This document shows positions 1 through 64,000 of a stretch of DNA of 64,000 nt, piece after piece; within the stretch, counting starts at the first letter, position 1; each line of letters begins with the position of its first letter. The DNA is from an uncultured Flavobacteriaceae bacterium. GTDB lineage: Bacteria > Bacteroidota > Bacteroidia > Flavobacteriales > Flavobacteriaceae. Under the pieces are notes generated by a model. That model was not told the origin of the DNA. It made no database searches and saw only the letters and a list, made by a program, of their open reading frames with translations. The DNA lies in assembly GCA_947502495.1 (NCBI GenBank), contig CANNAC010000004.1, forward strand, positions 124,001 through 188,000. The letters are read 5' to 3'. Position numbers and translations under genes: made by a program.

Positions 1-1425
1 ATAACCATGACCGGAAATTGGCAATGGGATACTGTTATTAATAAAGTGCAGTGGTCTAGTAACCTATTTAATATTTTTGAAGTAGATCCTAATGAAGAGT
101 TAAGTTTCGAGACTTACTTTAGTTTTGTGCATCCAGAGGATAAGGAAATGGTTAGCGCGTCTTTTGAAAAATCGATTACCGATAAGAAATTTTATGACCT
201 ACTACATCGTATCAAATCGACTAGTGGTAAAACAAAAACCATTCAGTTACTTGGTGAAGTTATTACAGATAGCGAAGGTGCTGTTATCGAGATCATTGGT
301 ACGTGTCAAGATGTGACAGAACAAAGGATGGCAGAAATCAAGTTTAAAGGGCTATTAGAGTCTGCTCCAGATGCGATGGTCATTGTAAATGATCAGGGAA
401 ATATACAGTTAATTAATAGGCAAGCAGAAAAATTATTTGGTTACTCCTCGGAAGAATTATTGAACGAGCCTGTAGAATTATTGATTCCTATGCGATATAA
501 ACATAAACACACTTCGCATCGTGACTTGTTTTTTAATCTACCCAAAACAAGAAAAATGGGGGAAGGAAGAGAACTGTATGCGCTGACTAAAAAGGGAAAG
601 GAAATACCAATTCAAATAAGTTTAAGTCCGCTTAAAACAGAAGAAGGTCTGCTTGTTTCTGCAGCGATTAGAGATATTACCATTCAGAAAAAAGCAGAAA
701 CAAAAATATTAGAGGCCAATAATAGTTTAGAAATGTTGGCGAATAAACTAACCATTCAAAACGTGCAATTGGCTGATTTTGCACATATAACATCGCATAA
801 CTTACGTGCTCCAGTTAGTAATTTAAATTCGCTATTAGATTTTTATAAAACGGCAGAATCGGAAGAAGAAAGAAATATTTTATTCGATAAATTCGAAATC
901 GTTATACAACATCTTACAGAAACTCTTAACACATTAATTGAAGCCTTAAAAACCAAAGACGCTAATGATGTAGCGATGGAAACACTTGCATTTGATGAAA
1001 TATTAAACAAAACAAAAGAGATTCTCTCTGGTCAAATTTTAAAAACAAAGACCAAAATAACTGCTGATTTCTCAAAAAATCCAAATATTAAATACAATAG
1101 AGTTTATTTAGAAAGTATTTTTCTTAATTTAGTAGGAAATGCTATTAAGTATAAATCGAAAGATAGAGCACCAGAAATTTTTATTTATTCTATACTAGAA
1201 GATGGTGTACAAAAACTCAAATTTAAAGACAATGGTCTAGGTATTAATTTAGAAAGACATGGTCATAAAATATTTGGTTTAAATAAAGTTTTTCATAGGC
1301 ATCCAGATGCTAAAGGCGTCGGTTTGTTTATGACAAAAGTACAAGTGGAAGCCATGGGAGGAAAAATATCTGTAGATAGTGAAGTACATGTAGGTTCGAC
1401 TTTTAATATTAATTTTAATAAATAG
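1..1425 (+). CDS. PAS-domain sensor histidine kinase, 5' end outside window
   Basis: The reading frame is open to base 1, and the first visible residues already lie inside a PAS fold (GNWQWD...), so the true start is probably upstream; the first ATG is at 7. Counting from that ATG, a PAS_3-like domain spans about 1-105, a second PAS domain about 110-230 (SAPDAMVIVND, FGYSSEELL), a dimerisation helix with the phospho-acceptor His in FAHITSHNLRAP near 260, and an HATPase_c domain near 350-472 (NLVGNAIKY, DNGLGI, KGVGLF). There is no membrane segment in the visible part, so it may be a soluble sensor. The response regulator that starts 3 bp downstream is the likely phosphate acceptor. The ligand is unknown. 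Confidence 0.88.
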   Translation: MTMTGNWQWDTVINKVQWSSNLFNIFEVDPNEELSFETYFSFVHPEDKEMVSASFEKSITDKKFYDLLHRIKSTSGKTKTIQLLGEVITDSEGAVIEIIGTCQDVTEQRMAEIKFKGLLESAPDAMVIVNDQGNIQLINRQAEKLFGYSSEELLNEPVELLIPMRYKHKHTSHRDLFFNLPKTRKMGEGRELYALTKKGKEIPIQISLSPLKTEEGLLVSAAIRDITIQKKAETKILEANNSLEMLANKLTIQNVQLADFAHITSHNLRAPVSNLNSLLDFYKTAESEEERNILFDKFEIVIQHLTETLNTLIEALKTKDANDVAMETLAFDEILNKTKEILSGQILKTKTKITADFSKNPNIKYNRVYLESIFLNLVGNAIKYKSKDRAPEIFIYSILEDGVQKLKFKDNGLGINLERHGHKIFGLNKVFHRHPDAKGVGLFMTKVQVEAMGGKISVDSEVHVGSTFNINFNK

Positions 1426-1428
1426 TAA

Positions 1429-1848
1429 ATGAATAAAAGCTTTAATTTTTGCATAGTTGATGACGACGATATATATCAGTTCACCATAAAAAAGACCATA
1501 AAAGCGCTAAATCTAGCACAAAATATATTGGCTTTTTCAGATGGAGAGGAAGCTTTGAATTTTATGATTGAGAATCTTAATAAGGACGAAGAGCTTCCAG
1601 ATGTTATTTTGTTGGATATAAATATGCCAATTATGGATGGGTTTCAGTTTATGGAAGAATACATAAAAATCAAACCGAAATTAGGGAAAAAGATCACTAT
1701 ATATATGGTTTCTTCTTCTGTAGATATGGCCGATTTAGCACGAGCAAAAAGGATAAGTGAAATTTCAGATTATATTATTAAGCCTATTAAAAAAGGCAAA
1801 ATAAAAGCTATTATTGAAAAATTAATTTGGGATAAAAATATGGATTAG
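1429..1848 (+). CDS. single-domain response regulator (CheY-like receiver)
   Basis: A 139-residue receiver domain with no output domain. The acidic pocket is DDDD at 11-14, the phospho-acceptor is Asp63 in VILLDINMP, the conserved Ser/Thr is in MVSSS near 95, and Lys118 sits in YIIKPI. Length equals a bare receiver, so it must act by protein contact, as CheY/Rcp1-type regulators do. It follows the PAS histidine kinase by 3 bp and is surely cotranscribed. The 3' end converges on the next gene with about 20 bp between them. Target unknown. Confidence 0.9.
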   Translation: MNKSFNFCIVDDDDIYQFTIKKTIKALNLAQNILAFSDGEEALNFMIENLNKDEELPDVILLDINMPIMDGFQFMEEYIKIKPKLGKKITIYMVSSSVDMADLARAKRISEISDYIIKPIKKGKIKAIIEKLIWDKNMD

Positions 1849-1869
1849 TATTCCTTATTTAATGCATTG

Positions 1870-3507
1870 TTATTCTTTTCTTTTCAGCAAATAATAATTA
1901 TTTAGCAATCTATCATTGTACTTTCTAGAGTCTTTAGAAACCGTATTTAAATCATAGGTTGTAACTTTTTCAATAGTATATAACGATGTTAAAGTAGCTT
2001 GGTCTTCAGGGCTTATGCCATTAGCCAACATACCAAAAGTGTTTTCTTTAGGGAAATGAAATGTGTTATCACCCTTTTTTATTTCTGGAATCGTACCACC
2101 AAATTGCCAAATCATTTCTGGCGAAACATAATTTAAACCATATACTTTTAATGCATTTGCCGAAGCTTCTTCTTGCAACATAGAAATAGGTTTGTAGTTA
2201 GTACTAGTAAATGCAGTGCTTAAAGGTAATGCTGTTAGTAAAACGGAAGCAAAGAATAATACCGTGTACATAAATACCTGTTGGATATTCTTCTTTTTTA
2301 AATGCATTAAAATTAAAACGCCAAGGCGTACTAAAATAACAGAAGCCAGAATATACCAAAACCAATAACCAGCTAAATTGTCTTTTAAAAACACATAAGC
2401 TAGTATAGGAAAAACGATTCCTATGCAACCAATTAATCCAAAGTTAAAATATACCGGTATGGTTTCTTTCTTGTCTTTAAGATCTTTAAAGCTTCTTATT
2501 AAATACTCGATATAAAATCCAATATTCATTGCCAAAGGAATTAAAACCGGCATCAGGTAGCGCGATTTTTTTTCCGGAATTATTGATAATAAAACAACGG
2601 CAAGTACCGTCCATAGAAAGGAAAACGTATATGCTTTTTTATTGCTTACTCTATTTTTTAAATATGGATATAATAAGCTAATTAGTGCAGGAATAGTCCA
2701 TAATCCGCTTTGTGTAAAAAAGCTCCAATAGTAATAAAAAGGTCTCACGTTATAGCTAGACCAATTCCCAGTTTCTTTGGTGGTAATGGCTTCAAAAGTT
2801 GTGGGGTCTTGCAGTCTAACATATAAAAACCACCAACATCCAATTAGAAAAGTAAGTAGTGTAATACTAAAATAGGAAAAGGCTTTCGCTTTAAAATTAC
2901 GGTATTTAAAGGTGAAACCATAAGCAATTAAAAACGGGAAAAGTACTGCGTACATAGAAACAGGACCTTTGCACATAAAGGATAGACCAATAAATAGTCC
3001 GGATAAAAGTGTGTGTTTCCAATAGTTATTTTCGGCTTTAAAAAGTTGAAATAAATAGAAAATGCCAATAAGCATAAAGCCATGTGTGAAAATATCCCAA
3101 GGTGCTTCAATAATAATTCCTATTACATAGAAAGAGCTAATAACAATTAGTGCATTAATTAAACTATGGGTATTGTTCTTAAGTATTAATTGAGAGAGCT
3201 TATACATAAAGCTACCAATAAGCATCACCATAAGTACAGCAGGTAAACGCAGACCAAAAACACTTTTTATTCCGAAAATAAAACTAGAAATAGCAGCTAG
3301 CCAAGTTGGTAATGGTGGCTTTTCGTATCGTGCTTCGCCATTCATTGTGGTTAAGAGCCAATGGTTATCCTGAACCATTTCACGAGCAGTAATAAAATTT
3401 CGTGCCTCCATGATAGAAACAGGGATAATTTCTAAATTTGGTAAAAGCATAAAAGCTACCAAAATACAAATGCTAATTACTGGGTATTTCTCAAGGGTTT
3501 TTAACAT
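1870..3507 (-). CDS. GT39/ArnT-like membrane glycosyltransferase
   Basis: 545 residues with about a dozen hydrophobic segments. The N-terminal part carries the GT-C pattern of the ArnT/PMT family: a first TM helix, then EARNFITAREMVQDNHWL and the loop EARYEKPPLPTWL near 35-70, where the acidic residues and K-P-P are typical of lipid-linked sugar transferases. Such enzymes move a sugar from a polyprenyl phosphate to lipid A or another acceptor on the periplasmic side. It overlaps the upstream LAB_N gene by 17 bp, and an ArnC/DPM-like transferase lies just beyond, so the three probably make and transfer one polyprenyl-linked sugar. The sugar and acceptor cannot be told from sequence. Confidence 0.82.
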   Translation of the reverse strand: MLKTLEKYPVISICILVAFMLLPNLEIIPVSIMEARNFITAREMVQDNHWLLTTMNGEARYEKPPLPTWLAAISSFIFGIKSVFGLRLPAVLMVMLIGSFMYKLSQLILKNNTHSLINALIVISSFYVIGIIIEAPWDIFTHGFMLIGIFYLFQLFKAENNYWKHTLLSGLFIGLSFMCKGPVSMYAVLFPFLIAYGFTFKYRNFKAKAFSYFSITLLTFLIGCWWFLYVRLQDPTTFEAITTKETGNWSSYNVRPFYYYWSFFTQSGLWTIPALISLLYPYLKNRVSNKKAYTFSFLWTVLAVVLLSIIPEKKSRYLMPVLIPLAMNIGFYIEYLIRSFKDLKDKKETIPVYFNFGLIGCIGIVFPILAYVFLKDNLAGYWFWYILASVILVRLGVLILMHLKKKNIQQVFMYTVLFFASVLLTALPLSTAFTSTNYKPISMLQEEASANALKVYGLNYVSPEMIWQFGGTIPEIKKGDNTFHFPKENTFGMLANGISPEDQATLTSLYTIEKVTTYDLNTVSKDSRKYNDRLLNNYYLLKRKE

Positions 3508-4123
3508 GACTTTTTTTTATTAGCATTAAATTTCGACTATAAATAACGGCACCAAAAAGCTGCCCTATAAATAAAACGGGATCTTTTCTAATAATGGCAT
3601 AGGTTAAAATTAAGGTGGAACCTATTAGGCTTAAAAGCCAAAAACCAAAAGGTAAAGAAGATTCTTTTTGTTTTTCAGAATACAGCCATTGAAACACAAA
3701 ACGTAGCGTGAATACTACTTGTGAAACAATACCTAATACCAATAACCAAAATGGAATCGCTTCGTTTTTAAACAAACGCTCTACATCAATCGTGTTATTA
3801 TTAAAATAAAAGATAGAAATAAAAACAGGGACTAAAAGTAGGAACCAACGCATTGCTTTTGGGAATTTCTCCCATTGCTTTTGCAATTGTAAGTTTCGTA
3901 TGTAAATAAAATAGGTGAGTCCTTGACCTAGCATAATAGCAAAATCATCCCGTAAATAACCATAGATAAATAATAGAAAGGAAGCGAATAAGCTTAGTGT
4001 CCAGAAAAGTGTAGGTGTGGTAACTTTTTTTTGTTTTTCGCTAGTAATCCACTGTATAATTAATCTAGAAGAGAATAATAGTTGCGCTGCAAACCCAATG
4101 CTATATATTATCCATGTACTCAT
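3491..4123 (-). CDS. tandem lipid A biosynthesis N-terminal (LAB_N) domain membrane protein
   Basis: 210 residues, six or more hydrophobic helices, made of two copies of a roughly 75-residue module: residues about 5-80 (FSSRLIIQWITSEKQKK ... LGQGLTYFIYIRNL) and about 125-205 (FTLRFVFQWLYSEKQKE ... IGQLFGAVIYSRNL). The R-x-x-x-Q-W-x-x-SEKQK and GQ-x-x-x-x-x-IY-x-RNL motifs define LAB_N. Single LAB_N domains occur with lipid A or ArnT-type genes and are thought to be small membrane partners; here the duplication is internal. Its end overlaps the ArnT-like gene by 17 bp, so translation is probably coupled. Confidence 0.85.
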   Translation of the reverse strand: MSTWIIYSIGFAAQLLFSSRLIIQWITSEKQKKVTTPTLFWTLSLFASFLLFIYGYLRDDFAIMLGQGLTYFIYIRNLQLQKQWEKFPKAMRWFLLLVPVFISIFYFNNNTIDVERLFKNEAIPFWLLVLGIVSQVVFTLRFVFQWLYSEKQKESSLPFGFWLLSLIGSTLILTYAIIRKDPVLFIGQLFGAVIYSRNLMLIKKSHVKNP

Positions 4124-4284
4124 TATACCAATTTAATTATAAAATGTTGTGTCAAAATCGTAGGTATTTTTAAATTTAAAAACGCCGTGACTAAATTGCA
4201 TAGCATCGTTACGGAATTTATGAACAAGGTATTTAAATTTAAATAGAACAAGATGACATGCTATGTTTTATGGTTAAATAGGTA

Positions 4285-4998
4285 TTAACTTTGTTTTGCT
4301 ACTTTATAATTAATGTATTTTTTCTTCATCCATAAGTACGCAAAGCAATCCATAAGCGGACCAACTAATCGATTCCATACACCAAAGTTTGCCTGGCCAG
4401 CAATTCTAGGAAAGTGTTGCACAGGGATTTGAATTATTTTACCATCTTGTAATAAAATCATAGCAGGTAAAAAACGGTGTAGCCCTTTAAACATAGGAAT
4501 GCGTTTTGCATATTCTGTTTTTATAACTTTTAACGGACAACCAGTATCGTCCATGCCGTCATGCGTAAAACTTCTTCTAATACCGTTAGCGATGGTAGAA
4601 GACATGTTTTTTACAAAACTATCTTTTCTGTTTTCGCGCACACCAGTTACTAAATCATAAGGACCAATATGTTCTAAAAGTAAATTAAAATCTTCTGGAG
4701 AAGTTTGTAAATCGCTATCTATATAACCAACTAGTTCGGTTTCGGTATAATCAAAACCAGCCTTAATTGCAGCGCTTAATCCTCTGTTTTCCTTAAATGA
4801 AATAAAAGAAAATTCTGGATTCCGATTACAAATAGTTTCAATCAACTCTTGGCTTTTGTCCTTAGAACCATCATTTACAAAAAGTATTTTTGTTGCTTTT
4901 GTTGCTATTTTAGTATATGCAAGTAGTTCTTTTTCTACACGAAATAGATTATCTTCTTCATTATAAACAGGAACAATAATGGTAAATTGGTAATTCAT
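4285..4998 (-). CDS. GT2 polyprenyl-phosphate glycosyltransferase (ArnC/DPM1-like)
   Basis: The open frame extends to 5106, but the family starts at MNYQFTIIVPVYNEEDN, so I place the ATG at 4998 (237 residues). The GT-A fold shows IIVPVYNEEDN, FVNDGSKDKS, the metal-binding DSDLQ near 100, and DTGCPLKV with a FKGLHRF/P segment as in dolichol- and undecaprenyl-phosphate sugar transferases. Unlike ArnC there are no two C-terminal TM helices, which makes it closer to short soluble DPM1-type enzymes. It probably loads a sugar onto undecaprenyl phosphate for the ArnT-like enzyme encoded downstream on the same strand. Confidence 0.85.
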   Translation of the reverse strand: MNYQFTIIVPVYNEEDNLFRVEKELLAYTKIATKATKILFVNDGSKDKSQELIETICNRNPEFSFISFKENRGLSAAIKAGFDYTETELVGYIDSDLQTSPEDFNLLLEHIGPYDLVTGVRENRKDSFVKNMSSTIANGIRRSFTHDGMDDTGCPLKVIKTEYAKRIPMFKGLHRFLPAMILLQDGKIIQIPVQHFPRIAGQANFGVWNRLVGPLMDCFAYLWMKKKYINYKVAKQS

Positions 4999-5183
4999 AC
5001 AAACTAAGGTTGATATTGCAAATGTATTCTTTTTTTGCCAATGGAAATTCTTTGTAAAAAAAAATATGTTTCTTTGTAGTATAATACTTTTATAGGTAAC
5101 ATCCATATCTAAAACTTGACACGTAAGAAAAAAGATAAAATGGATGCTGCATGTGACTTTAGAAAAATAATAGATATAAACAC

Positions 5184-6125
5184 ATGAAAATTTTAATAAC
5201 TGGAGCTTCAGGCTTTATTGGCTCGCATACGGCAGAACGTTTAAAAGACTTAGGTCATGAAGTTATAGGTGTAGATAATTTTTCGCCTTATTATAGTTTA
5301 GAGCTAAAAAGGCTAAATGAAAAAGCGCTTGCAGCTAAAGGTATTACTATCATAAATAAAGATTTACGGGACACCGATTTAGCGGAATTTTTACCAAAAG
5401 ACATCCACTATATTTTTCATTACGCGGCACAACCAGGAATATCTAAAACATCAACGTTTGAAGATTATTTTAGTAATAATATTATTGCTACAAAAAATCT
5501 GATTGATTATGCACTTACCTTAAATAATTTAGAATTATTTGTAAATATTGGAACTTCTTCTATCTACGGATTAGAAGCTACTTTTCCAGAATCTGTTGCT
5601 GTAAAACCAGCTTCGCATTATGGTGTTACTAAATTAGCTGCAGAGCAATTAGTACTTCAAAAAAGTAGAGAGAATATTTTTAAATCTTGTTCTTTGCGTT
5701 TGTATTCTGTAATAGGACCGCGTGAAAGACCAGAGAAAATGTACACCAAACTTATTGCTTGTGCGTATAATGATGGTGCTTTCCCTTTGTACGAAGGTAG
5801 TGGAAGTCACTTGCGTAGCTTCACTTATGTTGGAGATATTGTAGATGGTGTGGTTAGTGTTATTACGAATGAAGAAAAAGTAAATGGCGAAATTATTAAT
5901 CTTGGTACCGAAGTCGAACATACTACGCAAGATGGTATTGAAGCTGTTGAAAAAGTAATTGGTAGGTCTATTAAAATAGATCACGTAGATGCTAGAGCTG
6001 GAGATCAATTGCGTACCAAAGCAAATATTGATAAGGCTAGAGAATTATTAAATTACAATCCGAAAACAACCTTATTAGAGGGTGTAGAGGCACAGGTGAA
6101 TTGGTATAAAGCTAATTTTTTATAG
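5184..6125 (+). CDS. NAD-dependent UDP-sugar epimerase (UDP-glucuronate 4-epimerase-like)
   Basis: 313-residue extended short-chain dehydrogenase. The Rossmann motif TGASGFIGS is at 6-14, HYAAQPG near 93, the catalytic Ser lies in GTSSIYG and the Tyr/Lys pair is in HYGVTKLA near 153-157. The segment VDNFSPYYSLELKRLN resembles UDP-glucuronate 4-epimerases more than GalE. It is divergent from the ArnC-like gene across about 185 bp and ends just before a strong terminator, so it is monocistronic. The exact substrate is inferred only. Confidence 0.82.
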   Translation: MKILITGASGFIGSHTAERLKDLGHEVIGVDNFSPYYSLELKRLNEKALAAKGITIINKDLRDTDLAEFLPKDIHYIFHYAAQPGISKTSTFEDYFSNNIIATKNLIDYALTLNNLELFVNIGTSSIYGLEATFPESVAVKPASHYGVTKLAAEQLVLQKSRENIFKSCSLRLYSVIGPRERPEKMYTKLIACAYNDGAFPLYEGSGSHLRSFTYVGDIVDGVVSVITNEEKVNGEIINLGTEVEHTTQDGIEAVEKVIGRSIKIDHVDARAGDQLRTKANIDKARELLNYNPKTTLLEGVEAQVNWYKANFL

Positions 6126-6190
6126 TCGTTTACTTTCTGAAAAAAGCGAAGAATCTCCTTAAGATTTCTATCGGATAAAATATATAATAA

Positions 6191-6220
6191 AAAAAGCACC
6201 GTTTTAATACGGTGCTTTTT
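6191..6220. terminator. bidirectional rho-independent terminator
   Basis: An 11-bp perfect stem (AAAAAGCACCG / CGGTGCTTTTT) with an 8-nt loop, A-run on one side and T-run on the other. It lies between the convergent epimerase and kinase genes and can serve both. Confidence 0.88.
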
Positions 6221-6246
6221 TTTGTATGTAAAGGAAGGTTTTATAC

Positions 6247-7242
6247 CTAATCTACTGTGTTATTACTAGTATTCATTATCAAAAGATAAGCCAATTCCAG
6301 TAGGCTTTCTTTTTCTTTTAACGATAAGGTAATTGGTAGTTGGGCTAAACCAATTAGTCGGCGCATGATTTCTATACCAGTTATTTGGGATAAAAGTTCG
6401 GAATCTTTAGTATTCGGATAATTTTTTTCAATAATAGAAAGAGCTGTTTTGTTTTGTGCTATTAAAATGGCATGTGCAGCAAGAACACCAAGATCAAATT
6501 CTGGGAAACCTAAAAAGCTAAATTCCGGATCAATAATATACACCTGTTCCTTTTTGGTCATCCAACTTCCAGGATAAAAGTCGCCATGTATTAAAGTGGT
6601 TCCTTCGGATAGATATTTACTTCCTATCTCCTTAATTTTTGCTTTTAGTACGATGTCTTTTTTGTAAGCCGTAGAAAGGTTTTCTAATCCGGGTTGTATT
6701 TGATTTAAAGAAAAACCATTGTTTTCCATAAATGGAAGTTCAAAAATATGTTGGTAATTCAATAGACGTAAATCGGTGTTTTTTGGATAATCTTTCGGTG
6801 CCTTTGCACTATGAATATTAGCAACAATTTGAACCAGTAATTCCAACTGCTTTGTTTCCAATGTGCCCGTATTATACAAATACGTCATGTCTTCACATGC
6901 GCCTAAATCTTCAAGAATTAGTAAATGATTCTCCGAATTATATTTTAAAATCTTAGGAAAGTGTTTATTCAATAACGCATTGCTAGCGATCGTTTTATAA
7001 AATTGATATTCCACAGCAATACGTGCAATAGGTGCTTCAATATCTTTATATTTTTGAACAAACGGTCTAGATTGTTTTAAAATAAAAGAACGTAAATTAG
7101 TAGTAACTCGTAAAACTACATTCATATTCCCTTCACCAGGTTTGCTTACTTTGGTAATGTGTTCTTCTGTAATATTCAAAAAGCCGATCTTTTGTAAAAG
7201 GGCTTTAATTTCTGCTATCGGAGTTTGTTGATCAATAAACAT
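6247..7242 (-). CDS. APH-family small-molecule kinase, methylthioribose-kinase-like
   Basis: 331 residues with the aminoglycoside phosphotransferase/choline kinase fold. An N-terminal GEGNMNVVLRV segment near 36-46 takes the place of the nucleotide loop, and Lys56 in SFILKQSRPF is the likely ATP-contacting Lys. The catalytic loop is IHGDFYPGSWM (His219-Asp221) and the metal site is IDPEFSFLG (Asp238). The GEGN-N and DPEF forms resemble 5-methylthioribose kinase (MtnK) more than antibiotic kinases. It sits 12 bp downstream of a nucleoside hydrolase in the same operon, which suggests phosphorylation of a ribose-type sugar freed from nucleosides; that link is inference. Confidence 0.75.
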   Translation of the reverse strand: MFIDQQTPIAEIKALLQKIGFLNITEEHITKVSKPGEGNMNVVLRVTTNLRSFILKQSRPFVQKYKDIEAPIARIAVEYQFYKTIASNALLNKHFPKILKYNSENHLLILEDLGACEDMTYLYNTGTLETKQLELLVQIVANIHSAKAPKDYPKNTDLRLLNYQHIFELPFMENNGFSLNQIQPGLENLSTAYKKDIVLKAKIKEIGSKYLSEGTTLIHGDFYPGSWMTKKEQVYIIDPEFSFLGFPEFDLGVLAAHAILIAQNKTALSIIEKNYPNTKDSELLSQITGIEIMRRLIGLAQLPITLSLKEKESLLELAYLLIMNTSNNTVD

Positions 7243-7254
7243 AAAGGTATTCGA

Positions 7255-8217
7255 TTATAAATTTTTTAAAGCGTTCCAGAAATTAGCTTTCATTGTAGGA
7301 ACGTCTATTTGGGTATGTATGCCAATGCTACGTTGTGTGTTTTCCGGAGGCGTTGTAAATTGTTTGACGGTAGACAATTCTGGGTATGCCAAAGCTTCAA
7401 TAATAGCAACATCCCACATCACCCATTTTTTCTTTTCAGGATCTTCTTTCGTCCACCAACGATCATAGGTTTCCCATCTGTTTATTAAATAACTGGCAAT
7501 CCCTTTTTTATTTTTTAAATGGTTATCTACTTCTTGTTTTGTGAAAGTTAAATGCTGACTAGTGGTCGCTGTCATTACGTCTAGATCTAGTGTTTTAGTG
7601 TTGAGCAAAACTTCTACAGCAATAGGATCATTCCCAGAGTTGAATTCTTTTTTATTATACACATTTGTTTCTGGTGTATGCCAAAAACCAAGATAATGTA
7701 CTTTTAGTTTCGGAATTATGGAAGGATCTTCTAAAATAGCGGAAGCTACATTTGTCGTGGAACCTAAAATAACGACATGCAATTTTTGATGCTCTTTCAT
7801 TTGATGGGCTGTTTCAATGATAAAGCGAGAAGCTTCGGAAGGAGCAGGTTTTCCATATTCCTTTAAAGGCGTATTACTTCCCAACGGAAGTGCAATTCCT
7901 TTCACATCCATTAATCGTATAATTTCTTCATTAATGATTTGGCTTTCCATAACCGTGTTTTCTGAAGCTAACGGTGACGTATGAAACTGAGCAGAACTAA
8001 TTGCGTGTAGATTAAATTTAGGCTGTAAAATAGCGCTTACAATAGCATATAAATCATCTACTTCATTTGCGGTATCTGCATCGATAATTACATCTATGTT
8101 TTTGACGGTATCTTGTGCTTTTACATTTAAGAAACAAAAAAGTAGAAGTCCGTTAAAGAAGTAAAAAATGATTTTTTTAGCGGAATTATTTAAGAGTGCG
8201 TTTTTTAATAATGTCAT
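7255..8217 (-). CDS. secreted inosine/uridine-preferring nucleoside hydrolase family protein
   Basis: 320 residues. An N-terminal hydrophobic stretch (about 15-33) ending in NVKAQ looks like a signal peptide, so it is probably periplasmic. The mature start IDVIIDADTANEVDD at 42-55 is the calcium-binding Asp cluster of nucleoside hydrolases (usual form DTDxGxDD), and later segments LHVVILGSTTNVASAI and GNDPIAVEVL match the family. It should cleave the N-glycosidic bond of ribonucleosides. It is first in a two-gene operon with the MtnK-like kinase. Substrate range cannot be read from the sequence. Confidence 0.85.
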   Translation of the reverse strand: MTLLKNALLNNSAKKIIFYFFNGLLLFCFLNVKAQDTVKNIDVIIDADTANEVDDLYAIVSAILQPKFNLHAISSAQFHTSPLASENTVMESQIINEEIIRLMDVKGIALPLGSNTPLKEYGKPAPSEASRFIIETAHQMKEHQKLHVVILGSTTNVASAILEDPSIIPKLKVHYLGFWHTPETNVYNKKEFNSGNDPIAVEVLLNTKTLDLDVMTATTSQHLTFTKQEVDNHLKNKKGIASYLINRWETYDRWWTKEDPEKKKWVMWDVAIIEALAYPELSTVKQFTTPPENTQRSIGIHTQIDVPTMKANFWNALKNL

Positions 8218-8408
8218 TATTATATTTTTATCTCCTTTCTTTTAAAAAGGATTTTTTTGATGGCCTTTTATAGAATTGGTATGCTTAAAATACAGTTGTT
8301 TTTTCCATTTTAATATCTGAAAAAAAAAGTATAGCAAAAGGCATGCTGTGTATGAGTCGGAAAATCTTTGTTTTATTACTAATTTTGAAATAAAAATATA
8401 GAAAAACA

Positions 8409-8436
8409 AAAAGCACCGTTTTATGGCAGTGCTTTT
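8409..8436 (-). terminator. hairpin terminator downstream of meaB
   Basis: Stem AAAAGCAC / GTGCTTTT with a 12-nt loop. It lies between the stop of meaB (minus strand, ends 8495) and the nucleoside hydrolase start, and the T-run read on the minus strand fits termination of meaB. Confidence 0.6.
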
Positions 8437-8494
8437 ATAATGATTAGTTTTATGTGTTATAGGAGGTAATATGAAAAAATAACAAAGTCAAATA

Positions 8495-9577
8495 TTACAA
8501 TTCTTTCGCTAGGTCCAATAAATAATCTGCAGCAGCAAAAGGAGTGGTTTCATTGTCTTCAATTCGTTGCAATTGTATTTGTAAGGCATCCTTAATTTTT
8601 TCATTGTTGAAGAAATCCGTTTTTAAACGGTTTTCGATAGTTTGAAGGAGCCAAAATTTGTTCTGCTCGTTTCGTTTATGGTTTAGGTACTTGTTTTTAG
8701 TAGTGATGTCCATATAGGATGCAATGATTTTCCAGATTTCATCAATACCTTCATTGTGTAGCGCACTACATAAAGTGACTTTAGGTTGCCAGCCAGAATC
8801 TTTTGCAGGATACAGATGGAGTGCTCTATTGAATTCTACTTTTGCAATTTTAGCACTTCTTGCGTTGTCGCCATCTGCTTTATTAATAGCAATTGCATCT
8901 GCCATTTCTATAATACCACGTTTTATACCTTGTAATTCATCTCCAGCTCCAGCGAGTTTTAGTAGTAAAAAGAAATCTACCATACTATGAACGGCAGTTT
9001 CACTTTGTCCAACACCTACGGTTTCTATAATAATAGTATCAAAACCAGCAGCTTCACAAAGAATAATAGTTTCTCGCGTTTTTCTCGCAACACCACCAAG
9101 AGATTCTCCCGAAGGAGAAGGTCTTATAAACGCATTTTTATCTTTCACCAAGTCTTCCATTCTGGTTTTGTCACCAAGAATACTTCCTTTGGTTAGCGAA
9201 CTGCTAGGATCGATTGCTAAAACAGCAACCTTTTTCTTTTGACCGGTTAAATAAGTCCCAAAAGCTTCAATAAAAGTGCTTTTTCCAACGCCAGGAACTC
9301 CGGTAATACCTATGCGAACCGATTGGTTTGCATGCGGTAAACAAGCTTTAATTATGGTGTTTGCTTTTTCTAAATGCGCTGTGTTTTTACTCTCTACTAA
9401 AGTAATTGCTCTACTTAATGCGGTAATATTACCTTTTAAAATCTGCGAAACTAAATCTGCAGCACTAGGTTGTGCTTTTCGTTTTTGTTTCATTTTCTGA
9501 ATGGAAGTAGCATTGGTGATTTCACTTTGTGAAACGCCTTGCTTTTCTTGTAATGCAGATTTTTTTTGTTTGGTCAC
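8495..9577 (-). CDS. meaB: methylmalonyl-CoA mutase chaperone GTPase MeaB
   Basis: 360-residue G3E GTPase. Walker A is GVPGVGKS near 92-99. AIDPSSSLTKGSILGDKTRM and IRPSPSGESLGGVARKTRE are hallmark MeaB/ArgK segments, the switch region is ETVGVGQSE and the base-recognition motif NKAD. MeaB gates adenosylcobalamin loading into methylmalonyl-CoA mutase and protects it from inactivation. The mutase subunits are not in this window, but a PduO-type adenosyltransferase lies at 26332-26904. The first 30-odd residues are a basic, low-complexity extension; an internal Met at 29 is an alternative start. Confidence 0.93.
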   Translation of the reverse strand: MTKQKKSALQEKQGVSQSEITNATSIQKMKQKRKAQPSAADLVSQILKGNITALSRAITLVESKNTAHLEKANTIIKACLPHANQSVRIGITGVPGVGKSTFIEAFGTYLTGQKKKVAVLAIDPSSSLTKGSILGDKTRMEDLVKDKNAFIRPSPSGESLGGVARKTRETIILCEAAGFDTIIIETVGVGQSETAVHSMVDFFLLLKLAGAGDELQGIKRGIIEMADAIAINKADGDNARSAKIAKVEFNRALHLYPAKDSGWQPKVTLCSALHNEGIDEIWKIIASYMDITTKNKYLNHKRNEQNKFWLLQTIENRLKTDFFNNEKIKDALQIQLQRIEDNETTPFAAADYLLDLAKEL

Positions 9578-9619
9578 GAATGTTAAATTCTAAATATTAG
9601 ATTGATTTTTTGTGAATGA

Positions 9620-9937
9620 TTATTTTGTGCGTTGTAGTTTTGGAGGGTTTTGTCGCGTATCAAAAATATCGGCAATTTTTATAAATCCGTTTTGACTATC
9701 TATAGAATAAATCAGTTTGTAGTTTTTAAAAACTAAATATCTATATTCGGTTTTTCTATGTTTTAATAATTCTTCTTCTTGTCCAATTGACGGTGTTTTT
9801 ATCAACTTTGTAGGTTCGTTAATAATTCCTTTTACAAGTTTTTTTGCAACTTTTGTACTTGCTTTTTTTTCGTAATATTCATAGATCTCTTGAAGTTGTG
9901 TTTCGGCAAATTCAGACCAAATAATTCTAAATGCCAT
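9620..9937 (-). CDS. RelE/ParE-family toxin
   Basis: 105 residues with the ParE layout: an N-terminal strand (FRIIWSEFAETQLQEIYEYYEKKAS), a central helix, then TEYRYLVFKNYKLIYSID and IADIFDTRQNP, the usual ParE C-terminal strand and tail. The start ATG overlaps the antitoxin stop (TAATG on the minus strand), which is typical of coupled toxin-antitoxin genes. ParE members act on gyrase and RelE members cut mRNA; which applies here is unknown. Confidence 0.85.
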   Translation of the reverse strand: MAFRIIWSEFAETQLQEIYEYYEKKASTKVAKKLVKGIINEPTKLIKTPSIGQEEELLKHRKTEYRYLVFKNYKLIYSIDSQNGFIKIADIFDTRQNPPKLQRTK

Positions 9938-10170
9938 TATTCGTATTTTGCTAAAAGCTCAGAACTATTTTTAAATCGGTTGTTTTTAAAATCAGATTCC
10001 GATTGGTCTATTCTTTTGTTTAAATCATCAATAGTCATTGATTCAAATGTTTTTTCGTCTAATACTTTTTTTTCCTTTCTTAATATTTTTTCAAGACGAG
10101 AAACGGCTTCTTCACTTTGAAGTTTTAAAAATTCTTTTACAAATTCTATTTTTCGAGTTTCTAAATTCAT
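9937..10170 (-). CDS. antitoxin partner of the ParE-like toxin
   Basis: 77 residues, highly charged and helical, with the central part LEKILRKEKKVLDEKTFESMTIDDLNKRIDQSESDF. Bacteroidota partners of ParE toxins often look like this (short, acidic/basic, an SMT-x-x-DLN-x-RI segment), with no recognisable HTH. It precedes the toxin with a one-base overlap, as expected for an antitoxin. The identification rests mainly on this context. Confidence 0.75.
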   Translation of the reverse strand: MNLETRKIEFVKEFLKLQSEEAVSRLEKILRKEKKVLDEKTFESMTIDDLNKRIDQSESDFKNNRFKNSSELLAKYE

Positions 10171-10187
10171 TATATCCGACTTTTTAT

Positions 10188-10195
10188 CAAAGATA
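10188..10195 (-). promoter_or_regulatory. putative -7 box of the toxin-antitoxin operon
   Basis: Minus-strand TATCTTTG matches the Bacteroidota -7 consensus TAnnTTTG exactly and ends 17 nt before the antitoxin ATG. No clear -33 TTTG at the right spacing is seen, so it is tentative. Confidence 0.45.
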
Positions 10196-10294
10196 CAAAA
10201 TTATCAATTCAATTTTTCGTTTTCAACAATAGAGGTTTTTTGCAGTTTGGTGTACTGCGAGATTACATAAAAGTATAATTCATTATTGAAATCT

Positions 10295-10759
10295 TTAGGA
10301 GTGACTAGAAGGTTTTAAAGAATCTATGTCATCCATGAGTATTTCAAATAATTTAAAAACATTAGATAAACTATCGAAATCTTTTTTTCTTATGCCTCCT
10401 TTAAAAATCAAACTTTTCCCATCTAATTTAATGGTTGGATTTTTACTATCCATTAAACATTGTGTTTCTACATTTTCAAGAAGCAATTCCGAAAAGTTAC
10501 TTTTTTTACCTTTAAAATTATACGTTTCAGATCTGGAGATGAAAGTGAAAAATTGTGATTTACTAAGCGTGCAGGAAAGGAAATTAGATTTTAAATCTGT
10601 TTTTCTAGAGTTTAGAGTTATTGTGGTGCTCCTTCTATTCCATTTTACAAATACATGAATAACCCAATTATTATAATTTTCAACAAAATGAACATCTCCT
10701 TTAAGAAGCGTTTTCATAGCGTTAATTATAGATGGTGTGTATTTATGTTTTTCTTGCAA
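10295..10759 (-). CDS. hypothetical protein
   Basis: 154 residues, basic and Ser/Lys rich, with no signal peptide or TM helix and no motif I recognise. It begins MQEKHKYTPSIINAMKTLL and ends with an acidic stretch (ILMDDIDSL). It lies 14 bp downstream of a four-helix membrane protein gene on the same strand, so the two may be cotranscribed. Both are AT-rich orphans between a toxin-antitoxin pair and conserved genes. A 110-residue frame on the other strand of the same DNA is less likely to be the gene. Confidence 0.6.
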   Translation of the reverse strand: MQEKHKYTPSIINAMKTLLKGDVHFVENYNNWVIHVFVKWNRRSTTITLNSRKTDLKSNFLSCTLSKSQFFTFISRSETYNFKGKKSNFSELLLENVETQCLMDSKNPTIKLDGKSLIFKGGIRKKDFDSLSNVFKLFEILMDDIDSLKPSSHS

Positions 10760-10773
10760 ATGGTTTTTGTTTT

Positions 10774-11250
10774 CTAGTTGTCTGTTTTTTTTATTTTATT
10801 ATAAATTAATAAAACGGCAATAATCTCTCCAAAATAAAAAAGAATGGATTGCAAAAAATACAGCATATAGTTTTGTTTCAAAAATTTATAGTATTTTGAA
10901 ATACCTTCTATACTTGTTTCTGTTTCTAAATAGGATGTAAGTGGAGGGTAAGATGTTTGGATAATTTGAAGTATAAAATAAGTTGAAAAACTCCAAATAA
11001 AGTATTTGATAATATTATTACCTATAGCTTCATGATTATTAAAAACTAGTAAAATTACATAATTTATTAATAGTACAAAAAGGAAAAACCGCATTAATTC
11101 TGATGAAAAAAAGATCCACATCGGATTTAAATCTAAAAAAATTAATAAGTCTTTTAAGATGTCACCAACAAAATAAGTAAAATTTGAAATACTTAAATAT
11201 GTAAATATTCCTATTCCGAAAAAGCCTATTAATTTATTCTTATCCATCAT
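10774..11250 (-). CDS. hypothetical membrane protein, four TM helices
   Basis: 158 residues with four hydrophobic segments (about 8-38, 50-70, 82-102, 130-150). The third-to-fourth loop is polar (SYPPLTSYLETETSIEGISKYYKF). No family recognised. It is 11 bp downstream of the DUF2911 gene and 14 bp upstream of the 154-residue orphan, all on the minus strand. Confidence 0.62.
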   Translation of the reverse strand: MMDKNKLIGFFGIGIFTYLSISNFTYFVGDILKDLLIFLDLNPMWIFFSSELMRFFLFVLLINYVILLVFNNHEAIGNNIIKYFIWSFSTYFILQIIQTSYPPLTSYLETETSIEGISKYYKFLKQNYMLYFLQSILFYFGEIIAVLLIYNKIKKTDN

Positions 11251-11261
11251 TAAGGAGAAGA

Positions 11262-11816
11262 CTATTTCAACGGTACCACAACCATGGTATTATCCCAAGC
11301 CATCGTTAAAGATAAATTGTCTGTAGAATTATCAAAACCAATAGTAAATTGCTCTACCGTAGTATCAATTTTTTTTACTGGAACACTAATGTTTACCACA
11401 TCAAATTCTGGAACACGCATTGGTTTCATTTCCATATCTACGCCCCAAGAATATTGTTTGGAGTTAAACATGACATTCCAAGTAGTATCATTAGGTATCG
11501 TCCAAATAGTATATTTTCCAGCAGGAAGTGAATCTTTACCAATTCTTAAAGGTTTATTGGTTTCAAAAGTAGTCGCTTCATTTGCTCCTGTACGCCAAAC
11601 TTGATTGTATGGTACAAGTGCGCCAAAAACTTCACGATCTCTTTTAGAAGGCCTATTATAAAAAACTTGAAGTTTAATGTCTTCTACCTGAAAACTTACA
11701 TTTTTTTCAGGACTTAAGCGTTCGCTAAAGAATCCGTCATTTTTATATGAATATATAGAAACGGCAACTAATGTAATAGCTAATAAACCGATAACCCATT
11801 TTAAAAACCTATTCAT
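11262..11816 (-). CDS. DUF2911 family protein
   Basis: 184 residues. An N-terminal TM or uncleaved signal anchor lies at about 5-23, then the DUF2911 domain with IKLQVFYNRPSKRDREVFG, YNQVWRTGANEATTF, LPAGKYTIWTIP and WGVDMEMKP. Members are exported beta-rich proteins of unknown role common in Bacteroidota. It leads a three-gene minus-strand run with the two orphan genes and is divergent from the sigma factor operon. Confidence 0.85.
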   Translation of the reverse strand: MNRFLKWVIGLLAITLVAVSIYSYKNDGFFSERLSPEKNVSFQVEDIKLQVFYNRPSKRDREVFGALVPYNQVWRTGANEATTFETNKPLRIGKDSLPAGKYTIWTIPNDTTWNVMFNSKQYSWGVDMEMKPMRVPEFDVVNISVPVKKIDTTVEQFTIGFDNSTDNLSLTMAWDNTMVVVPLK

Positions 11817-11989
11817 TTTTACAATTTTTTTAGTATAAATTAAGAATGTAAAGATACTTTAAAGTAAGCATCTTTAAAAAGGTAATGCAAATTTCTTACC
11901 AATTATTAAAAATATATTATCTTTTTTGCAACACTATGATTTTTTAATCGTCTTTAAGGAGAACAAACCAAAAACCAAAACTAAAAAGC

Positions 11990-12541
11990 GTGTTTCAAAC
12001 AGAAATTATTGAAAAATGCAAACAGAACAACCGACTAGCACAAATGCAGTTGTACAACCAGTATTGCAATGGTATGTATATCGTTGCTAATCGGTTTGTC
12101 AAGGATGCAGCAGAAGCAGAAGATGTAGTGCAAGAGGCTTTTATTAAGGCGTTTGCAAAACTACATCAATACAAAGCCGAAGTTACTTTTGGTGCTTGGT
12201 TAAAACGAATTGTTGTTAATAAAAGTATCGATTACTTGAAATCTAAAAAGCAACAAGTGGTTGCATTAGAAGAAGTGCACTTAAAAGTAATAGATACTCC
12301 AAAGGACGACGATTGGATGATAGAGGATGACATAACTATTTCAGAAGTTAAAAATGCGATAAGCACATTACCAGAAAAATATAAATATGTGATTACGCTT
12401 TTTTTATTAGAAGGTTATGATCATCAAGAAATCTCAGAGATTTTAGATATATCGCAAGTAGCATCTAGAACCCAATTGTCTAGAGGGAAACAGAAATTGC
12501 AAGAATTATTAAAACACAAAAAAGATGGCACAAGATATTAG
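11990..12541 (+). CDS. ECF RNA polymerase sigma factor
   Basis: 183 residues starting with GTG at 11990 (an in-frame stop lies just upstream and no ATG gives the full domain). Region 2 spans about 20-85 (DAAEAEDVVQEAFIKAFAKLHQYK) and region 4 about 120-172 (LPEKYKYVITLFLLEGYDHQEISEIL, then a helix-turn-helix). Its end overlaps the next gene by 17 bp, the usual pairing with a membrane regulator. It probably controls its own operon, which includes the secreted repeat protein at 13105. Confidence 0.9.
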   Translation: MFQTEIIEKCKQNNRLAQMQLYNQYCNGMYIVANRFVKDAAEAEDVVQEAFIKAFAKLHQYKAEVTFGAWLKRIVVNKSIDYLKSKKQQVVALEEVHLKVIDTPKDDDWMIEDDITISEVKNAISTLPEKYKYVITLFLLEGYDHQEISEILDISQVASRTQLSRGKQKLQELLKHKKDGTRY

Positions 12542-13088
12542 AGACTTATTAAAGCAAGATTTGCAAGAGCAAAATAAAAAAATGCCTGAAAATCATGAAG
12601 CTAGATTTCTTGATAAACTAAATAAAGCATTACCAGAACAGCAAAAACCTAAATTTAATTGGTTGCAAATTGCTGCAAGTATTGTGCTGTTTGTTGGTTT
12701 AGGTTTTGGAGGCTTTAAGTATTTTAATAATCCTGTTGTACCTGTGGATACCAATACAACAATAATTACCAGTACAAAAACATTAGGAGATGTGTCTCCC
12801 GATTTAAAAAAGGTAGAAGATTATTATTTAGCTAATATTAATCTAGAATTATCTAAAGTGAAATTAACACCAGAAAACAAAGAAATGTTTGATGGTTATG
12901 TACAACGATTAGAAGATTTAAAAAACGAGTACAGTAAGCTATCTGTGGAATTAACAAAAAATGGTCCTGACGAGCAAACCATTAATGCACTTATCGATAA
13001 TTTGAAATTTAGATTAAACTTATTACATCGATTAAAAGAACAATTAAAAACCTTAAGTACGTTGGATGCAAATCCAAATGTAATTTAA
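12525..13088 (+). CDS. single-pass membrane protein, probable anti-sigma factor
   Basis: 187 residues: an N-terminal cytoplasmic part of about 45 residues (IRDLLKQDLQEQNKKMPENHEARF), one TM helix at about 47-64 (IAASIVLFVGLGFGGF), then an outer domain rich in charged helices. The MP-x-NHE-x-RF-x-x-KL start is usual in the small membrane proteins that follow ECF sigma genes in Flavobacteriaceae. Overlap with the sigma gene and topology argue for an anti-sigma role; no ASD zinc motif is present, so the mechanism is unclear. Confidence 0.72.
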   Translation: MAQDIRDLLKQDLQEQNKKMPENHEARFLDKLNKALPEQQKPKFNWLQIAASIVLFVGLGFGGFKYFNNPVVPVDTNTTIITSTKTLGDVSPDLKKVEDYYLANINLELSKVKLTPENKEMFDGYVQRLEDLKNEYSKLSVELTKNGPDEQTINALIDNLKFRLNLLHRLKEQLKTLSTLDANPNVI

Positions 13089-13104
13089 AAAAACATATAC
13101 TAAA

Positions 13105-14658
13105 ATGAAAAAGTCAAAGAGTTTTCACGAGCACATATACCCTAAGAATAGCGTGAGTAAAAAATTAAGAATAACAATCCTAAGCCTTTTTGTTGCTATA
13201 AGTGCTATGGCACAACAAAAACTAGAAAAAATATCGCAGTCAATCCATGTAAATCAAGACGCTATAATACATTTAAATACAAGTCATACTAATATTGAAA
13301 TTGAAACTTGGAACAAAGATGTTATTGAAATTGAAGCATATTTAGAAAGTGCTGTATTGTCTAAAGAAGAATTACAAAAAGCTTTTAATGCTTGGCAAGT
13401 AAAAGTGGATGGCTCAAAACAAGTCGTTACTATTGCAACCGAAGAATCCTTAAGTTCTTGGTCTAATGAAGGTATTGCTCTTTTTGATGAAAGTTCCTTA
13501 GAAGCCCTTAAAGAACTAGAATTTAAACTGGCAGATTTACCAGTAATGCCATTGGTAGAAGGTTTAATGGAATCTTTACAAATAAAAGATATGCCGAAAA
13601 TGCCAAACCTTCCAGATTTACCAGATGGAATGAATAACTTTAATTTTGATTATGAAAAATACCAAGAAGAAGGGGAAGATTATCTAGAAAAATGGAGTAA
13701 AGAGTACGAAAATAAATATGGAAAGGAGTATTCCGATAAGATGGAAAACTGGGCTAAGAACTTTGACGATAAAGATTGGAAAGCATACGAAAAGAAAATG
13801 GAAGCTTGGGGAGAAAAGTTTGGTAAAGACTTTGAAAAACAATTTGGAAGTAAATTTGAAAAAGACATGGAAGCTTGGGGAGAAGAATTTGGTAAGAATT
13901 TTGAGAAAAAGATGGAAGCTTGGGGTGAAAATTTAGAAAAAGCAATTGAAGAAAGTGACTTTGAAGAAAACATGGAAGCTTGGGGAGAAGCATTAGGTAA
14001 ACGTATTGAAGAGTCTATAGAACGTTCTTTTGGTGAAGACGGTAAACACGATACTGCTGAAGATTTATTTTCTAGTTCTAAAAAATCGAACTTAAAAGTA
14101 AAAAAGACCATTAAGATTAAAATGCCTAAAAAAGCAAAATTAAAAATGAATGTAAGACATGGCGAATTGATACTTGCTTCAGCAATGCACAATGTAAAAG
14201 CAGATATTTCACATTCTAATTTAACAGCAAATACCATTGATGGAAGCCAGACTTCCATCAATGTATCTTACTCACCGGTTCAGATTACAAACTGGAATGC
14301 AGGCGAATTAAAACTTAATTATGTAGATCAAGCAAGAGTAACATCTGCTACTAGTTTGGTTTTAAGTGCAAACTCTTCTAATGTTACTATTAAAAATATT
14401 GTAAGTAATGCCGTGATAGATGGTAGTTTTGGAGATTTAATTATAGGCAACATTTCTAACGATTTTAAAAATATTAATCTGGTTTTAGAAAACAGCGAAG
14501 CTAATGTAAAACTGCCTCAAGGCGATTATAACTTGTTTTATAAAGGCACAAAATCTTTATATAATAACGAAAGCACTTCTAGTAAAACCATAAATAGTGA
14601 TAGTAATAAAACCATTGTTATTAATGCAAAGTATAGTAATGTCGTTGTGAAAAAGTAA
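13105..14658 (+). CDS. secreted DUF4097-like beta-helix protein with internal MEAWGE repeats
   Basis: 517 residues. A signal peptide ends near ISAMAQQ (about 37). The N-terminal part (NTSHTNIEIETWNKDVIEIEA) and the C-terminal half (about 345-515, repeating strands such as VRHGELILASAMHNVKADIS and SFGDLIIGNIS) look like the DUF4097 adhesin-like beta-helix. In between, at about 195-310, is a highly charged helical insert with four copies of MEAWGE (residues 232, 255, 270, 290), each followed by FGK/LEK-E stretches. It is the third gene of the sigma/anti-sigma operon, 16 bp downstream, and is the obvious output or sensor partner. Function unknown. Confidence 0.78.
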   Translation: MKKSKSFHEHIYPKNSVSKKLRITILSLFVAISAMAQQKLEKISQSIHVNQDAIIHLNTSHTNIEIETWNKDVIEIEAYLESAVLSKEELQKAFNAWQVKVDGSKQVVTIATEESLSSWSNEGIALFDESSLEALKELEFKLADLPVMPLVEGLMESLQIKDMPKMPNLPDLPDGMNNFNFDYEKYQEEGEDYLEKWSKEYENKYGKEYSDKMENWAKNFDDKDWKAYEKKMEAWGEKFGKDFEKQFGSKFEKDMEAWGEEFGKNFEKKMEAWGENLEKAIEESDFEENMEAWGEALGKRIEESIERSFGEDGKHDTAEDLFSSSKKSNLKVKKTIKIKMPKKAKLKMNVRHGELILASAMHNVKADISHSNLTANTIDGSQTSINVSYSPVQITNWNAGELKLNYVDQARVTSATSLVLSANSSNVTIKNIVSNAVIDGSFGDLIIGNISNDFKNINLVLENSEANVKLPQGDYNLFYKGTKSLYNNESTSSKTINSDSNKTIVINAKYSNVVVKK

Positions 14659-14752
14659 TTCTGCAATTTTTGTTTATCGAAATGTGTTTCTAATTCTGAA
14701 ATACATGCAGAAGAACCAATTACCTTTTTATATATTTCAGTCATTTATTTCT

Positions 14753-14760
14753 TACTTTTG
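14753..14760 (+). promoter_or_regulatory. putative -7 box for the M23 peptidase gene
   Basis: TACTTTTG matches TAnnTTTG and ends 16 nt before the ATG at 14777. A T-rich stretch at about 14724-14733 could be a weak -33 element. Confidence 0.5.
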
Positions 14761-14776
14761 AAATAAACTAGATTAA

Positions 14777-15472
14777 ATGAATGCTGAAGATTTCCTCTTA
14801 TTCTTAAAAAGCATCGACACAAAACCACTTCGTGTATTAGATGCTGCTATTCCAAATTCAGCGTATATTCCTATCGATTTATCGGAAAGCAATTCCGATT
14901 TAAATACATTTAATTTTTCTTCATCACAAGCTTGGCAAGAGTTTCTACAGAACTATTTAAAAAAGCACAATAAAAAAGTAGCTTTTGGTGGTTATGCCGA
15001 AACACGAAATATTTACAAACGGAGCACGTATTTTAATCCGGAAAGTAAAGAGGAAGAACGTAACATACATTTGGGAGTCGATTTATGGATGGACGCAGGA
15101 GCTAAAATATATACACCTTTAGATGCGACTGTCCATAGTTTTAAAAATAACACCAATTTTGGCGATTACGGACCAACTATAATTTTAAAGCATAGTATTG
15201 ATGATAAAGAATTCTTCACACTTTATGGTCATTTAAGTTTAAAGTCAATTAATGATTTGCAAGAGGGGAAAACTTTTAAAGCAGGAGACTGTATTGCAAC
15301 ATTAGGTGATGCTTCCGTTAATGGTGATTATGCGCCACATTTACATTTTCAAATTATAAGAGACTTAGGAACTTATTTTGGAGATTATCCTGGAGTTTGT
15401 AGCAAAAAAAATCTGGACAAGTTTATAAAAGACTGCCCAGATCCTAACACATTACTAAAACTAAATTATTGA
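14777..15472 (+). CDS. M23-family metallopeptidase (LytM-like)
   Basis: 231 residues. The zinc site is His98-x3-Asp102 (HLGVDLW) and His188-x-His190 (PHLHFQ), with GH152 in LYGHLS; these are the full set of M23 ligands. The N-terminal ~90 residues are not assigned. No signal peptide is apparent, which is odd for an enzyme whose family cuts peptidoglycan crosslinks; either the true start is missed, export is unconventional, or it acts on a cytoplasmic substrate. It converges on the cohesin gene with a 7-bp overlap of 3' ends. Confidence 0.85.
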   Translation: MNAEDFLLFLKSIDTKPLRVLDAAIPNSAYIPIDLSESNSDLNTFNFSSSQAWQEFLQNYLKKHNKKVAFGGYAETRNIYKRSTYFNPESKEEERNIHLGVDLWMDAGAKIYTPLDATVHSFKNNTNFGDYGPTIILKHSIDDKEFFTLYGHLSLKSINDLQEGKTFKAGDCIATLGDASVNGDYAPHLHFQIIRDLGTYFGDYPGVCSKKNLDKFIKDCPDPNTLLKLNY

Positions 15473-16239
15473 TTAATTAATACTTTAAAAGTAGAAACTT
15501 CATTTTCTACAGATCTAATGGTTACAAAGTATAACGCTCCTTTTAGATGTCGCACAGGAATAGCTATTTGATTACCTATAGTATTACTGTTTTCTATTTG
15601 TTGGATACGTTTCCCTTCGATACTGTGAATGGTAATGTTTTCAATTTCTGAAGCAGTATTTGTTTTTATATAAAGCACATCACTTACAGGATTTGGAAAT
15701 ACCGAAAAGCTATTGCTAAAACTGTTTTCTTCGGAAGCAAGTGTTGCTAATATGATATCATTAGTAGATCCGGTAATATTTTCTCCAGCATCATTAGAAA
15801 CTCCGGTACCATTTGCATTGGCTGTAGAAAATAAGTCATGAGCAATTATAACATTTTCACCAGTACCTATAACTTCAAACTCTATTGTAAATACATTTGT
15901 TGTTCCTGTTATATCTACAAAAGCTCCAGCTGCATATCTAATAACTCCAGGAACAGAGGTGTCATTCGCTAATGGCACATTTAGTACTGAATTATCAGGT
16001 GTTAAACTATTTATTTGAATTACAGAAGGATTAAAATTTAAATAAATCTGTAAGCCTCGATACGCAGTTGTTCCCGCTATTGCATCAAAAGTATAAGTAA
16101 ATGTTTGACCAACAGTTAAAGGAGGACTAACATTAACATTAGCAACAAGGTCTACATCTTGAGCGGAAAGATTAATGCAGCTAGCAATAAAAGCTATTAT
16201 AAATACTGTCTTTAATCTAAATTGTTTCGTTTTTTTCAT
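15466..16239 (-). CDS. cohesin-like domain protein with T9SS type A sorting domain
   Basis: The frame is open to 16308, but the signal peptide begins at ATG 16239 (MKKTKQFRLKT...CINLSAQ), and this start avoids overlap with the upstream gene, whose stop is at 16250. The protein is 257 residues. Residues ~25-165 form a cohesin-like domain (LTVGQTFTYTFDA, RGLQIYLNFNPSVIQINSL, FTIEFEVIG). The last ~80 residues are a Por secretion/T9SS type A domain (SVFPNPVSDVLYI ... FKVLINQ), which exports the protein and usually fixes it to the cell surface. The upstream neighbour carries a dockerin-like domain, so the pair may bind each other. Confidence 0.82.
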   Translation of the reverse strand: MKKTKQFRLKTVFIIAFIASCINLSAQDVDLVANVNVSPPLTVGQTFTYTFDAIAGTTAYRGLQIYLNFNPSVIQINSLTPDNSVLNVPLANDTSVPGVIRYAAGAFVDITGTTNVFTIEFEVIGTGENVIIAHDLFSTANANGTGVSNDAGENITGSTNDIILATLASEENSFSNSFSVFPNPVSDVLYIKTNTASEIENITIHSIEGKRIQQIENSNTIGNQIAIPVRHLKGALYFVTIRSVENEVSTFKVLINQ

Positions 16240-16249
16240 GATATTTTTT

Positions 16250-19200
16250 TTAGTCGTTTTGTGTGTCTCCATTTTGTCCGAAGTTTCCTGAGAATAAGCC
16301 AAAGTCAAAAATGTTTATATTGTCATTGTTATCAAAATCTGCACGATTATCATATCCAGATTGGGTTCCGTTTAAGCCAAATGTTCCCGAGAAAATTCCG
16401 AAGTCAAAAATATTAACCACGTTATTATTATCTAAGTCACCAGCAAAAAGTGTAGCAACAGTTTCTGTTTGGTTTTCAGTTAGATTTACTGTGATCATAC
16501 GTTGCAAATACATAGCATGCTTCACTAGTATTTTATAATCTCCTGGAAGAATGCCTGTGCTAAGAGTTATATTTCCTGATGCATCCGCAGTTTCGTTTAA
16601 GTCGTACGCAGGAGTTACTAAATCATTTATATCATAAATAAGTACCGTGTAATTACCAGAGTAATCGGTTCTGCCTTGTAAAGAAACATTTAAGTTTAGA
16701 CTATGAGTTGCCGTAACCGTTATTGTTTGTACACAAGTTAAAGAGTCATTTCCTGCAGTATCTGTTGCTGTCCATGTTATGGTTGTATCTCCTAAAGGAA
16801 ATGGATCGGTTAAAGCTAACGCGTCATTTCTTATCCCGTTATATGTAATCGTTCCTGTACAATTATCGGTTGCTGTTGGTTCTGTAATCGTTATAATTGT
16901 TTGCGTGACTCCTTCTGCAACAAGTTCTTCTAGATTTGTAGGGCAGGTCATTTCAGGTAATTCGTCATCTGAAATCGTTATAGTTTGATCACAAGTAATC
17001 GAATCATTACTAGCAGCATCTGTTGCGGTCCATGTAATAATCGTATCACCAACCGGATAAGGATCTGTTACTAATAAAGCATCGTTTCGTACGCCAGTAT
17101 AAGTAATCGCTCCTGTGCAGTTATCTATAGCTGTTGGTTCTATAATAGTAACTATGGCATCGCAAGTAGCAGTATCTGCAGTTTGTGTAATGTCTAACGG
17201 ACAAGTAATAACGGGTAATTCGTCATCTGAAATCGTTATAGTTTGATCACAAGTAATCGAATCATTACTAGCAGCATCTGTTGCGGTCCATGTAATAATT
17301 GTATCACCAACCGGATATGGATCTGTTACTAATAAAGCGTCGTTTCGTACGCCAGTATAAGTAATCGTTCCTGTGCAGTTATCTATAGCTGTTGGTTCTA
17401 TAATAGTAACTATGGCATCGCAAGAAGCAGTATCTGCAGTTTGTGTAATATTTAACGGACAAGTAATAACGGGTAATTCGTCATCTGAAATCGTTATGGT
17501 TTGATCACAAGTAATCGAATCATTACTAGCAGCATCTGTTGCGGTCCATGTAATAATAGTGTCACCAACCGGATAAGGATCTGTTACTAATAAAGCATCG
17601 TTTCGTACGCCAATATAAGTAATCGTTCCTGTGCAGTTATCTGTAGCCGCTGGTTCTATAATAGTAACTATAGCATCACACGTAGCGGTATCCGCAGTTT
17701 GTGTAATATTTAACGGACAAGTAATTATTGGTACTTCAGAGTCTTCAAGTACGGTCCAAATAAATGTTTCAATCGCATCGGTACTACCAAGTTTAGAAAC
17801 TGTAACGGTTACTTGATGCACACCATCGCTATTTAAACCGCCAGTTACGGCGCTAGAATCTATGGTTCCAAAAATAAGTCCATTGGTTGGTTCTATATTT
17901 AATCCGCTAGGTTGTCCACTTATACTATAAGTGAAATTGGAAGACGGATTTCCGCCCATTGCTATAGCTGAAAAATCTGATATTTCAAGCTCACAATTTT
18001 GGATGTCGGCAATTGCGTCTATAGTGATTTCCGGATAAGTAACAGCCAATACTTCAATAGCATTTACCATTGGGTTTTCTAAATTTCTAAAAAACTCAAT
18101 TTCTAGAATACCATCAAAAACTTGTACATTACTTTGAATCATACCTGCTGTTCTATGTCCATAGGTTTTAGAAGCATCAAAATTTTCTAAAATTCTTTTG
18201 TTTTCAATATCGACACTAAATAAACGTTCGAGAGGTTCTGAAGTACCGTTATATAAGTTGGCAACGTAGAAGTTAAGGATATAATCCCCATTAGGAACAG
18301 GAATTGAAAATATCATTTGATTAGACGACGCACTAATACTGCGCTGTGAATTCATCACCGTTTCATAGGTTGTTTGATCAATATATGACGGAATAGAAGC
18401 ATCTTTAAAAGAATAGTCTAAACTAGTAATAGTATATCTAGATCCAGAGGAAACAGAGAAAGACGTTCCAATAAATTGACCATTAATATCATTAGCTTCC
18501 CAGTTAGGACCGTCATCGGATGCAGCCACTAAAGGCCCACCAGCATTAATTCTAACTATAGGTTCGTAAAGGTCCGTAATTTCTCCAGTAAGATTAGTGG
18601 AAATGGGAGAATTATTACCAGAATGTACAATGTCAAGATTGGCATTTTTTATACCTAAAACACTATTTGAAATAAAATTAATAGGAATATTTACACTAGA
18701 TCCAGGAGTTATAACTAAAGGAAGATTGATATCACTAGAAAACATAGGAGCATCAGTTCCTGAAAAGTTTAGCGAAGTAATGGTAATAATATCATCTGTT
18801 GGGCCACCTTCATTACTTACTTTTAGCAGTTTTGTTCTTAATGAGTTTTGAACTGGAGTTAACCCGAAATTAATAGGGTCAGGCTCTAAAGTTAAGATGC
18901 CGTTTTGATTTTCATAAACTTCAATAAAATCCCAAGTAGCAGTAAACGGATTAGAAAAGGAACCCGAAGCATCCTTTGAAGTCGAAATAAAGCTAACAGC
19001 TAGTCCTTTATTATCTGATGCATCTAAAAAATTTAGAGGTAAGCTTATTGGGCTACCAAGTATAATTAAGGTTTGTCCATCATCTATAGAGTAAAATGGT
19101 TGTGCGGTATTTGCCGTGGGATTAATACTAAAATATAAACTAACCGAACCGGCGTTTAATATGTTAGAAACATCATATGTATTATTTACCGTGACCACTC

Positions 19201-21595
19201 CATTATCTTCCATCAAAACTTGTAGTCCATGTTCGGAATCTGCGTTGCTAGTACCATTCATTAAAACTAACTTTAAATAATTATCTTGGTCACCATTTCC
19301 AAAGCTAATACCATAAGATTGGTGATCGACAGGTTGTGTTTGGGAGCCACTAATACCAAAGAAAGGCGATTCGATCTTTGAATGTATAGTGAAAGGGTTA
19401 GAGTTCGAATCGACATTTAAACCAAATTGAAACCCGTTTTTTTGATTGTTATTAATAGCATCACCACCAGTCACTAAATCTACAGTGGCTTTACCTGCTG
19501 CACCACCAAAAGATAAATTCACTTCATTAAACTGCGTAAGGTAGTCTGTATTACCTGTTGGGTCTAGCATTAACCCCGTAAATCCTAAGCCAAAGAGACC
19601 AGTTCCAGGATCATTATTCCAAAATGGATAATCTATTGGTAGGTTAGTCGTTAGGCCATTATTAGTGTCTAAAGCAAAAACATCATTAACATCTAATATG
19701 GTATCGTTATCATCATCAGGATCATTTAAGTCCGAAATAAAATCACCATCATTATCATCTGGTTTACTTCCTTGCGAACAAATATTGGTGCCATTATCCA
19801 TTTCATCTTGATTCGTAAAACCATCACCATCATTATCTGCATTAGGATCATAACCAGGTTCTTCGGGTTGAATACAATCTATCCCAGACGGTTCAAAGAT
19901 GGTTATATTATTGGCGCCATACGTTGCAGCCCAAACAGTTCCAGGGAATACTTCAGCATCCCCTTGTGCAATAACATCTAAAGGAATAGACCCAAATCCG
20001 CTAAACGTAACTTCGTGTTCTAAGGCTTCATCCCCAGCTGGATTTAAAACATATCTATTAATATCCCCATTAAAGGAAGCGGTTAATAAATTACCTTGCA
20101 TAATACCACCAAAATCGGAGGCTGTATATTCTACAATTCCATTCGTAGAAGATGGTCTGGCATCTAAAATATTGACTTTAGTACTTGTTGTTGGTTCATC
20201 TGCTAAAAACTCACCTAGACGTGGGTCATCTGGGAAATCTCCAATAGCAAAGGATGAATTGAAATAGCCAGAAGTACCAGTCAGAAGTGTTTGTAAATCA
20301 TTAGTGCTAGTGGCAACCCATGATCCGCTAATTTTCTTATAAGCAATAATTTGTGCTCTAGATGGAAATGCAAGGATTGGTATTGGGTGTCCACCATAAT
20401 AGGTTTTGTTTGCATCATTAATAGTACCTACAAAATGTAATGGATCGGAAATAAGGCTGCTTCCAGATTCATTCATTTCATTTTTTATATAATGATCCAA
20501 TGGATCATAAGTAATCGTACTTTCATCACCTAAAAAGGTGTTTGTCGTATTGTCATAAATTTTTGGAACACCTCCCCAAAGTGAGTTTCCACCATTATCT
20601 GAGGTGTATATTCTTCCATTCTCCATGATAACTACATCATAGGCATTTCTAAAACCTGGAGCAAATATTTGAACTGGTCCACCAGCCTCAGGAAATGCTT
20701 GATTTAGACTGTTATTTCCACCAAAAGGATCATTAATATCAATAGTTGCATTATACATTGGGTGTCCAACAGGGTAGGGGAATTCTGGATGTGTATTATC
20801 AATATCTAATCGCAGCGGATCATTTAAAGTTGGTAAATCATATTTGTAATCGGTAGTTGTTCTAGGGTCGGTATACGTAGGCATACCTTCTAATTGTGTC
20901 AGATTAACAATGAGCATGGATGCCGATAAGAAGTATTCGGGAGTACCTGCAAAATTATTACTTGGAGCTCCTTTATTCGTGTTTCCTCCTTGAGCAATTA
21001 GCATATATGTGTCTCCTCCACGTTCAAATATATCCATACCATTAATAGCATGATTTTCTTCACAACGAGGAAGCCCTCTAATTAAATCGACTTTACTCCA
21101 TTGGGTTCCAGTCCATTCTAATTTTGACAATATGCTGGAGTTTGTATCTAAATTAGAATCACTACCAGCTCCTCCACCTCCAAATAAAAAATCGGATGAG
21201 GTTACATATAAAACAGGATTTGTAGTGGTACCTGCCGTTTTAATTCCTGTAATTAAACGTTGTTGGGTAGCATTCGCAATTCCAGTATCATCATGATTGA
21301 CTATACCGGTTTGTATGGTGGTTATCGCTTCTGTATTTGTTATGGTGTACGTGCCATTCCCTAAAGTAGCTGCATCCCTAGAAATAGCATAGGCCCAGAT
21401 TTTTCCATCTTGTTGTGAAACATATAATCTGTTATCTGGTCCAAATTCTAATGAAGTCGGATTTAAAGTAGTTTCTCCTACTAAACCAGAAGAACCAAAA
21501 CTGATCGTTTGGGCAAATGCATGGAATGGTGAAAATAGAGCAGAAATTAAGAGGAATAGCACAAAATTTCGCTTTAATGTAAGGTAAAGCTTCAT
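16250..21595 (-). CDS. giant multidomain surface protein: beta-propeller, TSP3, malectin, HYR repeats, dockerin
   Basis: 1781 residues with a signal peptide ending at AFAQ (~29). In order: a sugar-dehydrogenase-like beta-propeller (~30-560, LEFGPDNRLYVSQQDGKIWAY); thrombospondin type 3 calcium repeats (~580-645, ADNDGDGFTNQDE); a lectin/LamG-like region (~650-890); a HYDIN-like domain (~900-1000); a malectin-like domain (~1010-1190, VRINAGG); a putative Ig domain (~1190-1275); four HYR domains of 86 residues (~1285-1630); a carboxypeptidase-regulatory-like domain; and a C-terminal dockerin-like pair (~1715-1781, GDLDNNNVVNIFDFG and ADFDNNDNINIFDFG). It has no T9SS domain of its own. The cohesin gene starts 10 bp downstream. 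It is probably secreted, calcium-dependent and carbohydrate-binding or -oxidising; the exact activity is unknown. Confidence 0.85.
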   Translation of the reverse strand: MKLYLTLKRNFVLFLLISALFSPFHAFAQTISFGSSGLVGETTLNPTSLEFGPDNRLYVSQQDGKIWAYAISRDAATLGNGTYTITNTEAITTIQTGIVNHDDTGIANATQQRLITGIKTAGTTTNPVLYVTSSDFLFGGGGAGSDSNLDTNSSILSKLEWTGTQWSKVDLIRGLPRCEENHAINGMDIFERGGDTYMLIAQGGNTNKGAPSNNFAGTPEYFLSASMLIVNLTQLEGMPTYTDPRTTTDYKYDLPTLNDPLRLDIDNTHPEFPYPVGHPMYNATIDINDPFGGNNSLNQAFPEAGGPVQIFAPGFRNAYDVVIMENGRIYTSDNGGNSLWGGVPKIYDNTTNTFLGDESTITYDPLDHYIKNEMNESGSSLISDPLHFVGTINDANKTYYGGHPIPILAFPSRAQIIAYKKISGSWVATSTNDLQTLLTGTSGYFNSSFAIGDFPDDPRLGEFLADEPTTSTKVNILDARPSSTNGIVEYTASDFGGIMQGNLLTASFNGDINRYVLNPAGDEALEHEVTFSGFGSIPLDVIAQGDAEVFPGTVWAATYGANNITIFEPSGIDCIQPEEPGYDPNADNDGDGFTNQDEMDNGTNICSQGSKPDDNDGDFISDLNDPDDDNDTILDVNDVFALDTNNGLTTNLPIDYPFWNNDPGTGLFGLGFTGLMLDPTGNTDYLTQFNEVNLSFGGAAGKATVDLVTGGDAINNNQKNGFQFGLNVDSNSNPFTIHSKIESPFFGISGSQTQPVDHQSYGISFGNGDQDNYLKLVLMNGTSNADSEHGLQVLMEDNGVVTVNNTYDVSNILNAGSVSLYFSINPTANTAQPFYSIDDGQTLIILGSPISLPLNFLDASDNKGLAVSFISTSKDASGSFSNPFTATWDFIEVYENQNGILTLEPDPINFGLTPVQNSLRTKLLKVSNEGGPTDDIITITSLNFSGTDAPMFSSDINLPLVITPGSSVNIPINFISNSVLGIKNANLDIVHSGNNSPISTNLTGEITDLYEPIVRINAGGPLVAASDDGPNWEANDINGQFIGTSFSVSSGSRYTITSLDYSFKDASIPSYIDQTTYETVMNSQRSISASSNQMIFSIPVPNGDYILNFYVANLYNGTSEPLERLFSVDIENKRILENFDASKTYGHRTAGMIQSNVQVFDGILEIEFFRNLENPMVNAIEVLAVTYPEITIDAIADIQNCELEISDFSAIAMGGNPSSNFTYSISGQPSGLNIEPTNGLIFGTIDSSAVTGGLNSDGVHQVTVTVSKLGSTDAIETFIWTVLEDSEVPIITCPLNITQTADTATCDAIVTIIEPAATDNCTGTITYIGVRNDALLVTDPYPVGDTIITWTATDAASNDSITCDQTITISDDELPVITCPLNITQTADTASCDAIVTIIEPTAIDNCTGTITYTGVRNDALLVTDPYPVGDTIITWTATDAASNDSITCDQTITISDDELPVITCPLDITQTADTATCDAIVTIIEPTAIDNCTGAITYTGVRNDALLVTDPYPVGDTIITWTATDAASNDSITCDQTITISDDELPEMTCPTNLEELVAEGVTQTIITITEPTATDNCTGTITYNGIRNDALALTDPFPLGDTTITWTATDTAGNDSLTCVQTITVTATHSLNLNVSLQGRTDYSGNYTVLIYDINDLVTPAYDLNETADASGNITLSTGILPGDYKILVKHAMYLQRMITVNLTENQTETVATLFAGDLDNNNVVNIFDFGIFSGTFGLNGTQSGYDNRADFDNNDNINIFDFGLFSGNFGQNGDTQND
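16700..17740 (-). repeat. tandem 258-bp repeats encoding HYR domains
   Basis: The DNA repeats with an exact 258-bp (86-codon) period; for example GGTAATTCGTCATCTG starts at 16956, 17214 and again at about 17472. The first three encoded copies are almost identical even at silent positions, and the fourth (about 16700-16950) is diverged. This implies recent duplication or gene conversion. Confidence 0.85.
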
Positions 21596-21783
21596 AGTTT
21601 TTTTTCGTATTTTATTAGGTGCTATTAATCGAAAAAAAATAAAGGAGTATAGGTTGCTGTTTGACAGCGGAATAAATTTAAGGAATATTGAATAGACTTC
21701 GTTGTATTCTGAAGTATATTCGTTGAAAAGGAATAAAATCGGTTGTTATGTTTATTGGTCAAAAGAGGAATTAGGAGACCGAT

Positions 21784-22188
21784 TTATTCTTCATTCATTT
21801 TATTAATAGCAGCTATTCTGCCAAGAAAAAAAGCTGCGACAACAGAAATTATTCCTGTGATTATCGACCAAGATGGATGCGACATAGCGAGAGAACCGCC
21901 AATAGATCCCAGAATGATGATTCCGGAAACGATATAGGCAGGAATTAGCGAAGTCTCGGAAACAGCTGTAGAAGCTATCATACCTCCAATAATACCGAAA
22001 AAATGTGCTACTATTACCAAAATGATTGCTCCCGAAGGGATTAAATGCATGTTTTGTTTTATAGATTCAGGATCCATAGGATTTGCTCCTGGAGGAAAAG
22101 TGAAAAATTGAGGTCCTAAAATGTATAATAGAAAGATTACTAGCCCAGAAACTACTAGGCCAACAGCAATAGCAAATGCGTTTCTCAT
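21784..22188 (-). CDS. conserved four-TM membrane protein of unknown function
   Basis: 134 residues with hydrophobic segments at about 5-25, 50-72, 80-100 and 105-125. It begins MRNAFAIAVGLVVSGLVIFLL and ends in a charged tail (KMNEE). The Gly- and Ala-rich helices resemble small integral membrane proteins seen widely in Bacteroidota; I cannot name a family. Monocistronic, between the giant surface protein gene and secA. Confidence 0.72.
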   Translation of the reverse strand: MRNAFAIAVGLVVSGLVIFLLYILGPQFFTFPPGANPMDPESIKQNMHLIPSGAIILVIVAHFFGIIGGMIASTAVSETSLIPAYIVSGIIILGSIGGSLAMSHPSWSIITGIISVVAAFFLGRIAAINKMNEE

Positions 22189-22292
22189 ATCTTCAATTTT
22201 TGGTTTGGTTTTTTAAAGATACAAAAAAATAATTGTTAAAAATTTAAGAGCTATGCTTTGAAGTTGTCTTTCCTTTGAAAATAGAGCAATAA

Positions 22293-22320
22293 AAAACCTG
22301 AAGTGTGACCTTCAGGTTTT
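22293..22320. terminator. rho-independent terminator downstream of secA
   Basis: An 11-bp perfect stem AAAACCTGAAG / CTTCAGGTTTT with a 6-nt loop, 44 bp beyond the secA stop. The A/T flanks allow use on either strand. Confidence 0.85.
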
Positions 22321-22363
22321 AAGATTTTGAAACAAGTTCAAGATGGATAATCTGTTTTAGTTA

Positions 22364-25300
22364 TTACTCTACTAAAACCCATTCGCCTTTAGCAATTAAA
22401 GGTTCTGCTTGTTTGTATTTTAGGGTTTTATTTTCTCCACTCATCACGTGCTTAATAGTCACCTTGTCGTTACGACCAACTTTTGGTTTGTCACGAACAA
22501 CAGTTTCTACAACTTCTGGTTGACGTTGTGTATTACTAGCAGCTCTATTTTGAGCAGAACGTTCATCTAAATTAGGGATCTCGTCTTTTTGTGTTTGTAA
22601 ATTATCTTTTTTACGGACTTCTTTTGCTTCTTGAATATTAGATTCTTGTGTTGGTAATTCTCCTTTAAATAAGAAAGAAATTACATCTTTATTTACTTGA
22701 TCTATGGTTGTTTTAAACAACTCAAAAGCTTCAAATTTATAAATTAATAAAGGATCTTTTTGCTCATGTACTGCCAATTGAACCGATTGCTTTAACTCAT
22801 CCATTTTACGTAAATGTGTTTTCCACGCATCATCAATAATAGCTAGTGTAATATTCTTTTCGAAATCGGTAATAAGTTGTTTTCCTTTCGTTTCATACGC
22901 TTTTTCAAGGTCTGTAACTACTTGTAAAGATTTTACGCCATCTGTAAATGGTACTACTATTCTTTTAAATTTATCACGTTGCGTTTCGTATACATTAGCG
23001 ATAATAGGGAATGCAATTTCTGCATTACGAGCCATTTTTACCTTGTAATGTTCAAAAGCAGCTTTGTATACACGTTGTGCAATTTCTAGTACCGGAAGTT
23101 TTACAAATTCAGCTTCCGTAATAGGGGAACTCATAGAGAAATAACGAATTAATTCAAACTCGAAATTCTTAAAATCGGAAGCTCCTTTATTTGTTTCTGT
23201 AATGTTTTCCGCAGTATCATAAACCATATTGGCGATATCTACACGAAGACGTTCTCCAAATAAAGCATGATATCTTCGTTTGTAAACCACTTCACGTTGC
23301 GAGTTCATTACATCATCATATTCTAGTAAACGCTTACGTACACCAAAATTATTTTCTTCTACTTTTTTCTGTGCTCTTTCAATAGATTTAGAAATCATAG
23401 AATGCTGAATCACTTCACCTTCTTCTAATCCCATTCTATCCATCATTTTAGCAATACGTTCACTACCAAAAAGACGCATTAAATTATCTTCTAACGAAAC
23501 ATAGAACTGTGAACTACCAACATCTCCTTGACGACCAGCACGACCACGTAATTGTCTATCTACACGACGAGAATCATGACGCTCTGTACCAACAATGGCT
23601 AAACCACCAGCAGCTTTTACTTCGTCACTTAATTTAATATCGGTACCACGACCAGCCATATTGGTTGCAATAGTTACTTGTCCGCTTCTACCAGCTTCAT
23701 CTACTATTTCTGCTTCCTTTTTATGCTGTTTTGCATTTAAGACATTGTGCGGTACTTTACGAATAGAAAGCATTTTTCCTAAAAGTTCCGAAATTTCTAC
23801 GTTGGTAGTACCAATTAAAACGGGTCTTCCTGCTTCCGATAGTTTCGTTACTTCATCAATAACCGAATTGTATTTTTCACGTTTTGTTTTAAATACTAAA
23901 TCTTGTCTGTCATCACGAGCAATAGGTTTGTTTGTCGGAATTTCTACAACATCTAATTTGTATATTTCCCAAAACTCACCAGCTTCTGTAACCGCAGTTC
24001 CTGTCATACCAGAAAGCTTTCGGTACATTCTAAAGTAATTTTGAAGCGTTACCGTTGCAAAAGTTTGTGTAGCATCTTCAATTTTTACATTTTCTTTTGC
24101 TTCGATCGCTTGGTGTAAACCATCGCTATAACGACGACCATCCATAATACGACCGGTTTGCTCGTCTACAATCATTACTTTGTTATCCATTACCACATAT
24201 TGATTGTCTTTTTCAAAAAGAGCATATGCTTTTAGTAATTGATTAAGTGTGTGTATACGTTCGGATTTGATTCCGAAATCACGGAATAAATCTTCTTTTT
24301 CTTCTGCTTCTTGTTCTTTCGATAATCCTTTTGCTTCAATTTTTGCAATTTCGATACCAATTTCTGGCATAACGAAAAAGTCTGGATTATCTTTTCCAGA
24401 GATATATTCGATACCTTTATCTGAAAGTTCTATTTGATTGTTTTTTTCTTCAATTACGTAGTACAGTTCTTCATCGATCTTTGGCATTTCACGATTGTTG
24501 TCTGCCATGTAATGGTTTTCCGTTTTTTGAAGTAGTTGTTTCACACCTTCTTCACTTAAAAACTTAATTAAAGCTTTGTTTTTTGGAATACCTCTATATA
24601 CACGAAGTAGTTGAAAACCACCTTCTTTCTCATCACCAGCGGCGATAAGTTTTTTTGCTTCGGCTAAAACGCTAGTTAAGTATTTGCGTTGTACCGAAAC
24701 AATGTCTTCTACTTTAGGTTTTAAAGCATCAAACTCATGTTGGTCTCCTTTTGGTATAGGACCAGAAATAATTAATGGTGTTCTTGCATCATCTACTAAA
24801 ACCGAATCGACCTCATCTACAATAGCGTAGTGATGCGGACGTTGTACTAAATCGTCAGGATTATGCGCCATATTATCACGTAGGTAATCAAAACCAAACT
24901 CGTTGTTGGTACCATAAGTAATATCTGCATTATAAGCTTTTTTACGAGCAGCAGAATTAGGTTTGTAGTAATCTACACAATCCACGCTCATACCATGAAA
25001 CTCAAAAATTGGAGCCATCCATGCGCTATCTCTTTTTGCTAGATAATCATTTACGGTTACTAAGTGAACACCACGACCAGCTAATGCATTAAGATATACC
25101 GGAAGCGTTGCTACTAGTGTTTTACCTTCTCCCGTATGCATCTCGGCAATTTTACCTTGGTGCATAGCAATACCACCAATTAATTGTACATCATAATGAA
25201 TCATGTCCCAAGTAATTGCTTTTCCTGCAGCATCCCAAGAGTTCGCCCAAGTTGCTTGGTCTCCTTCTAAGGTTACATAATCATGTTCTCCAGAGATTAC

Positions 25301-25714
25301 TCTATCAAATTCATTTGCCGTAACGGTAATAGAAGTATTGTTTGTAAAACGTCTTGCTGTTTCTTTAACAACACCAAAAGCTTCTGGTAAGATATCGTTT
25401 AATACATCTTCTGTTACTTTATAAATTTCGTCTTTTATCGCATCGATTTCAGAATAGATATCTTCACGTTTATCGATGTCTTCTTCCTTTTCAGCATCTA
25501 TTAAAAGGGCGTCTATTTTGGTTTGAAGTGGCTGGCGTGCTTCTGCTATTTTTTCTTTAAAAAAGACTGTTTTTGCTCGTAGTTCATCGTGAGATAATGC
25601 TTCTAAAGCAGCTTCAAAGGTTTTAATTTTATTAACTAAAGGTGTTATGGATTTTACGTCTTGTTTCGACTTGTCTCCAACAAATACTTTTAGTACAGAA
25701 TCTAAAAAACTCAT
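22364..25714 (-). CDS. secA: preprotein translocase ATPase SecA
   Basis: 1116 residues, the long Bacteroidota form. It shows the N-terminal DEAD motor with Walker A MHTGEGKTLVATLP (~190), DEVDSVLVDDARTPLIISG, the preprotein cross-linking region with insertions, NBF2 with TNMAGRGTDIKL, ERHDSRRVDRQLRGRAGRQGD, and the helical scaffold (AIIDDAWKTHLRKMDEL). The C-terminus ends KYKQAEPLIAKGEWVLVE, with no Cys-rich zinc motif. It powers Sec-dependent export, which the many signal-peptide proteins here, including the T9SS client, need first. Monocistronic. Confidence 0.98.
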   Translation of the reverse strand: MSFLDSVLKVFVGDKSKQDVKSITPLVNKIKTFEAALEALSHDELRAKTVFFKEKIAEARQPLQTKIDALLIDAEKEEDIDKREDIYSEIDAIKDEIYKVTEDVLNDILPEAFGVVKETARRFTNNTSITVTANEFDRVISGEHDYVTLEGDQATWANSWDAAGKAITWDMIHYDVQLIGGIAMHQGKIAEMHTGEGKTLVATLPVYLNALAGRGVHLVTVNDYLAKRDSAWMAPIFEFHGMSVDCVDYYKPNSAARKKAYNADITYGTNNEFGFDYLRDNMAHNPDDLVQRPHHYAIVDEVDSVLVDDARTPLIISGPIPKGDQHEFDALKPKVEDIVSVQRKYLTSVLAEAKKLIAAGDEKEGGFQLLRVYRGIPKNKALIKFLSEEGVKQLLQKTENHYMADNNREMPKIDEELYYVIEEKNNQIELSDKGIEYISGKDNPDFFVMPEIGIEIAKIEAKGLSKEQEAEEKEDLFRDFGIKSERIHTLNQLLKAYALFEKDNQYVVMDNKVMIVDEQTGRIMDGRRYSDGLHQAIEAKENVKIEDATQTFATVTLQNYFRMYRKLSGMTGTAVTEAGEFWEIYKLDVVEIPTNKPIARDDRQDLVFKTKREKYNSVIDEVTKLSEAGRPVLIGTTNVEISELLGKMLSIRKVPHNVLNAKQHKKEAEIVDEAGRSGQVTIATNMAGRGTDIKLSDEVKAAGGLAIVGTERHDSRRVDRQLRGRAGRQGDVGSSQFYVSLEDNLMRLFGSERIAKMMDRMGLEEGEVIQHSMISKSIERAQKKVEENNFGVRKRLLEYDDVMNSQREVVYKRRYHALFGERLRVDIANMVYDTAENITETNKGASDFKNFEFELIRYFSMSSPITEAEFVKLPVLEIAQRVYKAAFEHYKVKMARNAEIAFPIIANVYETQRDKFKRIVVPFTDGVKSLQVVTDLEKAYETKGKQLITDFEKNITLAIIDDAWKTHLRKMDELKQSVQLAVHEQKDPLLIYKFEAFELFKTTIDQVNKDVISFLFKGELPTQESNIQEAKEVRKKDNLQTQKDEIPNLDERSAQNRAASNTQRQPEVVETVVRDKPKVGRNDKVTIKHVMSGENKTLKYKQAEPLIAKGEWVLVE

Positions 25715-25862
25715 GTGTGGTATTTTTTTGGTTACTCTATTTGTTTTAAAAGCACTTTGTTAAACTCGGCTTACTATTTGTAATGTGCCGTGTGAAATGC
25801 TTCTAATAAATAAAGTTTTTAATTGTTATTGTGTATAGATAAAATCCTAATAAAAAGGATTT

Positions 25863-25870
25863 CAAAGATA
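25863..25870 (-). promoter_or_regulatory. putative -7 box upstream of secA
   Basis: Minus-strand TATCTTTG matches TAnnTTTG, about 150 nt before the secA ATG. No good -33 box is seen. If real, secA has a leader of roughly 140 nt. Confidence 0.38.
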
Positions 25871-25905
25871 CGTTATGTTGTTATTTTATTTTAATTATAA
25901 CCAAA

Positions 25906-25930
25906 AAAAAGTCTCGATATGAGACTTTTT
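25906..25930. terminator. rho-independent terminator downstream of the DUF2795 gene
   Basis: A 10-bp perfect stem AAAAAGTCTC / GAGACTTTTT with a 5-nt loop (GATAT), 19 bp past the stop of the small minus-strand gene. Confidence 0.85.
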
Positions 25931-25949
25931 TATTGATAATTTTTTGATA

Positions 25950-26171
25950 TTAATACTCGTCCTCATTCCAGAGGTAATCTTCGTCCGTTGGATAATCAGG
26001 CCAAATTTCTTCAATTGAGTCGTAAGAGTCTCCTTCGTCTTCAATTGCTTGTAAGTTTTCAACAACTTCTAAAGGTGCTCCCGTTCTGATTGCGTAATCA
26101 ATAAGTTCGTCCTTTGTTGCTGGCCAAGGTGCATCACTTAAATAAGATGCTAGTTCTAATGTCCAATACAT
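25950..26171 (-). CDS. DUF2795 family small acidic protein
   Basis: 73 residues: MYWTLELASYLSDAPWPATKDELIDYAIRTG is the DUF2795 signature, followed by an Asp/Glu-rich tail (EEIWPDYPTDEDYLW). The family is small and widespread in Bacteroidota, with unknown function. Its own promoter and terminator frame it, so it is a single-gene unit between secA and the adenosyltransferase gene. Confidence 0.88.
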   Translation of the reverse strand: MYWTLELASYLSDAPWPATKDELIDYAIRTGAPLEVVENLQAIEDEGDSYDSIEEIWPDYPTDEDYLWNEDEY

Positions 26172-26193
26172 TTCTAAATTGTTTTTATTTTTG

Positions 26194-26224
26194 CAAAAAT
26201 AAATTTTTAGTTTAGATAGTCAAG
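26194..26224 (-). promoter_or_regulatory. promoter of the DUF2795 gene
   Basis: On the minus strand CTTG is followed by 19 nt and then TATTTTTG (26201-26194), a full match to the Bacteroidota TTTG-N19-TAnnTTTG arrangement apart from one base in the -33 box. The -7 box ends 22 nt before the ATG at 26171. Confidence 0.65.
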
Positions 26225-26331
26225 AAAAAAGTGAATTATTTTTTCAATAAATTAAAAGAACGTCAATTTTAACTGTAAGCTACTGGCTACTAAAGTATTT
26301 TGCAGTTGTTACTAATTGCAGATGAAAAATG

Positions 26332-26904
26332 CTATTGCTTTTCAGGAATCCATTTTACCTCGTCTGCCTGTAAATCATAAGACAACTTTCGTGCCAAGAC
26401 AAAAAGATAGTCTGATAATCGGTTTAAGTACATTAAAGTAGTAGGTTCTATGGTTTCTATGTCGTTTAATGCCGAAGCTAAACGCTCTGCACGTCTGCAA
26501 ACACAGCGTGCTATGTGACAGAATGACACGGTTTGGTGACCGCCAGGAAGCACAAAGTGCGTCATCTGTGGTAAGGCTTCGTTCATGGTATCCATTTCCT
26601 TTTCTAATAGTTCTATATTTTCGTTAGAAATTTTGGGAATGTTTAATCTTTCTTTTCCATTTTTAAGAATTGCTTTTTCTGGATCTGTAGCTAAAACGGC
26701 TCCTACCGTAAAAAGACGGTCTTGTATATGAATAAGAACTTCTTTGTATTTGGTATTTATTTCTTGATCTCTAATTAAACCAATATGGGAGTTAAGCTCA
26801 TCTACAGTTCCATAGCTATCAATACGAATATGGTGTTTTGCCACTCTTGTGCCTCCAAAAAGTGCTGTGGTACCTTTATCTCCTGTTTTTGTGTATACTT
26901 TCAT
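26332..26904 (-). CDS. pduO: PduO-type ATP:cob(I)alamin adenosyltransferase
   Basis: 190 residues. The N-terminal YTKTGDKGTTALFGG binds ATP, then SYGTVDELNSHIGL, the signature RCVCRRAERLASAL and the C-terminal YLNRLSDYLFVLARKLS. This enzyme transfers adenosine from ATP to cob(I)alamin to make coenzyme B12. In this genome the likely client is methylmalonyl-CoA mutase, whose chaperone MeaB is encoded at 8495-9577; that link is inference. Monocistronic. Confidence 0.94.
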   Translation of the reverse strand: MKVYTKTGDKGTTALFGGTRVAKHHIRIDSYGTVDELNSHIGLIRDQEINTKYKEVLIHIQDRLFTVGAVLATDPEKAILKNGKERLNIPKISNENIELLEKEMDTMNEALPQMTHFVLPGGHQTVSFCHIARCVCRRAERLASALNDIETIEPTTLMYLNRLSDYLFVLARKLSYDLQADEVKWIPEKQ

Positions 26905-27106
26905 GTATGCAAGTTAAAAGTTCTAAGGGAGAAGGCAAAAGAATGGTCGTTAAAAGTTGTGTTGCCAAGTGTTAAAATGCAAAAGATTTTTGTCGAAGTT
27001 GAAACATTTCTAATGCGCTATGCTCGGTATCTTCAATGAAAATGCATTTTCATTTCGATAAGCCTCAAGGTGCCTATTAGTGCATGCTTACTCGGTATTT
27101 GAAACA

Positions 27107-27128
27107 CCCCTAAAGTCTCCTTAAGGGG
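27107..27128. repeat. imperfect hairpin in a long non-coding stretch
   Basis: CCCCTAAAG-TCTC-CTTAAGGGG, one mismatch. It is one of several palindromes in the 725-bp gene-free stretch 26905-27629, in which I found no gene. Confidence 0.4.
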
Positions 27129-27207
27129 ACAATTCTTGCGAGAATGCTCAAGGTTTGGAATTAATTTATTATTACCTCGAGTTATAAAATCATACTCGAT
27201 TTATGCT

Positions 27208-27237
27208 CCTTCCTTTAGCTAAAGGAAGGTGTTTTTT
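27208..27237. terminator. palindrome followed by a T-run, terminator-like
   Basis: The perfect 22-bp palindrome CCTTCCTTTAGCTAAAGGAAGG is followed by TGTTTTTTT. It resembles a plus-strand terminator, but no plus-strand gene precedes it, so it may instead belong to the intergenic repeat family found elsewhere here (CCTTCCC...GGGAAGG). Confidence 0.45.
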
Positions 27238-27344
27238 TGTTGTAACAAAAAATCGGATGGTTTGTCTTAAAAGGCGAAGCACTTTTATAAATGTAGCATG
27301 TAACAATACGGATAGTCTAGATATTGGCAATTTGAAAATACAAT

Positions 27345-27445
27345 CCGGATTTGCCCGCAATAAGGATTGTAGTGGTTAGCTTTTGTAAAACTTCCATAAA
27401 AGGTTTTACAAAACTAGTAACGGAAAGCCTGGTTGTTTTTGGTTT
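27345..27445 (+). ncRNA. candidate structured RNA or repeat element
   Basis: A perfect 11-bp inverted repeat (TTTTGTAAAAC at 27381, GTTTTACAAAA at 27403, 11-nt loop) sits between AAGGATTGTAGTGGTTAGC and AACGGAAAGCCTGGTT. The flanking motifs look familiar from other flavobacterial intergenic regions, but I cannot name a family. It could be a small RNA or a mobile palindromic repeat. The strand is a guess. Confidence 0.35.
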
Positions 27446-27517
27446 TTTCTGCCAAAAGCAAATTGCCCAAAATATATTTATGATTAAAAGTTAGATGAAG
27501 CATTTTAGAACCACCTC

Positions 27518-27571
27518 GTCTTCCGTTTTTTATGAAAACGGAATCCACTCCTCCTTGAAAAAAGGAGGAGA
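27518..27571. repeat. pair of hairpins of the dispersed intergenic repeat type
   Basis: Two adjacent inverted repeats, TTCCGTTTT/AAAACGGAA and CTCCTCCTT/AAGGAGGAG, resemble the hairpin pieces in the arrays at 29290-30325 and 36980-37790 (CTTCCGTCTTT, CCTTCCCTT). This looks like a degraded single copy. Confidence 0.5.
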
Positions 27572-27629
27572 GTTTTGTGTATAGTATCTTAGGTTTTATC
27601 GAAGTATTTTGACTGCTGAAAACTGCGTA

Positions 27630-28316
27630 TCACCTATTTCTAGTATCGCTTTCCACAACACCGTCACGTAAACGAATTACGCGATGCGCGTGTGCAGCAA
27701 TTTCTTCTTCGTGCGTTACCATGATAACCGTGTTTCCTGTTTTATGAATTTCGTCAAACAAGCCCATGATTTCTAATCCGGTTTTAGAGTCTAAGTTTCC
27801 TGTTGGCTCATCGGCAAGAATAATAGAAGGATTGTTTACTAAAGCTCTACCGACAGCAACACGTTGGCGTTGTCCACCAGAAAGTTGGTTTGGTCTATGG
27901 TCCATTCTGTCGGCAAGACCTACGTCTGTTAAAACTTCGGCAGCACGTGCATGACGTTCTGATTTAGATTTCCCTGCATAAACCATTGGCAACGCAACAT
28001 TGTCTAAAGCGGTGGTTCTTGGTAATAGGTTGAAGGTTTGAAATACAAAGCCAATTTCTTTGTTACGAATATCTGCAAGTTGGTCGTCTGACATCTGACT
28101 AACATCTTGTCCGCTCAATAGGTAGCTTCCAGAGGTTGGGGTGTCTAAACAACCTAAAAGATTCATAAGCGTAGATTTCCCAGAACCAGAAGGTCCCATG
28201 ATTGCTACATAATCGCCACGTTCTATATTTAAATCGATTCCTTTTAAAACATGAACCGTTTCTGTCCCAAGTTTAAAATCGCGAATAATATTTTTAATTT
28301 CAATAACGTTGCTCAT
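27630..28316 (-). CDS. ABC transporter ATP-binding protein, LolD/MacB type
   Basis: 228 residues, a complete single nucleotide-binding domain: Walker [10 protein letters not shown] near 42, Q-loop [10 protein letters not shown], signature [15 protein letters not shown], Walker [14 protein letters not shown] and the H-loop MVTHEEEIA. The [12 protein letters not shown] and [14 protein letters not shown] forms place it with the LolD/MacB/FtsE group that powers lipoprotein release or MacB-type mechanotransmission. No permease gene is next to it, so its partner must be elsewhere. The upstream neighbour is a methyltransferase 102 bp away. Confidence 0.92.
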
Positions 28317-28418
28317 AAATATAAGTTGTAAAATTTTAAGTTATAAGTGCCTCCAATTGTAAAAGAAAGCAAGGTACATATTTCTTATTTATCATAAGAC
28401 GCTAAAGGAACTACTATG

Positions 28419-29192
28419 TTACACTCTTATTGTAAAATGTTCTTTTTCTTGTTCTTTACGGAAGGATACAATTCCCCAGAAAAAGGTGTCTATCGTTACG
28501 GTGACTTGTGGATGGTTCTTAATTTCTTGCCAAGCTGCTGTCATGGAAGCAGACCAATGAATATCATCAAAAATGAGTATCGAGTCATTATGAATATTAT
28601 GCAATAACATTTCAAAATAGTTTAAAGTCGCTTCTTTTTGATGGTTTCCGTCGATGTAAATAAGATCGAATTTTTCGTTTTTTATTGTGGCTAATTCCGT
28701 TTCAAAATTATTAACTTTTAAATCAATGTTTTGCAAGTTAAAAGCTTTGAATTGTTGTTTTGCTATTTGTGCGGTTTCAGGGCAGCCTTCTATGGTTACT
28801 ATGTTTGCATTTTTATTTCCTAGGCTTAAAGCGGTAGTTGCTAATCCTAAAGAGGTTCCTAATTCTAGTGCATTATTGATTTCAAAATAATCTGCAATTC
28901 GGTAGAGTAGTCGTGCTCTTTTTTTTGTGATTCCTGCGGTTTTTGCAATTTTAGAAACTTGTCTTTCGTTCGATTTAAAAACACGACTTCCAGCGCCAAA
29001 GTCGGTTACAGAAATTATGGTATTGTTTTGGTATAGTTTTTCTCGGTATTGTTCTAGTGTGTGATAGGCTTTAAATTTTGTTTTGTTGTAAAAGCATAAG
29101 GTTACTAGATTGTAGACAAAAGGTGAGTGGATACCATGTTGGTTGGAGGAGTTTTTTAGGAATTTTAAGTATTGTTTGATTTGGTATAGCAT
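28419..29192 (-). CDS. class I SAM-dependent methyltransferase
   Basis: 257 residues. Motif I is NNALELGTSLGLATTALSLG near 113-130, then IVTIEGCPETAQIAKQQF, FDLIYIDGNHQKEATLNYFEML and ILIFDDIHWS. The acidic post-I residue and the D-G-N-H-x-x-x-T-x-x-x-F pattern resemble O-methyltransferases (Methyltransf_24). The N-terminal ~100 residues are a Bacteroidota-type extension (HGIHSPFVYNLVTLCFY). Substrate unknown. A long repeat array lies directly upstream. Confidence 0.82.
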   Translation of the reverse strand: MLYQIKQYLKFLKNSSNQHGIHSPFVYNLVTLCFYNKTKFKAYHTLEQYREKLYQNNTIISVTDFGAGSRVFKSNERQVSKIAKTAGITKKRARLLYRIADYFEINNALELGTSLGLATTALSLGNKNANIVTIEGCPETAQIAKQQFKAFNLQNIDLKVNNFETELATIKNEKFDLIYIDGNHQKEATLNYFEMLLHNIHNDSILIFDDIHWSASMTAAWQEIKNHPQVTVTIDTFFWGIVSFRKEQEKEHFTIRV

Positions 29193-29289
29193 GGTTTTGG
29201 GTAAAAGGGTAATAGGGCAAAGGTACTAAGGCGGAAGGGAAAAGGCAAAAGGTAATTAGGTAAAAGTTGATAAGGCAAAAGGTGATGAG

Positions 29290-30325
29290 GGGGAAGGGAT
29301 TTCTCGACAAGCTCGAAATGACAATTTTAGCTAACAGCTATTCCGTAAAAGAAATCAAAGACGGAAGGGTTTTAGCATTGGTTCTCGATACAATCCCGAT
29401 AAAATATCGGGATCACTCGAACTGACATAGGTCTAGATTAAAGTTAAAAGGTAATAAGGGAAAAAGGAAAAAAAGGATTTCTCGACAAGCTCGAAATGAC
29501 AATTTGAACTAACGGCTATTTCGTGAATCAACCCCAAATCACAAGACTCCTTCCCTTTTTTCAAGGGAAGATGGATTTGATTTTTAAAGAAGGAAGCGGT
29601 TGTATAAGCTTTTAGTTGTCGCTGGTTCTCGATACAATCCCGAAAAAAAATCGGGATCACTCGAACTGACATAGGTCTAGATTAAAGTTAAAAGGTAATA
29701 AGGGAAAAAGGAAAAAAAGGATTTCTCGGCAAGCTCGAAATGACAAATGTTTTAGTGTTCCCTGTTCATTCTCTAATCTTCAATCTCCAATCTCCAATCC
29801 CAAATCACAAAACTCCTTCCTTTTTTTCAAGGGAAGATGGATTTGATTTCCATAAAAGAAATTAAAGAAGGAAGCGGTTGTATAGGCTTTTAGTTGTCGC
29901 TGGTTCTCGATACAATCCCGAAAAAAAATCGGGATCACTCGAACTGACATAGGTTTAGATTAAAGTTAAAAGGTAATAAGGGAAAAAGGGAAAAAAGGAT
30001 TTCTCGACAAGCTCGAAATGACAATTTTAGCTAACAGCTATTCCGTAAAAGAAATCAAAGACGGAAGGGTTTTAGCATTGGTTCTCGATACAATCCCGAA
30101 AAAAAATCGGGATCACTCGAACTGACATAGGTCTAGATTAAAGTTAAAAGGTAATAAGGGAAAAAGGAAAAAAAGGATTTCTCGACAAGCTCGAAATGAC
30201 AATTTTAGCTAACGGCTAACAGCTAACAGCTAAAAGAGATTAGATAAAAGATAAAAGAGATTTCTCGACAAGCTCGAAATGACAATTTTAACTAACAACT
30301 AACAACTAACAACTAACAACTAACG
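29290..30325. repeat. array of dispersed flavobacterial intergenic repeats (cluster A)
   Basis: The gene-free stretch 29193-30339 is largely repeats. ATTTCTCGACAAGCTCGAA starts at about 29299, 29477, 29721 (one mismatch), 29999, 30177 and 30260. A second piece, GGTTCTCGATACAATCCCGA with a CCCGAT/ATCGGG hairpin and CACTCGAACTGACATAGG, occurs four times between them. Spacings of 178, 244, 278 and 178 bp show a composite cassette with variable inserts. Near the 3' end short AACTAACAACTAAC repeats follow. No credible coding frame is present. Confidence 0.88.
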
Positions 30326-30339
30326 GCTAACAGCTAATT

Positions 30340-32202
30340 TTATCCTTCCATTTTTTCCATAAGTTCCAGCCAACGTTCTTCTTTGGTTTCCATTTCTGTA
30401 ATGATATTTTGTAATTTATCAGAAAGAGCTGTTATGTCATCTTGCGATAAAGTTTCATCTAGAAATTTTGCTTCTAATTCCTTTTTGTCAAACTCTAAAG
30501 ATTTCAGTTTGCTCTCCATGTTTTTGTATTCTTTTTGCTCATTGTAGGACAGCTTTGTTTTCGTCTCTTTTTTCCAAGATTTCTTTTCTTTTTTATCGTC
30601 GGCGTTTTCTGCTATTGCAGGTTGGCTGTCGTCATAAGCTCTAAAATCACTATAGTTTCCAGGGAAATCTTCCACAACACCTTCTCCTCTAAAAACAAAA
30701 AGGTGGTCTACAATTTTATCCATAAAGTACCTGTCATGCGAAACTACAAGTAAGCAACCAGGGAAATCTAATAAGAAACTTTCTAGTACATTTAGCGTTA
30801 CAATATCTAAATCATTGGTAGGTTCATCCAGAATTAAGAAATTCGGATTCTGAATTAAAACCGTACATAAATACAGTCTTTTTCGTTCGCCACCACTTAG
30901 TTTTTCAACAAAATCATATTGTTTTTTTCTATCGAAAAGAAAACGTTCTAAGAGCTGTTGTGCACTTATTTGTTTTCCTTTTTTAAGTGGAATATAATCC
31001 CCAAATTCTCGAACAACATCTATAACTTTTTGGTTTGGTTTGATGTCAATTCCGGTTTGGGTATAGTAACCAAATTTTACGGTTTCACCAATTACGATTC
31101 TTCCAGAATCTGGTTGTGCCGTTTGTGTAAGAATATTTAGGAAAGTCGATTTTCCAGTTCCGTTTTTACCAATAATTCCGGCGCGTTCTCCTCTTTGAAA
31201 GTTGTATTCAAATTTGTCTAATATCACTTTGTCTTTAAAAGATTTGGATATTTTGTGGATCTCGACAATTTTGGTTCCAAGGCGTTCCATGTTCAGCTCT
31301 AGCTGCATCTCATGGTCGTTTCTACGTTGGTGTGCTCGGTGTTTTATTTCGGTGAAATCATCTATTCTAGATTTCGATTTTGTAGTTCTAGCCTTTGGCT
31401 GTCTACGCATCCAGGTAAGCTCTTTTTTATACAGTTGTTTTGCTTTACCCGTTTCTACCGTTTCTATGTTTATGCGTTCTTCTTTCTTTTCTAAATAGTA
31501 CGAGTAGTTTCCTTTGTAGGAGAATAATTCGCCTTGATCTAATTCGATAATTTCATTACAAACACGCTCTAAAAAATAGCGATCATGCGTTACCATAAAA
31601 AGGGTAATGTTTTCTTTTGCAAAAAAGGATTCTAACCATTCAATCATTTCTAAATCTAAATGATTGGTTGGCTCATCCAGAATTAGTAAATCTGGTTTGT
31701 TGATTAAGGCATTCGCTAACGAAAGACGTTTTTTCTGTCCGCCAGAAAGCGTGCTCACTTTTTGATCAAAACCTTCTAGATTTAGCTTGAATAGGATTTG
31801 TTTGTATTGTGTTTCAAAATCCCAAGCGTTATGCATTTCCATATTTTCAAAAGCTTTTTGATAGGCTTCTGCGTCTTCCGGATTTAAAAGCGCTTTTTCA
31901 TACGCTTGAATCACTTTTAAAATTTCATTATCCGAACTGAAAATAGTTTCTTCAATTGTTAGATTTTGGTCTAAAATCGGTTCTTGCGGTAAGAAGGAAA
32001 CTACAATGTCTTTTCTGAAAATTACTTGACCAGTATCTGGTTCATCTAATTTTGCAAGAATGTTTAGGATAGAAGTTTTTCCGGTTCCGTTTTTAGCTAC
32101 AAAAGCTACTTTTTGGTCTTTATGAATACTAAAAGAAATGTCTTGGAAAAGGGTGAGTTCTCCATAAGATTTCGATATATTTTCTACGTTTAGATAATTC
32201 AA
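30340..32202 (-). CDS. ABC-F family ATPase (Uup-like)
   Basis: 620 residues with two nucleotide-binding domains on one chain and no TM segments. NBD1 has a Walker A in the form AKNGTGKTS (~37, Ala in place of the first Gly) and signature LSGGQKKRLSLANAL; NBD2 has GKNGTGKST and LSGGERKRLYLCTVL. Between them is the positively charged linker with ELTWMRRQPKARTTKSKSRID, and at the end a coiled-coil domain (~530-620), as in Uup. ABC-F proteins act on ribosomes or branched DNA structures, not in transport. It is divergent from the polysaccharide operon. Confidence 0.93.
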   Translation of the reverse strand: MNYLNVENISKSYGELTLFQDISFSIHKDQKVAFVAKNGTGKTSILNILAKLDEPDTGQVIFRKDIVVSFLPQEPILDQNLTIEETIFSSDNEILKVIQAYEKALLNPEDAEAYQKAFENMEMHNAWDFETQYKQILFKLNLEGFDQKVSTLSGGQKKRLSLANALINKPDLLILDEPTNHLDLEMIEWLESFFAKENITLFMVTHDRYFLERVCNEIIELDQGELFSYKGNYSYYLEKKEERINIETVETGKAKQLYKKELTWMRRQPKARTTKSKSRIDDFTEIKHRAHQRRNDHEMQLELNMERLGTKIVEIHKISKSFKDKVILDKFEYNFQRGERAGIIGKNGTGKSTFLNILTQTAQPDSGRIVIGETVKFGYYTQTGIDIKPNQKVIDVVREFGDYIPLKKGKQISAQQLLERFLFDRKKQYDFVEKLSGGERKRLYLCTVLIQNPNFLILDEPTNDLDIVTLNVLESFLLDFPGCLLVVSHDRYFMDKIVDHLFVFRGEGVVEDFPGNYSDFRAYDDSQPAIAENADDKKEKKSWKKETKTKLSYNEQKEYKNMESKLKSLEFDKKELEAKFLDETLSQDDITALSDKLQNIITEMETKEERWLELMEKMEG

Positions 32203-32277
32203 ATTTTATATTTTTTACAAATAACGTACAAAAAACCAAAAAAAGTTCCATAAGTTTTTATATTCCTCTTGAAAAGT

Positions 32278-32285
32278 TATATTTG
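32278..32285 (+). promoter_or_regulatory. -7 box of the polysaccharide operon promoter
   Basis: TATATTTG matches TAnnTTTG and ends 23 nt before the wza ATG. A T-run at 32255-32259 could be the -33 element at about the right spacing (18 nt). This would drive wza, wzc and the following genes. Confidence 0.6.
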
Positions 32286-32308
32286 TTACAAATCATTAAA
32301 CTTCAAAA

Positions 32309-33103
32309 ATGAAGAGATTAATTCTTACGCTTTCTCTATTGATTACTGTGTTTGTCAGTTCTTGTATTCCGCATAAAGACACTTTATATATTCAAGAAAA
32401 AGAAGGGGCCATAGATTCTTTACAAACGATAGTAGAACAGCAAAAAGCCTATCGAGTTCAAATTAATGACATCTTAAACATTCGTGTTAAAGCATTAGAT
32501 CAAGAGAATGTGCAAATATTTAACCCAATAGGAAATGGAGATTTGAATGCAAGTGGTGTAGAGAAATCTTATTTTGACGGGTTTACTGTAGATTTACATG
32601 GTAACATTAGGATTCCTACATTAGGTAAAATGAATGTTTTAGGATATACTACCGAAGAAATAGAACAACAGATAGAAAAAAAGCTATTGGCAGAAGAGTT
32701 TAAAGAAACCGCTAATATCTTTGTAACAGTAAAACTTACTGGGTTAAAATACATTACTACAGGAGAGATAGGGAGTACCGGAACTAAAGTTTTGTTTCAA
32801 GAACGTGTAAATATACTAGAAGCGATTGCTAACTCTGGCGATATACCAGTAACAGGGGATAAAAAAGATGTTCTCATTATTAGACAATATCCGCAAGGAC
32901 AGAAGATTCACCATCTCGATTTAACAGATATTAATGTGATGCATTCGCCATATTATTATATCCAACCTAATGATATGATTTACGTGAAACCATTAAAACA
33001 AAAAGCTTGGGGAACAGGAACCAATGTGTTACAAAACATTGGAGCGGTTGCTACTGTTCTATCTGTAATTACTACAACTGTTTTATTATTACAACGTATA
33101 TAA
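32309..33103 (+). CDS. wza: polysaccharide export outer-membrane lipoprotein, Wza-like
   Basis: 264 residues. A lipoprotein signal peptide with lipobox VSSC (Cys19), a Poly_export domain (YRVQINDILNIRVKALD at ~50, then DGFTVDLHGNIRIPTLGKMNVLGYT) and a SLBB domain (~150-220, ITTGEIGSTGTKVLFQERVNILEAIA). The end has a hydrophobic helix (VATVLSVITTTVLLL), as in Bacteroidota Wza proteins. It forms the outer-membrane export pore. wzc starts 3 bp downstream. Confidence 0.93.
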   Translation: MKRLILTLSLLITVFVSSCIPHKDTLYIQEKEGAIDSLQTIVEQQKAYRVQINDILNIRVKALDQENVQIFNPIGNGDLNASGVEKSYFDGFTVDLHGNIRIPTLGKMNVLGYTTEEIEQQIEKKLLAEEFKETANIFVTVKLTGLKYITTGEIGSTGTKVLFQERVNILEAIANSGDIPVTGDKKDVLIIRQYPQGQKIHHLDLTDINVMHSPYYYIQPNDMIYVKPLKQKAWGTGTNVLQNIGAVATVLSVITTTVLLLQRI

Positions 33104-33106
33104 ATT

Positions 33107-35593
33107 ATGGCCTACAACGAATTTGACGATATAGAAAGTATGGAGTCTAGTCGCATATCTTTCGACTTTAAAGGCTTTTTGTTTAAGGTTATTAATTTAT
33201 GGAAGTTTGTTCTGTTATGTATTGGGGCGGCATTGATTATTGCCTATCTAATAAACGTACGAAAAGAGAATGTATATAAATTAGATTCTTTAATTAGTGT
33301 AGAGAATGATCAAAATCCTTTTTTTACCGCCAATACGAGTATCTCTTTTAATTGGGGAGGTGTTTCAGGAAAAATGGGGAAGACTATTACTACTTTAAAG
33401 ACTAGAACTCATAATGAAAAGGTTGTAGATTCTTTACAATTTTACATGAATTATTTTGTAGAAGGAAAATACAAAAAGGTGAATATCTATAAACAAGCGC
33501 CATTTAAAGTTGTATTAGATCTAACAAAGCCACAAGTGCTTAATAAATATATTGGTGTTCGTTTTATTAGTTCTGATCAGTTTGAGATTTTTACAGAATT
33601 TGAAGGAACAAAAGGCCGAGGGCAAAGGTATGACAATAAAGAAGTTACTTCTGTTGAGGTTCCTTTAGGCGCATTTAGCAAAGTATATGCTGTTGGAGAG
33701 AAAGTTGTATTGCCATTTTTTAGTGGAACTCTTGAATTTAGAACTGAAAAGCAAATAAAACCAGGAACCGAGTTTTATTTACGTTTTAATAGTTTTGATG
33801 GCGTGGTCAACAATTATAAAAACAGTTTAAATGTAGGTTCTTTTAATGCTACTAATTCGCCGGTGTTAAAGCTTTCTTTAGCGGGAACGAATAAAGGAAA
33901 AATAGTAGATTTTTTAAATGCTACTGCGGCTATTTTAAGTAGAACAGAATTAGAGCGTAAAAACTTATACGCTACCAATACCATAAAGTTTATTGATAGT
34001 AGTTTGGCTGCAGTAGATAGCAGTTTAAAAGACGTAACGAAGGAAATGAATTCTTTTAGGAAGAAGAATAAGGTTTTTGATGTGGATGTGGAAATGCTGG
34101 ATGTCTCGGCTAGATTAAAAGTTTTTGAAGCCGAAAAAGAAGGACAGCAAACCAAACTGGATTACTTAAATAGGTTAGAGAATTATTTACAAACCAAAAC
34201 AGACTATACCAATATTGCTGCGCCAACTTCTGTTGGAATTTCTGAAGGGAATATTTTAAATAGTGTTCGTAAAATAACTAGTTTAGCTATAGAACGAAAA
34301 AATTTGGAGTATACGACACGAGAAGAGTCGGAAATTTTCAAGAATATAGATAGACAAATTGATGCAGAAAAAAATGTGTTATTGGAAACTATTAAATCTA
34401 CTATAAGTACCATTAATATCCAATTAGGAACTCTAAATAGAAATATAGCTAATTTAGATGTTAAGCTGAGAGAACTTCCAGAAGACCAACAAGAATATTT
34501 AAAAATACAGCGAAAGTTAGATATTAGTCAGGAAACGTATGATGTGTACATGCAAAAACGCAGTGAAGCAGCTATTGTAAAAGCTGCAAATATTTCTGAT
34601 ATTTCTATTGTAGATGAAGCTAAAGATATAGGAGGAGGGAAAATTGGACCTAATACCTCTTTAAATTATATGATGGGGCTGATGCTTGGTTTCTTTATTC
34701 CATTATTCTTGATTTTTATTGTTTTCCTTTTAGATAATACCATTCATGGTTCCGATGAAGTAGAACAGCTAACTAGTATTCCAATTTTAGGATTGATAGG
34801 GAAATACAAGTATCATAACAATTTAGTAGTTTATGAAAAGCCAAAATCTGCTGTAGCCGAATCTTTTAGAGCAATTCGTTCTAGTTTGCAATTTTTCTAT
34901 AAAAATAAAATGAAAAATGAAGAACAAGAAGGCGGTAAAACCATTATGGTAACTTCTTCGGTGAGTGGGGAAGGAAAAACATTTACCTCTATTAATATTG
35001 CTACCGTATATGCAATGTCTGGAAAGAAAACCATTTTATTAGGACTGGATTTACGTAAACCTAAAATATTTGATGATTTTGATTTAACCAATGAAAAAGG
35101 AGTGGTGAACTATTTTATTGGCGATAGTCCTTTTGATGAAGTAATAAATCATACCAGAATAGAAAACCTGGATGTGGTTACTTCTGGACCTATACCGCCA
35201 AACCCTTCGGAATTGCTAATGAGTGATAAGATGGGAGATTTAATCAAGAGGTTACGTCAAGAGTATGATATGATTGTGCTAGATACACCTCCTTTAGGTT
35301 TAGTAACCGACGCTTTAGAATTGGTACAGTATGCAGATGCTTCTATTTTTATGGTGCGATTAGATTATACAAAAAAAGGAATGCTGCAACTAATTAATGC
35401 CAAGTATAGAGCTGGCGAAGTGAAAAACATCAGTATCGTACTTAACTTTTATAAGCATAAAACCAATCATAATTACGGTTATGGTTACGGTTATGGCTAT
35501 GGTTATGGCTATGGTGTTTACGGGAATTCCTATCATGAAGACAGCAAAAAATCATTATTTAAAAAAGCTAAGGCATTTATAAAAAGTATTTAA
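33107..35593 (+). CDS. wzc: polysaccharide copolymerase and tyrosine autokinase, Wzc-like
   Basis: 828 residues. A Wzz-type domain with TM1 near 30-47, a long periplasmic region with coiled coils (~280-490) and a GNVR-type segment (PEDQQEYLKIQRKLDISQETY), TM2 near 522-545, then a BY-kinase domain: Walker A SSVSGEGKT, Walker A' LLGLDLRKPK, Walker B MIVLDTPP. The C-terminal tail has nine tyrosines, mostly in seven YG pairs, the expected autophosphorylation cluster. It controls chain length and export together with Wza. Confidence 0.94.
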   Translation: MAYNEFDDIESMESSRISFDFKGFLFKVINLWKFVLLCIGAALIIAYLINVRKENVYKLDSLISVENDQNPFFTANTSISFNWGGVSGKMGKTITTLKTRTHNEKVVDSLQFYMNYFVEGKYKKVNIYKQAPFKVVLDLTKPQVLNKYIGVRFISSDQFEIFTEFEGTKGRGQRYDNKEVTSVEVPLGAFSKVYAVGEKVVLPFFSGTLEFRTEKQIKPGTEFYLRFNSFDGVVNNYKNSLNVGSFNATNSPVLKLSLAGTNKGKIVDFLNATAAILSRTELERKNLYATNTIKFIDSSLAAVDSSLKDVTKEMNSFRKKNKVFDVDVEMLDVSARLKVFEAEKEGQQTKLDYLNRLENYLQTKTDYTNIAAPTSVGISEGNILNSVRKITSLAIERKNLEYTTREESEIFKNIDRQIDAEKNVLLETIKSTISTINIQLGTLNRNIANLDVKLRELPEDQQEYLKIQRKLDISQETYDVYMQKRSEAAIVKAANISDISIVDEAKDIGGGKIGPNTSLNYMMGLMLGFFIPLFLIFIVFLLDNTIHGSDEVEQLTSIPILGLIGKYKYHNNLVVYEKPKSAVAESFRAIRSSLQFFYKNKMKNEEQEGGKTIMVTSSVSGEGKTFTSINIATVYAMSGKKTILLGLDLRKPKIFDDFDLTNEKGVVNYFIGDSPFDEVINHTRIENLDVVTSGPIPPNPSELLMSDKMGDLIKRLRQEYDMIVLDTPPLGLVTDALELVQYADASIFMVRLDYTKKGMLQLINAKYRAGEVKNISIVLNFYKHKTNHNYGYGYGYGYGYGYGVYGNSYHEDSKKSLFKKAKAFIKSI
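35474..35515 (+). repeat. hexanucleotide-type repeat encoding the (YG)7 tail of Wzc
   Basis: Seven copies of TA(T/C)GG(T/C) in a row. Copies can be gained or lost by slippage in steps that keep the frame, each adding or removing one Tyr-Gly pair in the kinase tail. Confidence 0.85.
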
Positions 35594-35629
35594 TATATTC
35601 GTTAACGCTATTAATCAATAAAATACATA

Positions 35630-36919
35630 ATGAAAACGCATAAGATAACCGTTATCGGTTTAGGATATGTTGGCTTGCCTTTGGCTGTCGAATTCGCGAA
35701 AAAATATTTAGTGGTTGGCTTTGATATCAATACAAACAGAGTCCAAGAATTAAAACAAGGAAAAGACAAAACCTTAGAGGTAGAAACCGAAGACCTTAAA
35801 AAAGTATTAGTTAATAATTTAAACGAGTCTAAAGGAATCTTTATCACCGACAAGGCAGAAGATTTAGCAGCATCTAATGTTTTTATCATAACGGTACCTA
35901 CACCAACAGACGCTTTAAATAAACCCATTTTTACACCACTTGTAAAAGCTAGTGAAGCGGTTGCAAAAGTGTTAAAAAAAGGAGATATTGTTATTTATGA
36001 ATCCACCGTATATCCCGGAGTTACCGAAGATATCTGTGTGCCTATTTTAGAAGCACAATCGGGTTTAGCATTTAACACCGATTTTTTTGCAGGCTATTCC
36101 CCAGAACGTATTAATCCAGGCGATAAAAAACATACGGTTACTAAAATATTAAAAGTAACCTCTGGTTCTACACCAGAAATAGCAGTTGTTATTGACGATT
36201 TATACAAATCCATCATTACTGCCGGAACCCATATGGCACCATCTATCAAGGTGGCAGAAGCAGCAAAAGTAATCGAGAATTCACAACGAGATATTAATAT
36301 CGCCTTTGTAAATGAGCTGTCTAAAATATTTAGAATACTAGATATAGATACCAAAGCAGTGTTAGAAGCGGCTGGAACCAAGTGGAATTTTATAAACTTC
36401 ACACCGGGATTGGTAGGCGGACATTGCATAGGTGTAGATCCTTATTATTTAGCACAAAAAGCTATAGAGTCTGGATATAACCCAGAAATTATTTTAGCAG
36501 GTCGTAAAATGAATGACAGCATGGGAAGCTATGTAGCGCAGGAGACCGTTAAGATGATGATTAAAAAAGGAGCTACTATTAAAGGTTCTAATGTATTAGT
36601 TTTAGGAATTACCTTTAAAGAAAACTGTCCGGATATTAGAAATTCTCGAGTAATCGATATCATTAAAGAATTAGAAACCTACCATGTAAATGTCGATGTT
36701 TTTGATCCGTGGGCTTCTTCCGAAGAAGTAAAGCACGAATATGGTTTTGATTTATTATGTTCTAAAACAGAAATAAGCTCGAATTATGATGCAATTATTT
36801 TAGCAGTATCCCATAATGAATTTATAAAATTAGATTTACAAAAATTGAAATCTCCTATAGGAGTTATTTTTGATGTGAAATCCTTACTACCTAAAGATAT
36901 GGTAGACGGAAGACTTTAA
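35630..36919 (+). CDS. tviB: UDP-N-acetylhexosamine 6-dehydrogenase, TviB/WbpO-like
   Basis: 429 residues, UDP-glucose/GDP-mannose dehydrogenase family. GLGYVGLP at 10-17 binds NAD, then TVPTPTD, YESTVYPG and YSPERINPGD. The catalytic Cys266 lies in GLVGGHCIGVDPYYL, and the C-terminal domain has VLVLGITFKENCPDIRNS. The PGD-K-H and FTPGLVGGHCIG forms fit enzymes that oxidise UDP-GlcNAc or UDP-GalNAc rather than UDP-glucose. A WbpP/TviC-like epimerase follows after a repeat array, the usual partner for UDP-GalNAcA. The exact sugar is inferred. Confidence 0.85.
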   Translation: MKTHKITVIGLGYVGLPLAVEFAKKYLVVGFDINTNRVQELKQGKDKTLEVETEDLKKVLVNNLNESKGIFITDKAEDLAASNVFIITVPTPTDALNKPIFTPLVKASEAVAKVLKKGDIVIYESTVYPGVTEDICVPILEAQSGLAFNTDFFAGYSPERINPGDKKHTVTKILKVTSGSTPEIAVVIDDLYKSIITAGTHMAPSIKVAEAAKVIENSQRDINIAFVNELSKIFRILDIDTKAVLEAAGTKWNFINFTPGLVGGHCIGVDPYYLAQKAIESGYNPEIILAGRKMNDSMGSYVAQETVKMMIKKGATIKGSNVLVLGITFKENCPDIRNSRVIDIIKELETYHVNVDVFDPWASSEEVKHEYGFDLLCSKTEISSNYDAIILAVSHNEFIKLDLQKLKSPIGVIFDVKSLLPKDMVDGRL

Positions 36920-36928
36920 AACTTTCCG

Positions 36929-36963
36929 TCATTGCGAGAAGCATAGCGACGAAGCAATCTCAT
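36929..36963. repeat. REP-like element (CATTGCGAG...CGAAGCAATCTC)
   Basis: An imperfect palindrome with outer arms ATTGC/GCAAT just after the tviB stop. A second related copy is at 39744-39771. This sequence type is frequent in Bacteroidota intergenic DNA. Confidence 0.65.
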
Positions 36964-36979
36964 AATTAGTAGTGTAAAC

Positions 36980-37790
36980 TAGAATACAATGTCCTTTCGA
37001 GCTTGTCGAGAAATCTCTTTTGAACAGATGACTAAAACCAATGTCCTTTCGAGTGGTAACGTTATTTTTCGGGATGGTATCGAGAACAAGTAAAGCGAAA
37101 AACCCTTCCGTCTTTGATTTCTTTGCCGAAATCAAATCCACCTTCCCTTAAAAAAAGGGAAGGAGTTTTAAGACTTGAGGTGCATTAAAATAGAAATAAT
37201 TAAAAAAGAAATACAATGTCCTTTCGAGCTTGTCGAGAAATCTCTTTTGAACAGATGACTAAAACCAATGTCATTTCGAGTGGTAACGTTATTTTTCGGG
37301 ATGGTATCGAGAACAAGTAAAGCGAAAAACCCTTCCGTCTTTGATTTCTTTGCCGAAATCAAATCCACCTTCCCTTAAAAAAAAGGAAGGAGTTTTAAGA
37401 CTTGAGGTGCATTAAAATAGAAATAATTAAAAAAGAAATACAATGTCCTTTCGAGCTTGTCGAGAAATCTCTTTTGAACAGATGACTAAAACCAATGTCA
37501 TTTCGAGTGATCCCGATATTTTTCGGGGTTGTATTGAGAACAAGTAAAGCGAAAAACCCTTCCGTCTTTGATTTCTTTGCCGAAATCAAATCCACCTTCC
37601 CTTAAAAAAAGGGAAGGAGTTTTAAGACTTGAGGTGCATTAAAATAGAAATAATTAAAAAAGAAATACAATGTCCTTTCGAGCTTGTCGATAAATCTCTT
37701 TTGAACAGATGACTAAAACCAATGTCATTTCGAGTGATCCAGATATTTTTCGGGATGGTATCGAGAACTAGTATAACAAAAAGCTTCGCA
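36980..37790. repeat. 227-bp tandem intergenic repeat array, about 3.5 copies (cluster B)
   Basis: GTCCTTTCGAGCTTGTCGA starts at 36991, 37218, 37445 and 37672, an exact 227-bp period; the last copy is cut short about 22 bp before the next gene. Each unit holds CGAGCTTGTCGAGAAATCTC, a hairpin-like ATTTTTCGGGATGGTATCGAG piece, CCTTCCGTCTTTG and a CCTTCCCTT/AAGGGAAGG hairpin. The sequence is the reverse complement type of the array at 29290-30325. The stretch 36920-37812 has no gene; the 60-70-codon frames in it come from the repeat. Confidence 0.93.
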
Positions 37791-37812
37791 ATAACATTTA
37801 AAAACCAAAACC

Positions 37813-38793
37813 ATGTACAGTACACCATACCACAAACAAGATTTATCCAATTTTAGTTTCTTAGTAACGGGAGGAGCAGGTTTTATCGGCTCTAATCTTG
37901 TGGCATATCTATTACAATTCGGAGCAAAAAAAGTTAGAGTACTAGATAATTTTTCTAATGGTTATAGAGAAAACCTTACCGAATTTATGTCTAACCCAGC
38001 TTTCGAATTAGTAGAAGGCGATATTAGAGATTTAGCCACTTGTAAAAAGGCGATGTTAGATATCGATTATGTGTCACACCAAGCGGCATTAGGTTCTGTG
38101 CCGCGTTCTATAGCCGATCCAGCAACGACCAATGACGTAAATATATCTGGTTTTTTAAATATGCTTATTGCTTTAAAAGAAAGTGATACAGTTAAACGTA
38201 TGGTGTACGCGGCATCTAGTTCTACCTATGGCGATAGTACTTCTTTGCCAAAAGTAGAAGAGACTATTGGTAATCCTTTGTCTCCGTATGCAGTAACCAA
38301 ATATGTAAATGAGTTGTATGCCAATGTTTTTGGTACTACCTATAATACCGATGTTGTTGGTTTTAGGTATTTTAATGTTTTCGGACCAAAGCAAAGTCCT
38401 AATGGTGCTTATGCCGCAGTAATTCCTTTGTTTATGCAAGCATTAAAAGAAGGGAAAGCACCAACCATTCATGGCGATGGCGGACAAACTAGAGATTTTA
38501 CCTTTGTCGCTAATGCAGTACAAGCCAATGTGAAAGGGATGTTTGCATCTAAAGAAGCCGCTAATCAAGTGTTTAATATTGCCTGTGGCGAACGTATTTC
38601 TGTCAATTATTTATGGGATACCTTAAACCAAGCTGCAAATACAAAACTAGAAGCGATGTATGGACCAACACGTCAAGGCGATGTAAGAGATTCTTTGGCA
38701 GATATTTCTAAAGCCGAAAAATTATTGGGCTATGCGCCAGAATACACCGTTGGTGAAGGTTTAGAACTTACTTGGAACGCGTTTAAAGACTAA
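37813..38793 (+). CDS. tviC: UDP-N-acetylhexosamine(uronic acid) 4-epimerase, TviC/WbpP-like
   Basis: 326 residues, extended SDR. TGGAGFIGS at 19-27, HQAALGSVPRS near 89, the catalytic Ser in AASSSTYGDS (~136) and Tyr159/Lys163 in SPYAVTKY. YFNVFGPKQSPNGAYAAVIPLF and GDGGQTRDFTFV are characteristic of WbpP/TviC, which interconvert UDP-GlcNAc(A) and UDP-GalNAc(A). The lead of about 15 residues before the Rossmann fold also fits that group. It starts 22 bp after the tandem repeat array, so its transcription may cross it. Confidence 0.87.
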   Translation: MYSTPYHKQDLSNFSFLVTGGAGFIGSNLVAYLLQFGAKKVRVLDNFSNGYRENLTEFMSNPAFELVEGDIRDLATCKKAMLDIDYVSHQAALGSVPRSIADPATTNDVNISGFLNMLIALKESDTVKRMVYAASSSTYGDSTSLPKVEETIGNPLSPYAVTKYVNELYANVFGTTYNTDVVGFRYFNVFGPKQSPNGAYAAVIPLFMQALKEGKAPTIHGDGGQTRDFTFVANAVQANVKGMFASKEAANQVFNIACGERISVNYLWDTLNQAANTKLEAMYGPTRQGDVRDSLADISKAEKLLGYAPEYTVGEGLELTWNAFKD

Positions 38794-38879
38794 TATTTCC
38801 TTTGGACTAAAATACACGAATCTTTTTAAATAAAAGATTGCGTTTTCTTATATTAGCCCTAAATAAAACCTGAAAAACA

Positions 38880-39743
38880 TTGAATACACCTAAAGATGAT
38901 ACATGGTTATATACCATTTCGTCTAAGCATAAATTAATAGATTTTAATTTTAAAGAAATTTGGCGTTATAGAGATTTGTTGTTGCTATTTGTAAAGCGTG
39001 ACGTTGTAACGGTATACAAGCAAACTATTTTAGGACCATTATGGTATTTAATTCAGCCTTTGTTTACCGCATTGACCTTTACCTTGATTTTTAACAAGGT
39101 AGCCAATATAGAAACAGGAACCGTTCCTCCGTTTTTGTTTAATCTAGCCGGAATATCTATCTGGGGGTATTTTAATACCTGCTTAACGGCTACTAGTGAT
39201 ACTTTTAAAAGTAATGCAGCCGTTTTTGGTAAAGTATATTTTCCACGAATCATCGTGCCGCTTTCTATCATCATTTCTAATCTGGTAAAATTTGGTATTC
39301 AATTACTTATTTTTATTGCCTTTTATATGTATTATGTGCTAAACGATGCTGCAATACATATAGATAGTAGTGTTGTGTTTTTTCCTTTATTAGTACTACT
39401 CATGGGTTTACTAGGTTTAGGAATAGGAATGATTATTTCTAGTTTAGTCACTAAATATCGCGATTTAAAATTCCTGGTAGGCTTTGGTGTGCAATTACTT
39501 ATGTATGTGTCGGCAGTGATGTATCCTTTGGCACTAATGCGAGAGAAATTACCCAAAATAGCATGGATTGTAGAATATAACCCTGTTGCTTATATTATAG
39601 AAACTGCTCGATTTATGCTTTTAGGTACTGGTACCTTTAGCTGGTTTGGTATTTTATATACGGTAATAGTAACTTTTGTAGTCTTGTTTTTCGGGATTAT
39701 TATTTTTAACCGAACCGAGAAAACGTTTATTGATACGGTATAG
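38880..39743 (+). CDS. wzm: ABC-2 polysaccharide export permease, Wzm-like
   Basis: 287 residues from a TTG start at 38880 (no earlier ATG in frame; the next Met is too far inside). An amphipathic N-terminus (EIWRYRDLLLLFVKRDVVTVYKQTILG) is followed by six TM helices, the TagG/Wzm layout. It forms the inner-membrane channel for a lipid-linked glycan with the Wzt ATPase encoded 65 bp downstream, the two genes being separated by a REP-like element. Confidence 0.9.
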   Translation: MNTPKDDTWLYTISSKHKLIDFNFKEIWRYRDLLLLFVKRDVVTVYKQTILGPLWYLIQPLFTALTFTLIFNKVANIETGTVPPFLFNLAGISIWGYFNTCLTATSDTFKSNAAVFGKVYFPRIIVPLSIIISNLVKFGIQLLIFIAFYMYYVLNDAAIHIDSSVVFFPLLVLLMGLLGLGIGMIISSLVTKYRDLKFLVGFGVQLLMYVSAVMYPLALMREKLPKIAWIVEYNPVAYIIETARFMLLGTGTFSWFGILYTVIVTFVVLFFGIIIFNRTEKTFIDTV

Positions 39744-39771
39744 TCATTGCGAGCCCTGCGAAGCAATCTCA
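39744..39771. repeat. REP-like element between wzm and wzt
   Basis: TCATTGCGAGCCCTGCGAAGCAATCTC begins right after the wzm stop; ATTGC/GCAAT arms form a small hairpin. It is related to the copy at 36929. Confidence 0.65.
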
Positions 39772-39808
39772 TGAAGAAAGTGTGATTTAGAAAAATAGAA
39801 TAAAACAA

Positions 39809-41074
39809 ATGAGTGTCATTTTAAAAGCAACCAATATTAGTAAACAGTACCGACTTGGTCTTGTGGGTACAGGTACTATAAGTCACGATTTAAACCGTTG
39901 GTGGCATCGTGTACGTGGTAAAGAAGATCCTTATTTAAAAATTGGTGCGGTAAACGATCGTAGTGCCAAAGCAGATAGTGATTATGTTTGGGCATTGCAA
40001 GACATCAATTTTGAAGTACAAAAAGGAGAAGTTTTAGGTATTATTGGTAAAAATGGAGCAGGAAAATCTACGCTATTAAAAATACTATCTCGTGTTACAG
40101 GACCAACCACAGGAGATATAAAAACCAAAGGCCGAATTGCTTCTTTATTAGAAGTAGGTACTGGGTTTCATCCAGAACTTACTGGTAAAGAAAATATTTA
40201 TCTAAACGGTGCTATTTTAGGAATGTCTAAAGCCGAAATAAAAGCCAAAGAAGCAGAGATTATTGAATTTTCAGGTTGTGCCCGTTATGTAGATACGCCT
40301 GTAAAACGCTATTCTTCCGGAATGCGCGTACGACTAGCATTTGCAGTAGCCGCATTTTTAGAACCCGATATTTTAGTGATTGATGAGGTATTGGCAGTTG
40401 GGGATGCCGAATTCCAGAAAAAGGCCATTGGTAAAATGCAAGACATTAGCAAAGGAGATGGTAGAACCGTTTTATTTGTAAGTCATAATATGGCAGCAGT
40501 AAAGAGTTTATGTACAAGAGCTATTGTTTTAGAACATGGAACTTCAGTTTTTGAAGGAGGAACCGATGAAGCTGTAGGTTATTATTTGAAAGGTAAAGGG
40601 GATTTTTCCAATAGAAAACAATTTGGAGAACTCTATAATAATGAGACTTTCCAGCTAAATCAAATTTGTATTAATAATGAGTTAAAGACTTTTAAAGATA
40701 TATTAGTAGAAAATGAAGTAATTGATTTAATAACAGAAATAGACCTAAAAACAGATTCTCCTGAAGATTATCACATCACTTATCATTTGTATAATGAAAT
40801 GGGTGAAAATATGTTTGCATTTACACATTGGAGAAATGATATAGCTTTGCGTAAAGGTATTAATAAAGTTTTATGTAAAATACCAAAGTATTTTTTACAA
40901 TCTGGTCAATATTTTTTAACTTTTTTGGTTGTCGAAAAAAGGAAAAAAGCAATTTTTATAGAGCAAGATATACTCAACTTTACAGTTGTTGATGGAAATA
41001 GAGTAATAGGAGATTACATGGGAAAAGAACCAGGATACATTAGACCTGATTTTAAATGGGAAAATTTGAAATAA
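39809..41074 (+). CDS. wzt: ABC polysaccharide export ATPase, Wzt-like, with C-terminal glycan-binding domain
   Basis: 421 residues. An ATPase domain over ~1-245: Walker A GKNGAGKST, signature YSSGMRVRLAFAVAA, Walker B ILVIDEVLAVGD and H-loop FVSHN. A C-terminal domain (~270-421) has the Wzt_C beta-sandwich pattern (LITEIDLKTDSPEDYHITYHLYNEMGEN), which in O-antigen exporters recognises the chain end. Presence of this domain suggests export of a finished, end-modified polymer; methyltransferase genes downstream could supply the cap. Confidence 0.92.
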   Translation: MSVILKATNISKQYRLGLVGTGTISHDLNRWWHRVRGKEDPYLKIGAVNDRSAKADSDYVWALQDINFEVQKGEVLGIIGKNGAGKSTLLKILSRVTGPTTGDIKTKGRIASLLEVGTGFHPELTGKENIYLNGAILGMSKAEIKAKEAEIIEFSGCARYVDTPVKRYSSGMRVRLAFAVAAFLEPDILVIDEVLAVGDAEFQKKAIGKMQDISKGDGRTVLFVSHNMAAVKSLCTRAIVLEHGTSVFEGGTDEAVGYYLKGKGDFSNRKQFGELYNNETFQLNQICINNELKTFKDILVENEVIDLITEIDLKTDSPEDYHITYHLYNEMGENMFAFTHWRNDIALRKGINKVLCKIPKYFLQSGQYFLTFLVVEKRKKAIFIEQDILNFTVVDGNRVIGDYMGKEPGYIRPDFKWENLK

Positions 41075-41080
41075 TAATTT

Positions 41081-42157
41081 ATGATAAATGTAACAAGAGC
41101 TTTTTTGCCGAAACAAGAAGAGTATCAAGCTGTTTTAAAAAGAGCTTGGGATAAACATTGGTTAACTAATAGAGGAGAACTTGTACTAGAATTAGAAACA
41201 AAATTAAAACATTTTTTGAATGCTAGTTATCTAACGTTAACAACAAACGGAACACTGCCTATACAAATAGCGATAAAAGCATTAGGCTTAAAAGGCGAAA
41301 TTATTACAACACCGTTTAGTTATGTTGCAACTACATCTAGTATTGTTTGGGAAGGTTGTACACCTGTATTTGTAGATATTCATGCCGAATATTTAACCAT
41401 AGATGAGACCAAGATTGAAGCAGCAATAACGGCAAATACTTCAGCGATATTAGCAACACATGTGTTTGGGAACCCTTGTCATGTGGAAGCTATAGAAAAG
41501 ATTGCAATTAAACACAATTTAAAAGTTATTTATGACGCGGCACATTGTTTTGGTGTTACGTATAACGGACAATCTATTTTTAATTATGGCGATGTAAGTA
41601 CTTGTAGTTTTCATGCTACCAAATTGTTTCATACAGGAGAAGGAGGTTGTTGGATTACAAATAATGAAGATTTAAATAAAAAGATGTATCATCATCATAA
41701 TTTTGGGCATGATGGTCCAGGAAAGTTTTATAGTGTAGGCATTAATGCGAAAATGAGTGAGTTACAAGGAGCAATGGGATTAGCAGTATTTCCTTATGTC
41801 GACCAATTGATAAACGAAAGAAAAATTATTGTTGAAACCTATAATCAAGAACTTGAAGGATTAAACTTAAAAAGAATAAAACTAAGAGAACAAACCAATT
41901 GGAATTATAGTTATTATCCTGTTTTATTAAAAGATGAAAATACTCTTTTAAAATTAATGGCTAAACTACAAAATAACAATATATATACGAGACGTTATTT
42001 TTATCCTTCTTTAAATAATTTGTCATACACAAATGAGGCAGATGTGCCAGTTTCTGAAGATGTTTCAAAAAGAGTTTTGTGTTTGCCTATTTATAATGGG
42101 TTGTCCATACAAGAAGTTGGTGAAATAACAAGTTTAATAAAAAGTGTAATCCATTAA
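41081..42157 (+). CDS. DegT/DnrJ/EryC1/StrS aminotransferase
   Basis: 358 residues, fold type I PLP enzyme. TTNGTLPIQIAIKALGL near 54-70, ITTPFSYVATTSSIVWEGCTPVFVDI, Asp152 in YDAAHCFG and the PLP lysine Lys181 in CSFHATKLFHTGEGG. It aminates keto-sugar nucleotides to make amino sugars for surface glycans. It starts 7 bp after wzt and 3 bp before the sulfotransferase, so it is one operon. The keto-sugar donor enzyme (for example a 4,6-dehydratase) is not visible here. Confidence 0.92.
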   Translation: MINVTRAFLPKQEEYQAVLKRAWDKHWLTNRGELVLELETKLKHFLNASYLTLTTNGTLPIQIAIKALGLKGEIITTPFSYVATTSSIVWEGCTPVFVDIHAEYLTIDETKIEAAITANTSAILATHVFGNPCHVEAIEKIAIKHNLKVIYDAAHCFGVTYNGQSIFNYGDVSTCSFHATKLFHTGEGGCWITNNEDLNKKMYHHHNFGHDGPGKFYSVGINAKMSELQGAMGLAVFPYVDQLINERKIIVETYNQELEGLNLKRIKLREQTNWNYSYYPVLLKDENTLLKLMAKLQNNNIYTRRYFYPSLNNLSYTNEADVPVSEDVSKRVLCLPIYNGLSIQEVGEITSLIKSVIH

Positions 42158-42159
42158 AT

Positions 42160-43029
42160 ATGTCAGAACTACTGTGGCAAAAACCTATATTTATTCTTGG
42201 TAACCCTAGATCTGGAACCTCATTGTTGCGGTTAATGTTAGATTCGCATAAAGATATTTGTATACCACCAGAATCTCATTTTTTTTTATGGTTGGAGAAT
42301 AAATATGGCGAATGGGAAATAGGTTTGTTGGATAGGTATTTAAATGATTTATTTGATGCTACAAAATTTGAAACGTGGTCTATTGACAAAGAAAATTTAA
42401 AGACATATCTAGCCTCAAAAAGCATTCAGTCTTATGCGCAACTTAATAGCTTAGTTTATGCCTATTACGCGTCTTTAAAACCGAAAAGCATAAAATTTTG
42501 GGGAGATAAAAATAGTTTGTGGATAGAAAAACTTCCTAAAATTAAAGCTTACTATCCCAAAGCTTTTTATATACATATTATTAGAGATGGGAGAGATATT
42601 GCTTGCTCTTATAAAGAATTAGGTAAAAAGAAAGTTACATCTAAATATGCGCCAAAACTACCAAGTGAAATAGACGTAATAGCACAAGATTGGTCAAAAA
42701 ATATAGCAGCAATAGATTTGTTTTTTAAAGGTATAGAAACGGATAATAAAGTGGTAATTCATTATGAAGATTTGATCAATAATACAAAAAACACTTTAAT
42801 ACAAGTACTGAATAAAATAGGATTGGAACTAACAACAGCACAGACAGAATATTATAAAAAGCCTAGAACAGAAATAGAACCAGAAGCTTTTTTCGGTTGG
42901 AAAGAAAAATTAACGAAGCCACCAGATATTAGTAATATAGGAAAGTATAAAAAAGAACTTACCTTAAATGAAATAGAAATTTTTAATAATTTAGCAGAAT
43001 CAACTTTGTCTAAATATCACTATCTATGA
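42160..43029 (+). CDS. sulfotransferase family protein
   Basis: 289 residues. The 5'-phosphosulfate loop is ILGNPRSGTSLLRLMLDSH at ~12-30, and the 3'-phosphate motif is HIIRDGRDIACSYKE near 140. The C-terminal half has VIHYEDLINNTKNTL, also typical. It should transfer sulfate from PAPS to a hydroxyl or amine; in this setting the acceptor is probably a sugar of the polysaccharide. The next gene starts within its stop codon (ATGA). Confidence 0.88.
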   Translation: MSELLWQKPIFILGNPRSGTSLLRLMLDSHKDICIPPESHFFLWLENKYGEWEIGLLDRYLNDLFDATKFETWSIDKENLKTYLASKSIQSYAQLNSLVYAYYASLKPKSIKFWGDKNSLWIEKLPKIKAYYPKAFYIHIIRDGRDIACSYKELGKKKVTSKYAPKLPSEIDVIAQDWSKNIAAIDLFFKGIETDNKVVIHYEDLINNTKNTLIQVLNKIGLELTTAQTEYYKKPRTEIEPEAFFGWKEKLTKPPDISNIGKYKKELTLNEIEIFNNLAESTLSKYHYL

Positions 43030-43730
43030 AAGATTCAAAAGCATATTATGACCATCTAGCAACTTCGTATAATACAGAATCAGATAACAGAAAAAACTAC
43101 CTTACAGCTGTAGATAAGTACATCGCTAAAAGTGTAAATAATATTCGAGTATATAATTTTTTAGATATAGGAGCAGGAAATGGAAATCGTTCTATTGAAA
43201 TAGCGAATAGTATATCTGTAGAAAAAGAAATTGTTTTAATCGATAGCAGTTCTAAAATGCTAGAAAATGCTAGTAAATTAGAAAATGTTAAAGCGCATAA
43301 CACCTCGGTTTTTGATTTTAATACTTCAACAAAATTTGATCTTATTACCTGTTTATGGAATGTTTTAGGGCATTTCAATACGAAGGAAGAAAGGATTCAA
43401 CTTTTTAAAAAAATAAGCACTTTGTTAGCGCCAAAAGGCGTATTTATATTTGATGTAAATAATAGATATAATATTAATCACTACGGACTTCATAATGTAG
43501 AGCAAAATTTAAAAAACGATACTCTAAATATAAAAGATGCTGGCTGGTTTACATTGGGTGAAAAAACGAATCAAACAAGGGTTTATATGCATTCCCCTTT
43601 TGATATAAATACCTATATAGACCAAACAGACTTAAGTGTAGAAGAAATAAAGTATATAGATTATACTACAGGAGAAACAAAACCTACTTTTTTTGAAGGC
43701 CAATTAGTTTACAAAATAACAAAACTATAA
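43026..43730 (+). CDS. class I SAM-dependent methyltransferase
   Basis: 234 residues. Motif I is YNFLDIGAGNGNRSIEIA near 45-60, then EIVLIDSSSKMLENA and FDLITCLWNVLGHFNTKEERIQLF, a Methyltransf_25-like pattern with FIFDVNNRYN after motif III. The ATG overlaps the sulfotransferase stop. It may methylate the glycan or a sugar precursor; target unknown. Confidence 0.85.
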   Translation: MKDSKAYYDHLATSYNTESDNRKNYLTAVDKYIAKSVNNIRVYNFLDIGAGNGNRSIEIANSISVEKEIVLIDSSSKMLENASKLENVKAHNTSVFDFNTSTKFDLITCLWNVLGHFNTKEERIQLFKKISTLLAPKGVFIFDVNNRYNINHYGLHNVEQNLKNDTLNIKDAGWFTLGEKTNQTRVYMHSPFDINTYIDQTDLSVEEIKYIDYTTGETKPTFFEGQLVYKITKL

Positions 43731-43735
43731 TAAGC

Positions 43736-44578
43736 ATGCAAAACCCTTTAGTTAGTGTACGCCTAATGGTTTATAATAATGAACCTTATATTAGAGAAGC
43801 TGTAGAAAGTATTTTAATGCAACAAACGAATTTTAAAGTAGAAATTGTTGTTGGTGATGATTTTTCAACAGATAATACGCTAGAAATTATTAAATCATAT
43901 GCGAATACTGAAAATATTTATTTTAATATTTTAGATAGACCAGTAGAAGGAGCATATTGGAAAGATAGACAAAAACTAGGCAGACTATATAATTTTAAAA
44001 ATATAATAGATAATTGTTCTGGTAAATACATTGCACTATTAGATGGGGATGATTATTGGACAGATCCTTTAAAGCTTCAAAAACAAGTTGATTTTTTGGA
44101 GAGTAATAATGGTTTTAATTATTGTGCACATAACTCGTATTCATTAAAGGGAGAAGAACTTGAAGAAATTAAATTAAATGTACAAGAAATTTCATTTGAG
44201 AAATTAATATTTAAAAATGTTTTAAATAGTGGGACTTTGGTTTTTAGGGCGAATTCTTTCAGCTTACCAGATTATTTTGTTTCCTTAGAAACAGGGGATT
44301 GGGCAATTCAGTTATTCTCAATTAAAAATAGTAAAGCTTTTGTTTTAAAAGATTTTATGAGTGCATATAGGATTCATGAGGAAAGTCTTTGGAACACTAT
44401 TTCTAAGAAGGATATGTGTCTAAAAGGAGTTAAATTGCAAAAGGGGATGAAGAAATTTTATAAAGATAAAGATTCTCAGAACATAATAGATAAAGCGATA
44501 TTAGAAAGGAAGAGAAAATTTGGAATAAAAAAGAATACTTTCTTATCTAGACTTAAGACAAAAATAAATTTTAATTGA
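43736..44578 (+). CDS. GT2 family glycosyltransferase
   Basis: 280 residues. SVRLMVYNNEPYIREAVESILMQ, VVGDDFSTDNTLEII and the metal-binding ALLDGDDYWTDPLKLQ near 100 define a GT-A inverting transferase. AYRIHEESLWN in the second half is common in this group. Its stop overlaps the TTG start of the next gene. Donor and acceptor unknown. Confidence 0.9.
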   Translation: MQNPLVSVRLMVYNNEPYIREAVESILMQQTNFKVEIVVGDDFSTDNTLEIIKSYANTENIYFNILDRPVEGAYWKDRQKLGRLYNFKNIIDNCSGKYIALLDGDDYWTDPLKLQKQVDFLESNNGFNYCAHNSYSLKGEELEEIKLNVQEISFEKLIFKNVLNSGTLVFRANSFSLPDYFVSLETGDWAIQLFSIKNSKAFVLKDFMSAYRIHEESLWNTISKKDMCLKGVKLQKGMKKFYKDKDSQNIIDKAILERKRKFGIKKNTFLSRLKTKINFN

Positions 44579-45276
44579 AAGATTTTATAAACATAGAACT
44601 AAATTTTAAAAACCTGGATAGATATTGTATTCGTCATGCTATATTTAAATCGCTTAATACATGTATGCCAGAGTTTTCTGGACATTTATTAGATATAGGT
44701 TGTGGTAAAATGCCATATAAAGAGTATCTATTAAAAAACGCGGGTATATCCAGTTATACAGGTTTAGATATAGAATCTGCTTTACAATATGATAAAAATG
44801 TAAAACCAGATTTTACATGGAAAGGTATTACTATGCCATTTGAAGATGCTAGTTTTGAGTGTGCTTTTGGAACAGAGGTTTTAGAGCATTGCCCAGAACC
44901 AGAAGTTGTTTTAAAAGAAGTATATCGTGTATTAAAACCTGGAGGAGTATTCTTTTTTACAGTACCATTTTTATGGAATTTACACGAGGTGCCTCATGAC
45001 GAATATCGTTACACGCCATTTTCATTAACACGTCATTTAAAAAATAGTGGCTTTACAGATATTACCTTAAAAGCAACAGGAGGTTGGCATGCATCTATGG
45101 CACAAATGTTAGGGCTTTGGGTTAGAAGAAGTTCTATGTCAGCGCGAAAAAGAAAGATTTTATCTAAATTCTTGAAACCAATAATTAAATACTTAATCCA
45201 ATTAGATAAGCCGGAAAATGTTCAATTTAAAGAAGGACAAATGATAACTGGTTTATATGGGATTGTAAAAAAATAA
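44575..45276 (+). CDS. class I SAM-dependent methyltransferase
   Basis: 233 residues from a TTG start overlapping the previous stop (TTGA). Motif I is LLDIGCGKMPYKEYL, followed by YTGLDIES, then SFECAFGTEVLEHCPEPEVVLKEVYRVLKPGGVFFFTVPFLWNLHEVP, the Methyltransf_11 signature. It is the second methyltransferase within the glycosyltransferase run, perhaps for chain capping. Confidence 0.86.
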   Translation: MKDFINIELNFKNLDRYCIRHAIFKSLNTCMPEFSGHLLDIGCGKMPYKEYLLKNAGISSYTGLDIESALQYDKNVKPDFTWKGITMPFEDASFECAFGTEVLEHCPEPEVVLKEVYRVLKPGGVFFFTVPFLWNLHEVPHDEYRYTPFSLTRHLKNSGFTDITLKATGGWHASMAQMLGLWVRRSSMSARKRKILSKFLKPIIKYLIQLDKPENVQFKEGQMITGLYGIVKK

Positions 45277-45279
45277 TTT

Positions 45280-46383
45280 ATGAATATTGCCATTTTTACT
45301 CCTGGAAAAAACCCGTATTCGGAAACCTTTATTCAGGCACATAAAAACTACCTTAAAGGGAAGGTGTTTTATTATTATGGAGGAAAGGGGCGTGTTCAGT
45401 TAGAAGGAGCTAGTACTCTAGTTTCTAAATGGGAGTTATTGCGACTTCGTATGCTTCGTAAAATAAAAAAGTACTCCTTTTCTTATATTAATGAACAAGC
45501 TGTACTCACTTCTTTAAAAACTAATGCTATAGATGTTGTTTTGGTGGAGTATGGTACACATGCGCACAAAATATTACCTATTTTAAAATCTGCTAAATTA
45601 CCAATTGTAGTCCATTTTCATGGTTATGATGCTAGTGTACATGCAGCAGTAAAAGCTTGTAATGATTATAAAGAGGTTTTTCAATTTGCTACAAAAATAG
45701 TTGCCGTTTCTACAAAAATGGAGCAGATGTTGTTAGATCTTGGTTGTCCTAAGGAAAAGCTTGTGTATAACGTGTATGGTCCACAACCAGAATTTGAAAC
45801 CGTTACACCAACCTTTGCAAAAAAACAATTTATAGGTATTGGTCGTTTTACCGATAAAAAAGCACCTTATTATACCATCATGGCTTTTAAAGAAGTAGCT
45901 CATAAACATCCAGATGCACGTTTGTTATTAGCAGGAGATGGTGCTTTAATGAATATGTGTGCCAATTTAGTAAAACAATACCAACTAGAGAGTCAAGTAC
46001 AGTTTTTAGGAGTAATTACTCCAGATGTGTACAGAAGCTTGTTAGCTGAGTCTTTAGCCTTTGTGCAACATTCTATCACTGCAAGTAATGGCGATATGGA
46101 AGGTACACCATTAGCTGTTCTAGAGGCAAGTGTGGCAGGATTACCTGTAATAGCAACTAAACATGCAGGAATACCAGATGTGATTATAGATGGAAAAACA
46201 GGTTTGTTATGTGATGAGCATGATGTGCAAGGTATGGCAAACAACATGCTGCAACTTATAAATGATGTGGAATATGCTAAAAAATTAGGAGCGTTAGGGA
46301 AACAGCATATCTTAAATAATTATAATATGCAACGACATATCAATGCATTACAAGCTATTTTGTTAGAAGTCATATCTTCTTAA
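45280..46383 (+). CDS. GT4 family glycosyltransferase
   Basis: 367 residues, GT-B fold. NIAIFTPGKNPYSETFIQAH at the start is common in flavobacterial GT4 enzymes; the C-terminal half has FIGIGRFTDKKAPYYTIMAF, LLLAGDGALMN, VQFLGVITPDVYRSLL and the nucleotide-sugar motif EGTPLAVLEASVAGLPVIATKHAGIPDVI. It closes the first stretch of the cluster, followed at once by a terminator. Confidence 0.92.
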   Translation: MNIAIFTPGKNPYSETFIQAHKNYLKGKVFYYYGGKGRVQLEGASTLVSKWELLRLRMLRKIKKYSFSYINEQAVLTSLKTNAIDVVLVEYGTHAHKILPILKSAKLPIVVHFHGYDASVHAAVKACNDYKEVFQFATKIVAVSTKMEQMLLDLGCPKEKLVYNVYGPQPEFETVTPTFAKKQFIGIGRFTDKKAPYYTIMAFKEVAHKHPDARLLLAGDGALMNMCANLVKQYQLESQVQFLGVITPDVYRSLLAESLAFVQHSITASNGDMEGTPLAVLEASVAGLPVIATKHAGIPDVIIDGKTGLLCDEHDVQGMANNMLQLINDVEYAKKLGALGKQHILNNYNMQRHINALQAILLEVISS

Positions 46384-46385
46384 AT

Positions 46386-46417
46386 AAAAAAACGGACACT
46401 AAAGCATCCGTTTTTTT
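46386..46417. terminator. bidirectional rho-independent terminator
   Basis: Stem AAAAAAACGGA / TCCGTTTTTTT with a 10-nt loop, just after the GT4 stop and before the stop of the convergent orphan gene. Confidence 0.88.
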
Positions 46418-46442
46418 TTACTATATACTGCGTTGTGTTTTA

Positions 46443-47192
46443 CTACAACACATCCAAGATTTGCAACGCATTGAAGGTTCCGTTTTTAAGCGGATATTGC
46501 AAGTTGTTAATTTCTTGAAAGAATGCTACTTTTAAAAAGTAAAAGCTTTGTCCTGTGCCTGCTGCTGGGGCAGTAGGCGTTAAAGTAATGTTAGAAGTTG
46601 TACCATTAATAGGTAGGTTTTCTATATTACTTATTTGCAAGTCTTTTACTTGGGTAGTAAAATCTAGATTTAAAAATCCGGCACTAAATTCTACATGGGT
46701 AGCTCCTTCTGGCGTATTTAGTTTTAGATTCGGTGTAAAATCGGTAATGGTAACTACTCCCGTGGCTGTGTCTAAATCATAATCGGAAAGCAGGACTTCG
46801 GAAAGACTGGATTTTCGATTAAAATTAAAGCCTCTTAGTGGTATTTTACCATCTGGAGTTGCAATGCCTGTTGCTACGTTTCGTTTTCCTCTTGGGGAGG
46901 TGATGTCGAAGTTTTTTACTTGGGTCATTACTTGTGTTACTCGCGATACTAGCTTGTTGTCTTTTGCATTTGCTAGCATACCAATAATTGCACGTCGCAG
47001 TATTTTACCACTTGTAGCACTAGAACCAAATTCACTGTTGTTTTCTCTGGTTCTTTGAAATGCAGGATCTTTTTGGATACGTGATTTACTCACACCACCT
47101 TTGGTGCGTACTTGGTATCCATCTTCTGTTTTGTAGAAGTTTACATCGTCTAATGTTCCTTCAATTTTAAATAAACTTTTGTACTTTGCCAT
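46443..47192 (-). CDS. orphan 249-residue protein of unknown function
   Basis: It starts MAKYKSLFKIEGTLDDVNFYKTEDGYQVRTKGG; the basic mid-part (RGKRNVATGIATPDGKIPLRGFNFNRK) is followed by a beta-rich second half (VVTITDFTPNLKL, THVEFSAGFLNLDF, QSFYFLKVAFFQE). No signal peptide, no TM helix, no catalytic motif I can see. The pattern feels like a conserved Bacteroidota family of unknown role, but I cannot name one. It is on the opposite strand inside the polysaccharide locus and next to a 554-bp non-coding stretch and a small HTH-like gene, which suggests a self-contained inserted cassette. Confidence 0.72.
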   Translation of the reverse strand: MAKYKSLFKIEGTLDDVNFYKTEDGYQVRTKGGVSKSRIQKDPAFQRTRENNSEFGSSATSGKILRRAIIGMLANAKDNKLVSRVTQVMTQVKNFDITSPRGKRNVATGIATPDGKIPLRGFNFNRKSSLSEVLLSDYDLDTATGVVTITDFTPNLKLNTPEGATHVEFSAGFLNLDFTTQVKDLQISNIENLPINGTTSNITLTPTAPAAGTGQSFYFLKVAFFQEINNLQYPLKNGTFNALQILDVL

Positions 47193-47746
47193 TTTGTTAA
47201 AATTTATGTATGCTTTCTACTTTTTAGTGCATACTGGTTATACATTATTAATCGTTACACAGCCGTTTATTAAAGGTGCACTTAAGCATGAGCTCCTGCT
47301 TAAAAAATCAATAATAATTACTGTTGTAACTTTCTTATCGCTAATGTAATGGGGGTTTGCTTTTTGTGTTTAGGTTTCGAGGGCTTTGCTTGTTTTTTGA
47401 ATGTCTTTGTTTTTTATTCTTGTTTATAGCTTGTCTGTGTGTTTTTCGCTGGTTTTGATGCTTTTTTATGTTTTTGATGTGTTGTATTTTGGTGGTTTGT
47501 TTACACGGACTATCTATGGACTATCTATGGAGTATCTATAGAGTATCTAGTTGTTGGCTATTCGTAGGGAGATGATTCTAAAATATTAATAGCATTTGTG
47601 TTCCGTTGTTTGTAATAAGTGTTTAGCATGGGTTTTTTTTAATATTCTCTTTTTTTTAACCGAATTATTTTTTAGCTTAGTACTATCTGATTCAAAGAAA
47701 ATTCCACAAATAATGAAGAATATAGCCACAACGATCCCAAGAAGGA
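47193..47746. other. non-coding stretch with strong G/T strand bias
   Basis: No supported gene. About 47340-47500 is very rich in G and T and poor in C on the plus strand, unlike the flanks. It contains the 11-bp iteron array and then an AT-rich lead into the small HTH-like gene. It probably holds promoters for both neighbours; I see no convincing TAnnTTTG box. Confidence 0.6.
47507..47550 (+). repeat. four 11-bp direct repeats (iteron-like)
   Basis: GGACTATCTAT at 47507 and 47518, GGAGTATCTAT at 47529 and AGAGTATCTAG at 47540, head to tail without spacers. The 11-bp period is close to one DNA helical turn, so all copies face the same side, as in regulator or initiator binding arrays. Confidence 0.9.
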
Positions 47747-47962
47747 ATGAAGCAAATATGTATATATCCGAAAGAAGTGGCTATCCTATTAGGTAAGTCT
47801 TTAACTACAGCTCAAACTTTGGTGCGTACTATAAAAGATGTACATGGCAAAGACAAACATCAGGCGTTAACCATACGTGAATTTTGTGAATATATGGGTT
47901 TGCCTTTTTCTGATGTTTTTAATATGATTAATAAGGTTAAAGTAGGAACAGAGGTTGCTTAA
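47747..47962 (+). CDS. small excisionase/HTH-like protein
   Basis: 71 residues: MKQICIYPKEVAILLGKSLTTAQTLVRTIKDVHGKDKHQALTIREF then CEYMGLPFSDVFNMIN. The sequence I-Y-P-K-E-V-A-I-L-L-G-K-S-x-x-T-A-Q resembles the helix-turn-helix of MerR/excisionase-type small DNA binders, followed by a second helical pair. It lies about 200 bp downstream of the 11-bp iterons and diverges from the 249-residue orphan. DNA binding is inferred. Confidence 0.68.
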   Translation: MKQICIYPKEVAILLGKSLTTAQTLVRTIKDVHGKDKHQALTIREFCEYMGLPFSDVFNMINKVKVGTEVA

Positions 47963-48118
47963 ATCTATTTTTTTATTCTTCTTTTCCTTTTATTCGTTTT
48001 TTCTATCCCGTAATTACCTATTATTTGCAATGGATTCTTTTATCATTTGCGCTACTTTTTTTCCTTTTTAGCCTTCGTTTTCTTCTGACTTTGTATATTA
48101 GTCGGGTAAATAGTACTC

Positions 48119-49063
48119 ATGCCAGAACAACCAATAGTTTCTATTATTATCCCTACATTTAATCGCGCTCATTTGTTAGGTGAAACGCTAGATAGTGTTT
48201 TGGCGCAAACCTATCCTAACTGGGAGTGTATTGTGGTAGATGATGGGGCTACAGATGGTACCGCTGCCTTACTTGCTAATTATATAGATAAAGATTCTCG
48301 TTTTCAATATTACAAGCGTCCAGATGCACATTTACCAGGAGGTAATGGTGCAAGAAATTATGGGTTTGAAAGGAGTAATGGAGAGTTTGTGCTGTGGTTT
48401 GATGATGATGATGTTATGAGGTCTGAAAAGTTGGGGCTTGAAGTAAAAGCGCTTAAAGATTATAATGTAGATTTTGTAGTAAGTAAGTCTGAATTTTTTA
48501 ACCATAAAGAAGTGTTTTACGATTATAACTATACTACAAATGATATCTCGTTTAATAGTTTTGCTATGGGTAATGTATCTTGGGTGACAGATGATATTAT
48601 GTTTAAAACAGAAATAGTTTCTACAGTACGTTTTAATGAAGCTCTAAAGGCTGGTCAAGAATATAATTTTTGCTGTAAAGTGTTGTTAGTTAGTGAAAAC
48701 GGTTTTTTTTTAGATAAGTTTTTAACGTTAAGACGTTTTACAGAAAACTCGATAGGTGAAAATAGAAGAAAAGATAGAGAGGTTTATTTAACTTCTAGAT
48801 TTAATACATATTGGTTAAATTATTTAGACATTTCTAAGCTTGTTTTAAATGCCAGTTTTAATACACACAGTTTATTAATATGCATTTCGTGCTATTTAAG
48901 AAAAGAAGAATCTCTTACATTACCAAAAAAATTCTACAAGGCATTATACAATACATTTGGTATAAAAAGTATTTATTTTTTACTTGCAAAGTGGAGTAAA
49001 CAATTATTTGGTAAGTATTATTATTTTTACAGAAGGCTAAAAGGAGACTATAACATTAAATAG
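48119..49063 (+). CDS. GT2 family glycosyltransferase
   Basis: 314 residues. VSIIIPTFNRAHLLGETLDSVLAQTYPNWECIVVDDGATDGT at the start, the conserved NGARNYGFERSNGEFVLWFDDDDVM with the metal-binding Asp cluster near 100, and a divergent C-terminus with Ser/Leu-rich helices. It restarts the plus-strand glycosyltransferase run after the orphan cassette; 12 bp separates it from the next transferase. Confidence 0.92.
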   Translation: MPEQPIVSIIIPTFNRAHLLGETLDSVLAQTYPNWECIVVDDGATDGTAALLANYIDKDSRFQYYKRPDAHLPGGNGARNYGFERSNGEFVLWFDDDDVMRSEKLGLEVKALKDYNVDFVVSKSEFFNHKEVFYDYNYTTNDISFNSFAMGNVSWVTDDIMFKTEIVSTVRFNEALKAGQEYNFCCKVLLVSENGFFLDKFLTLRRFTENSIGENRRKDREVYLTSRFNTYWLNYLDISKLVLNASFNTHSLLICISCYLRKEESLTLPKKFYKALYNTFGIKSIYFLLAKWSKQLFGKYYYFYRRLKGDYNIK

Positions 49064-49075
49064 CATTAATTTTTT

Positions 49076-50086
49076 ATGAACGGAATAAGTATTATTGTAT
49101 GCTGTTATAACAGTGCCAAACTCTTGGCAGAAACTTTAAAGCATCTAGCAAAGCAGGAGGTTTTGGGTTCTCTTGCCTGGGAAATCATACTTGTAAATAA
49201 TAACTCTACAGATGCTACAAAAACAGTAGCAAAAGACTTATGGGATTCTTTTGGTGTTGCTACGGCATTTAAAATTATAGATGAGCCCAAACCAGGGTTG
49301 TCACATGCCAGAGAAGCAGGAATGTGTGCTGCCAAATATGATACGTTTTTATGGTGTGATGATGATAATTGGCTTTGTAATACCTATGTGCAAAACGCTT
49401 TTAATATCATGGAAGAACATCCAGAAATTGGTGCATTAGGCGGTTGGTGTGAAGCCGCTTTTGAAAGCGAAGTGCCAACATGGTTTGCTGCACAGTCTCG
49501 TTATTTTGCAGTTTCTAGACAAGGCAAAAAAAGTGGCGATATTACTACCAAAAAAGGTTGTGTTTATGGTGCTGGTATGGTATTGCGTAAAGCACACTGG
49601 TTGCAGTTACAAGAGCTAGGTTTTACACATTTATTAAGTGATCGGGTAGGTAAGCAGTTGAGTTCTGGGGGAGATACCGAGTATTGTTACGCATTACGCT
49701 TATTAGGTTATAAAATATGGTTTGATGAGCGCTTATATTTTAAACATTATATGACCAATGCACGTTTGCAATTGCCTTATGTAAAACGAATACGCAAAGC
49801 TATGGCACATTCTAATTTTGTTTTGTGGCCATATTTAGATCTATTGCAAGGCAAACAGCAAACACCTAGCACATTCCTTAAAAAAGCATTTAAAGGGTTT
49901 CCTGTTTTTCCTATAAAAAAAGTAGGAGCTGTGTTCTTTGGCTCTTTGGAACAAAAAGCAGAAGCATCTCGTTATTTTACCCACTTTAAGTTTCGGTTAT
50001 TTCAATATGGGGTTTATAAAAAAAATTACGAAGCTTTGTGGTCCTGGTATAATAAGATAGAACCTAAACCTTTAAAAAAAATATAA
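49076..50086 (+). CDS. GT2 family glycosyltransferase
   Basis: 336 residues. ISIIVCCYNSAKLLAETLKHLAKQ, ILVNNNSTDATKT and the metal site FLWCDDDNWL near 103; then GALGGWCEAAFESEVPTWF and LSSGGDTEYCYALRLLGYKIWFDERLYFKHYM, the latter typical of WsaD-like and related transferases. No TM helix is evident. It is linked by 5 bp to the GT4 gene that follows. Confidence 0.9.
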   Translation: MNGISIIVCCYNSAKLLAETLKHLAKQEVLGSLAWEIILVNNNSTDATKTVAKDLWDSFGVATAFKIIDEPKPGLSHAREAGMCAAKYDTFLWCDDDNWLCNTYVQNAFNIMEEHPEIGALGGWCEAAFESEVPTWFAAQSRYFAVSRQGKKSGDITTKKGCVYGAGMVLRKAHWLQLQELGFTHLLSDRVGKQLSSGGDTEYCYALRLLGYKIWFDERLYFKHYMTNARLQLPYVKRIRKAMAHSNFVLWPYLDLLQGKQQTPSTFLKKAFKGFPVFPIKKVGAVFFGSLEQKAEASRYFTHFKFRLFQYGVYKKNYEALWSWYNKIEPKPLKKI

Positions 50087-50091
50087 TTGTT

Positions 50092-51342
50092 TTGAAAGGC
50101 TTACCAAAACATATAGCAATAGTTGTAAATTATTTTCCAACCGTATCTGAAACCTTTATTGTTAACCAGATAAACAGTTTGTTGGATGCTGGTTTTCAAA
50201 TTAGTTTGTATGCGTATCATCAAGTCGATTTGGCGGTGATACACGATAGCTTTACACGGTATCATTTACTTGATAAGGTACATTATTTTACAAAACCACC
50301 TATTTCTAAATTAGCACGATTTGGTTCTTTTTTGAAATGGACTTTGCAAAATTTTAAACATATTAAATGGACTTTGTTTTTTAAGACACTAAATATTTTC
50401 AAGTATCGCAAAGATGCCTATACCTTAAAGTTGTTTTTTGAAGCGCAATGGTTTTTAGTAAGCAATAAAACCGATTTAATTCATGCCCATTTTGGAATGG
50501 TTGGTAACCGAATTGCTTATTTAAAAGCGAAGGGTATTCTACCAGATGCTATACCTCTTATTTCTACTTTTCATGGTTATGATTTGGTGCCTAATAAACT
50601 AGACCAATATAAAAAGACTTATCGATATTTATTTACTAAAGGAAATGCTTTTACGGTAAACACACCGTATTTAGAGGGGCTATTACAGCAAGTACTAGAA
50701 AATAAAAAGCCGTGTTATATTTTGCCTGTAGGTTTAGATACCAATTTCTTTAAAAATACAGAAACTAAAAAGGAAAGTGCTTTTTTTAATTTGGTTTTTT
50801 GCGGAAAACTAATTGCTTTAAAAGGGCCAGACTTAGCAATAACAATGGTGAGAAAGCTCCATGATTTAGGGTACACAAAAGTTTGTTTGCATATTATTGG
50901 TGATGGTGTTATGCGAAACGCATTAATGCAGCAGATAGAAGATTTACAGTTAACAGATCATGTACTCCTGTATGGTAAACAAACGCAAATACAAATTAAA
51001 CAACTGTTTGCACAATCGGATATTTTTATATTACCCGGACGAGTAGAAAGAGAAACAGGTCGGGCAGAAACACAAGGATTGGTAATACAAGAAGCACAAG
51101 CCATGGCCTTACCTGTAATCGTTTCTGATGTGGGCGGAATGCAATATGGTTTACTACCTAACAAAAGTGGTTTTGTGGTAGAGGAAGGAGATGTAGGTGG
51201 TTTTGTGGCTAAAATAGAGGCTTTAATACTAGATGCTCCTTTAAGAGAAAAAATGGGGCAAGTAGGGCGTAATTTAGTTATTCAAAATTATGATAATGAG
51301 GTTGTGTTAAGGAATCTTTTAAGAATTTATGATTTTTTATAA
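50092..51342 (+). CDS. GT4 family glycosyltransferase
   Basis: 416 residues from a TTG start at 50092. N-terminal HIAIVVNYFPTVSETFIVNQI and HAHFGMVGNRIAYLKAK are typical of colanic-acid-type GT4 enzymes (WcaL/AmsK group). The C-terminal domain has FCGKLIALKGPDLAITM, LHIIGDGVMRNAL and the donor motif ETQGLVIQEAQAMALPVIVSDVGGMQ. It overlaps the 3' end of the convergent glycosyltransferase pseudogene. Confidence 0.92.
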   Translation: MKGLPKHIAIVVNYFPTVSETFIVNQINSLLDAGFQISLYAYHQVDLAVIHDSFTRYHLLDKVHYFTKPPISKLARFGSFLKWTLQNFKHIKWTLFFKTLNIFKYRKDAYTLKLFFEAQWFLVSNKTDLIHAHFGMVGNRIAYLKAKGILPDAIPLISTFHGYDLVPNKLDQYKKTYRYLFTKGNAFTVNTPYLEGLLQQVLENKKPCYILPVGLDTNFFKNTETKKESAFFNLVFCGKLIALKGPDLAITMVRKLHDLGYTKVCLHIIGDGVMRNALMQQIEDLQLTDHVLLYGKQTQIQIKQLFAQSDIFILPGRVERETGRAETQGLVIQEAQAMALPVIVSDVGGMQYGLLPNKSGFVVEEGDVGGFVAKIEALILDAPLREKMGQVGRNLVIQNYDNEVVLRNLLRIYDFL

Positions 51343-52400
51343 TGATCCGTAAGGATTTCTGCGCTAAGTTGTTCTGCTTGAAGATAAATTGTTTTGTAGT
51401 TTTTAGAAATTAACTTATTAACTACGGATCTTGGAGTTAGATTTAATTCCTAATATTCTTTAACATTAGCTGAAATTTGTAATAAACAATCACTGTCTAT
51501 TTTATATGCCTGTTCTATTTTTGTAATTAAGTCTTCTAAATTATCATATATAATAGCATTGTGCATATGTTTTAATTTAGGAGATAAAAAACGGTTATAT
51601 TCTTTACTTAAAATAGGTATTGCCCCTGTAGACATTGCTACAACTAAATTATGACCTAATGGCATAGAAACGCCAGGAAGCGCTAAATAAAACATGAAAT
51701 TATTTATCGTTTTTCGGAAGTCTACACTATCGATGGGCACTTTATCGCTGTCTAAAATAATACATTTTTCATCTTCATCTGCTTCTATAAAATTGTTTAG
51801 TTCTTGTGTTGAACTGATTCCCTTTAAACAAGACGTGTTTTTTTTTAAAAGATAAGTGTCTGTTCTGCTTTCTATATTAAAAGGGGGGGTCGCATAAACT
51901 GGGTGTTCAATCGTGTCAACCATAAATACAGCTTTCTTTTTTTTACTTGGTTTATCTTTTTGTTCCATAAGTTATTTTTATAGAGCAAAGGGTGCATTGT
52001 CATTGGTGCTATATAAGATTTAGAAGAAGTCTTTGAATTATTAAACATAGAAGAAAAATAATCAGGGGATAATAACGCTGCTGAAATGGTGCAATAAATA
52101 GTTGCATCTTTAGGTGTTTAGAAAAAACAATAATATTGTCTTCAAAAATTAGTCTATAAAGATTCGTTTTTTTTATTGTAGATGTTAAACCTTATAGTAG
52201 GTGAAATTAATTTCTGGGAAATAGATTGAATATCCAGATAGCGCAAAGAACTTAATAAAAGTATAAAAATGGCGGTTGTATATTCTATAGTCTACTATCG
52301 TAATGATAATAGCTTTTTTGTTTTTAGAATTTTCACTTCTTTTTAAAGATGTGTACTTTATATACGCTTTTAAAAAATGGTTAATTTTCTTTATTGACAT
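51327..52400 (-). pseudogene. glycosyltransferase pseudogene with frameshifts and a nonsense codon
   Basis: Read on the minus strand, an N-terminal piece starts at ATG 52400 (KKAIIITIVDYRIYNRHFY) and stops at 52185. The sense continues in a second frame (TIKKTNLYRLIFEDNIIVF) to about 52090, then a third (SYIAPMTMHPLLYKNNLWN) to about 51940, where a run of eight T (51937-51944 on the plus strand) marks the shift into the last frame (AVFMVDTIEHPVYAT ... VAMSTGAIPILSKEY). A TAG at 51452-51450 interrupts it; past this the frame runs on (ELNLTPRSVVNKLIS) to TAA at 51329-51327. Repaired length is about 357 residues, usual for a glycosyltransferase. It followed the SGNH gene with a 20-bp overlap. 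Confidence 0.82.
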
Positions 52401-53280
52401 TTAAAAAACAATTAAATTGTTTAGAGAATTTATGGGCTCCTTTATAATTGAGGTGTTGTAGATCTCCATATTCCGAATCTTTTAAGGGGAATGTTTTAAA
52501 ATCTAAAAATGACACGGTACTAAACCTTTTTTTTAATACTTTGTTAAAAATAGAATCATACTTTTCAGCATTAAATTTTGGATGATATGGACTGCGAATT
52601 AAGTAAGATGTAATATTTTTCTTTTGGCATAAGATGATTATTTTATCAAGATATAGTAGATCGTATTGGCTTAATTGCACCTCGTTTGTTTTTTTTCGTA
52701 TCGGCATCTTATGTTTAGCTGTATCTAAAATAGCTTTTACTTTTTGGCGTTTAGAATATAAATAACCACCAATAGAGTCCTTATAATTATAATTATTAGT
52801 TGCTATTCTATAACTGTTTTTTTTTAAACTTGCCAGTATTGCTTTTTGTGTACCAATTGGGTTTTTTTGTATTAGTAGTTTGTAGTCTTGCCAGTCTAGA
52901 AACGGACTATAATTTGGTAGCTGGTGTTTAATAAATCGGTCTTGCCAAATTTTTTCATCCTCACGCACTAGAATATTCGCATTAGAGAACTCTATGAAAA
53001 CAGTGTCTATTTGCGAATTTTGGTGTACTAGCATTTTTAATTTTTGGTAGGTATAAAAATACGTTTCCCCGGATTTAGAAAGGTTTTTAAAATTTGTTAT
53101 TAGGGAATCATTGTATGCGCATTCAGGTTGCGAATTCCCTACTATTATTTTATTAATATTAGCGGGTAGCTTAAAATCTGCTTTTATTTTAATATAGTAG
53201 TTCGTGCTTATATAAGCTATACTAAGCAAAGCATAGAGTGTGACAATAAAAACGAGTGTTTTTTTTAAATATGCTTTCAT
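52381..53280 (-). CDS. SGNH-like (AlgJ/DltD-type) membrane-anchored protein, second paralogue
   Basis: The start at 53280 (MKAYLKKTLVF) overlaps the stop of the upstream paralogue as ATGA and is preferred to the longer frame beginning at 53307. 299 residues. One N-terminal TM helix at ~7-27, then NINKIIVGNSQPECAYNDSL with the probable nucleophile Ser50, and near the end GDLQHLNYKGAHKFS holding the Asp-x-x-His of SGNH block V. It aligns along its length with the upstream paralogue. Position next to an MBOAT gene suggests acyl transfer to an exported glycan. Confidence 0.75.
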   Translation of the reverse strand: MKAYLKKTLVFIVTLYALLSIAYISTNYYIKIKADFKLPANINKIIVGNSQPECAYNDSLITNFKNLSKSGETYFYTYQKLKMLVHQNSQIDTVFIEFSNANILVREDEKIWQDRFIKHQLPNYSPFLDWQDYKLLIQKNPIGTQKAILASLKKNSYRIATNNYNYKDSIGGYLYSKRQKVKAILDTAKHKMPIRKKTNEVQLSQYDLLYLDKIIILCQKKNITSYLIRSPYHPKFNAEKYDSIFNKVLKKRFSTVSFLDFKTFPLKDSEYGDLQHLNYKGAHKFSKQFNCFLNVNKEN

Positions 53281-54173
53281 TGTTTCCCTGTTTTTTGTTG
53301 CAACCATTGGTTAAACATGATTGAGAATTTTTTTGCGCCTTTATAATTTAGGTGGTGTAAATCTCTAAAATGGTCATTAGGTACGTCCAAATTAGCATAA
53401 TCTAAAAGCGTTATTTCTGGGAAGACTTCTTTTTTTATTTCTTGAAATAGAGTTTCATTAGCTCTGTAAAAGCTGTCTTTATATAATGGACTTCGTACAA
53501 AATATACTTGTTTACTCTCTTTGTTACATAAGCTTATTAGTTTTTTAAGGTAATCTAGGTTATCTGTCGATTTTGTTAGGTATAAGTCTTCAGGTTTTTC
53601 TTTAGGGTAATTGGTGTTTAAAAGTGAATCTAATTTGCTTTCTGTAATATATAAATAACCACTAGTACTATTAATGTAATTGTGATGCTTTGTTTTTATG
53701 CGTTCCACTTGTTTTTTATAGGTTTTTGGTAGTGTCGCAATTAGAGATTTTGGGTTTTTATATAGTAAAAATGCGTTTTCAGAAATATTCATCCATGAGG
53801 CATAAATTGGGTAACGCCAATTAATATATTTATCACTCCAGATTTGTTTATCTCTAACCTTTGCAACATCTATATTAGAAAACTCAATAAATACATTTTC
53901 TATTTGCGGATTGTTTTTAAAAACTTGTTTAGCTTTAATGTACGTGTAAAAATAAGACTCTCCAGATTGGGCTAAATTTTTAAAGTTTACAATTAAGGAA
54001 TCATTAAAAGCTGTTTCCGGATGTGAATGCCCAAAAACCACACTCGTTATATTTTTATCTAAGGCGAAACGTGCCTTTTTGTTGAGGTACATATTTAGGG
54101 TCACACTAACGCTAAGTATTGAGATACCTATGATAACAATGAACTGGATTGTCTTTTTTAGAAATAGCTTCAT
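53277..54173 (-). CDS. SGNH-like (AlgJ/DltD-type) membrane-anchored protein, first paralogue
   Basis: 298 residues. TM helix at ~10-28, then KNITSVVFGHSHPETAFNDSL with Ser50 in the block I position, a middle region with FIEFSNIDVAKVRDKQIWSDKYINW, and FRDLHHLNYKGAKKFS with the Asp-x-x-His pair. It starts 3 bp after the MBOAT gene. In alginate, peptidoglycan and teichoic acid acylation an MBOAT protein works with one such partner (AlgJ/AlgX, PatB, DltD); here there are two. Function is inferred from fold and context. Confidence 0.75.
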   Translation of the reverse strand: MKLFLKKTIQFIVIIGISILSVSVTLNMYLNKKARFALDKNITSVVFGHSHPETAFNDSLIVNFKNLAQSGESYFYTYIKAKQVFKNNPQIENVFIEFSNIDVAKVRDKQIWSDKYINWRYPIYASWMNISENAFLLYKNPKSLIATLPKTYKKQVERIKTKHHNYINSTSGYLYITESKLDSLLNTNYPKEKPEDLYLTKSTDNLDYLKKLISLCNKESKQVYFVRSPLYKDSFYRANETLFQEIKKEVFPEITLLDYANLDVPNDHFRDLHHLNYKGAKKFSIMFNQWLQQKTGKQ

Positions 54174-54175
54174 CC

Positions 54176-55612
54176 TTAAAATTGAAAATAAATAAAGGTT
54201 TGATCGTTTCTGCTAAACCAAAAAATTAAAATTACTAAAATGTAATAAAACATAATTCGTATAGGTCGTTTCCATTTTAAGCCAAAAGTTTCTAAGGCAT
54301 ATTGGTTGCGTCTCCCTAGCCATTCAGTAATAAGAAAGAAGAAAAGAAGCATAAATAGATTGGTAGGTCTTATTTGCGGCATAGAAAAAATACTTAGGTC
54401 GAAAATATCTTTAATATATTGTAAAGCATGCCTTATGTTTTCTGCTCTAAAGAAAATCCATGCTAAGGTTGTTAGGATAAAGGTAACGAATATCTGGACG
54501 CTTTCTTTTACTGATGGGAATCGAGATTTTATGGCTACCACATCTATATGGTTTCTATTGTTATTGGTAAGTAATAAAGGCATAAAGTATAACGCGTTTA
54601 AAGCTCCCCAAACGATAAAGGTCCAATTGGCGCCGTGCCAAAAACCACTGACAATAAAAATGATAAAAACATTACGTATTTGTTGTGCTTTAGAGCCTCT
54701 AGAACCACCTAATGGTATGTAAAGGTAATCCCTAAACCAGGTAGATAGGGAAATGTGCCAACGTCTCCAAAACTCGGCAATATCTCTAGAGAAATAGGGG
54801 AAAGCAAAGTTTTGCTTTAAGTTAAAACCAAATAGTCTAGAAGTACCAATAGCGATATCTGAATATCCTGAAAAATCACCATAAATTTGAAAAGCAAAAA
54901 GTACAGCTCCTAGTACTAAGGTGCTTGCCGAATACTCCAGACTATTATCAAAAATAGTATTTACAAAAACAGCACAATTATCGGCAATTACCATTTTTTT
55001 AAACAAACCCCAAAGTATTTGTCGAAGTCCATCTACGGCTAACGAATAATTAAAGTTTCTTTTTTTATAAAATTGCGGCAGTAGGTTGGTGGCACGTTCT
55101 ATTGGCCCAGCTACTAGTTGCGGAAAAAAGCTAACAAATGCGGCAAATGCTATAAGGTCTTTGGTAGGTTCTAGTTTTTTACGGTATACATCTATGCTAT
55201 AACTTAGCGTTTGAAAAGTATAAAAGCTTATTCCCACTGGTAATACAATGCTTAGTGCACGCACAGAAATAGGTGTGCCAAACCAAGAGAATGCTTGAAT
55301 AAAATTGTCTAAAAAGAAGTTGTAGTATTTAAAAAAGCCAAGAAACCCTAAATTTACGGCGATACTTAAACCAAGTAATACTTTGCGTTTTTTATCCTTA
55401 TTTTCTGTAGCTAAAAGTCTTCCTATTACATAGTCTACCAGTGTACTAAAAGCAATAAGGGATAGGAAACGCCAATCCCACCAACCATAAAAAATATAAC
55501 TAACAACTACTAAAAATGCATTTTGTAGTTTTAAGTTTTTATTGGTTACAAACCAATAGAGTAGAAAGACTATTGGTAAGAAAATTGCAAAATCAATAGA
55601 GTTAAAAAGCAT
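54176..55612 (-). CDS. MBOAT O-acyltransferase, AlgI-like
   Basis: 478 residues, about ten TM helices. Start FNSIDFAIFLPIVFLLYW is the usual AlgI beginning. PVGISFYTFQTLSYSIDVYR, FVSFFPQLVAGPIERA, FAFPYFSRDIAEFWRRWHISLSTWFRDYLYIPLGGSR and the catalytic His in VSGFWHGANWTFIVWG match the MBOAT family throughout. It should pass acyl groups across the inner membrane to the SGNH partners encoded next, for O-acetylation of the surface glycan. It leads the reverse-strand operon. Confidence 0.95.
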   Translation of the reverse strand: MLFNSIDFAIFLPIVFLLYWFVTNKNLKLQNAFLVVVSYIFYGWWDWRFLSLIAFSTLVDYVIGRLLATENKDKKRKVLLGLSIAVNLGFLGFFKYYNFFLDNFIQAFSWFGTPISVRALSIVLPVGISFYTFQTLSYSIDVYRKKLEPTKDLIAFAAFVSFFPQLVAGPIERATNLLPQFYKKRNFNYSLAVDGLRQILWGLFKKMVIADNCAVFVNTIFDNSLEYSASTLVLGAVLFAFQIYGDFSGYSDIAIGTSRLFGFNLKQNFAFPYFSRDIAEFWRRWHISLSTWFRDYLYIPLGGSRGSKAQQIRNVFIIFIVSGFWHGANWTFIVWGALNALYFMPLLLTNNNRNHIDVVAIKSRFPSVKESVQIFVTFILTTLAWIFFRAENIRHALQYIKDIFDLSIFSMPQIRPTNLFMLLFFFLITEWLGRRNQYALETFGLKWKRPIRIMFYYILVILIFWFSRNDQTFIYFQF

Positions 55613-55710
55613 TTTTATTTTTTATACAATTAAAAGCGTAAGTTAATCTAAAATAGAAATTGGAAAAGAACTTTTTTAGATAAATATTATTAGTTGCGGT
55701 ATAAAATTCT

Positions 55711-55742
55711 AAATTTACATATTAATGCAAAAATGTAAATTT
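55711..55742. promoter_or_regulatory. inverted repeat in a divergent promoter region
   Basis: AAATTTACAT and ATGTAAATTT form a perfect 10-bp inverted repeat with a 12-nt spacer, in the 211-bp gap between the MBOAT gene (minus) and a GT4 gene (plus). Centre-to-centre spacing is 22 bp, about two helical turns. Candidate operator; no regulator is identified. Confidence 0.4.
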
Positions 55743-55823
55743 TGGTTGCTAATCTTTATTGTTAAAAGGCAAAAGATACATTAGATATAAACTTCTTATA
55801 GTTAATCCATTTCCATTTATAGT

Positions 55824-56906
55824 ATGAAGATATTGTATGTTTATGATAATATGCCCGGCGTGTACCAAAACTATCTTAACGGTTTGCTAAAAGCTATTAA
55901 AGAAAAGTTACCTGTGAAAACGTTAGTGTATGCAGCGTCTAAAACATCAGATTATGTAGTAGGAAGTAGTCGATTAAAAGATAAGTTACAGCGTTTTTAT
56001 TATAAGTTGGGTTTAACAAAAACAGCTACTTTAGATTTGAAATATTTGTTGCAGTATGATATTGTTCATTTGCAGCACAGTTATTTATGGAAAAAAATGC
56101 TTCCATTTATACAATTAAAAGAACACCAAAAATTAGTAATTACATTACGCGGTGGGGATACGTATTTAAAACCTTGGTCTTATAGAACTTTAGCAAACTT
56201 TTACCAAACAGGAAGTAAGAATGTGGATGCTTTTGTAGTTATGAGTGAAAATCAAAAAGCATACTTAGAACGTTGGGGAGTTCCTGAAAATAAAATACAT
56301 GTATTGCCAATTTCTTTTGGGAATACATCTTTAAGTAAGGCTAAATATCCTAATACGCTAAAATTAAAGCTTGTTTCTGCATTTAGAATGACCTGGGAGA
56401 AAAATATTGAAGGACATATACAGTTTGCAAAGGCACTCAAAGATAAAGGAATACCTTTTGAATATGATATGTATGGCAATGGAGCTAATCTAGATCAGTT
56501 GTATTTTTTAGTAGATAAATACATGCTTCAAGATTATGTAAACATTAAGGGGAAAGTAACAAATGCTAGCCTTAAATCGGTATTGCCAGATTATGATATT
56601 TTTGTGCAATTAAGTATTAGTGAATCTCTTGGGTTAAGTGTTATAGAAGCGCAATCTTTTGGGTTACCCTGTGTAGTTTCTAATGCAGGAGGTTTAACAG
56701 AAGCAGTTCTAAACAATAAAACAGGTATTGTAAGTAAGTATACAGACATCAAATTAATGGTGGATGCTACTTTGTTATTATGGAAAAACTCGGATTTATA
56801 CTATTCGTATTCTAAAAATGCAATAGCACATGTGAATGCTAATTATACGGTAGATAAAGAAGTAGAAGGACTAACCAGATTATATACTAATTTACTTTCC
56901 TCATGA
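55824..56906 (+). CDS. GT4 family glycosyltransferase
   Basis: 360 residues, GT-B. MKILYVYDNMPGVYQNYLNGLLKAI at the start, YDIVHLQHSYLWKKM and LVITLRGGDTYLKPW mid N-domain, then KLVSAFRMTWEKNIEGHIQFAKAL and SISESLGLSVIEAQSFGLPCVVSNAGGLTE, the donor-binding motif. Its end overlaps the GT2 gene by 4 bp. It opens the second run of plus-strand transferases after the acylation block. Confidence 0.9.
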   Translation: MKILYVYDNMPGVYQNYLNGLLKAIKEKLPVKTLVYAASKTSDYVVGSSRLKDKLQRFYYKLGLTKTATLDLKYLLQYDIVHLQHSYLWKKMLPFIQLKEHQKLVITLRGGDTYLKPWSYRTLANFYQTGSKNVDAFVVMSENQKAYLERWGVPENKIHVLPISFGNTSLSKAKYPNTLKLKLVSAFRMTWEKNIEGHIQFAKALKDKGIPFEYDMYGNGANLDQLYFLVDKYMLQDYVNIKGKVTNASLKSVLPDYDIFVQLSISESLGLSVIEAQSFGLPCVVSNAGGLTEAVLNNKTGIVSKYTDIKLMVDATLLLWKNSDLYYSYSKNAIAHVNANYTVDKEVEGLTRLYTNLLSS

Positions 56907-57850
56907 GTATAAGTATCATAACACCGCATTATAATGATTTAGAAGGTTTACAGCAGATTTATCTTTGTTTACAAGAACAAATACTTGCAGATTGGGATTG
57001 GGTAATAGTAGATGACAAATCGGATACAGAAACACAGCAAGAGCTCCAAAAATGGTTGGGTAGTTTATTGCACTCTAAAGTGCAACTGTTTTTAAACACA
57101 GAGAAAACCAATGCATCCGTTTGTAGAAATCTTGGTGCAGATTTAGCAAAAACGGATAACCTCGTTTTTTTAGACGCAGATGATGTTATTAGTAATGCAT
57201 TTGTTTATAATAGACAGATAGTATTTCGTGATTTTGCCGTTTTTGGTAATTATAGTATTATAAATGAAAAAGGGGAAAGCAGTATTAAAGAAAGCATGCA
57301 AGAGAATTATTTAAACAATTTTTTAGCCGCAAAATTTTTATGGCAAACAACCTGTATGCTATGGGATCGAACTTTCTTTAAAAACATTGGTGGATTTCAC
57401 CCCGAATTAAACAGATTACAAGATATTGAATTGGTGGTAAGAGCATTGCAGCAAAGTCGAGATTATTCGATTATAAATAATCCTATTGATTTTTATTATA
57501 AAACGAAGCCCATTCGAGAACGTAAGAACTTTGTTTTACCAGTATGTAATGCTGTATATTTATTTATATCTAAATTATTACAAACTGAATCTTTAAACCA
57601 ACACCAGTTATCTTTGACTTCTGGTTACTATTTTTTGTGTGTACGTTATTTGGAACGTTCTGGAAGTCGAAAATATATAGATTTGGTGCAACGAAATCTC
57701 GGATTATTTTATAAAAAAAGGTATATTGGATTTATAAAGTATGTTACAGGTTTTATTGTTTTAAAACTATATGGGTATAAGATTCTATCTAGATTGCTAT
57801 TTTTACGAATTAACAGGCGTTTGTTTAAGCCAAAGCATATAGAAGCTTAA
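56903..57850 (+). CDS. GT2 family glycosyltransferase
   Basis: 315 residues starting in the ATGA overlap with the upstream GT4 gene. ISIITPHYNDLEGLQQIYLCLQEQ, WDWVIVDDKSDTETQ, NASVCRNLGADLAKTDNLVFLDADDVISNAF with the metal-binding Asp residues near 93. LWQTTCMLWDRTFFKNIGGFHPELNRLQDIELVVRAL is the usual acceptor-side segment. Donor and acceptor unknown. Confidence 0.9.
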   Translation: MSISIITPHYNDLEGLQQIYLCLQEQILADWDWVIVDDKSDTETQQELQKWLGSLLHSKVQLFLNTEKTNASVCRNLGADLAKTDNLVFLDADDVISNAFVYNRQIVFRDFAVFGNYSIINEKGESSIKESMQENYLNNFLAAKFLWQTTCMLWDRTFFKNIGGFHPELNRLQDIELVVRALQQSRDYSIINNPIDFYYKTKPIRERKNFVLPVCNAVYLFISKLLQTESLNQHQLSLTSGYYFLCVRYLERSGSRKYIDLVQRNLGLFYKKRYIGFIKYVTGFIVLKLYGYKILSRLLFLRINRRLFKPKHIEA

Positions 57851-57894
57851 AAAATAGATTGTATTCCTATTATTAAATTAAAATTTAATTCCCA

Positions 57895-58974
57895 ATGTCC
57901 AAACGTCTACATATTCTTTATACCATTCCAAATTTTGATACTGCAGGAAGTGGCAAAGTGGTTTATGATTTGGCAAATCAATTAAATAAAGATCGTTTTA
58001 AAGTTTCTATCGTTTGTAATCATGATAGAGGTCTCTTTTTTAAGGAAGTAAATGCACTAGGTCTACCGATATATCTAATGCCATTTACGACTTCATTACG
58101 ACCTTACCATAGTTTGTTATATCGTCTGCAGCCATTTAAAAAGTTTCTAAAAAATCAAAAAATAGACCTCGTTCATTCTTGGCATTACACTAGTGATTGG
58201 ACGGAAGTATTAGCATGTCAATTAGCAAGAGTCCCTTTTGTGTATACCAAAAAAGCAATGGGCTGGGGAAATAAACACTGGAAGATTAGAAGTTATTTAA
58301 GTGCCTTTATTATAACCGTAAATACACAAATGCAATCTTTTTTTCCAAATAAAAAACAACAAGAACTTATACCGTTTGGCCTAGATACTTCGTATTACAA
58401 TAACGAAGGATTTGACACAACTAAAAAGAATACTATATTTAAGTTAATTACGGTAGCCAATCTAGTAGCTGTTAAAAACATAGAAATGCTTTTGCAAGCC
58501 ATGTATCACATAAAACATTTACCCATACATCTGGATATTGTGGGGGATATGCAAAATGATTATGTAAGTAAACTACAAGTATTAGTGAAAGATTTAGAAC
58601 TAGATACACAAGTATCTTTTTTAGGAAAGCATTTAGATGTAAGACCTTTATTAGCACAAGCAGATTTATATGTAATACCAAGTAAAAAAGAAGGCATGCC
58701 AATGGCTTTAGTTGAAGCAATGGCAATGCAAGTGCCAGTATTGGGGTCTAATATTCCGGGGATTGCATATGTACTTCAGGAATTTCCAGATTTACTGTTT
58801 TCGTTGTCGGATACAAAGGCTTTAGCAACAAAAATAGAAACCATTTATAACATGTCTCGAGAAGATCGGCAAAAAATGGGAGCGAAGCTACGTAACTATT
58901 GTGTACAACATTTTTCGATAGCTACTTTTATTAAGCGACATGAAGACTTATATTTGAAACTCGTTAAGCAGTAA
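57895..58974 (+). CDS. GT4 family glycosyltransferase
   Basis: 359 residues. HILYTIPNFDTAGSGKVVYDLANQL is a classical GT4 start, IDLVHSWHYTSDWTEVLA and FVYTKKAMGWG follow, and the C-domain has FKLITVANLVAVKNIEMLLQA, LDIVGDMQNDYV and SKKEGMPMALVEAMAMQVPVLGSNIPGIA. It is 44 bp downstream of the GT2 gene and 6 bp upstream of the asparagine-synthase-like gene. Confidence 0.92.
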   Translation: MSKRLHILYTIPNFDTAGSGKVVYDLANQLNKDRFKVSIVCNHDRGLFFKEVNALGLPIYLMPFTTSLRPYHSLLYRLQPFKKFLKNQKIDLVHSWHYTSDWTEVLACQLARVPFVYTKKAMGWGNKHWKIRSYLSAFIITVNTQMQSFFPNKKQQELIPFGLDTSYYNNEGFDTTKKNTIFKLITVANLVAVKNIEMLLQAMYHIKHLPIHLDIVGDMQNDYVSKLQVLVKDLELDTQVSFLGKHLDVRPLLAQADLYVIPSKKEGMPMALVEAMAMQVPVLGSNIPGIAYVLQEFPDLLFSLSDTKALATKIETIYNMSREDRQKMGAKLRNYCVQHFSIATFIKRHEDLYLKLVKQ

Positions 58975-58980
58975 ATAGAT

Positions 58981-60372
58981 ATGAATATCACTACCGATAT
59001 TATTCCAATAGAACAACAATTTGTTGGTGTACCACAAGCGTTAGACTATAAAGCTATTTGTGCATTTGTTGCAACAGGTTTCTTTTTAGATGAAGACACC
59101 TATTACAAAGGGTTGAAAGTTTTAAAGCCCGCAAGACAATATACCTTAGATGAAAAAGCGACTACAATACTTTCTGAAAAAGCTTATTTTAAATGGCATT
59201 ATACGCCTAAAGAACGTCCTTTAAAACAAGTAGTTGCAGAATTCGCAGACTTGTTTGAAACCATTATAAAAGAACAAACAACAGGTAAAAAAGTAATCCT
59301 TCCTTTATCTGGAGGTTTAGATAGTAGAACTCAGGCGGTGGCATGTAAACATTTAAATATTCCTGTACATGCATATAGTTATGCGTTTACTGGAGGACAT
59401 GATGAAACCAAGTATAGTAAACGTATTGCAGATATCTGTGATTTTAAATTTCAAGATTTTAAAGTGCCTAATGGGTATTTATGGAATGTTATAGCGCCTT
59501 TATCTGAAATAAATAATTGCTATTCCGAATTTACCCATCCGCGTCAAATGGCTTTTAAAGAAGATTATGCAGCTATGGGAGATGTTTTTTCTTTAGGACA
59601 TTGGGGAGATGTTTTGTTTGATGATATGGGAGTTCCAGAGGATGCTTCCACAGAAGAACAAGTAAAACTTCTATTGAAAAAAATAGTAAAAAAAGACGGA
59701 TTACTTTTAGCAGAACGTATATGGGAAGCTCAAGGTTTTACAGGTGATTTTATTAGCTATTTTAAAAAGCGAATTACCAAATTACTAGTAGATATAAATA
59801 TCCCGAATAGCGCAAATGCTCAAATTAGAGCATTTAAAAGTTTGTATTGGGCACCGCGTTGGACTAGCATTAATTTATCCGTTTTTCAATCGGAAAGACC
59901 AATTACGGTTCCGTATTACGATAAGCGAATGTGTGCTTTTATTTGTAGTGTACCCGAAAAGTATTTGGCAGGAAGACAAATACAAATAGAATATATTAAA
60001 TTGCGAATGCCCGCATTAGCAAAAGTGACATGGCAAGCACAACGCCCTTTTAATTTATATAATTATGCGTATAATAAAACACCATGGAACCTGCCATATC
60101 GCGTCATCAATAAATTACAAAGATTAACCGCAGTTATACCTTACGTGCAACGTAATTGGGAATTACAGTTTACTGGCGAAAAGAACGATGCAGCGTTGCA
60201 ACAATGGTTGTTTGAAGATTTTGAAGGAGAAGCCTTGGTTAATACCGATATTAGAAAAGAGTTTTATAACTTGTTTAAAGAAACCGATGGTGTTTTTTAT
60301 GCGCATGCGGTAAGTATGCTATTAACATTATCTTTGTTTTTTAGATATAGGTTAGTAAAGGATTTAGAATAA
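58981..60372 (+). CDS. asparagine-synthase-like amide ligase lacking the glutaminase Cys
   Basis: 463 residues. The ATP pyrophosphatase domain is clear: VILPLSGGLDSRTQAVACKHL near 101-121, YAFTGGHDETKYSKRIADI, and a C-terminal part with PITVPYYDKRMCAFICSVPEKYL. The N-terminal ~90 residues keep the look of a shortened amidotransferase domain (FVATGFFLDEDTYYKGLKVLKPARQYTL), but there is no Cys at position 2, so glutamine hydrolysis is not expected. In glycan clusters such proteins may amidate uronic acids. Here a hexosaminuronic acid is probable from the TviB-like gene; the role is inference. Confidence 0.82.
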   Translation: MNITTDIIPIEQQFVGVPQALDYKAICAFVATGFFLDEDTYYKGLKVLKPARQYTLDEKATTILSEKAYFKWHYTPKERPLKQVVAEFADLFETIIKEQTTGKKVILPLSGGLDSRTQAVACKHLNIPVHAYSYAFTGGHDETKYSKRIADICDFKFQDFKVPNGYLWNVIAPLSEINNCYSEFTHPRQMAFKEDYAAMGDVFSLGHWGDVLFDDMGVPEDASTEEQVKLLLKKIVKKDGLLLAERIWEAQGFTGDFISYFKKRITKLLVDINIPNSANAQIRAFKSLYWAPRWTSINLSVFQSERPITVPYYDKRMCAFICSVPEKYLAGRQIQIEYIKLRMPALAKVTWQAQRPFNLYNYAYNKTPWNLPYRVINKLQRLTAVIPYVQRNWELQFTGEKNDAALQQWLFEDFEGEALVNTDIRKEFYNLFKETDGVFYAHAVSMLLTLSLFFRYRLVKDLE

Positions 60373-60436
60373 AATAATAGTACCTAAACGGGACCATTAA
60401 AAGATTATTAATTTTAAGAGTTAAATTAAAATTTTA

Positions 60437-61615
60437 TTGAAGAAGGCATTAAAAATAGCTGTTTATTCCGGAGATATACCAAGTACTACTTTTATAGAAA
60501 GGTTAATTACAGGTTTGGCAACTAAAACTTGTAAAATATATCTTTTTGGCTATAGTAAACAAAAAGTATCTTATGCCAAATCGGTTTCCGTTTTTGCCTA
60601 TAAGAATAATAAGTTTCACAAAGCCCTTCATTACATAAAATACAGCTTTTTATTATTCTGTTTTAAGCATAAAGAAAAACGAAAACTAGATCGTATTTTA
60701 AAAGTACAATCTGAAAATGTACTACTTACTAAGGTAAAATGCTATCCAGTATTATGGCATAAACCAGATGTTTTTCATGTGCAATGGGCAAAAGGTTTAG
60801 CAGATTGGACTTGGGTGCAAGAATTTGGAATGAAACTCGTGCTTGGTTTACGTGGCACACACATTAATTATTCTCCTATTGCGGATAAAAAACTGGCTGC
60901 AATGTATAGAACGTACTTTCCAAAAGTAGATGGTTTTCATGCCGTATCTAAAGCAATAGGTTTAGAAGCGGTAAAATATGGCGCAGTAAAAGAAAAGATA
61001 CATGTCGTTTATAGTGGTTTACCCTTTGTAGAAGAAAAAAAGACAGTACCAAAACAAAAGGATGTTTTTCAAATAATTTCTATAGGCAGGCCACATCCTA
61101 TAAAAGGGTATACCTACGCATTAGATGCATGTAACCTGTTGAAAGCGCAAGGATTTACCTTTCGCTATACGATTGTTGGTGGTACGAATGCTATTGAATT
61201 TGCATACCAAATACATGATTTGCATTTAGAAAATGAAGTACGCTTGATAGATAATTTACCTTATGCCAAAGTGCAAGCATTCATGCAACAAGCAGATTTG
61301 CTTTTGTTACCAAGTGTAGAAGAAGGCATCGCAAATGTAGTTTTAGAAGCCATGCAAAATACTACCTTGGTATTAACCACAAATTGTGGTGGTATGGATG
61401 AGGTTATTACAGACGGCGTTAATGGGTTTATGGTGCCTATACGGGACTCGGAAGCGATAGCAACAAAAATAGCAGAAATAGTAGCGATACCACAAGCAAC
61501 AAAAGAAGAAATACGTAAAAAAGCATTACACACCATTAAAACACAGCATAGTGAAGACCAAATGGTAGATCAAATGCTAGCATTATACCAAAGCATATAC
61601 TATGACAAAGCATAA
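60437..61615 (+). CDS. GT4 family glycosyltransferase
   Basis: 392 residues from a TTG start at 60437. ALKIAVYSGDIPSTTFIERLITGLA begins the N-domain, and DVFHVQWAKGLADW and LVLGLRGTHINYSP resemble enzymes of the GT4 EpsD/WcaL type. The C-domain has QIISIGRPHPIKGYTYALDAC and LLLPSVEEGIANVVLEAMQNTTLVLTTNCGGMDEVI. It overlaps the next transferase gene by 14 bp. Confidence 0.9.
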   Translation: MKKALKIAVYSGDIPSTTFIERLITGLATKTCKIYLFGYSKQKVSYAKSVSVFAYKNNKFHKALHYIKYSFLLFCFKHKEKRKLDRILKVQSENVLLTKVKCYPVLWHKPDVFHVQWAKGLADWTWVQEFGMKLVLGLRGTHINYSPIADKKLAAMYRTYFPKVDGFHAVSKAIGLEAVKYGAVKEKIHVVYSGLPFVEEKKTVPKQKDVFQIISIGRPHPIKGYTYALDACNLLKAQGFTFRYTIVGGTNAIEFAYQIHDLHLENEVRLIDNLPYAKVQAFMQQADLLLLPSVEEGIANVVLEAMQNTTLVLTTNCGGMDEVITDGVNGFMVPIRDSEAIATKIAEIVAIPQATKEEIRKKALHTIKTQHSEDQMVDQMLALYQSIYYDKA

Positions 61616-62801
61616 AACAGATGGACCAACTATTGGTATTGTTTTATCGACAGTGCCTAGATATTCGGAGACCTTTTTTAGAAATAAAATTAAGGGCTTA
61701 CAGGATAATGGTTTTCGGGTTATATTATTTGTAGATTATTTAGAATCCGAAGATTCTAATTTTGCTTGTAAGGTTGTTGCTTCTAATACTTTTAATAAAA
61801 ATACCTTTAAAAGGATTTGGTGTAGTTTTTTAGCCTTATTAAAGTCTTTGTTTATGCATTCTAAAAGGAGTTCTATTTTATATGCGCTAAACAAGAGGGA
61901 TGGGGTTTCTTTTAAAGACAATATGAAACAAGTGATCCTTAATCAGTTTTTTCTTAAAGAGGAAGTAGATTGGTTGCATTTTGGGTTTGGTATGCTAGCT
62001 GTGAAAAGAGAAAATGTTGCAGCAGCTATGTGTGCAAAAATGGCTGTTAGTTTTAGGGGATATGATTTATACTTATCGCCTTTAAAGCATCCTGGTTGTT
62101 ATAATTTGCTCTTTACAAAAGATATTCAATATCATGTTTTGTCGCAAGAAATGAAACAAGAGCTATTTCGTTATAAAATTCCTTCCAATAAAATCCAAGT
62201 AATTACTCCGGCGATAGATATACCCTTTTTTACGTCAAATACCACTGTAGAAAAGAAAAATAGATTAGAACTAGTAACGGTTGCAAGACTACATTGGAAA
62301 AAAGGATTGGTGTATACTTTAGAAGCATTAGCACTTTTAAAACAGTCGGGAATAGCCTTTCATTACACTATTATTGGAGCAGGAAGTGAAAAAGAGCGCC
62401 TTGTTTTTGCAGCGTACCAATTGGGGGTTTTAGAAGATGTTACGTTTACTGGGAAATTAACCCAAGAGGAAGTGAAAAAGCAATTAGAACAGGCCGAAGT
62501 TTATTTACAATACAGTATACAAGAAGGTTTTTGTAATGCCGTTATAGAAGCACAAGCTTTAGGTTTGCTCTGTGTGGTTTCTAATGCAGAAGGCTTAGCT
62601 GAAAATGTATTAGATAGCAAAACGGGTTGGGTGGTGCCTAAGCGTAATCCAGTACTTTTAGCTGATAAAATAGAAGCAATAGTAAAACTATCGGAAGCAG
62701 AAAAGCAAAAAATAAGTAAAAATGCCATTAGTAGAGTACATAAGGAGTTTGGTTTAATAAAACAACAAGAAGCATTTGTCCATTTTTATAGTGAAAATTA
62801 A
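61602..62801 (+). CDS. GT4 family glycosyltransferase
   Basis: 399 residues. TIGIVLSTVPRYSETFFRNKIKGLQDNGF, then VDWLHFGFGMLAVKRENVAAAM and MAVSFRGYDLYL match the colanic-acid GT4 subgroup; the C-domain has LELVTVARLHWKKGLVYTLEAL, YTIIGAGSEKERL and SIQEGFCNAVIEAQALGLLCVVSNAEGLAENV. It starts inside the previous gene, so translation is probably coupled. Confidence 0.92.
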   Translation: MTKHKTDGPTIGIVLSTVPRYSETFFRNKIKGLQDNGFRVILFVDYLESEDSNFACKVVASNTFNKNTFKRIWCSFLALLKSLFMHSKRSSILYALNKRDGVSFKDNMKQVILNQFFLKEEVDWLHFGFGMLAVKRENVAAAMCAKMAVSFRGYDLYLSPLKHPGCYNLLFTKDIQYHVLSQEMKQELFRYKIPSNKIQVITPAIDIPFFTSNTTVEKKNRLELVTVARLHWKKGLVYTLEALALLKQSGIAFHYTIIGAGSEKERLVFAAYQLGVLEDVTFTGKLTQEEVKKQLEQAEVYLQYSIQEGFCNAVIEAQALGLLCVVSNAEGLAENVLDSKTGWVVPKRNPVLLADKIEAIVKLSEAEKQKISKNAISRVHKEFGLIKQQEAFVHFYSEN

Positions 62802-62922
62802 GACACTAAAGTCTCTTTTTTGTTTTGCTGTATAGCTTTTGCTTAAACAATACCGTTTTTTAATTCATAATATCTATTATTGTACTATTATAAAATTAAA
62901 AATATACTATCGATACGTAATT

Positions 62923-63660
62923 ATGACACAATATGAATTCCTGCGTTGGTTTACTTTTCCTATAATGACCACACATTTAGTAACCGTTCGCAATGACATA
63001 AAAAGATTGATAAAAGGGCATAAAACTAGTGGCGAGAAGCTAAGTCTTTTAGATGTTGGCGGACGAAAATCACCATATACCATTCAACTTCCCGCAAATG
63101 TTACTTTATTAGATGTGCCACAAGAAGAAGGAACTCGAGAGGAATTAAATTTAGGTTTTACCAAAGATATTTTAACAACCATACAGAAGAAGCGCAGTAA
63201 TATAAAAGATGTCATTATTCAAGATATGACAAAATCTACACTACCAGATGCTTCTTATGATGCCGTTGTTTGTATTGAAGTTATAGAACATGTGGAAGCA
63301 GATGCCATATTCATAAAAAACATAGCGAAAGTAATAGCCTCAGGAGGTTGGGCATATTTTACCACACCTAATGGGGATTATATAAAAAATGAGGGACCTA
63401 ATAAAAACCCAGATCATGTTAGGCATTATACACGATTAGAATTGCAGACGTTACTAGAAAAGTATTTCGATAGGGTAGATGTGCATTACGGTGTAAAAAC
63501 AGGGAAATACAGAGTGCAAGGATTAAGAAGTTATAGTTTAAAAAGACCCATTCAAACCCTTCAATCTATTTTTTCTAATGTTATCAATAGGATGCAATCT
63601 AAAGACGTAGCAGATACCGCTGAAGAAACAGCGCATTTAATTGCTATTGGGTATAAATAA
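62923..63660 (+). CDS. class I SAM-dependent methyltransferase
   Basis: The frame is open from a TTG at 62839, but the natural beginning is ATG 62923 (MTQYEFLRWFTFPIM), giving 245 residues. Motif I is LSLLDVGGRKSPYTIQL, and the Methyltransf_11 core is SYDAVVCIEVIEHVEADAIFIKNIAKVIASGGWAYFTTPNGDYI. It follows the GT4 run and precedes another methyltransferase gene. Target unknown. Confidence 0.85.
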   Translation: MTQYEFLRWFTFPIMTTHLVTVRNDIKRLIKGHKTSGEKLSLLDVGGRKSPYTIQLPANVTLLDVPQEEGTREELNLGFTKDILTTIQKKRSNIKDVIIQDMTKSTLPDASYDAVVCIEVIEHVEADAIFIKNIAKVIASGGWAYFTTPNGDYIKNEGPNKNPDHVRHYTRLELQTLLEKYFDRVDVHYGVKTGKYRVQGLRSYSLKRPIQTLQSIFSNVINRMQSKDVADTAEETAHLIAIGYK

Positions 63661-63686
63661 ATAAGAATCATTAAAAAACACATAAT

Positions 63687-64000
63687 ATGTTTCACAAAAT
63701 AATTTCTAAAGTTAGAAAATCTATAGGGTATCTTACAAAAACAACACAAGAAAGAAGACACTCGCTTTTAGGTAATCCTAGTGTTTGGAAGTATACTCGT
63801 GATTTTCAATTTCAATTTCTTTTAGATCAAGGTCTGCAAAAAACAGATACGCTAATGGATATTGGATGCGGAACACTTCGAGGAGGTATTCCATTAATTA
63901 AGTATCTTGATAATGGAAATTATTATGGCATTGATGTTAGGGAGAATGTTTTAGTTGAAGGTGAAAAAGAAATAAAAACGGCTAACTTAGAATCAAAAAA
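63687..64000 (+). CDS. SAM-dependent methyltransferase, 3' end outside window
   Basis: An ATG at 63687 opens a frame that runs off the right edge, giving 104 visible residues. It begins MFHKIISKVRKSIGYLTK and contains a clear motif I, TLMDIGCGTLRGGIPLIKYL at ~59-78, then NYYGIDVRENVL with the acidic residue at the end of strand 2. It lies 26 bp after the previous methyltransferase gene, so the polysaccharide locus continues rightward. Confidence 0.78.
   Translation, partial: MFHKIISKVRKSIGYLTKTTQERRHSLLGNPSVWKYTRDFQFQFLLDQGLQKTDTLMDIGCGTLRGGIPLIKYLDNGNYYGIDVRENVLVEGEKEIKTANLESK

Follow-up and report, generated by a model that had tools for sequence, protein, structure and literature searches.

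Two adjoining genes and their domains

The window, a stretch of DNA of 64,000 nucleotides from a marine flavobacterium, carries two neighboring minus-strand genes, one encoding a giant secreted protein and the other a small protein with a cohesin-like domain. The following features are referred to below:

16250..21595, minus strand: giant secreted protein, 1781 aa
16253..16702, minus strand: X-module and dockerin, the final 150 residues of the giant (AF2, Foldseek and family profile)
15466..16239, minus strand: small partner, 257 aa, with a signal peptide (by eye), a cohesin and a T9SS type A sorting domain
15739..16164, minus strand: cohesin domain of the small partner (PF00963 above the cut-off; place of the family-profile match, contig 139739-140164)
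15481..15702, minus strand: T9SS type A tail of the small partner (PF18962, TIGR04183)

The coordinates, the size of the giant and the 10 bp gene spacing given in a first-pass annotation were all reproduced: the small gene starts with an ATG at 16239, its stop codon ends at 15466, and 10 nt separate it from the giant gene. From the N- to the C-terminus, the giant comprises a signal peptide (by eye), a propeller-like region (named by eye), one malectin domain and four HYR stretches (Pfam/NCBIfam profile search), and then the X-module and dockerin. No glycoside-hydrolase family scored above its cut-off in Pfam or NCBIfam, and just two enzyme models were listed, TIGR02604 and, across the malectin region, NF049877, both far under their cut-offs. 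As first described, the giant carries no T9SS domain (none listed at E up to 1 in Pfam and NCBIfam) and its chain ends in the dockerin; nor was a second export signal recognized by these profiles. The first-pass interpretation does not address the passage of a giant without a tail across the outer membrane.

The paired dockerin-like calcium loops reported at the C-terminus of the giant have D or N at positions 1, 3, 5, 9 and 12 of both loops, and the ligand pattern is therefore intact. Structure prediction likewise agreed with a dockerin fold (AF2 pLDDT of 97.0 for the X-dockerin block), with cellulosomal X-dockerin entries making up the ten best PDB matches in Foldseek. The profile search that had been suggested as a check gave a divided result, in that the cohesin passed PF00963 but the window's dockerin did not pass PF00404 (Dockerin_1; 16.6 bits for the last 150 residues versus a cut-off of 22.9). 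The latter model was not listed for the whole giant, and had no match in the window's genome. At a threshold of E up to 1, Dockerin_1 did match nine of nine members of the family, the best at 1.4e-6. A Neolewinella relative passes the cut-off (37.4 bits), and the X-dockerin family profile matches PDB dockerins (best E 2.8e-7).

In the small partner, the presence of a cohesin-like domain was upheld by a score barely over the PF00963 cut-off (24.7 versus 24.1 bits; 26.5 bits for the domain alone), and that of a T9SS type A domain by Por_Secre_tail (43.8 versus 27) and TIGR04183 (33.6 versus 23). A phmmer search of the small protein against the PDB did not find cohesin, whereas the cohesin family profile does reach cohesins in the PDB. 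A cohesin fold was predicted for a homologue of the window's domain, the cohesin of a Neolewinella fusion protein (L060). Our own T9SS tail model was built from seven tails, including those of the window and of genome G333, so these two matches are not independent. The G333 tail was recognized by eye, while that of the window has Pfam and NCBIfam support.

Occurrence of the pair in the window's genome and in relatives

In the window's genome (4.07 Mb, with 97 T9SS-tail matches at E up to 0.001), family profiles find a single cohesin (at E up to 0.01) and a single X-dockerin. As these two are neighbors, a chance association is unlikely. Their single occurrence fits the first-pass idea of a joint serving one cargo and led us to reject a multi-enzyme cellulosome; a multi-cohesin scaffoldin with several dockerin enzymes, by which a cellulosome is recognized, was not found in this genome.

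A search relying on Pfam only would have overlooked most of these relatives, as PF00963 found cohesin in one of 99 genomes, the window's own. With the window's cohesin as the query, 12 of 397 matched, including eight with values no weaker than 1e-26. Among the four weaker matches, G333 was retained and L011-L013 were discarded, being 53-83 residues long, running across stop codons and lying opposite a long ORF. No relative was found in a plasmid collection. Within the close clade, a cohesin-T9SS gene lies next downstream of 18/18 X-dockerin genes (17 loci, window included), which bears out the expectation that such neighboring pairs would recur and led us to reject chance adjacency. Fifteen of these genes (14 loci) were discovered via the dockerin alone; the remaining ones, in the window, G001 and G299, had come to light beforehand through the finding itself or the cohesin search. 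Five genomes (G333, G235, G275 and two Robiginitalea) have the reversed order, where the X-dockerin giant is preceded by a protein of 2,673-3,209 aa that begins with a cohesin-like stretch and carries a T9SS tail. The cohesins of G235 and G275 are weak (0.002 and 0.006 in the fetched stretch), with nothing genome-wide at 0.01. Across all 42 scanned loci, the flavobacterial profile (E up to 0.1) detected no cohesin in the fetched flanks of 18. None of these 18 belongs to the clade, and the profile is perhaps not broad enough to reach them.

Fusions in Neolewinella, L157 and L060 ORF1, unite all three parts (X-dockerin, cohesin and T9SS tail, the tail of L060 ORF1 by eye) in a single chain, the cohesin of the latter having an HMM value of only 0.016 but a clear fold. 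The alignment rows for the L060 ORF1 model were chosen so as to keep cohesin rows from being aligned to the dockerin, as MAFFT had done, which left only two other dockerin rows; the model is good for the cohesin and T9SS tail and of low confidence for the dockerin half, and docking is not readable from it.

Some relatives would suit a small cellulosome-like scaffold, in which several dockerin cargos would share the cohesin protein as their common anchor. For example, a Neolewinella protein of 2757 aa, which has an X-dockerin and four cohesin matches, adjoins one of 603 aa that combines a T9SS tail with two cohesin matches, and G275 has two X-dockerin proteins, the second without an adjoining cohesin. 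We nonetheless regard such a scaffold as improbable, given the single cohesin and X-dockerin of the window's genome and the one-to-one match in 10 of the 12 genomes that have both modules (G143 is two-to-two, and G299 has three cohesin domains to one X-dockerin). This count disregards one further, weak match to the X-dockerin profile in G005 (18.4 bits, E 0.004), rejected as the stretch appears by eye to be a receptor-like N-terminus.

Covariation and joint replacement of cohesin and dockerin

Cohesin and dockerin distances were correlated when those of the propeller and T9SS tail were controlled for (partial Mantel r 0.69, P = 0.0002, n = 17), whereas the value for T9SS tail and dockerin given propeller and cohesin was -0.11, and that for cohesin and X-module was 0.05 (Mantel). 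In a reduced set (n = 13), the cohesin-dockerin correlation went down to 0.55 (P = 0.0008), and that of cohesin with X-module was 0.22 (P = 0.13). Cohesin and propeller, given dockerin and T9SS tail, gave 0.26 (P = 0.011, n = 17) and 0.32 (P = 0.004, n = 15), and shared ancestry is incompletely removed in these tests. The set leaves out G143b, the propeller of which is cut by a contig end. Judging from these distances, cohesins appear to follow the dockerins, not the X-modules or T9SS tails, and the pair looks to have co-evolved.

The two dockerin repeats were compared across 23 rows. D or N (or S) occupies positions 1, 3, 5, 9 and 12 in 23, 23, 23, 19 and 23 rows for loop 1, and in 23, 22, 23, 20 and 23 rows for loop 2. 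The halves covary at helix positions: the repeats agree at loop positions 10, 11, 13 and 14 in 0.91, 0.87, 0.87 and 0.83 of rows, versus only 0.37, 0.37, 0.46 and 0.46 after shuffling (P = 5e-5 each). At positions 3 to 8, there was no excess of agreement over shuffling at 0.05, and gene conversion between the repeats was rejected on this basis. Agreement at the helix positions recalls dockerins described as having a dual binding mode in the titles of PDB entries 2vn5 and 2vn6.

One genome nested within the X-dockerin clade of the tree, G152, has neither cohesin nor X-dockerin (genome-wide family profiles, E up to 0.01). Its giant ends in a different C-terminal module and neighbors a different T9SS-tailed protein, a pair type that we term DocB/CohB, with no similarity detected to the X-dockerin/cohesin pair. 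By the tree and profile searches, the two partners have been replaced together in G152. DocB/CohB also occurs twice in the window's genome.

An absence of mutual binding, with the X-dockerin as a stabilizing C-terminal cap and the cohesin binding something else, would be in keeping with cohesin- and dockerin-like modules outside cellulosomes, for which a partner is often not known. Peer et al. reportedly surveyed non-cellulosomal cohesins in 2009. This explanation seems very unlikely here in view of the cohesin-dockerin covariation, the symmetry of the dockerin repeats at helix positions, the single-chain fusions, and the joint absence and replacement of both modules in G152.

Proposed export and anchoring, and relation to known systems

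We propose that the tail-less X-dockerin giant and the adjoining cohesin-T9SS protein form a two-gene surface-display unit, the latter being a separate export-and-anchor tag for its dedicated giant (probability of about 0.7). The giant's dockerin would bind the small protein's cohesin, and the T9SS tail would route the small protein via the SprA translocon (SprA in the window's genome: TIGR04189, 2765.6 bits) and fix it to the cell surface. If the dockerin does bind the cohesin, then the small protein would be a tag for one dedicated cargo. The domains, the predicted X-dockerin fold, the conserved gene pair and the covariation support the surface-scaffold interpretation of the first-pass annotation; cohesin-dockerin binding itself, its calcium dependence and the surface location are inferences. 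Anchoring of the giant is the most likely role of the small protein, and its T9SS tail may export the giant as well. In the version we prefer, to which we give about even odds, the giant would pass through the outer membrane in complex with the small protein.

In a variant with the identical joint, and with overlapping odds, the giant would exit by another route and then be held by the T9SS-placed cohesin protein, which would anchor without exporting. Capture from outside is known from clostridial cellulosomes, where cohesin anchors already on the surface take up dockerin proteins, and in-trans assembly fits both the orphan X-dockerin protein of G275 and a two-cohesin T9SS protein in G299 that lacks an adjoining dockerin gene. 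We consider this variant a real possibility, at rather less than an even chance: no second export signal was recognized on the giant, the pairs and fusions link the tail to one cargo, and relatives of the giant bear a T9SS tail themselves (19/60 rows of the propeller tree; a Mangrovimonas cluster has a T9SS-tailed propeller paralogue alongside two dockerin-cohesin pairs).

In clostridial cellulosomes, a type II cohesin-X-dockerin complex joins a large protein to an anchor, which is a Gram-positive cell-wall module. The window's X-module and dockerin similarly form one fold with paired calcium loops (Foldseek: E 3.8e-10 and TMq 0.78 versus 4wi0_B; E 2.8e-9 and TMq 0.74 versus 2b59_B). Unlike in these type II complexes, the anchor of the window's pair is a T9SS tail, and identity is 19-21%; unlike clostridial cellulosomes, the pair has one cargo and no glycoside-hydrolase family above cut-off. 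The small partner resembles T9SS type A substrates in its signal peptide (by eye) and Por_Secre_tail, although here the tail is on a different protein from the large cargo.

Passages of a paper on Cloacimonadota (PMC8542988) describe a cohesin scaffoldin of 3,755 aa, with repeated cohesins and CBMs, several enzymes and a C-terminal domain for surface attachment, for which a T9SS review is cited. Cohesin-plus-CTD scaffolds are hence already in print, and the window's pair is a variant thereof, alike in the attachment of a cohesin protein by its C-terminal domain and in dockerins carried on separate signal-peptide proteins, but with one cohesin for one neighboring cargo. Those passages mention neither a dedicated gene pair nor its co-evolution or replacement. 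In a passage of a 2018 paper, the genome under study is said to lack cohesins and dockerins, in agreement with other Bacteroidetes (PMC5831590). Among the matches listed from one open-licence full-text library (titles and abstract openings), no dedicated pair was found, nor, among the titles and abstract openings of the matches listed, a description of T9SS export of non-covalently bound cargo.

The pair places the cohesin-dockerin joint in flavobacteria, in a simple one-to-one form amenable to experiment. If the giant does travel bound, then non-covalent complexes would be among the exports of the T9SS, and surface display would be open to any protein that carries a suitable dockerin. More tentatively, and somewhat short of even odds, cohesin-dockerin binding may be an in-trans secretion signal and an instance of a broader "split substrate" design in flavobacteria, which would include DocB/CohB and make export tag and cargo separable and exchangeable. 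The two DocB/CohB occurrences in the window's genome suggest such a wider rule, under which many small "T9SS type A sorting domain" proteins that lack annotation, together with their neighbors, would gain a function.

Two adjacent genes and their modules

The giant, a secreted protein that lacks a T9SS tail, is encoded next to a small partner that carries one:

16250-21595, minus strand: giant gene, 1781 aa
15466-16239, minus strand: small partner gene, 257 aa, cohesin and T9SS type A tail
14777-15472, plus strand, convergent: M23-like peptidase gene (family assigned by eye)
22364-25714: secA (identity assigned by eye)

Ten nucleotides separate the giant's stop codon from the small partner's start, and the end of the small partner gene overlaps the convergent peptidase gene by 7 nt (15466-15472). 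Several relatives also have secA and an M23-like peptidase gene flanking this slot. The giant has a signal peptide and a propeller-like N-terminal region (both by eye), the latter common to proteins in 31 of 299 family genomes. It also has a malectin domain and four HYR stretches, and its C-terminal block spans 150 residues. The small partner likewise has a signal peptide by eye. SprA is encoded in the same genome, which yields 97 T9SS-tail matches (E up to 0.001).

The cohesin and T9SS type A tail that the first-pass annotation read on the small partner were both recovered, the cohesin narrowly (24.7 bits against a cut-off of 24.1). The Pfam cohesin model matches 10 of 11 family domains at E up to 1, and the family profile finds PDB cohesins (best E 5.5e-5). 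A fold prediction made on the homologous cohesin of a Neolewinella fusion protein gave block pLDDT of 83-95 (residues 191-290) and 64-86 (residues 291-320), and its best 25 Foldseek matches were all cohesin or cohesin-dockerin entries.

The giant's C-terminal block (X-module plus dockerin, hereafter X-dockerin) is predicted to fold into a beta-sandwich and then two long helices with loops (pLDDT 97.0, pTM 0.89, 23-row alignment). Its ten best PDB matches are cellulosomal entries (4wi0, 3kcp, 5g5d, 2b59, 5k39, 4u3s, 5m0y and three chains of 4fl4), led by 4wi0_B (E 3.8e-10, TMq 0.78); six have titles naming a type II cohesin-dockerin complex, and the other four are structures of scaffoldins that carry the same X-dockerin. 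The family profile of the block finds PDB dockerins (best E 2.8e-7). With an E limit of 1, the Pfam dockerin model matches nine of nine family members; the window's own sequence matches it only below the cut-off. The paired calcium loops stood, with D or N at positions 1, 3, 5, 9 and 12 of both.

Conservation, order and exceptions

Used as a query, the window's cohesin matched 12 of 397 family genomes, eight of them strongly; it missed three congeneric genomes (G002, G004 and G006) in which an X-dockerin has a cohesin gene next door. The X-dockerin profile matched 12 of 13 selected genomes, these three included. Scanning one genome per species (84,980 species) returned 42 X-dockerin loci, of which the top 14 (Lacinutrix, Oceanihabitans, Formosa, Xanthomarina, Hanstruepera, Mangrovimonas and others) hold 15 X-dockerin genes, each followed by a cohesin-T9SS gene (15/15). 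The window, G001 and G299, whose discovery was not blind to cohesin, bring the proposed survey of neighbouring pairs to 18 of 18 genes across 17 loci. Of the 28 remaining loci of the scan, eight (L060, L061, L063, L069, L073, L075, L080 and L084) contain a cohesin match, strong or weak, and two from Robiginitalea (L153 and L154) gave one once longer DNA was examined; 18 gave no cohesin match within the fetched flanks. X-dockerin genes also adjoin cohesin-matching genes outside Bacteroidota, in a Pleurocapsa MAG (L061) and an Anaerolineaceae MAG (L063).

Gene order is reversed in five genomes (G333, G235, G275 and two Robiginitalea). There the giant is preceded by a protein of 2,673-3,209 aa that combines a cohesin-like stretch at its N-terminus with a T9SS tail (read by eye in G333). 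The cohesins of G235 (E 0.002) and G275 (E 0.006) were detected in the fetched stretch, and both were missed genome-wide at 0.01.

The window's genome has one cohesin and one X-dockerin, and the ratio is 1:1 in 10 of 12 genomes with both (a weak G005 match dropped). The exceptions are G143, with two of each, and G299, with three cohesin domains to one X-dockerin; neither module was found in G003 (84% complete). G275 encodes a second X-dockerin protein (L168:6040-8829; 930 aa, by eye sugar-dehydrogenase-like with CxxCH cytochrome motifs); the surrounding 13 kb gave no cohesin match. In G299, an orphan protein (L022:6076-7287) combines two cohesins with a T9SS tail and has no adjoining dockerin gene. 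Both cases suggest a joint that is able to operate in trans as well.

In two single chains of Neolewinella persica, a cohesin follows the X-dockerin. In one (L157), both HMM and Pfam recognise the T9SS tail, and the Pfam dockerin scores above cut-off; in the other (L060 ORF1) the cohesin is only at 0.016 by HMM but clear by fold, with a tail by eye. The same species encodes a 2757-aa X-dockerin protein in which cohesin matches four times; it adjoins a 603-aa T9SS-tailed protein with two such matches, a set close to a true scaffold. Across L060, L152 and L157, its X-dockerin giants, multi-cohesin proteins and fusions have the look of a T9SS-anchored scaffold.

Tail-dockerin alternation and module replacement

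The 60 rows of the propeller tree end in an X-dockerin (22), a T9SS tail by HMM (19), a T9SS-like tail by eye (4) or DocB, a different module (1); one end is masked and 13 are truncated at a contig or locus boundary. On this tree the X-dockerin label requires at least five changes, four of them forced by well-supported branches. A Mangrovimonas paralogue with a fused T9SS tail shares a cluster with two dockerin-cohesin pairs.

The X-dockerin was absent from all eight genomes chosen for propeller relatives not seen with one. These included G152, which nests in the X-dockerin clade, keeps the same gene slot and shows neither cohesin nor X-dockerin at E up to 0.01. Its giant ends in DocB (two GDIN-like loops), beside a different T9SS-tailed protein, CohB. 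DocB matched 38 times in 16 of 149 relatives (30 within the same family), and a T9SS-tailed gene directly follows in all 22 of these 30 that were fetched (21 products of about 250-300 aa, one of 772 aa). A neighbour resembling the G152 CohB occurred in 8 of 20 DocB loci (phmmer, 0.01, one query), the other 12 being unmatched. In three order-level genomes (G062, G065 and G097), the examined neighbours gave no T9SS hit, two tails being similar by eye. In four CohB-type neighbours, including that of G152, Pfam at 0.1 lists the T9SS tail and one weak match inside it, with nothing else; it gave nothing convincing for the DocB region in three DocB proteins other than G152's giant. The window's genome has two tail-less DocB proteins (EF-hand-like module, by eye), each directly followed by a small T9SS-tailed protein with no Pfam name beyond the tail:

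G000:C5 (L148:4143-5968): DocB protein, module by eye
G000:C1 (L149:1346-9696): DocB protein, module by eye

Covariation and the proposed joint

At loop positions 10, 11, 13 and 14 the two repeats of the dockerin agree in 0.91, 0.87, 0.87 and 0.83 of 23 rows, against 0.37, 0.37, 0.46 and 0.46 with shuffled partners (p 5e-5 each, the lowest value the shuffle test can return). Agreement is also raised, less strongly, at positions 9, 16, 17, 18, 20 and 21; positions 3 to 8 gave p 0.076 to 1 against shuffling. In dual-mode dockerins, positions 10, 11 and those near 17-22 make the contacts. With propeller and T9SS-tail distances removed, cohesin and dockerin distances correlated (r 0.69, p 0.0002, n=17; other sets 0.55, p 0.0008, n=13 and 0.71, p 0.0002, n=15), although these tests remove shared ancestry only in part. 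No link appeared between T9SS tail and dockerin given propeller and cohesin (-0.11) or between cohesin and X-module (0.05, and 0.22, p 0.13, in the n=13 set); a weaker one persists between cohesin and propeller (0.26, p 0.011, n=17).

The analysis favours a clip-on tag with a predicted joint, in which the giant's dockerin would clip to the partner's cohesin and the partner would contribute the T9SS tail. For Cloacimonadota, cohesin scaffoldins that have a C-terminal domain are already published (PMC8542988); no dedicated cohesin-T9SS/X-dockerin pair was recognised in the titles and abstract beginnings of the literature matches listed. The pair is a variant of the cohesin-dockerin kind and is not classed as a cellulosome. 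Whether the two proteins cross the outer membrane together or meet outside stands at about equal odds. The partner's proposed role is export as well as anchoring, since the tail-less giant would otherwise be without a recognised route out, and the replacement of both modules in G152, like the switching between tail and dockerin, fits this role.
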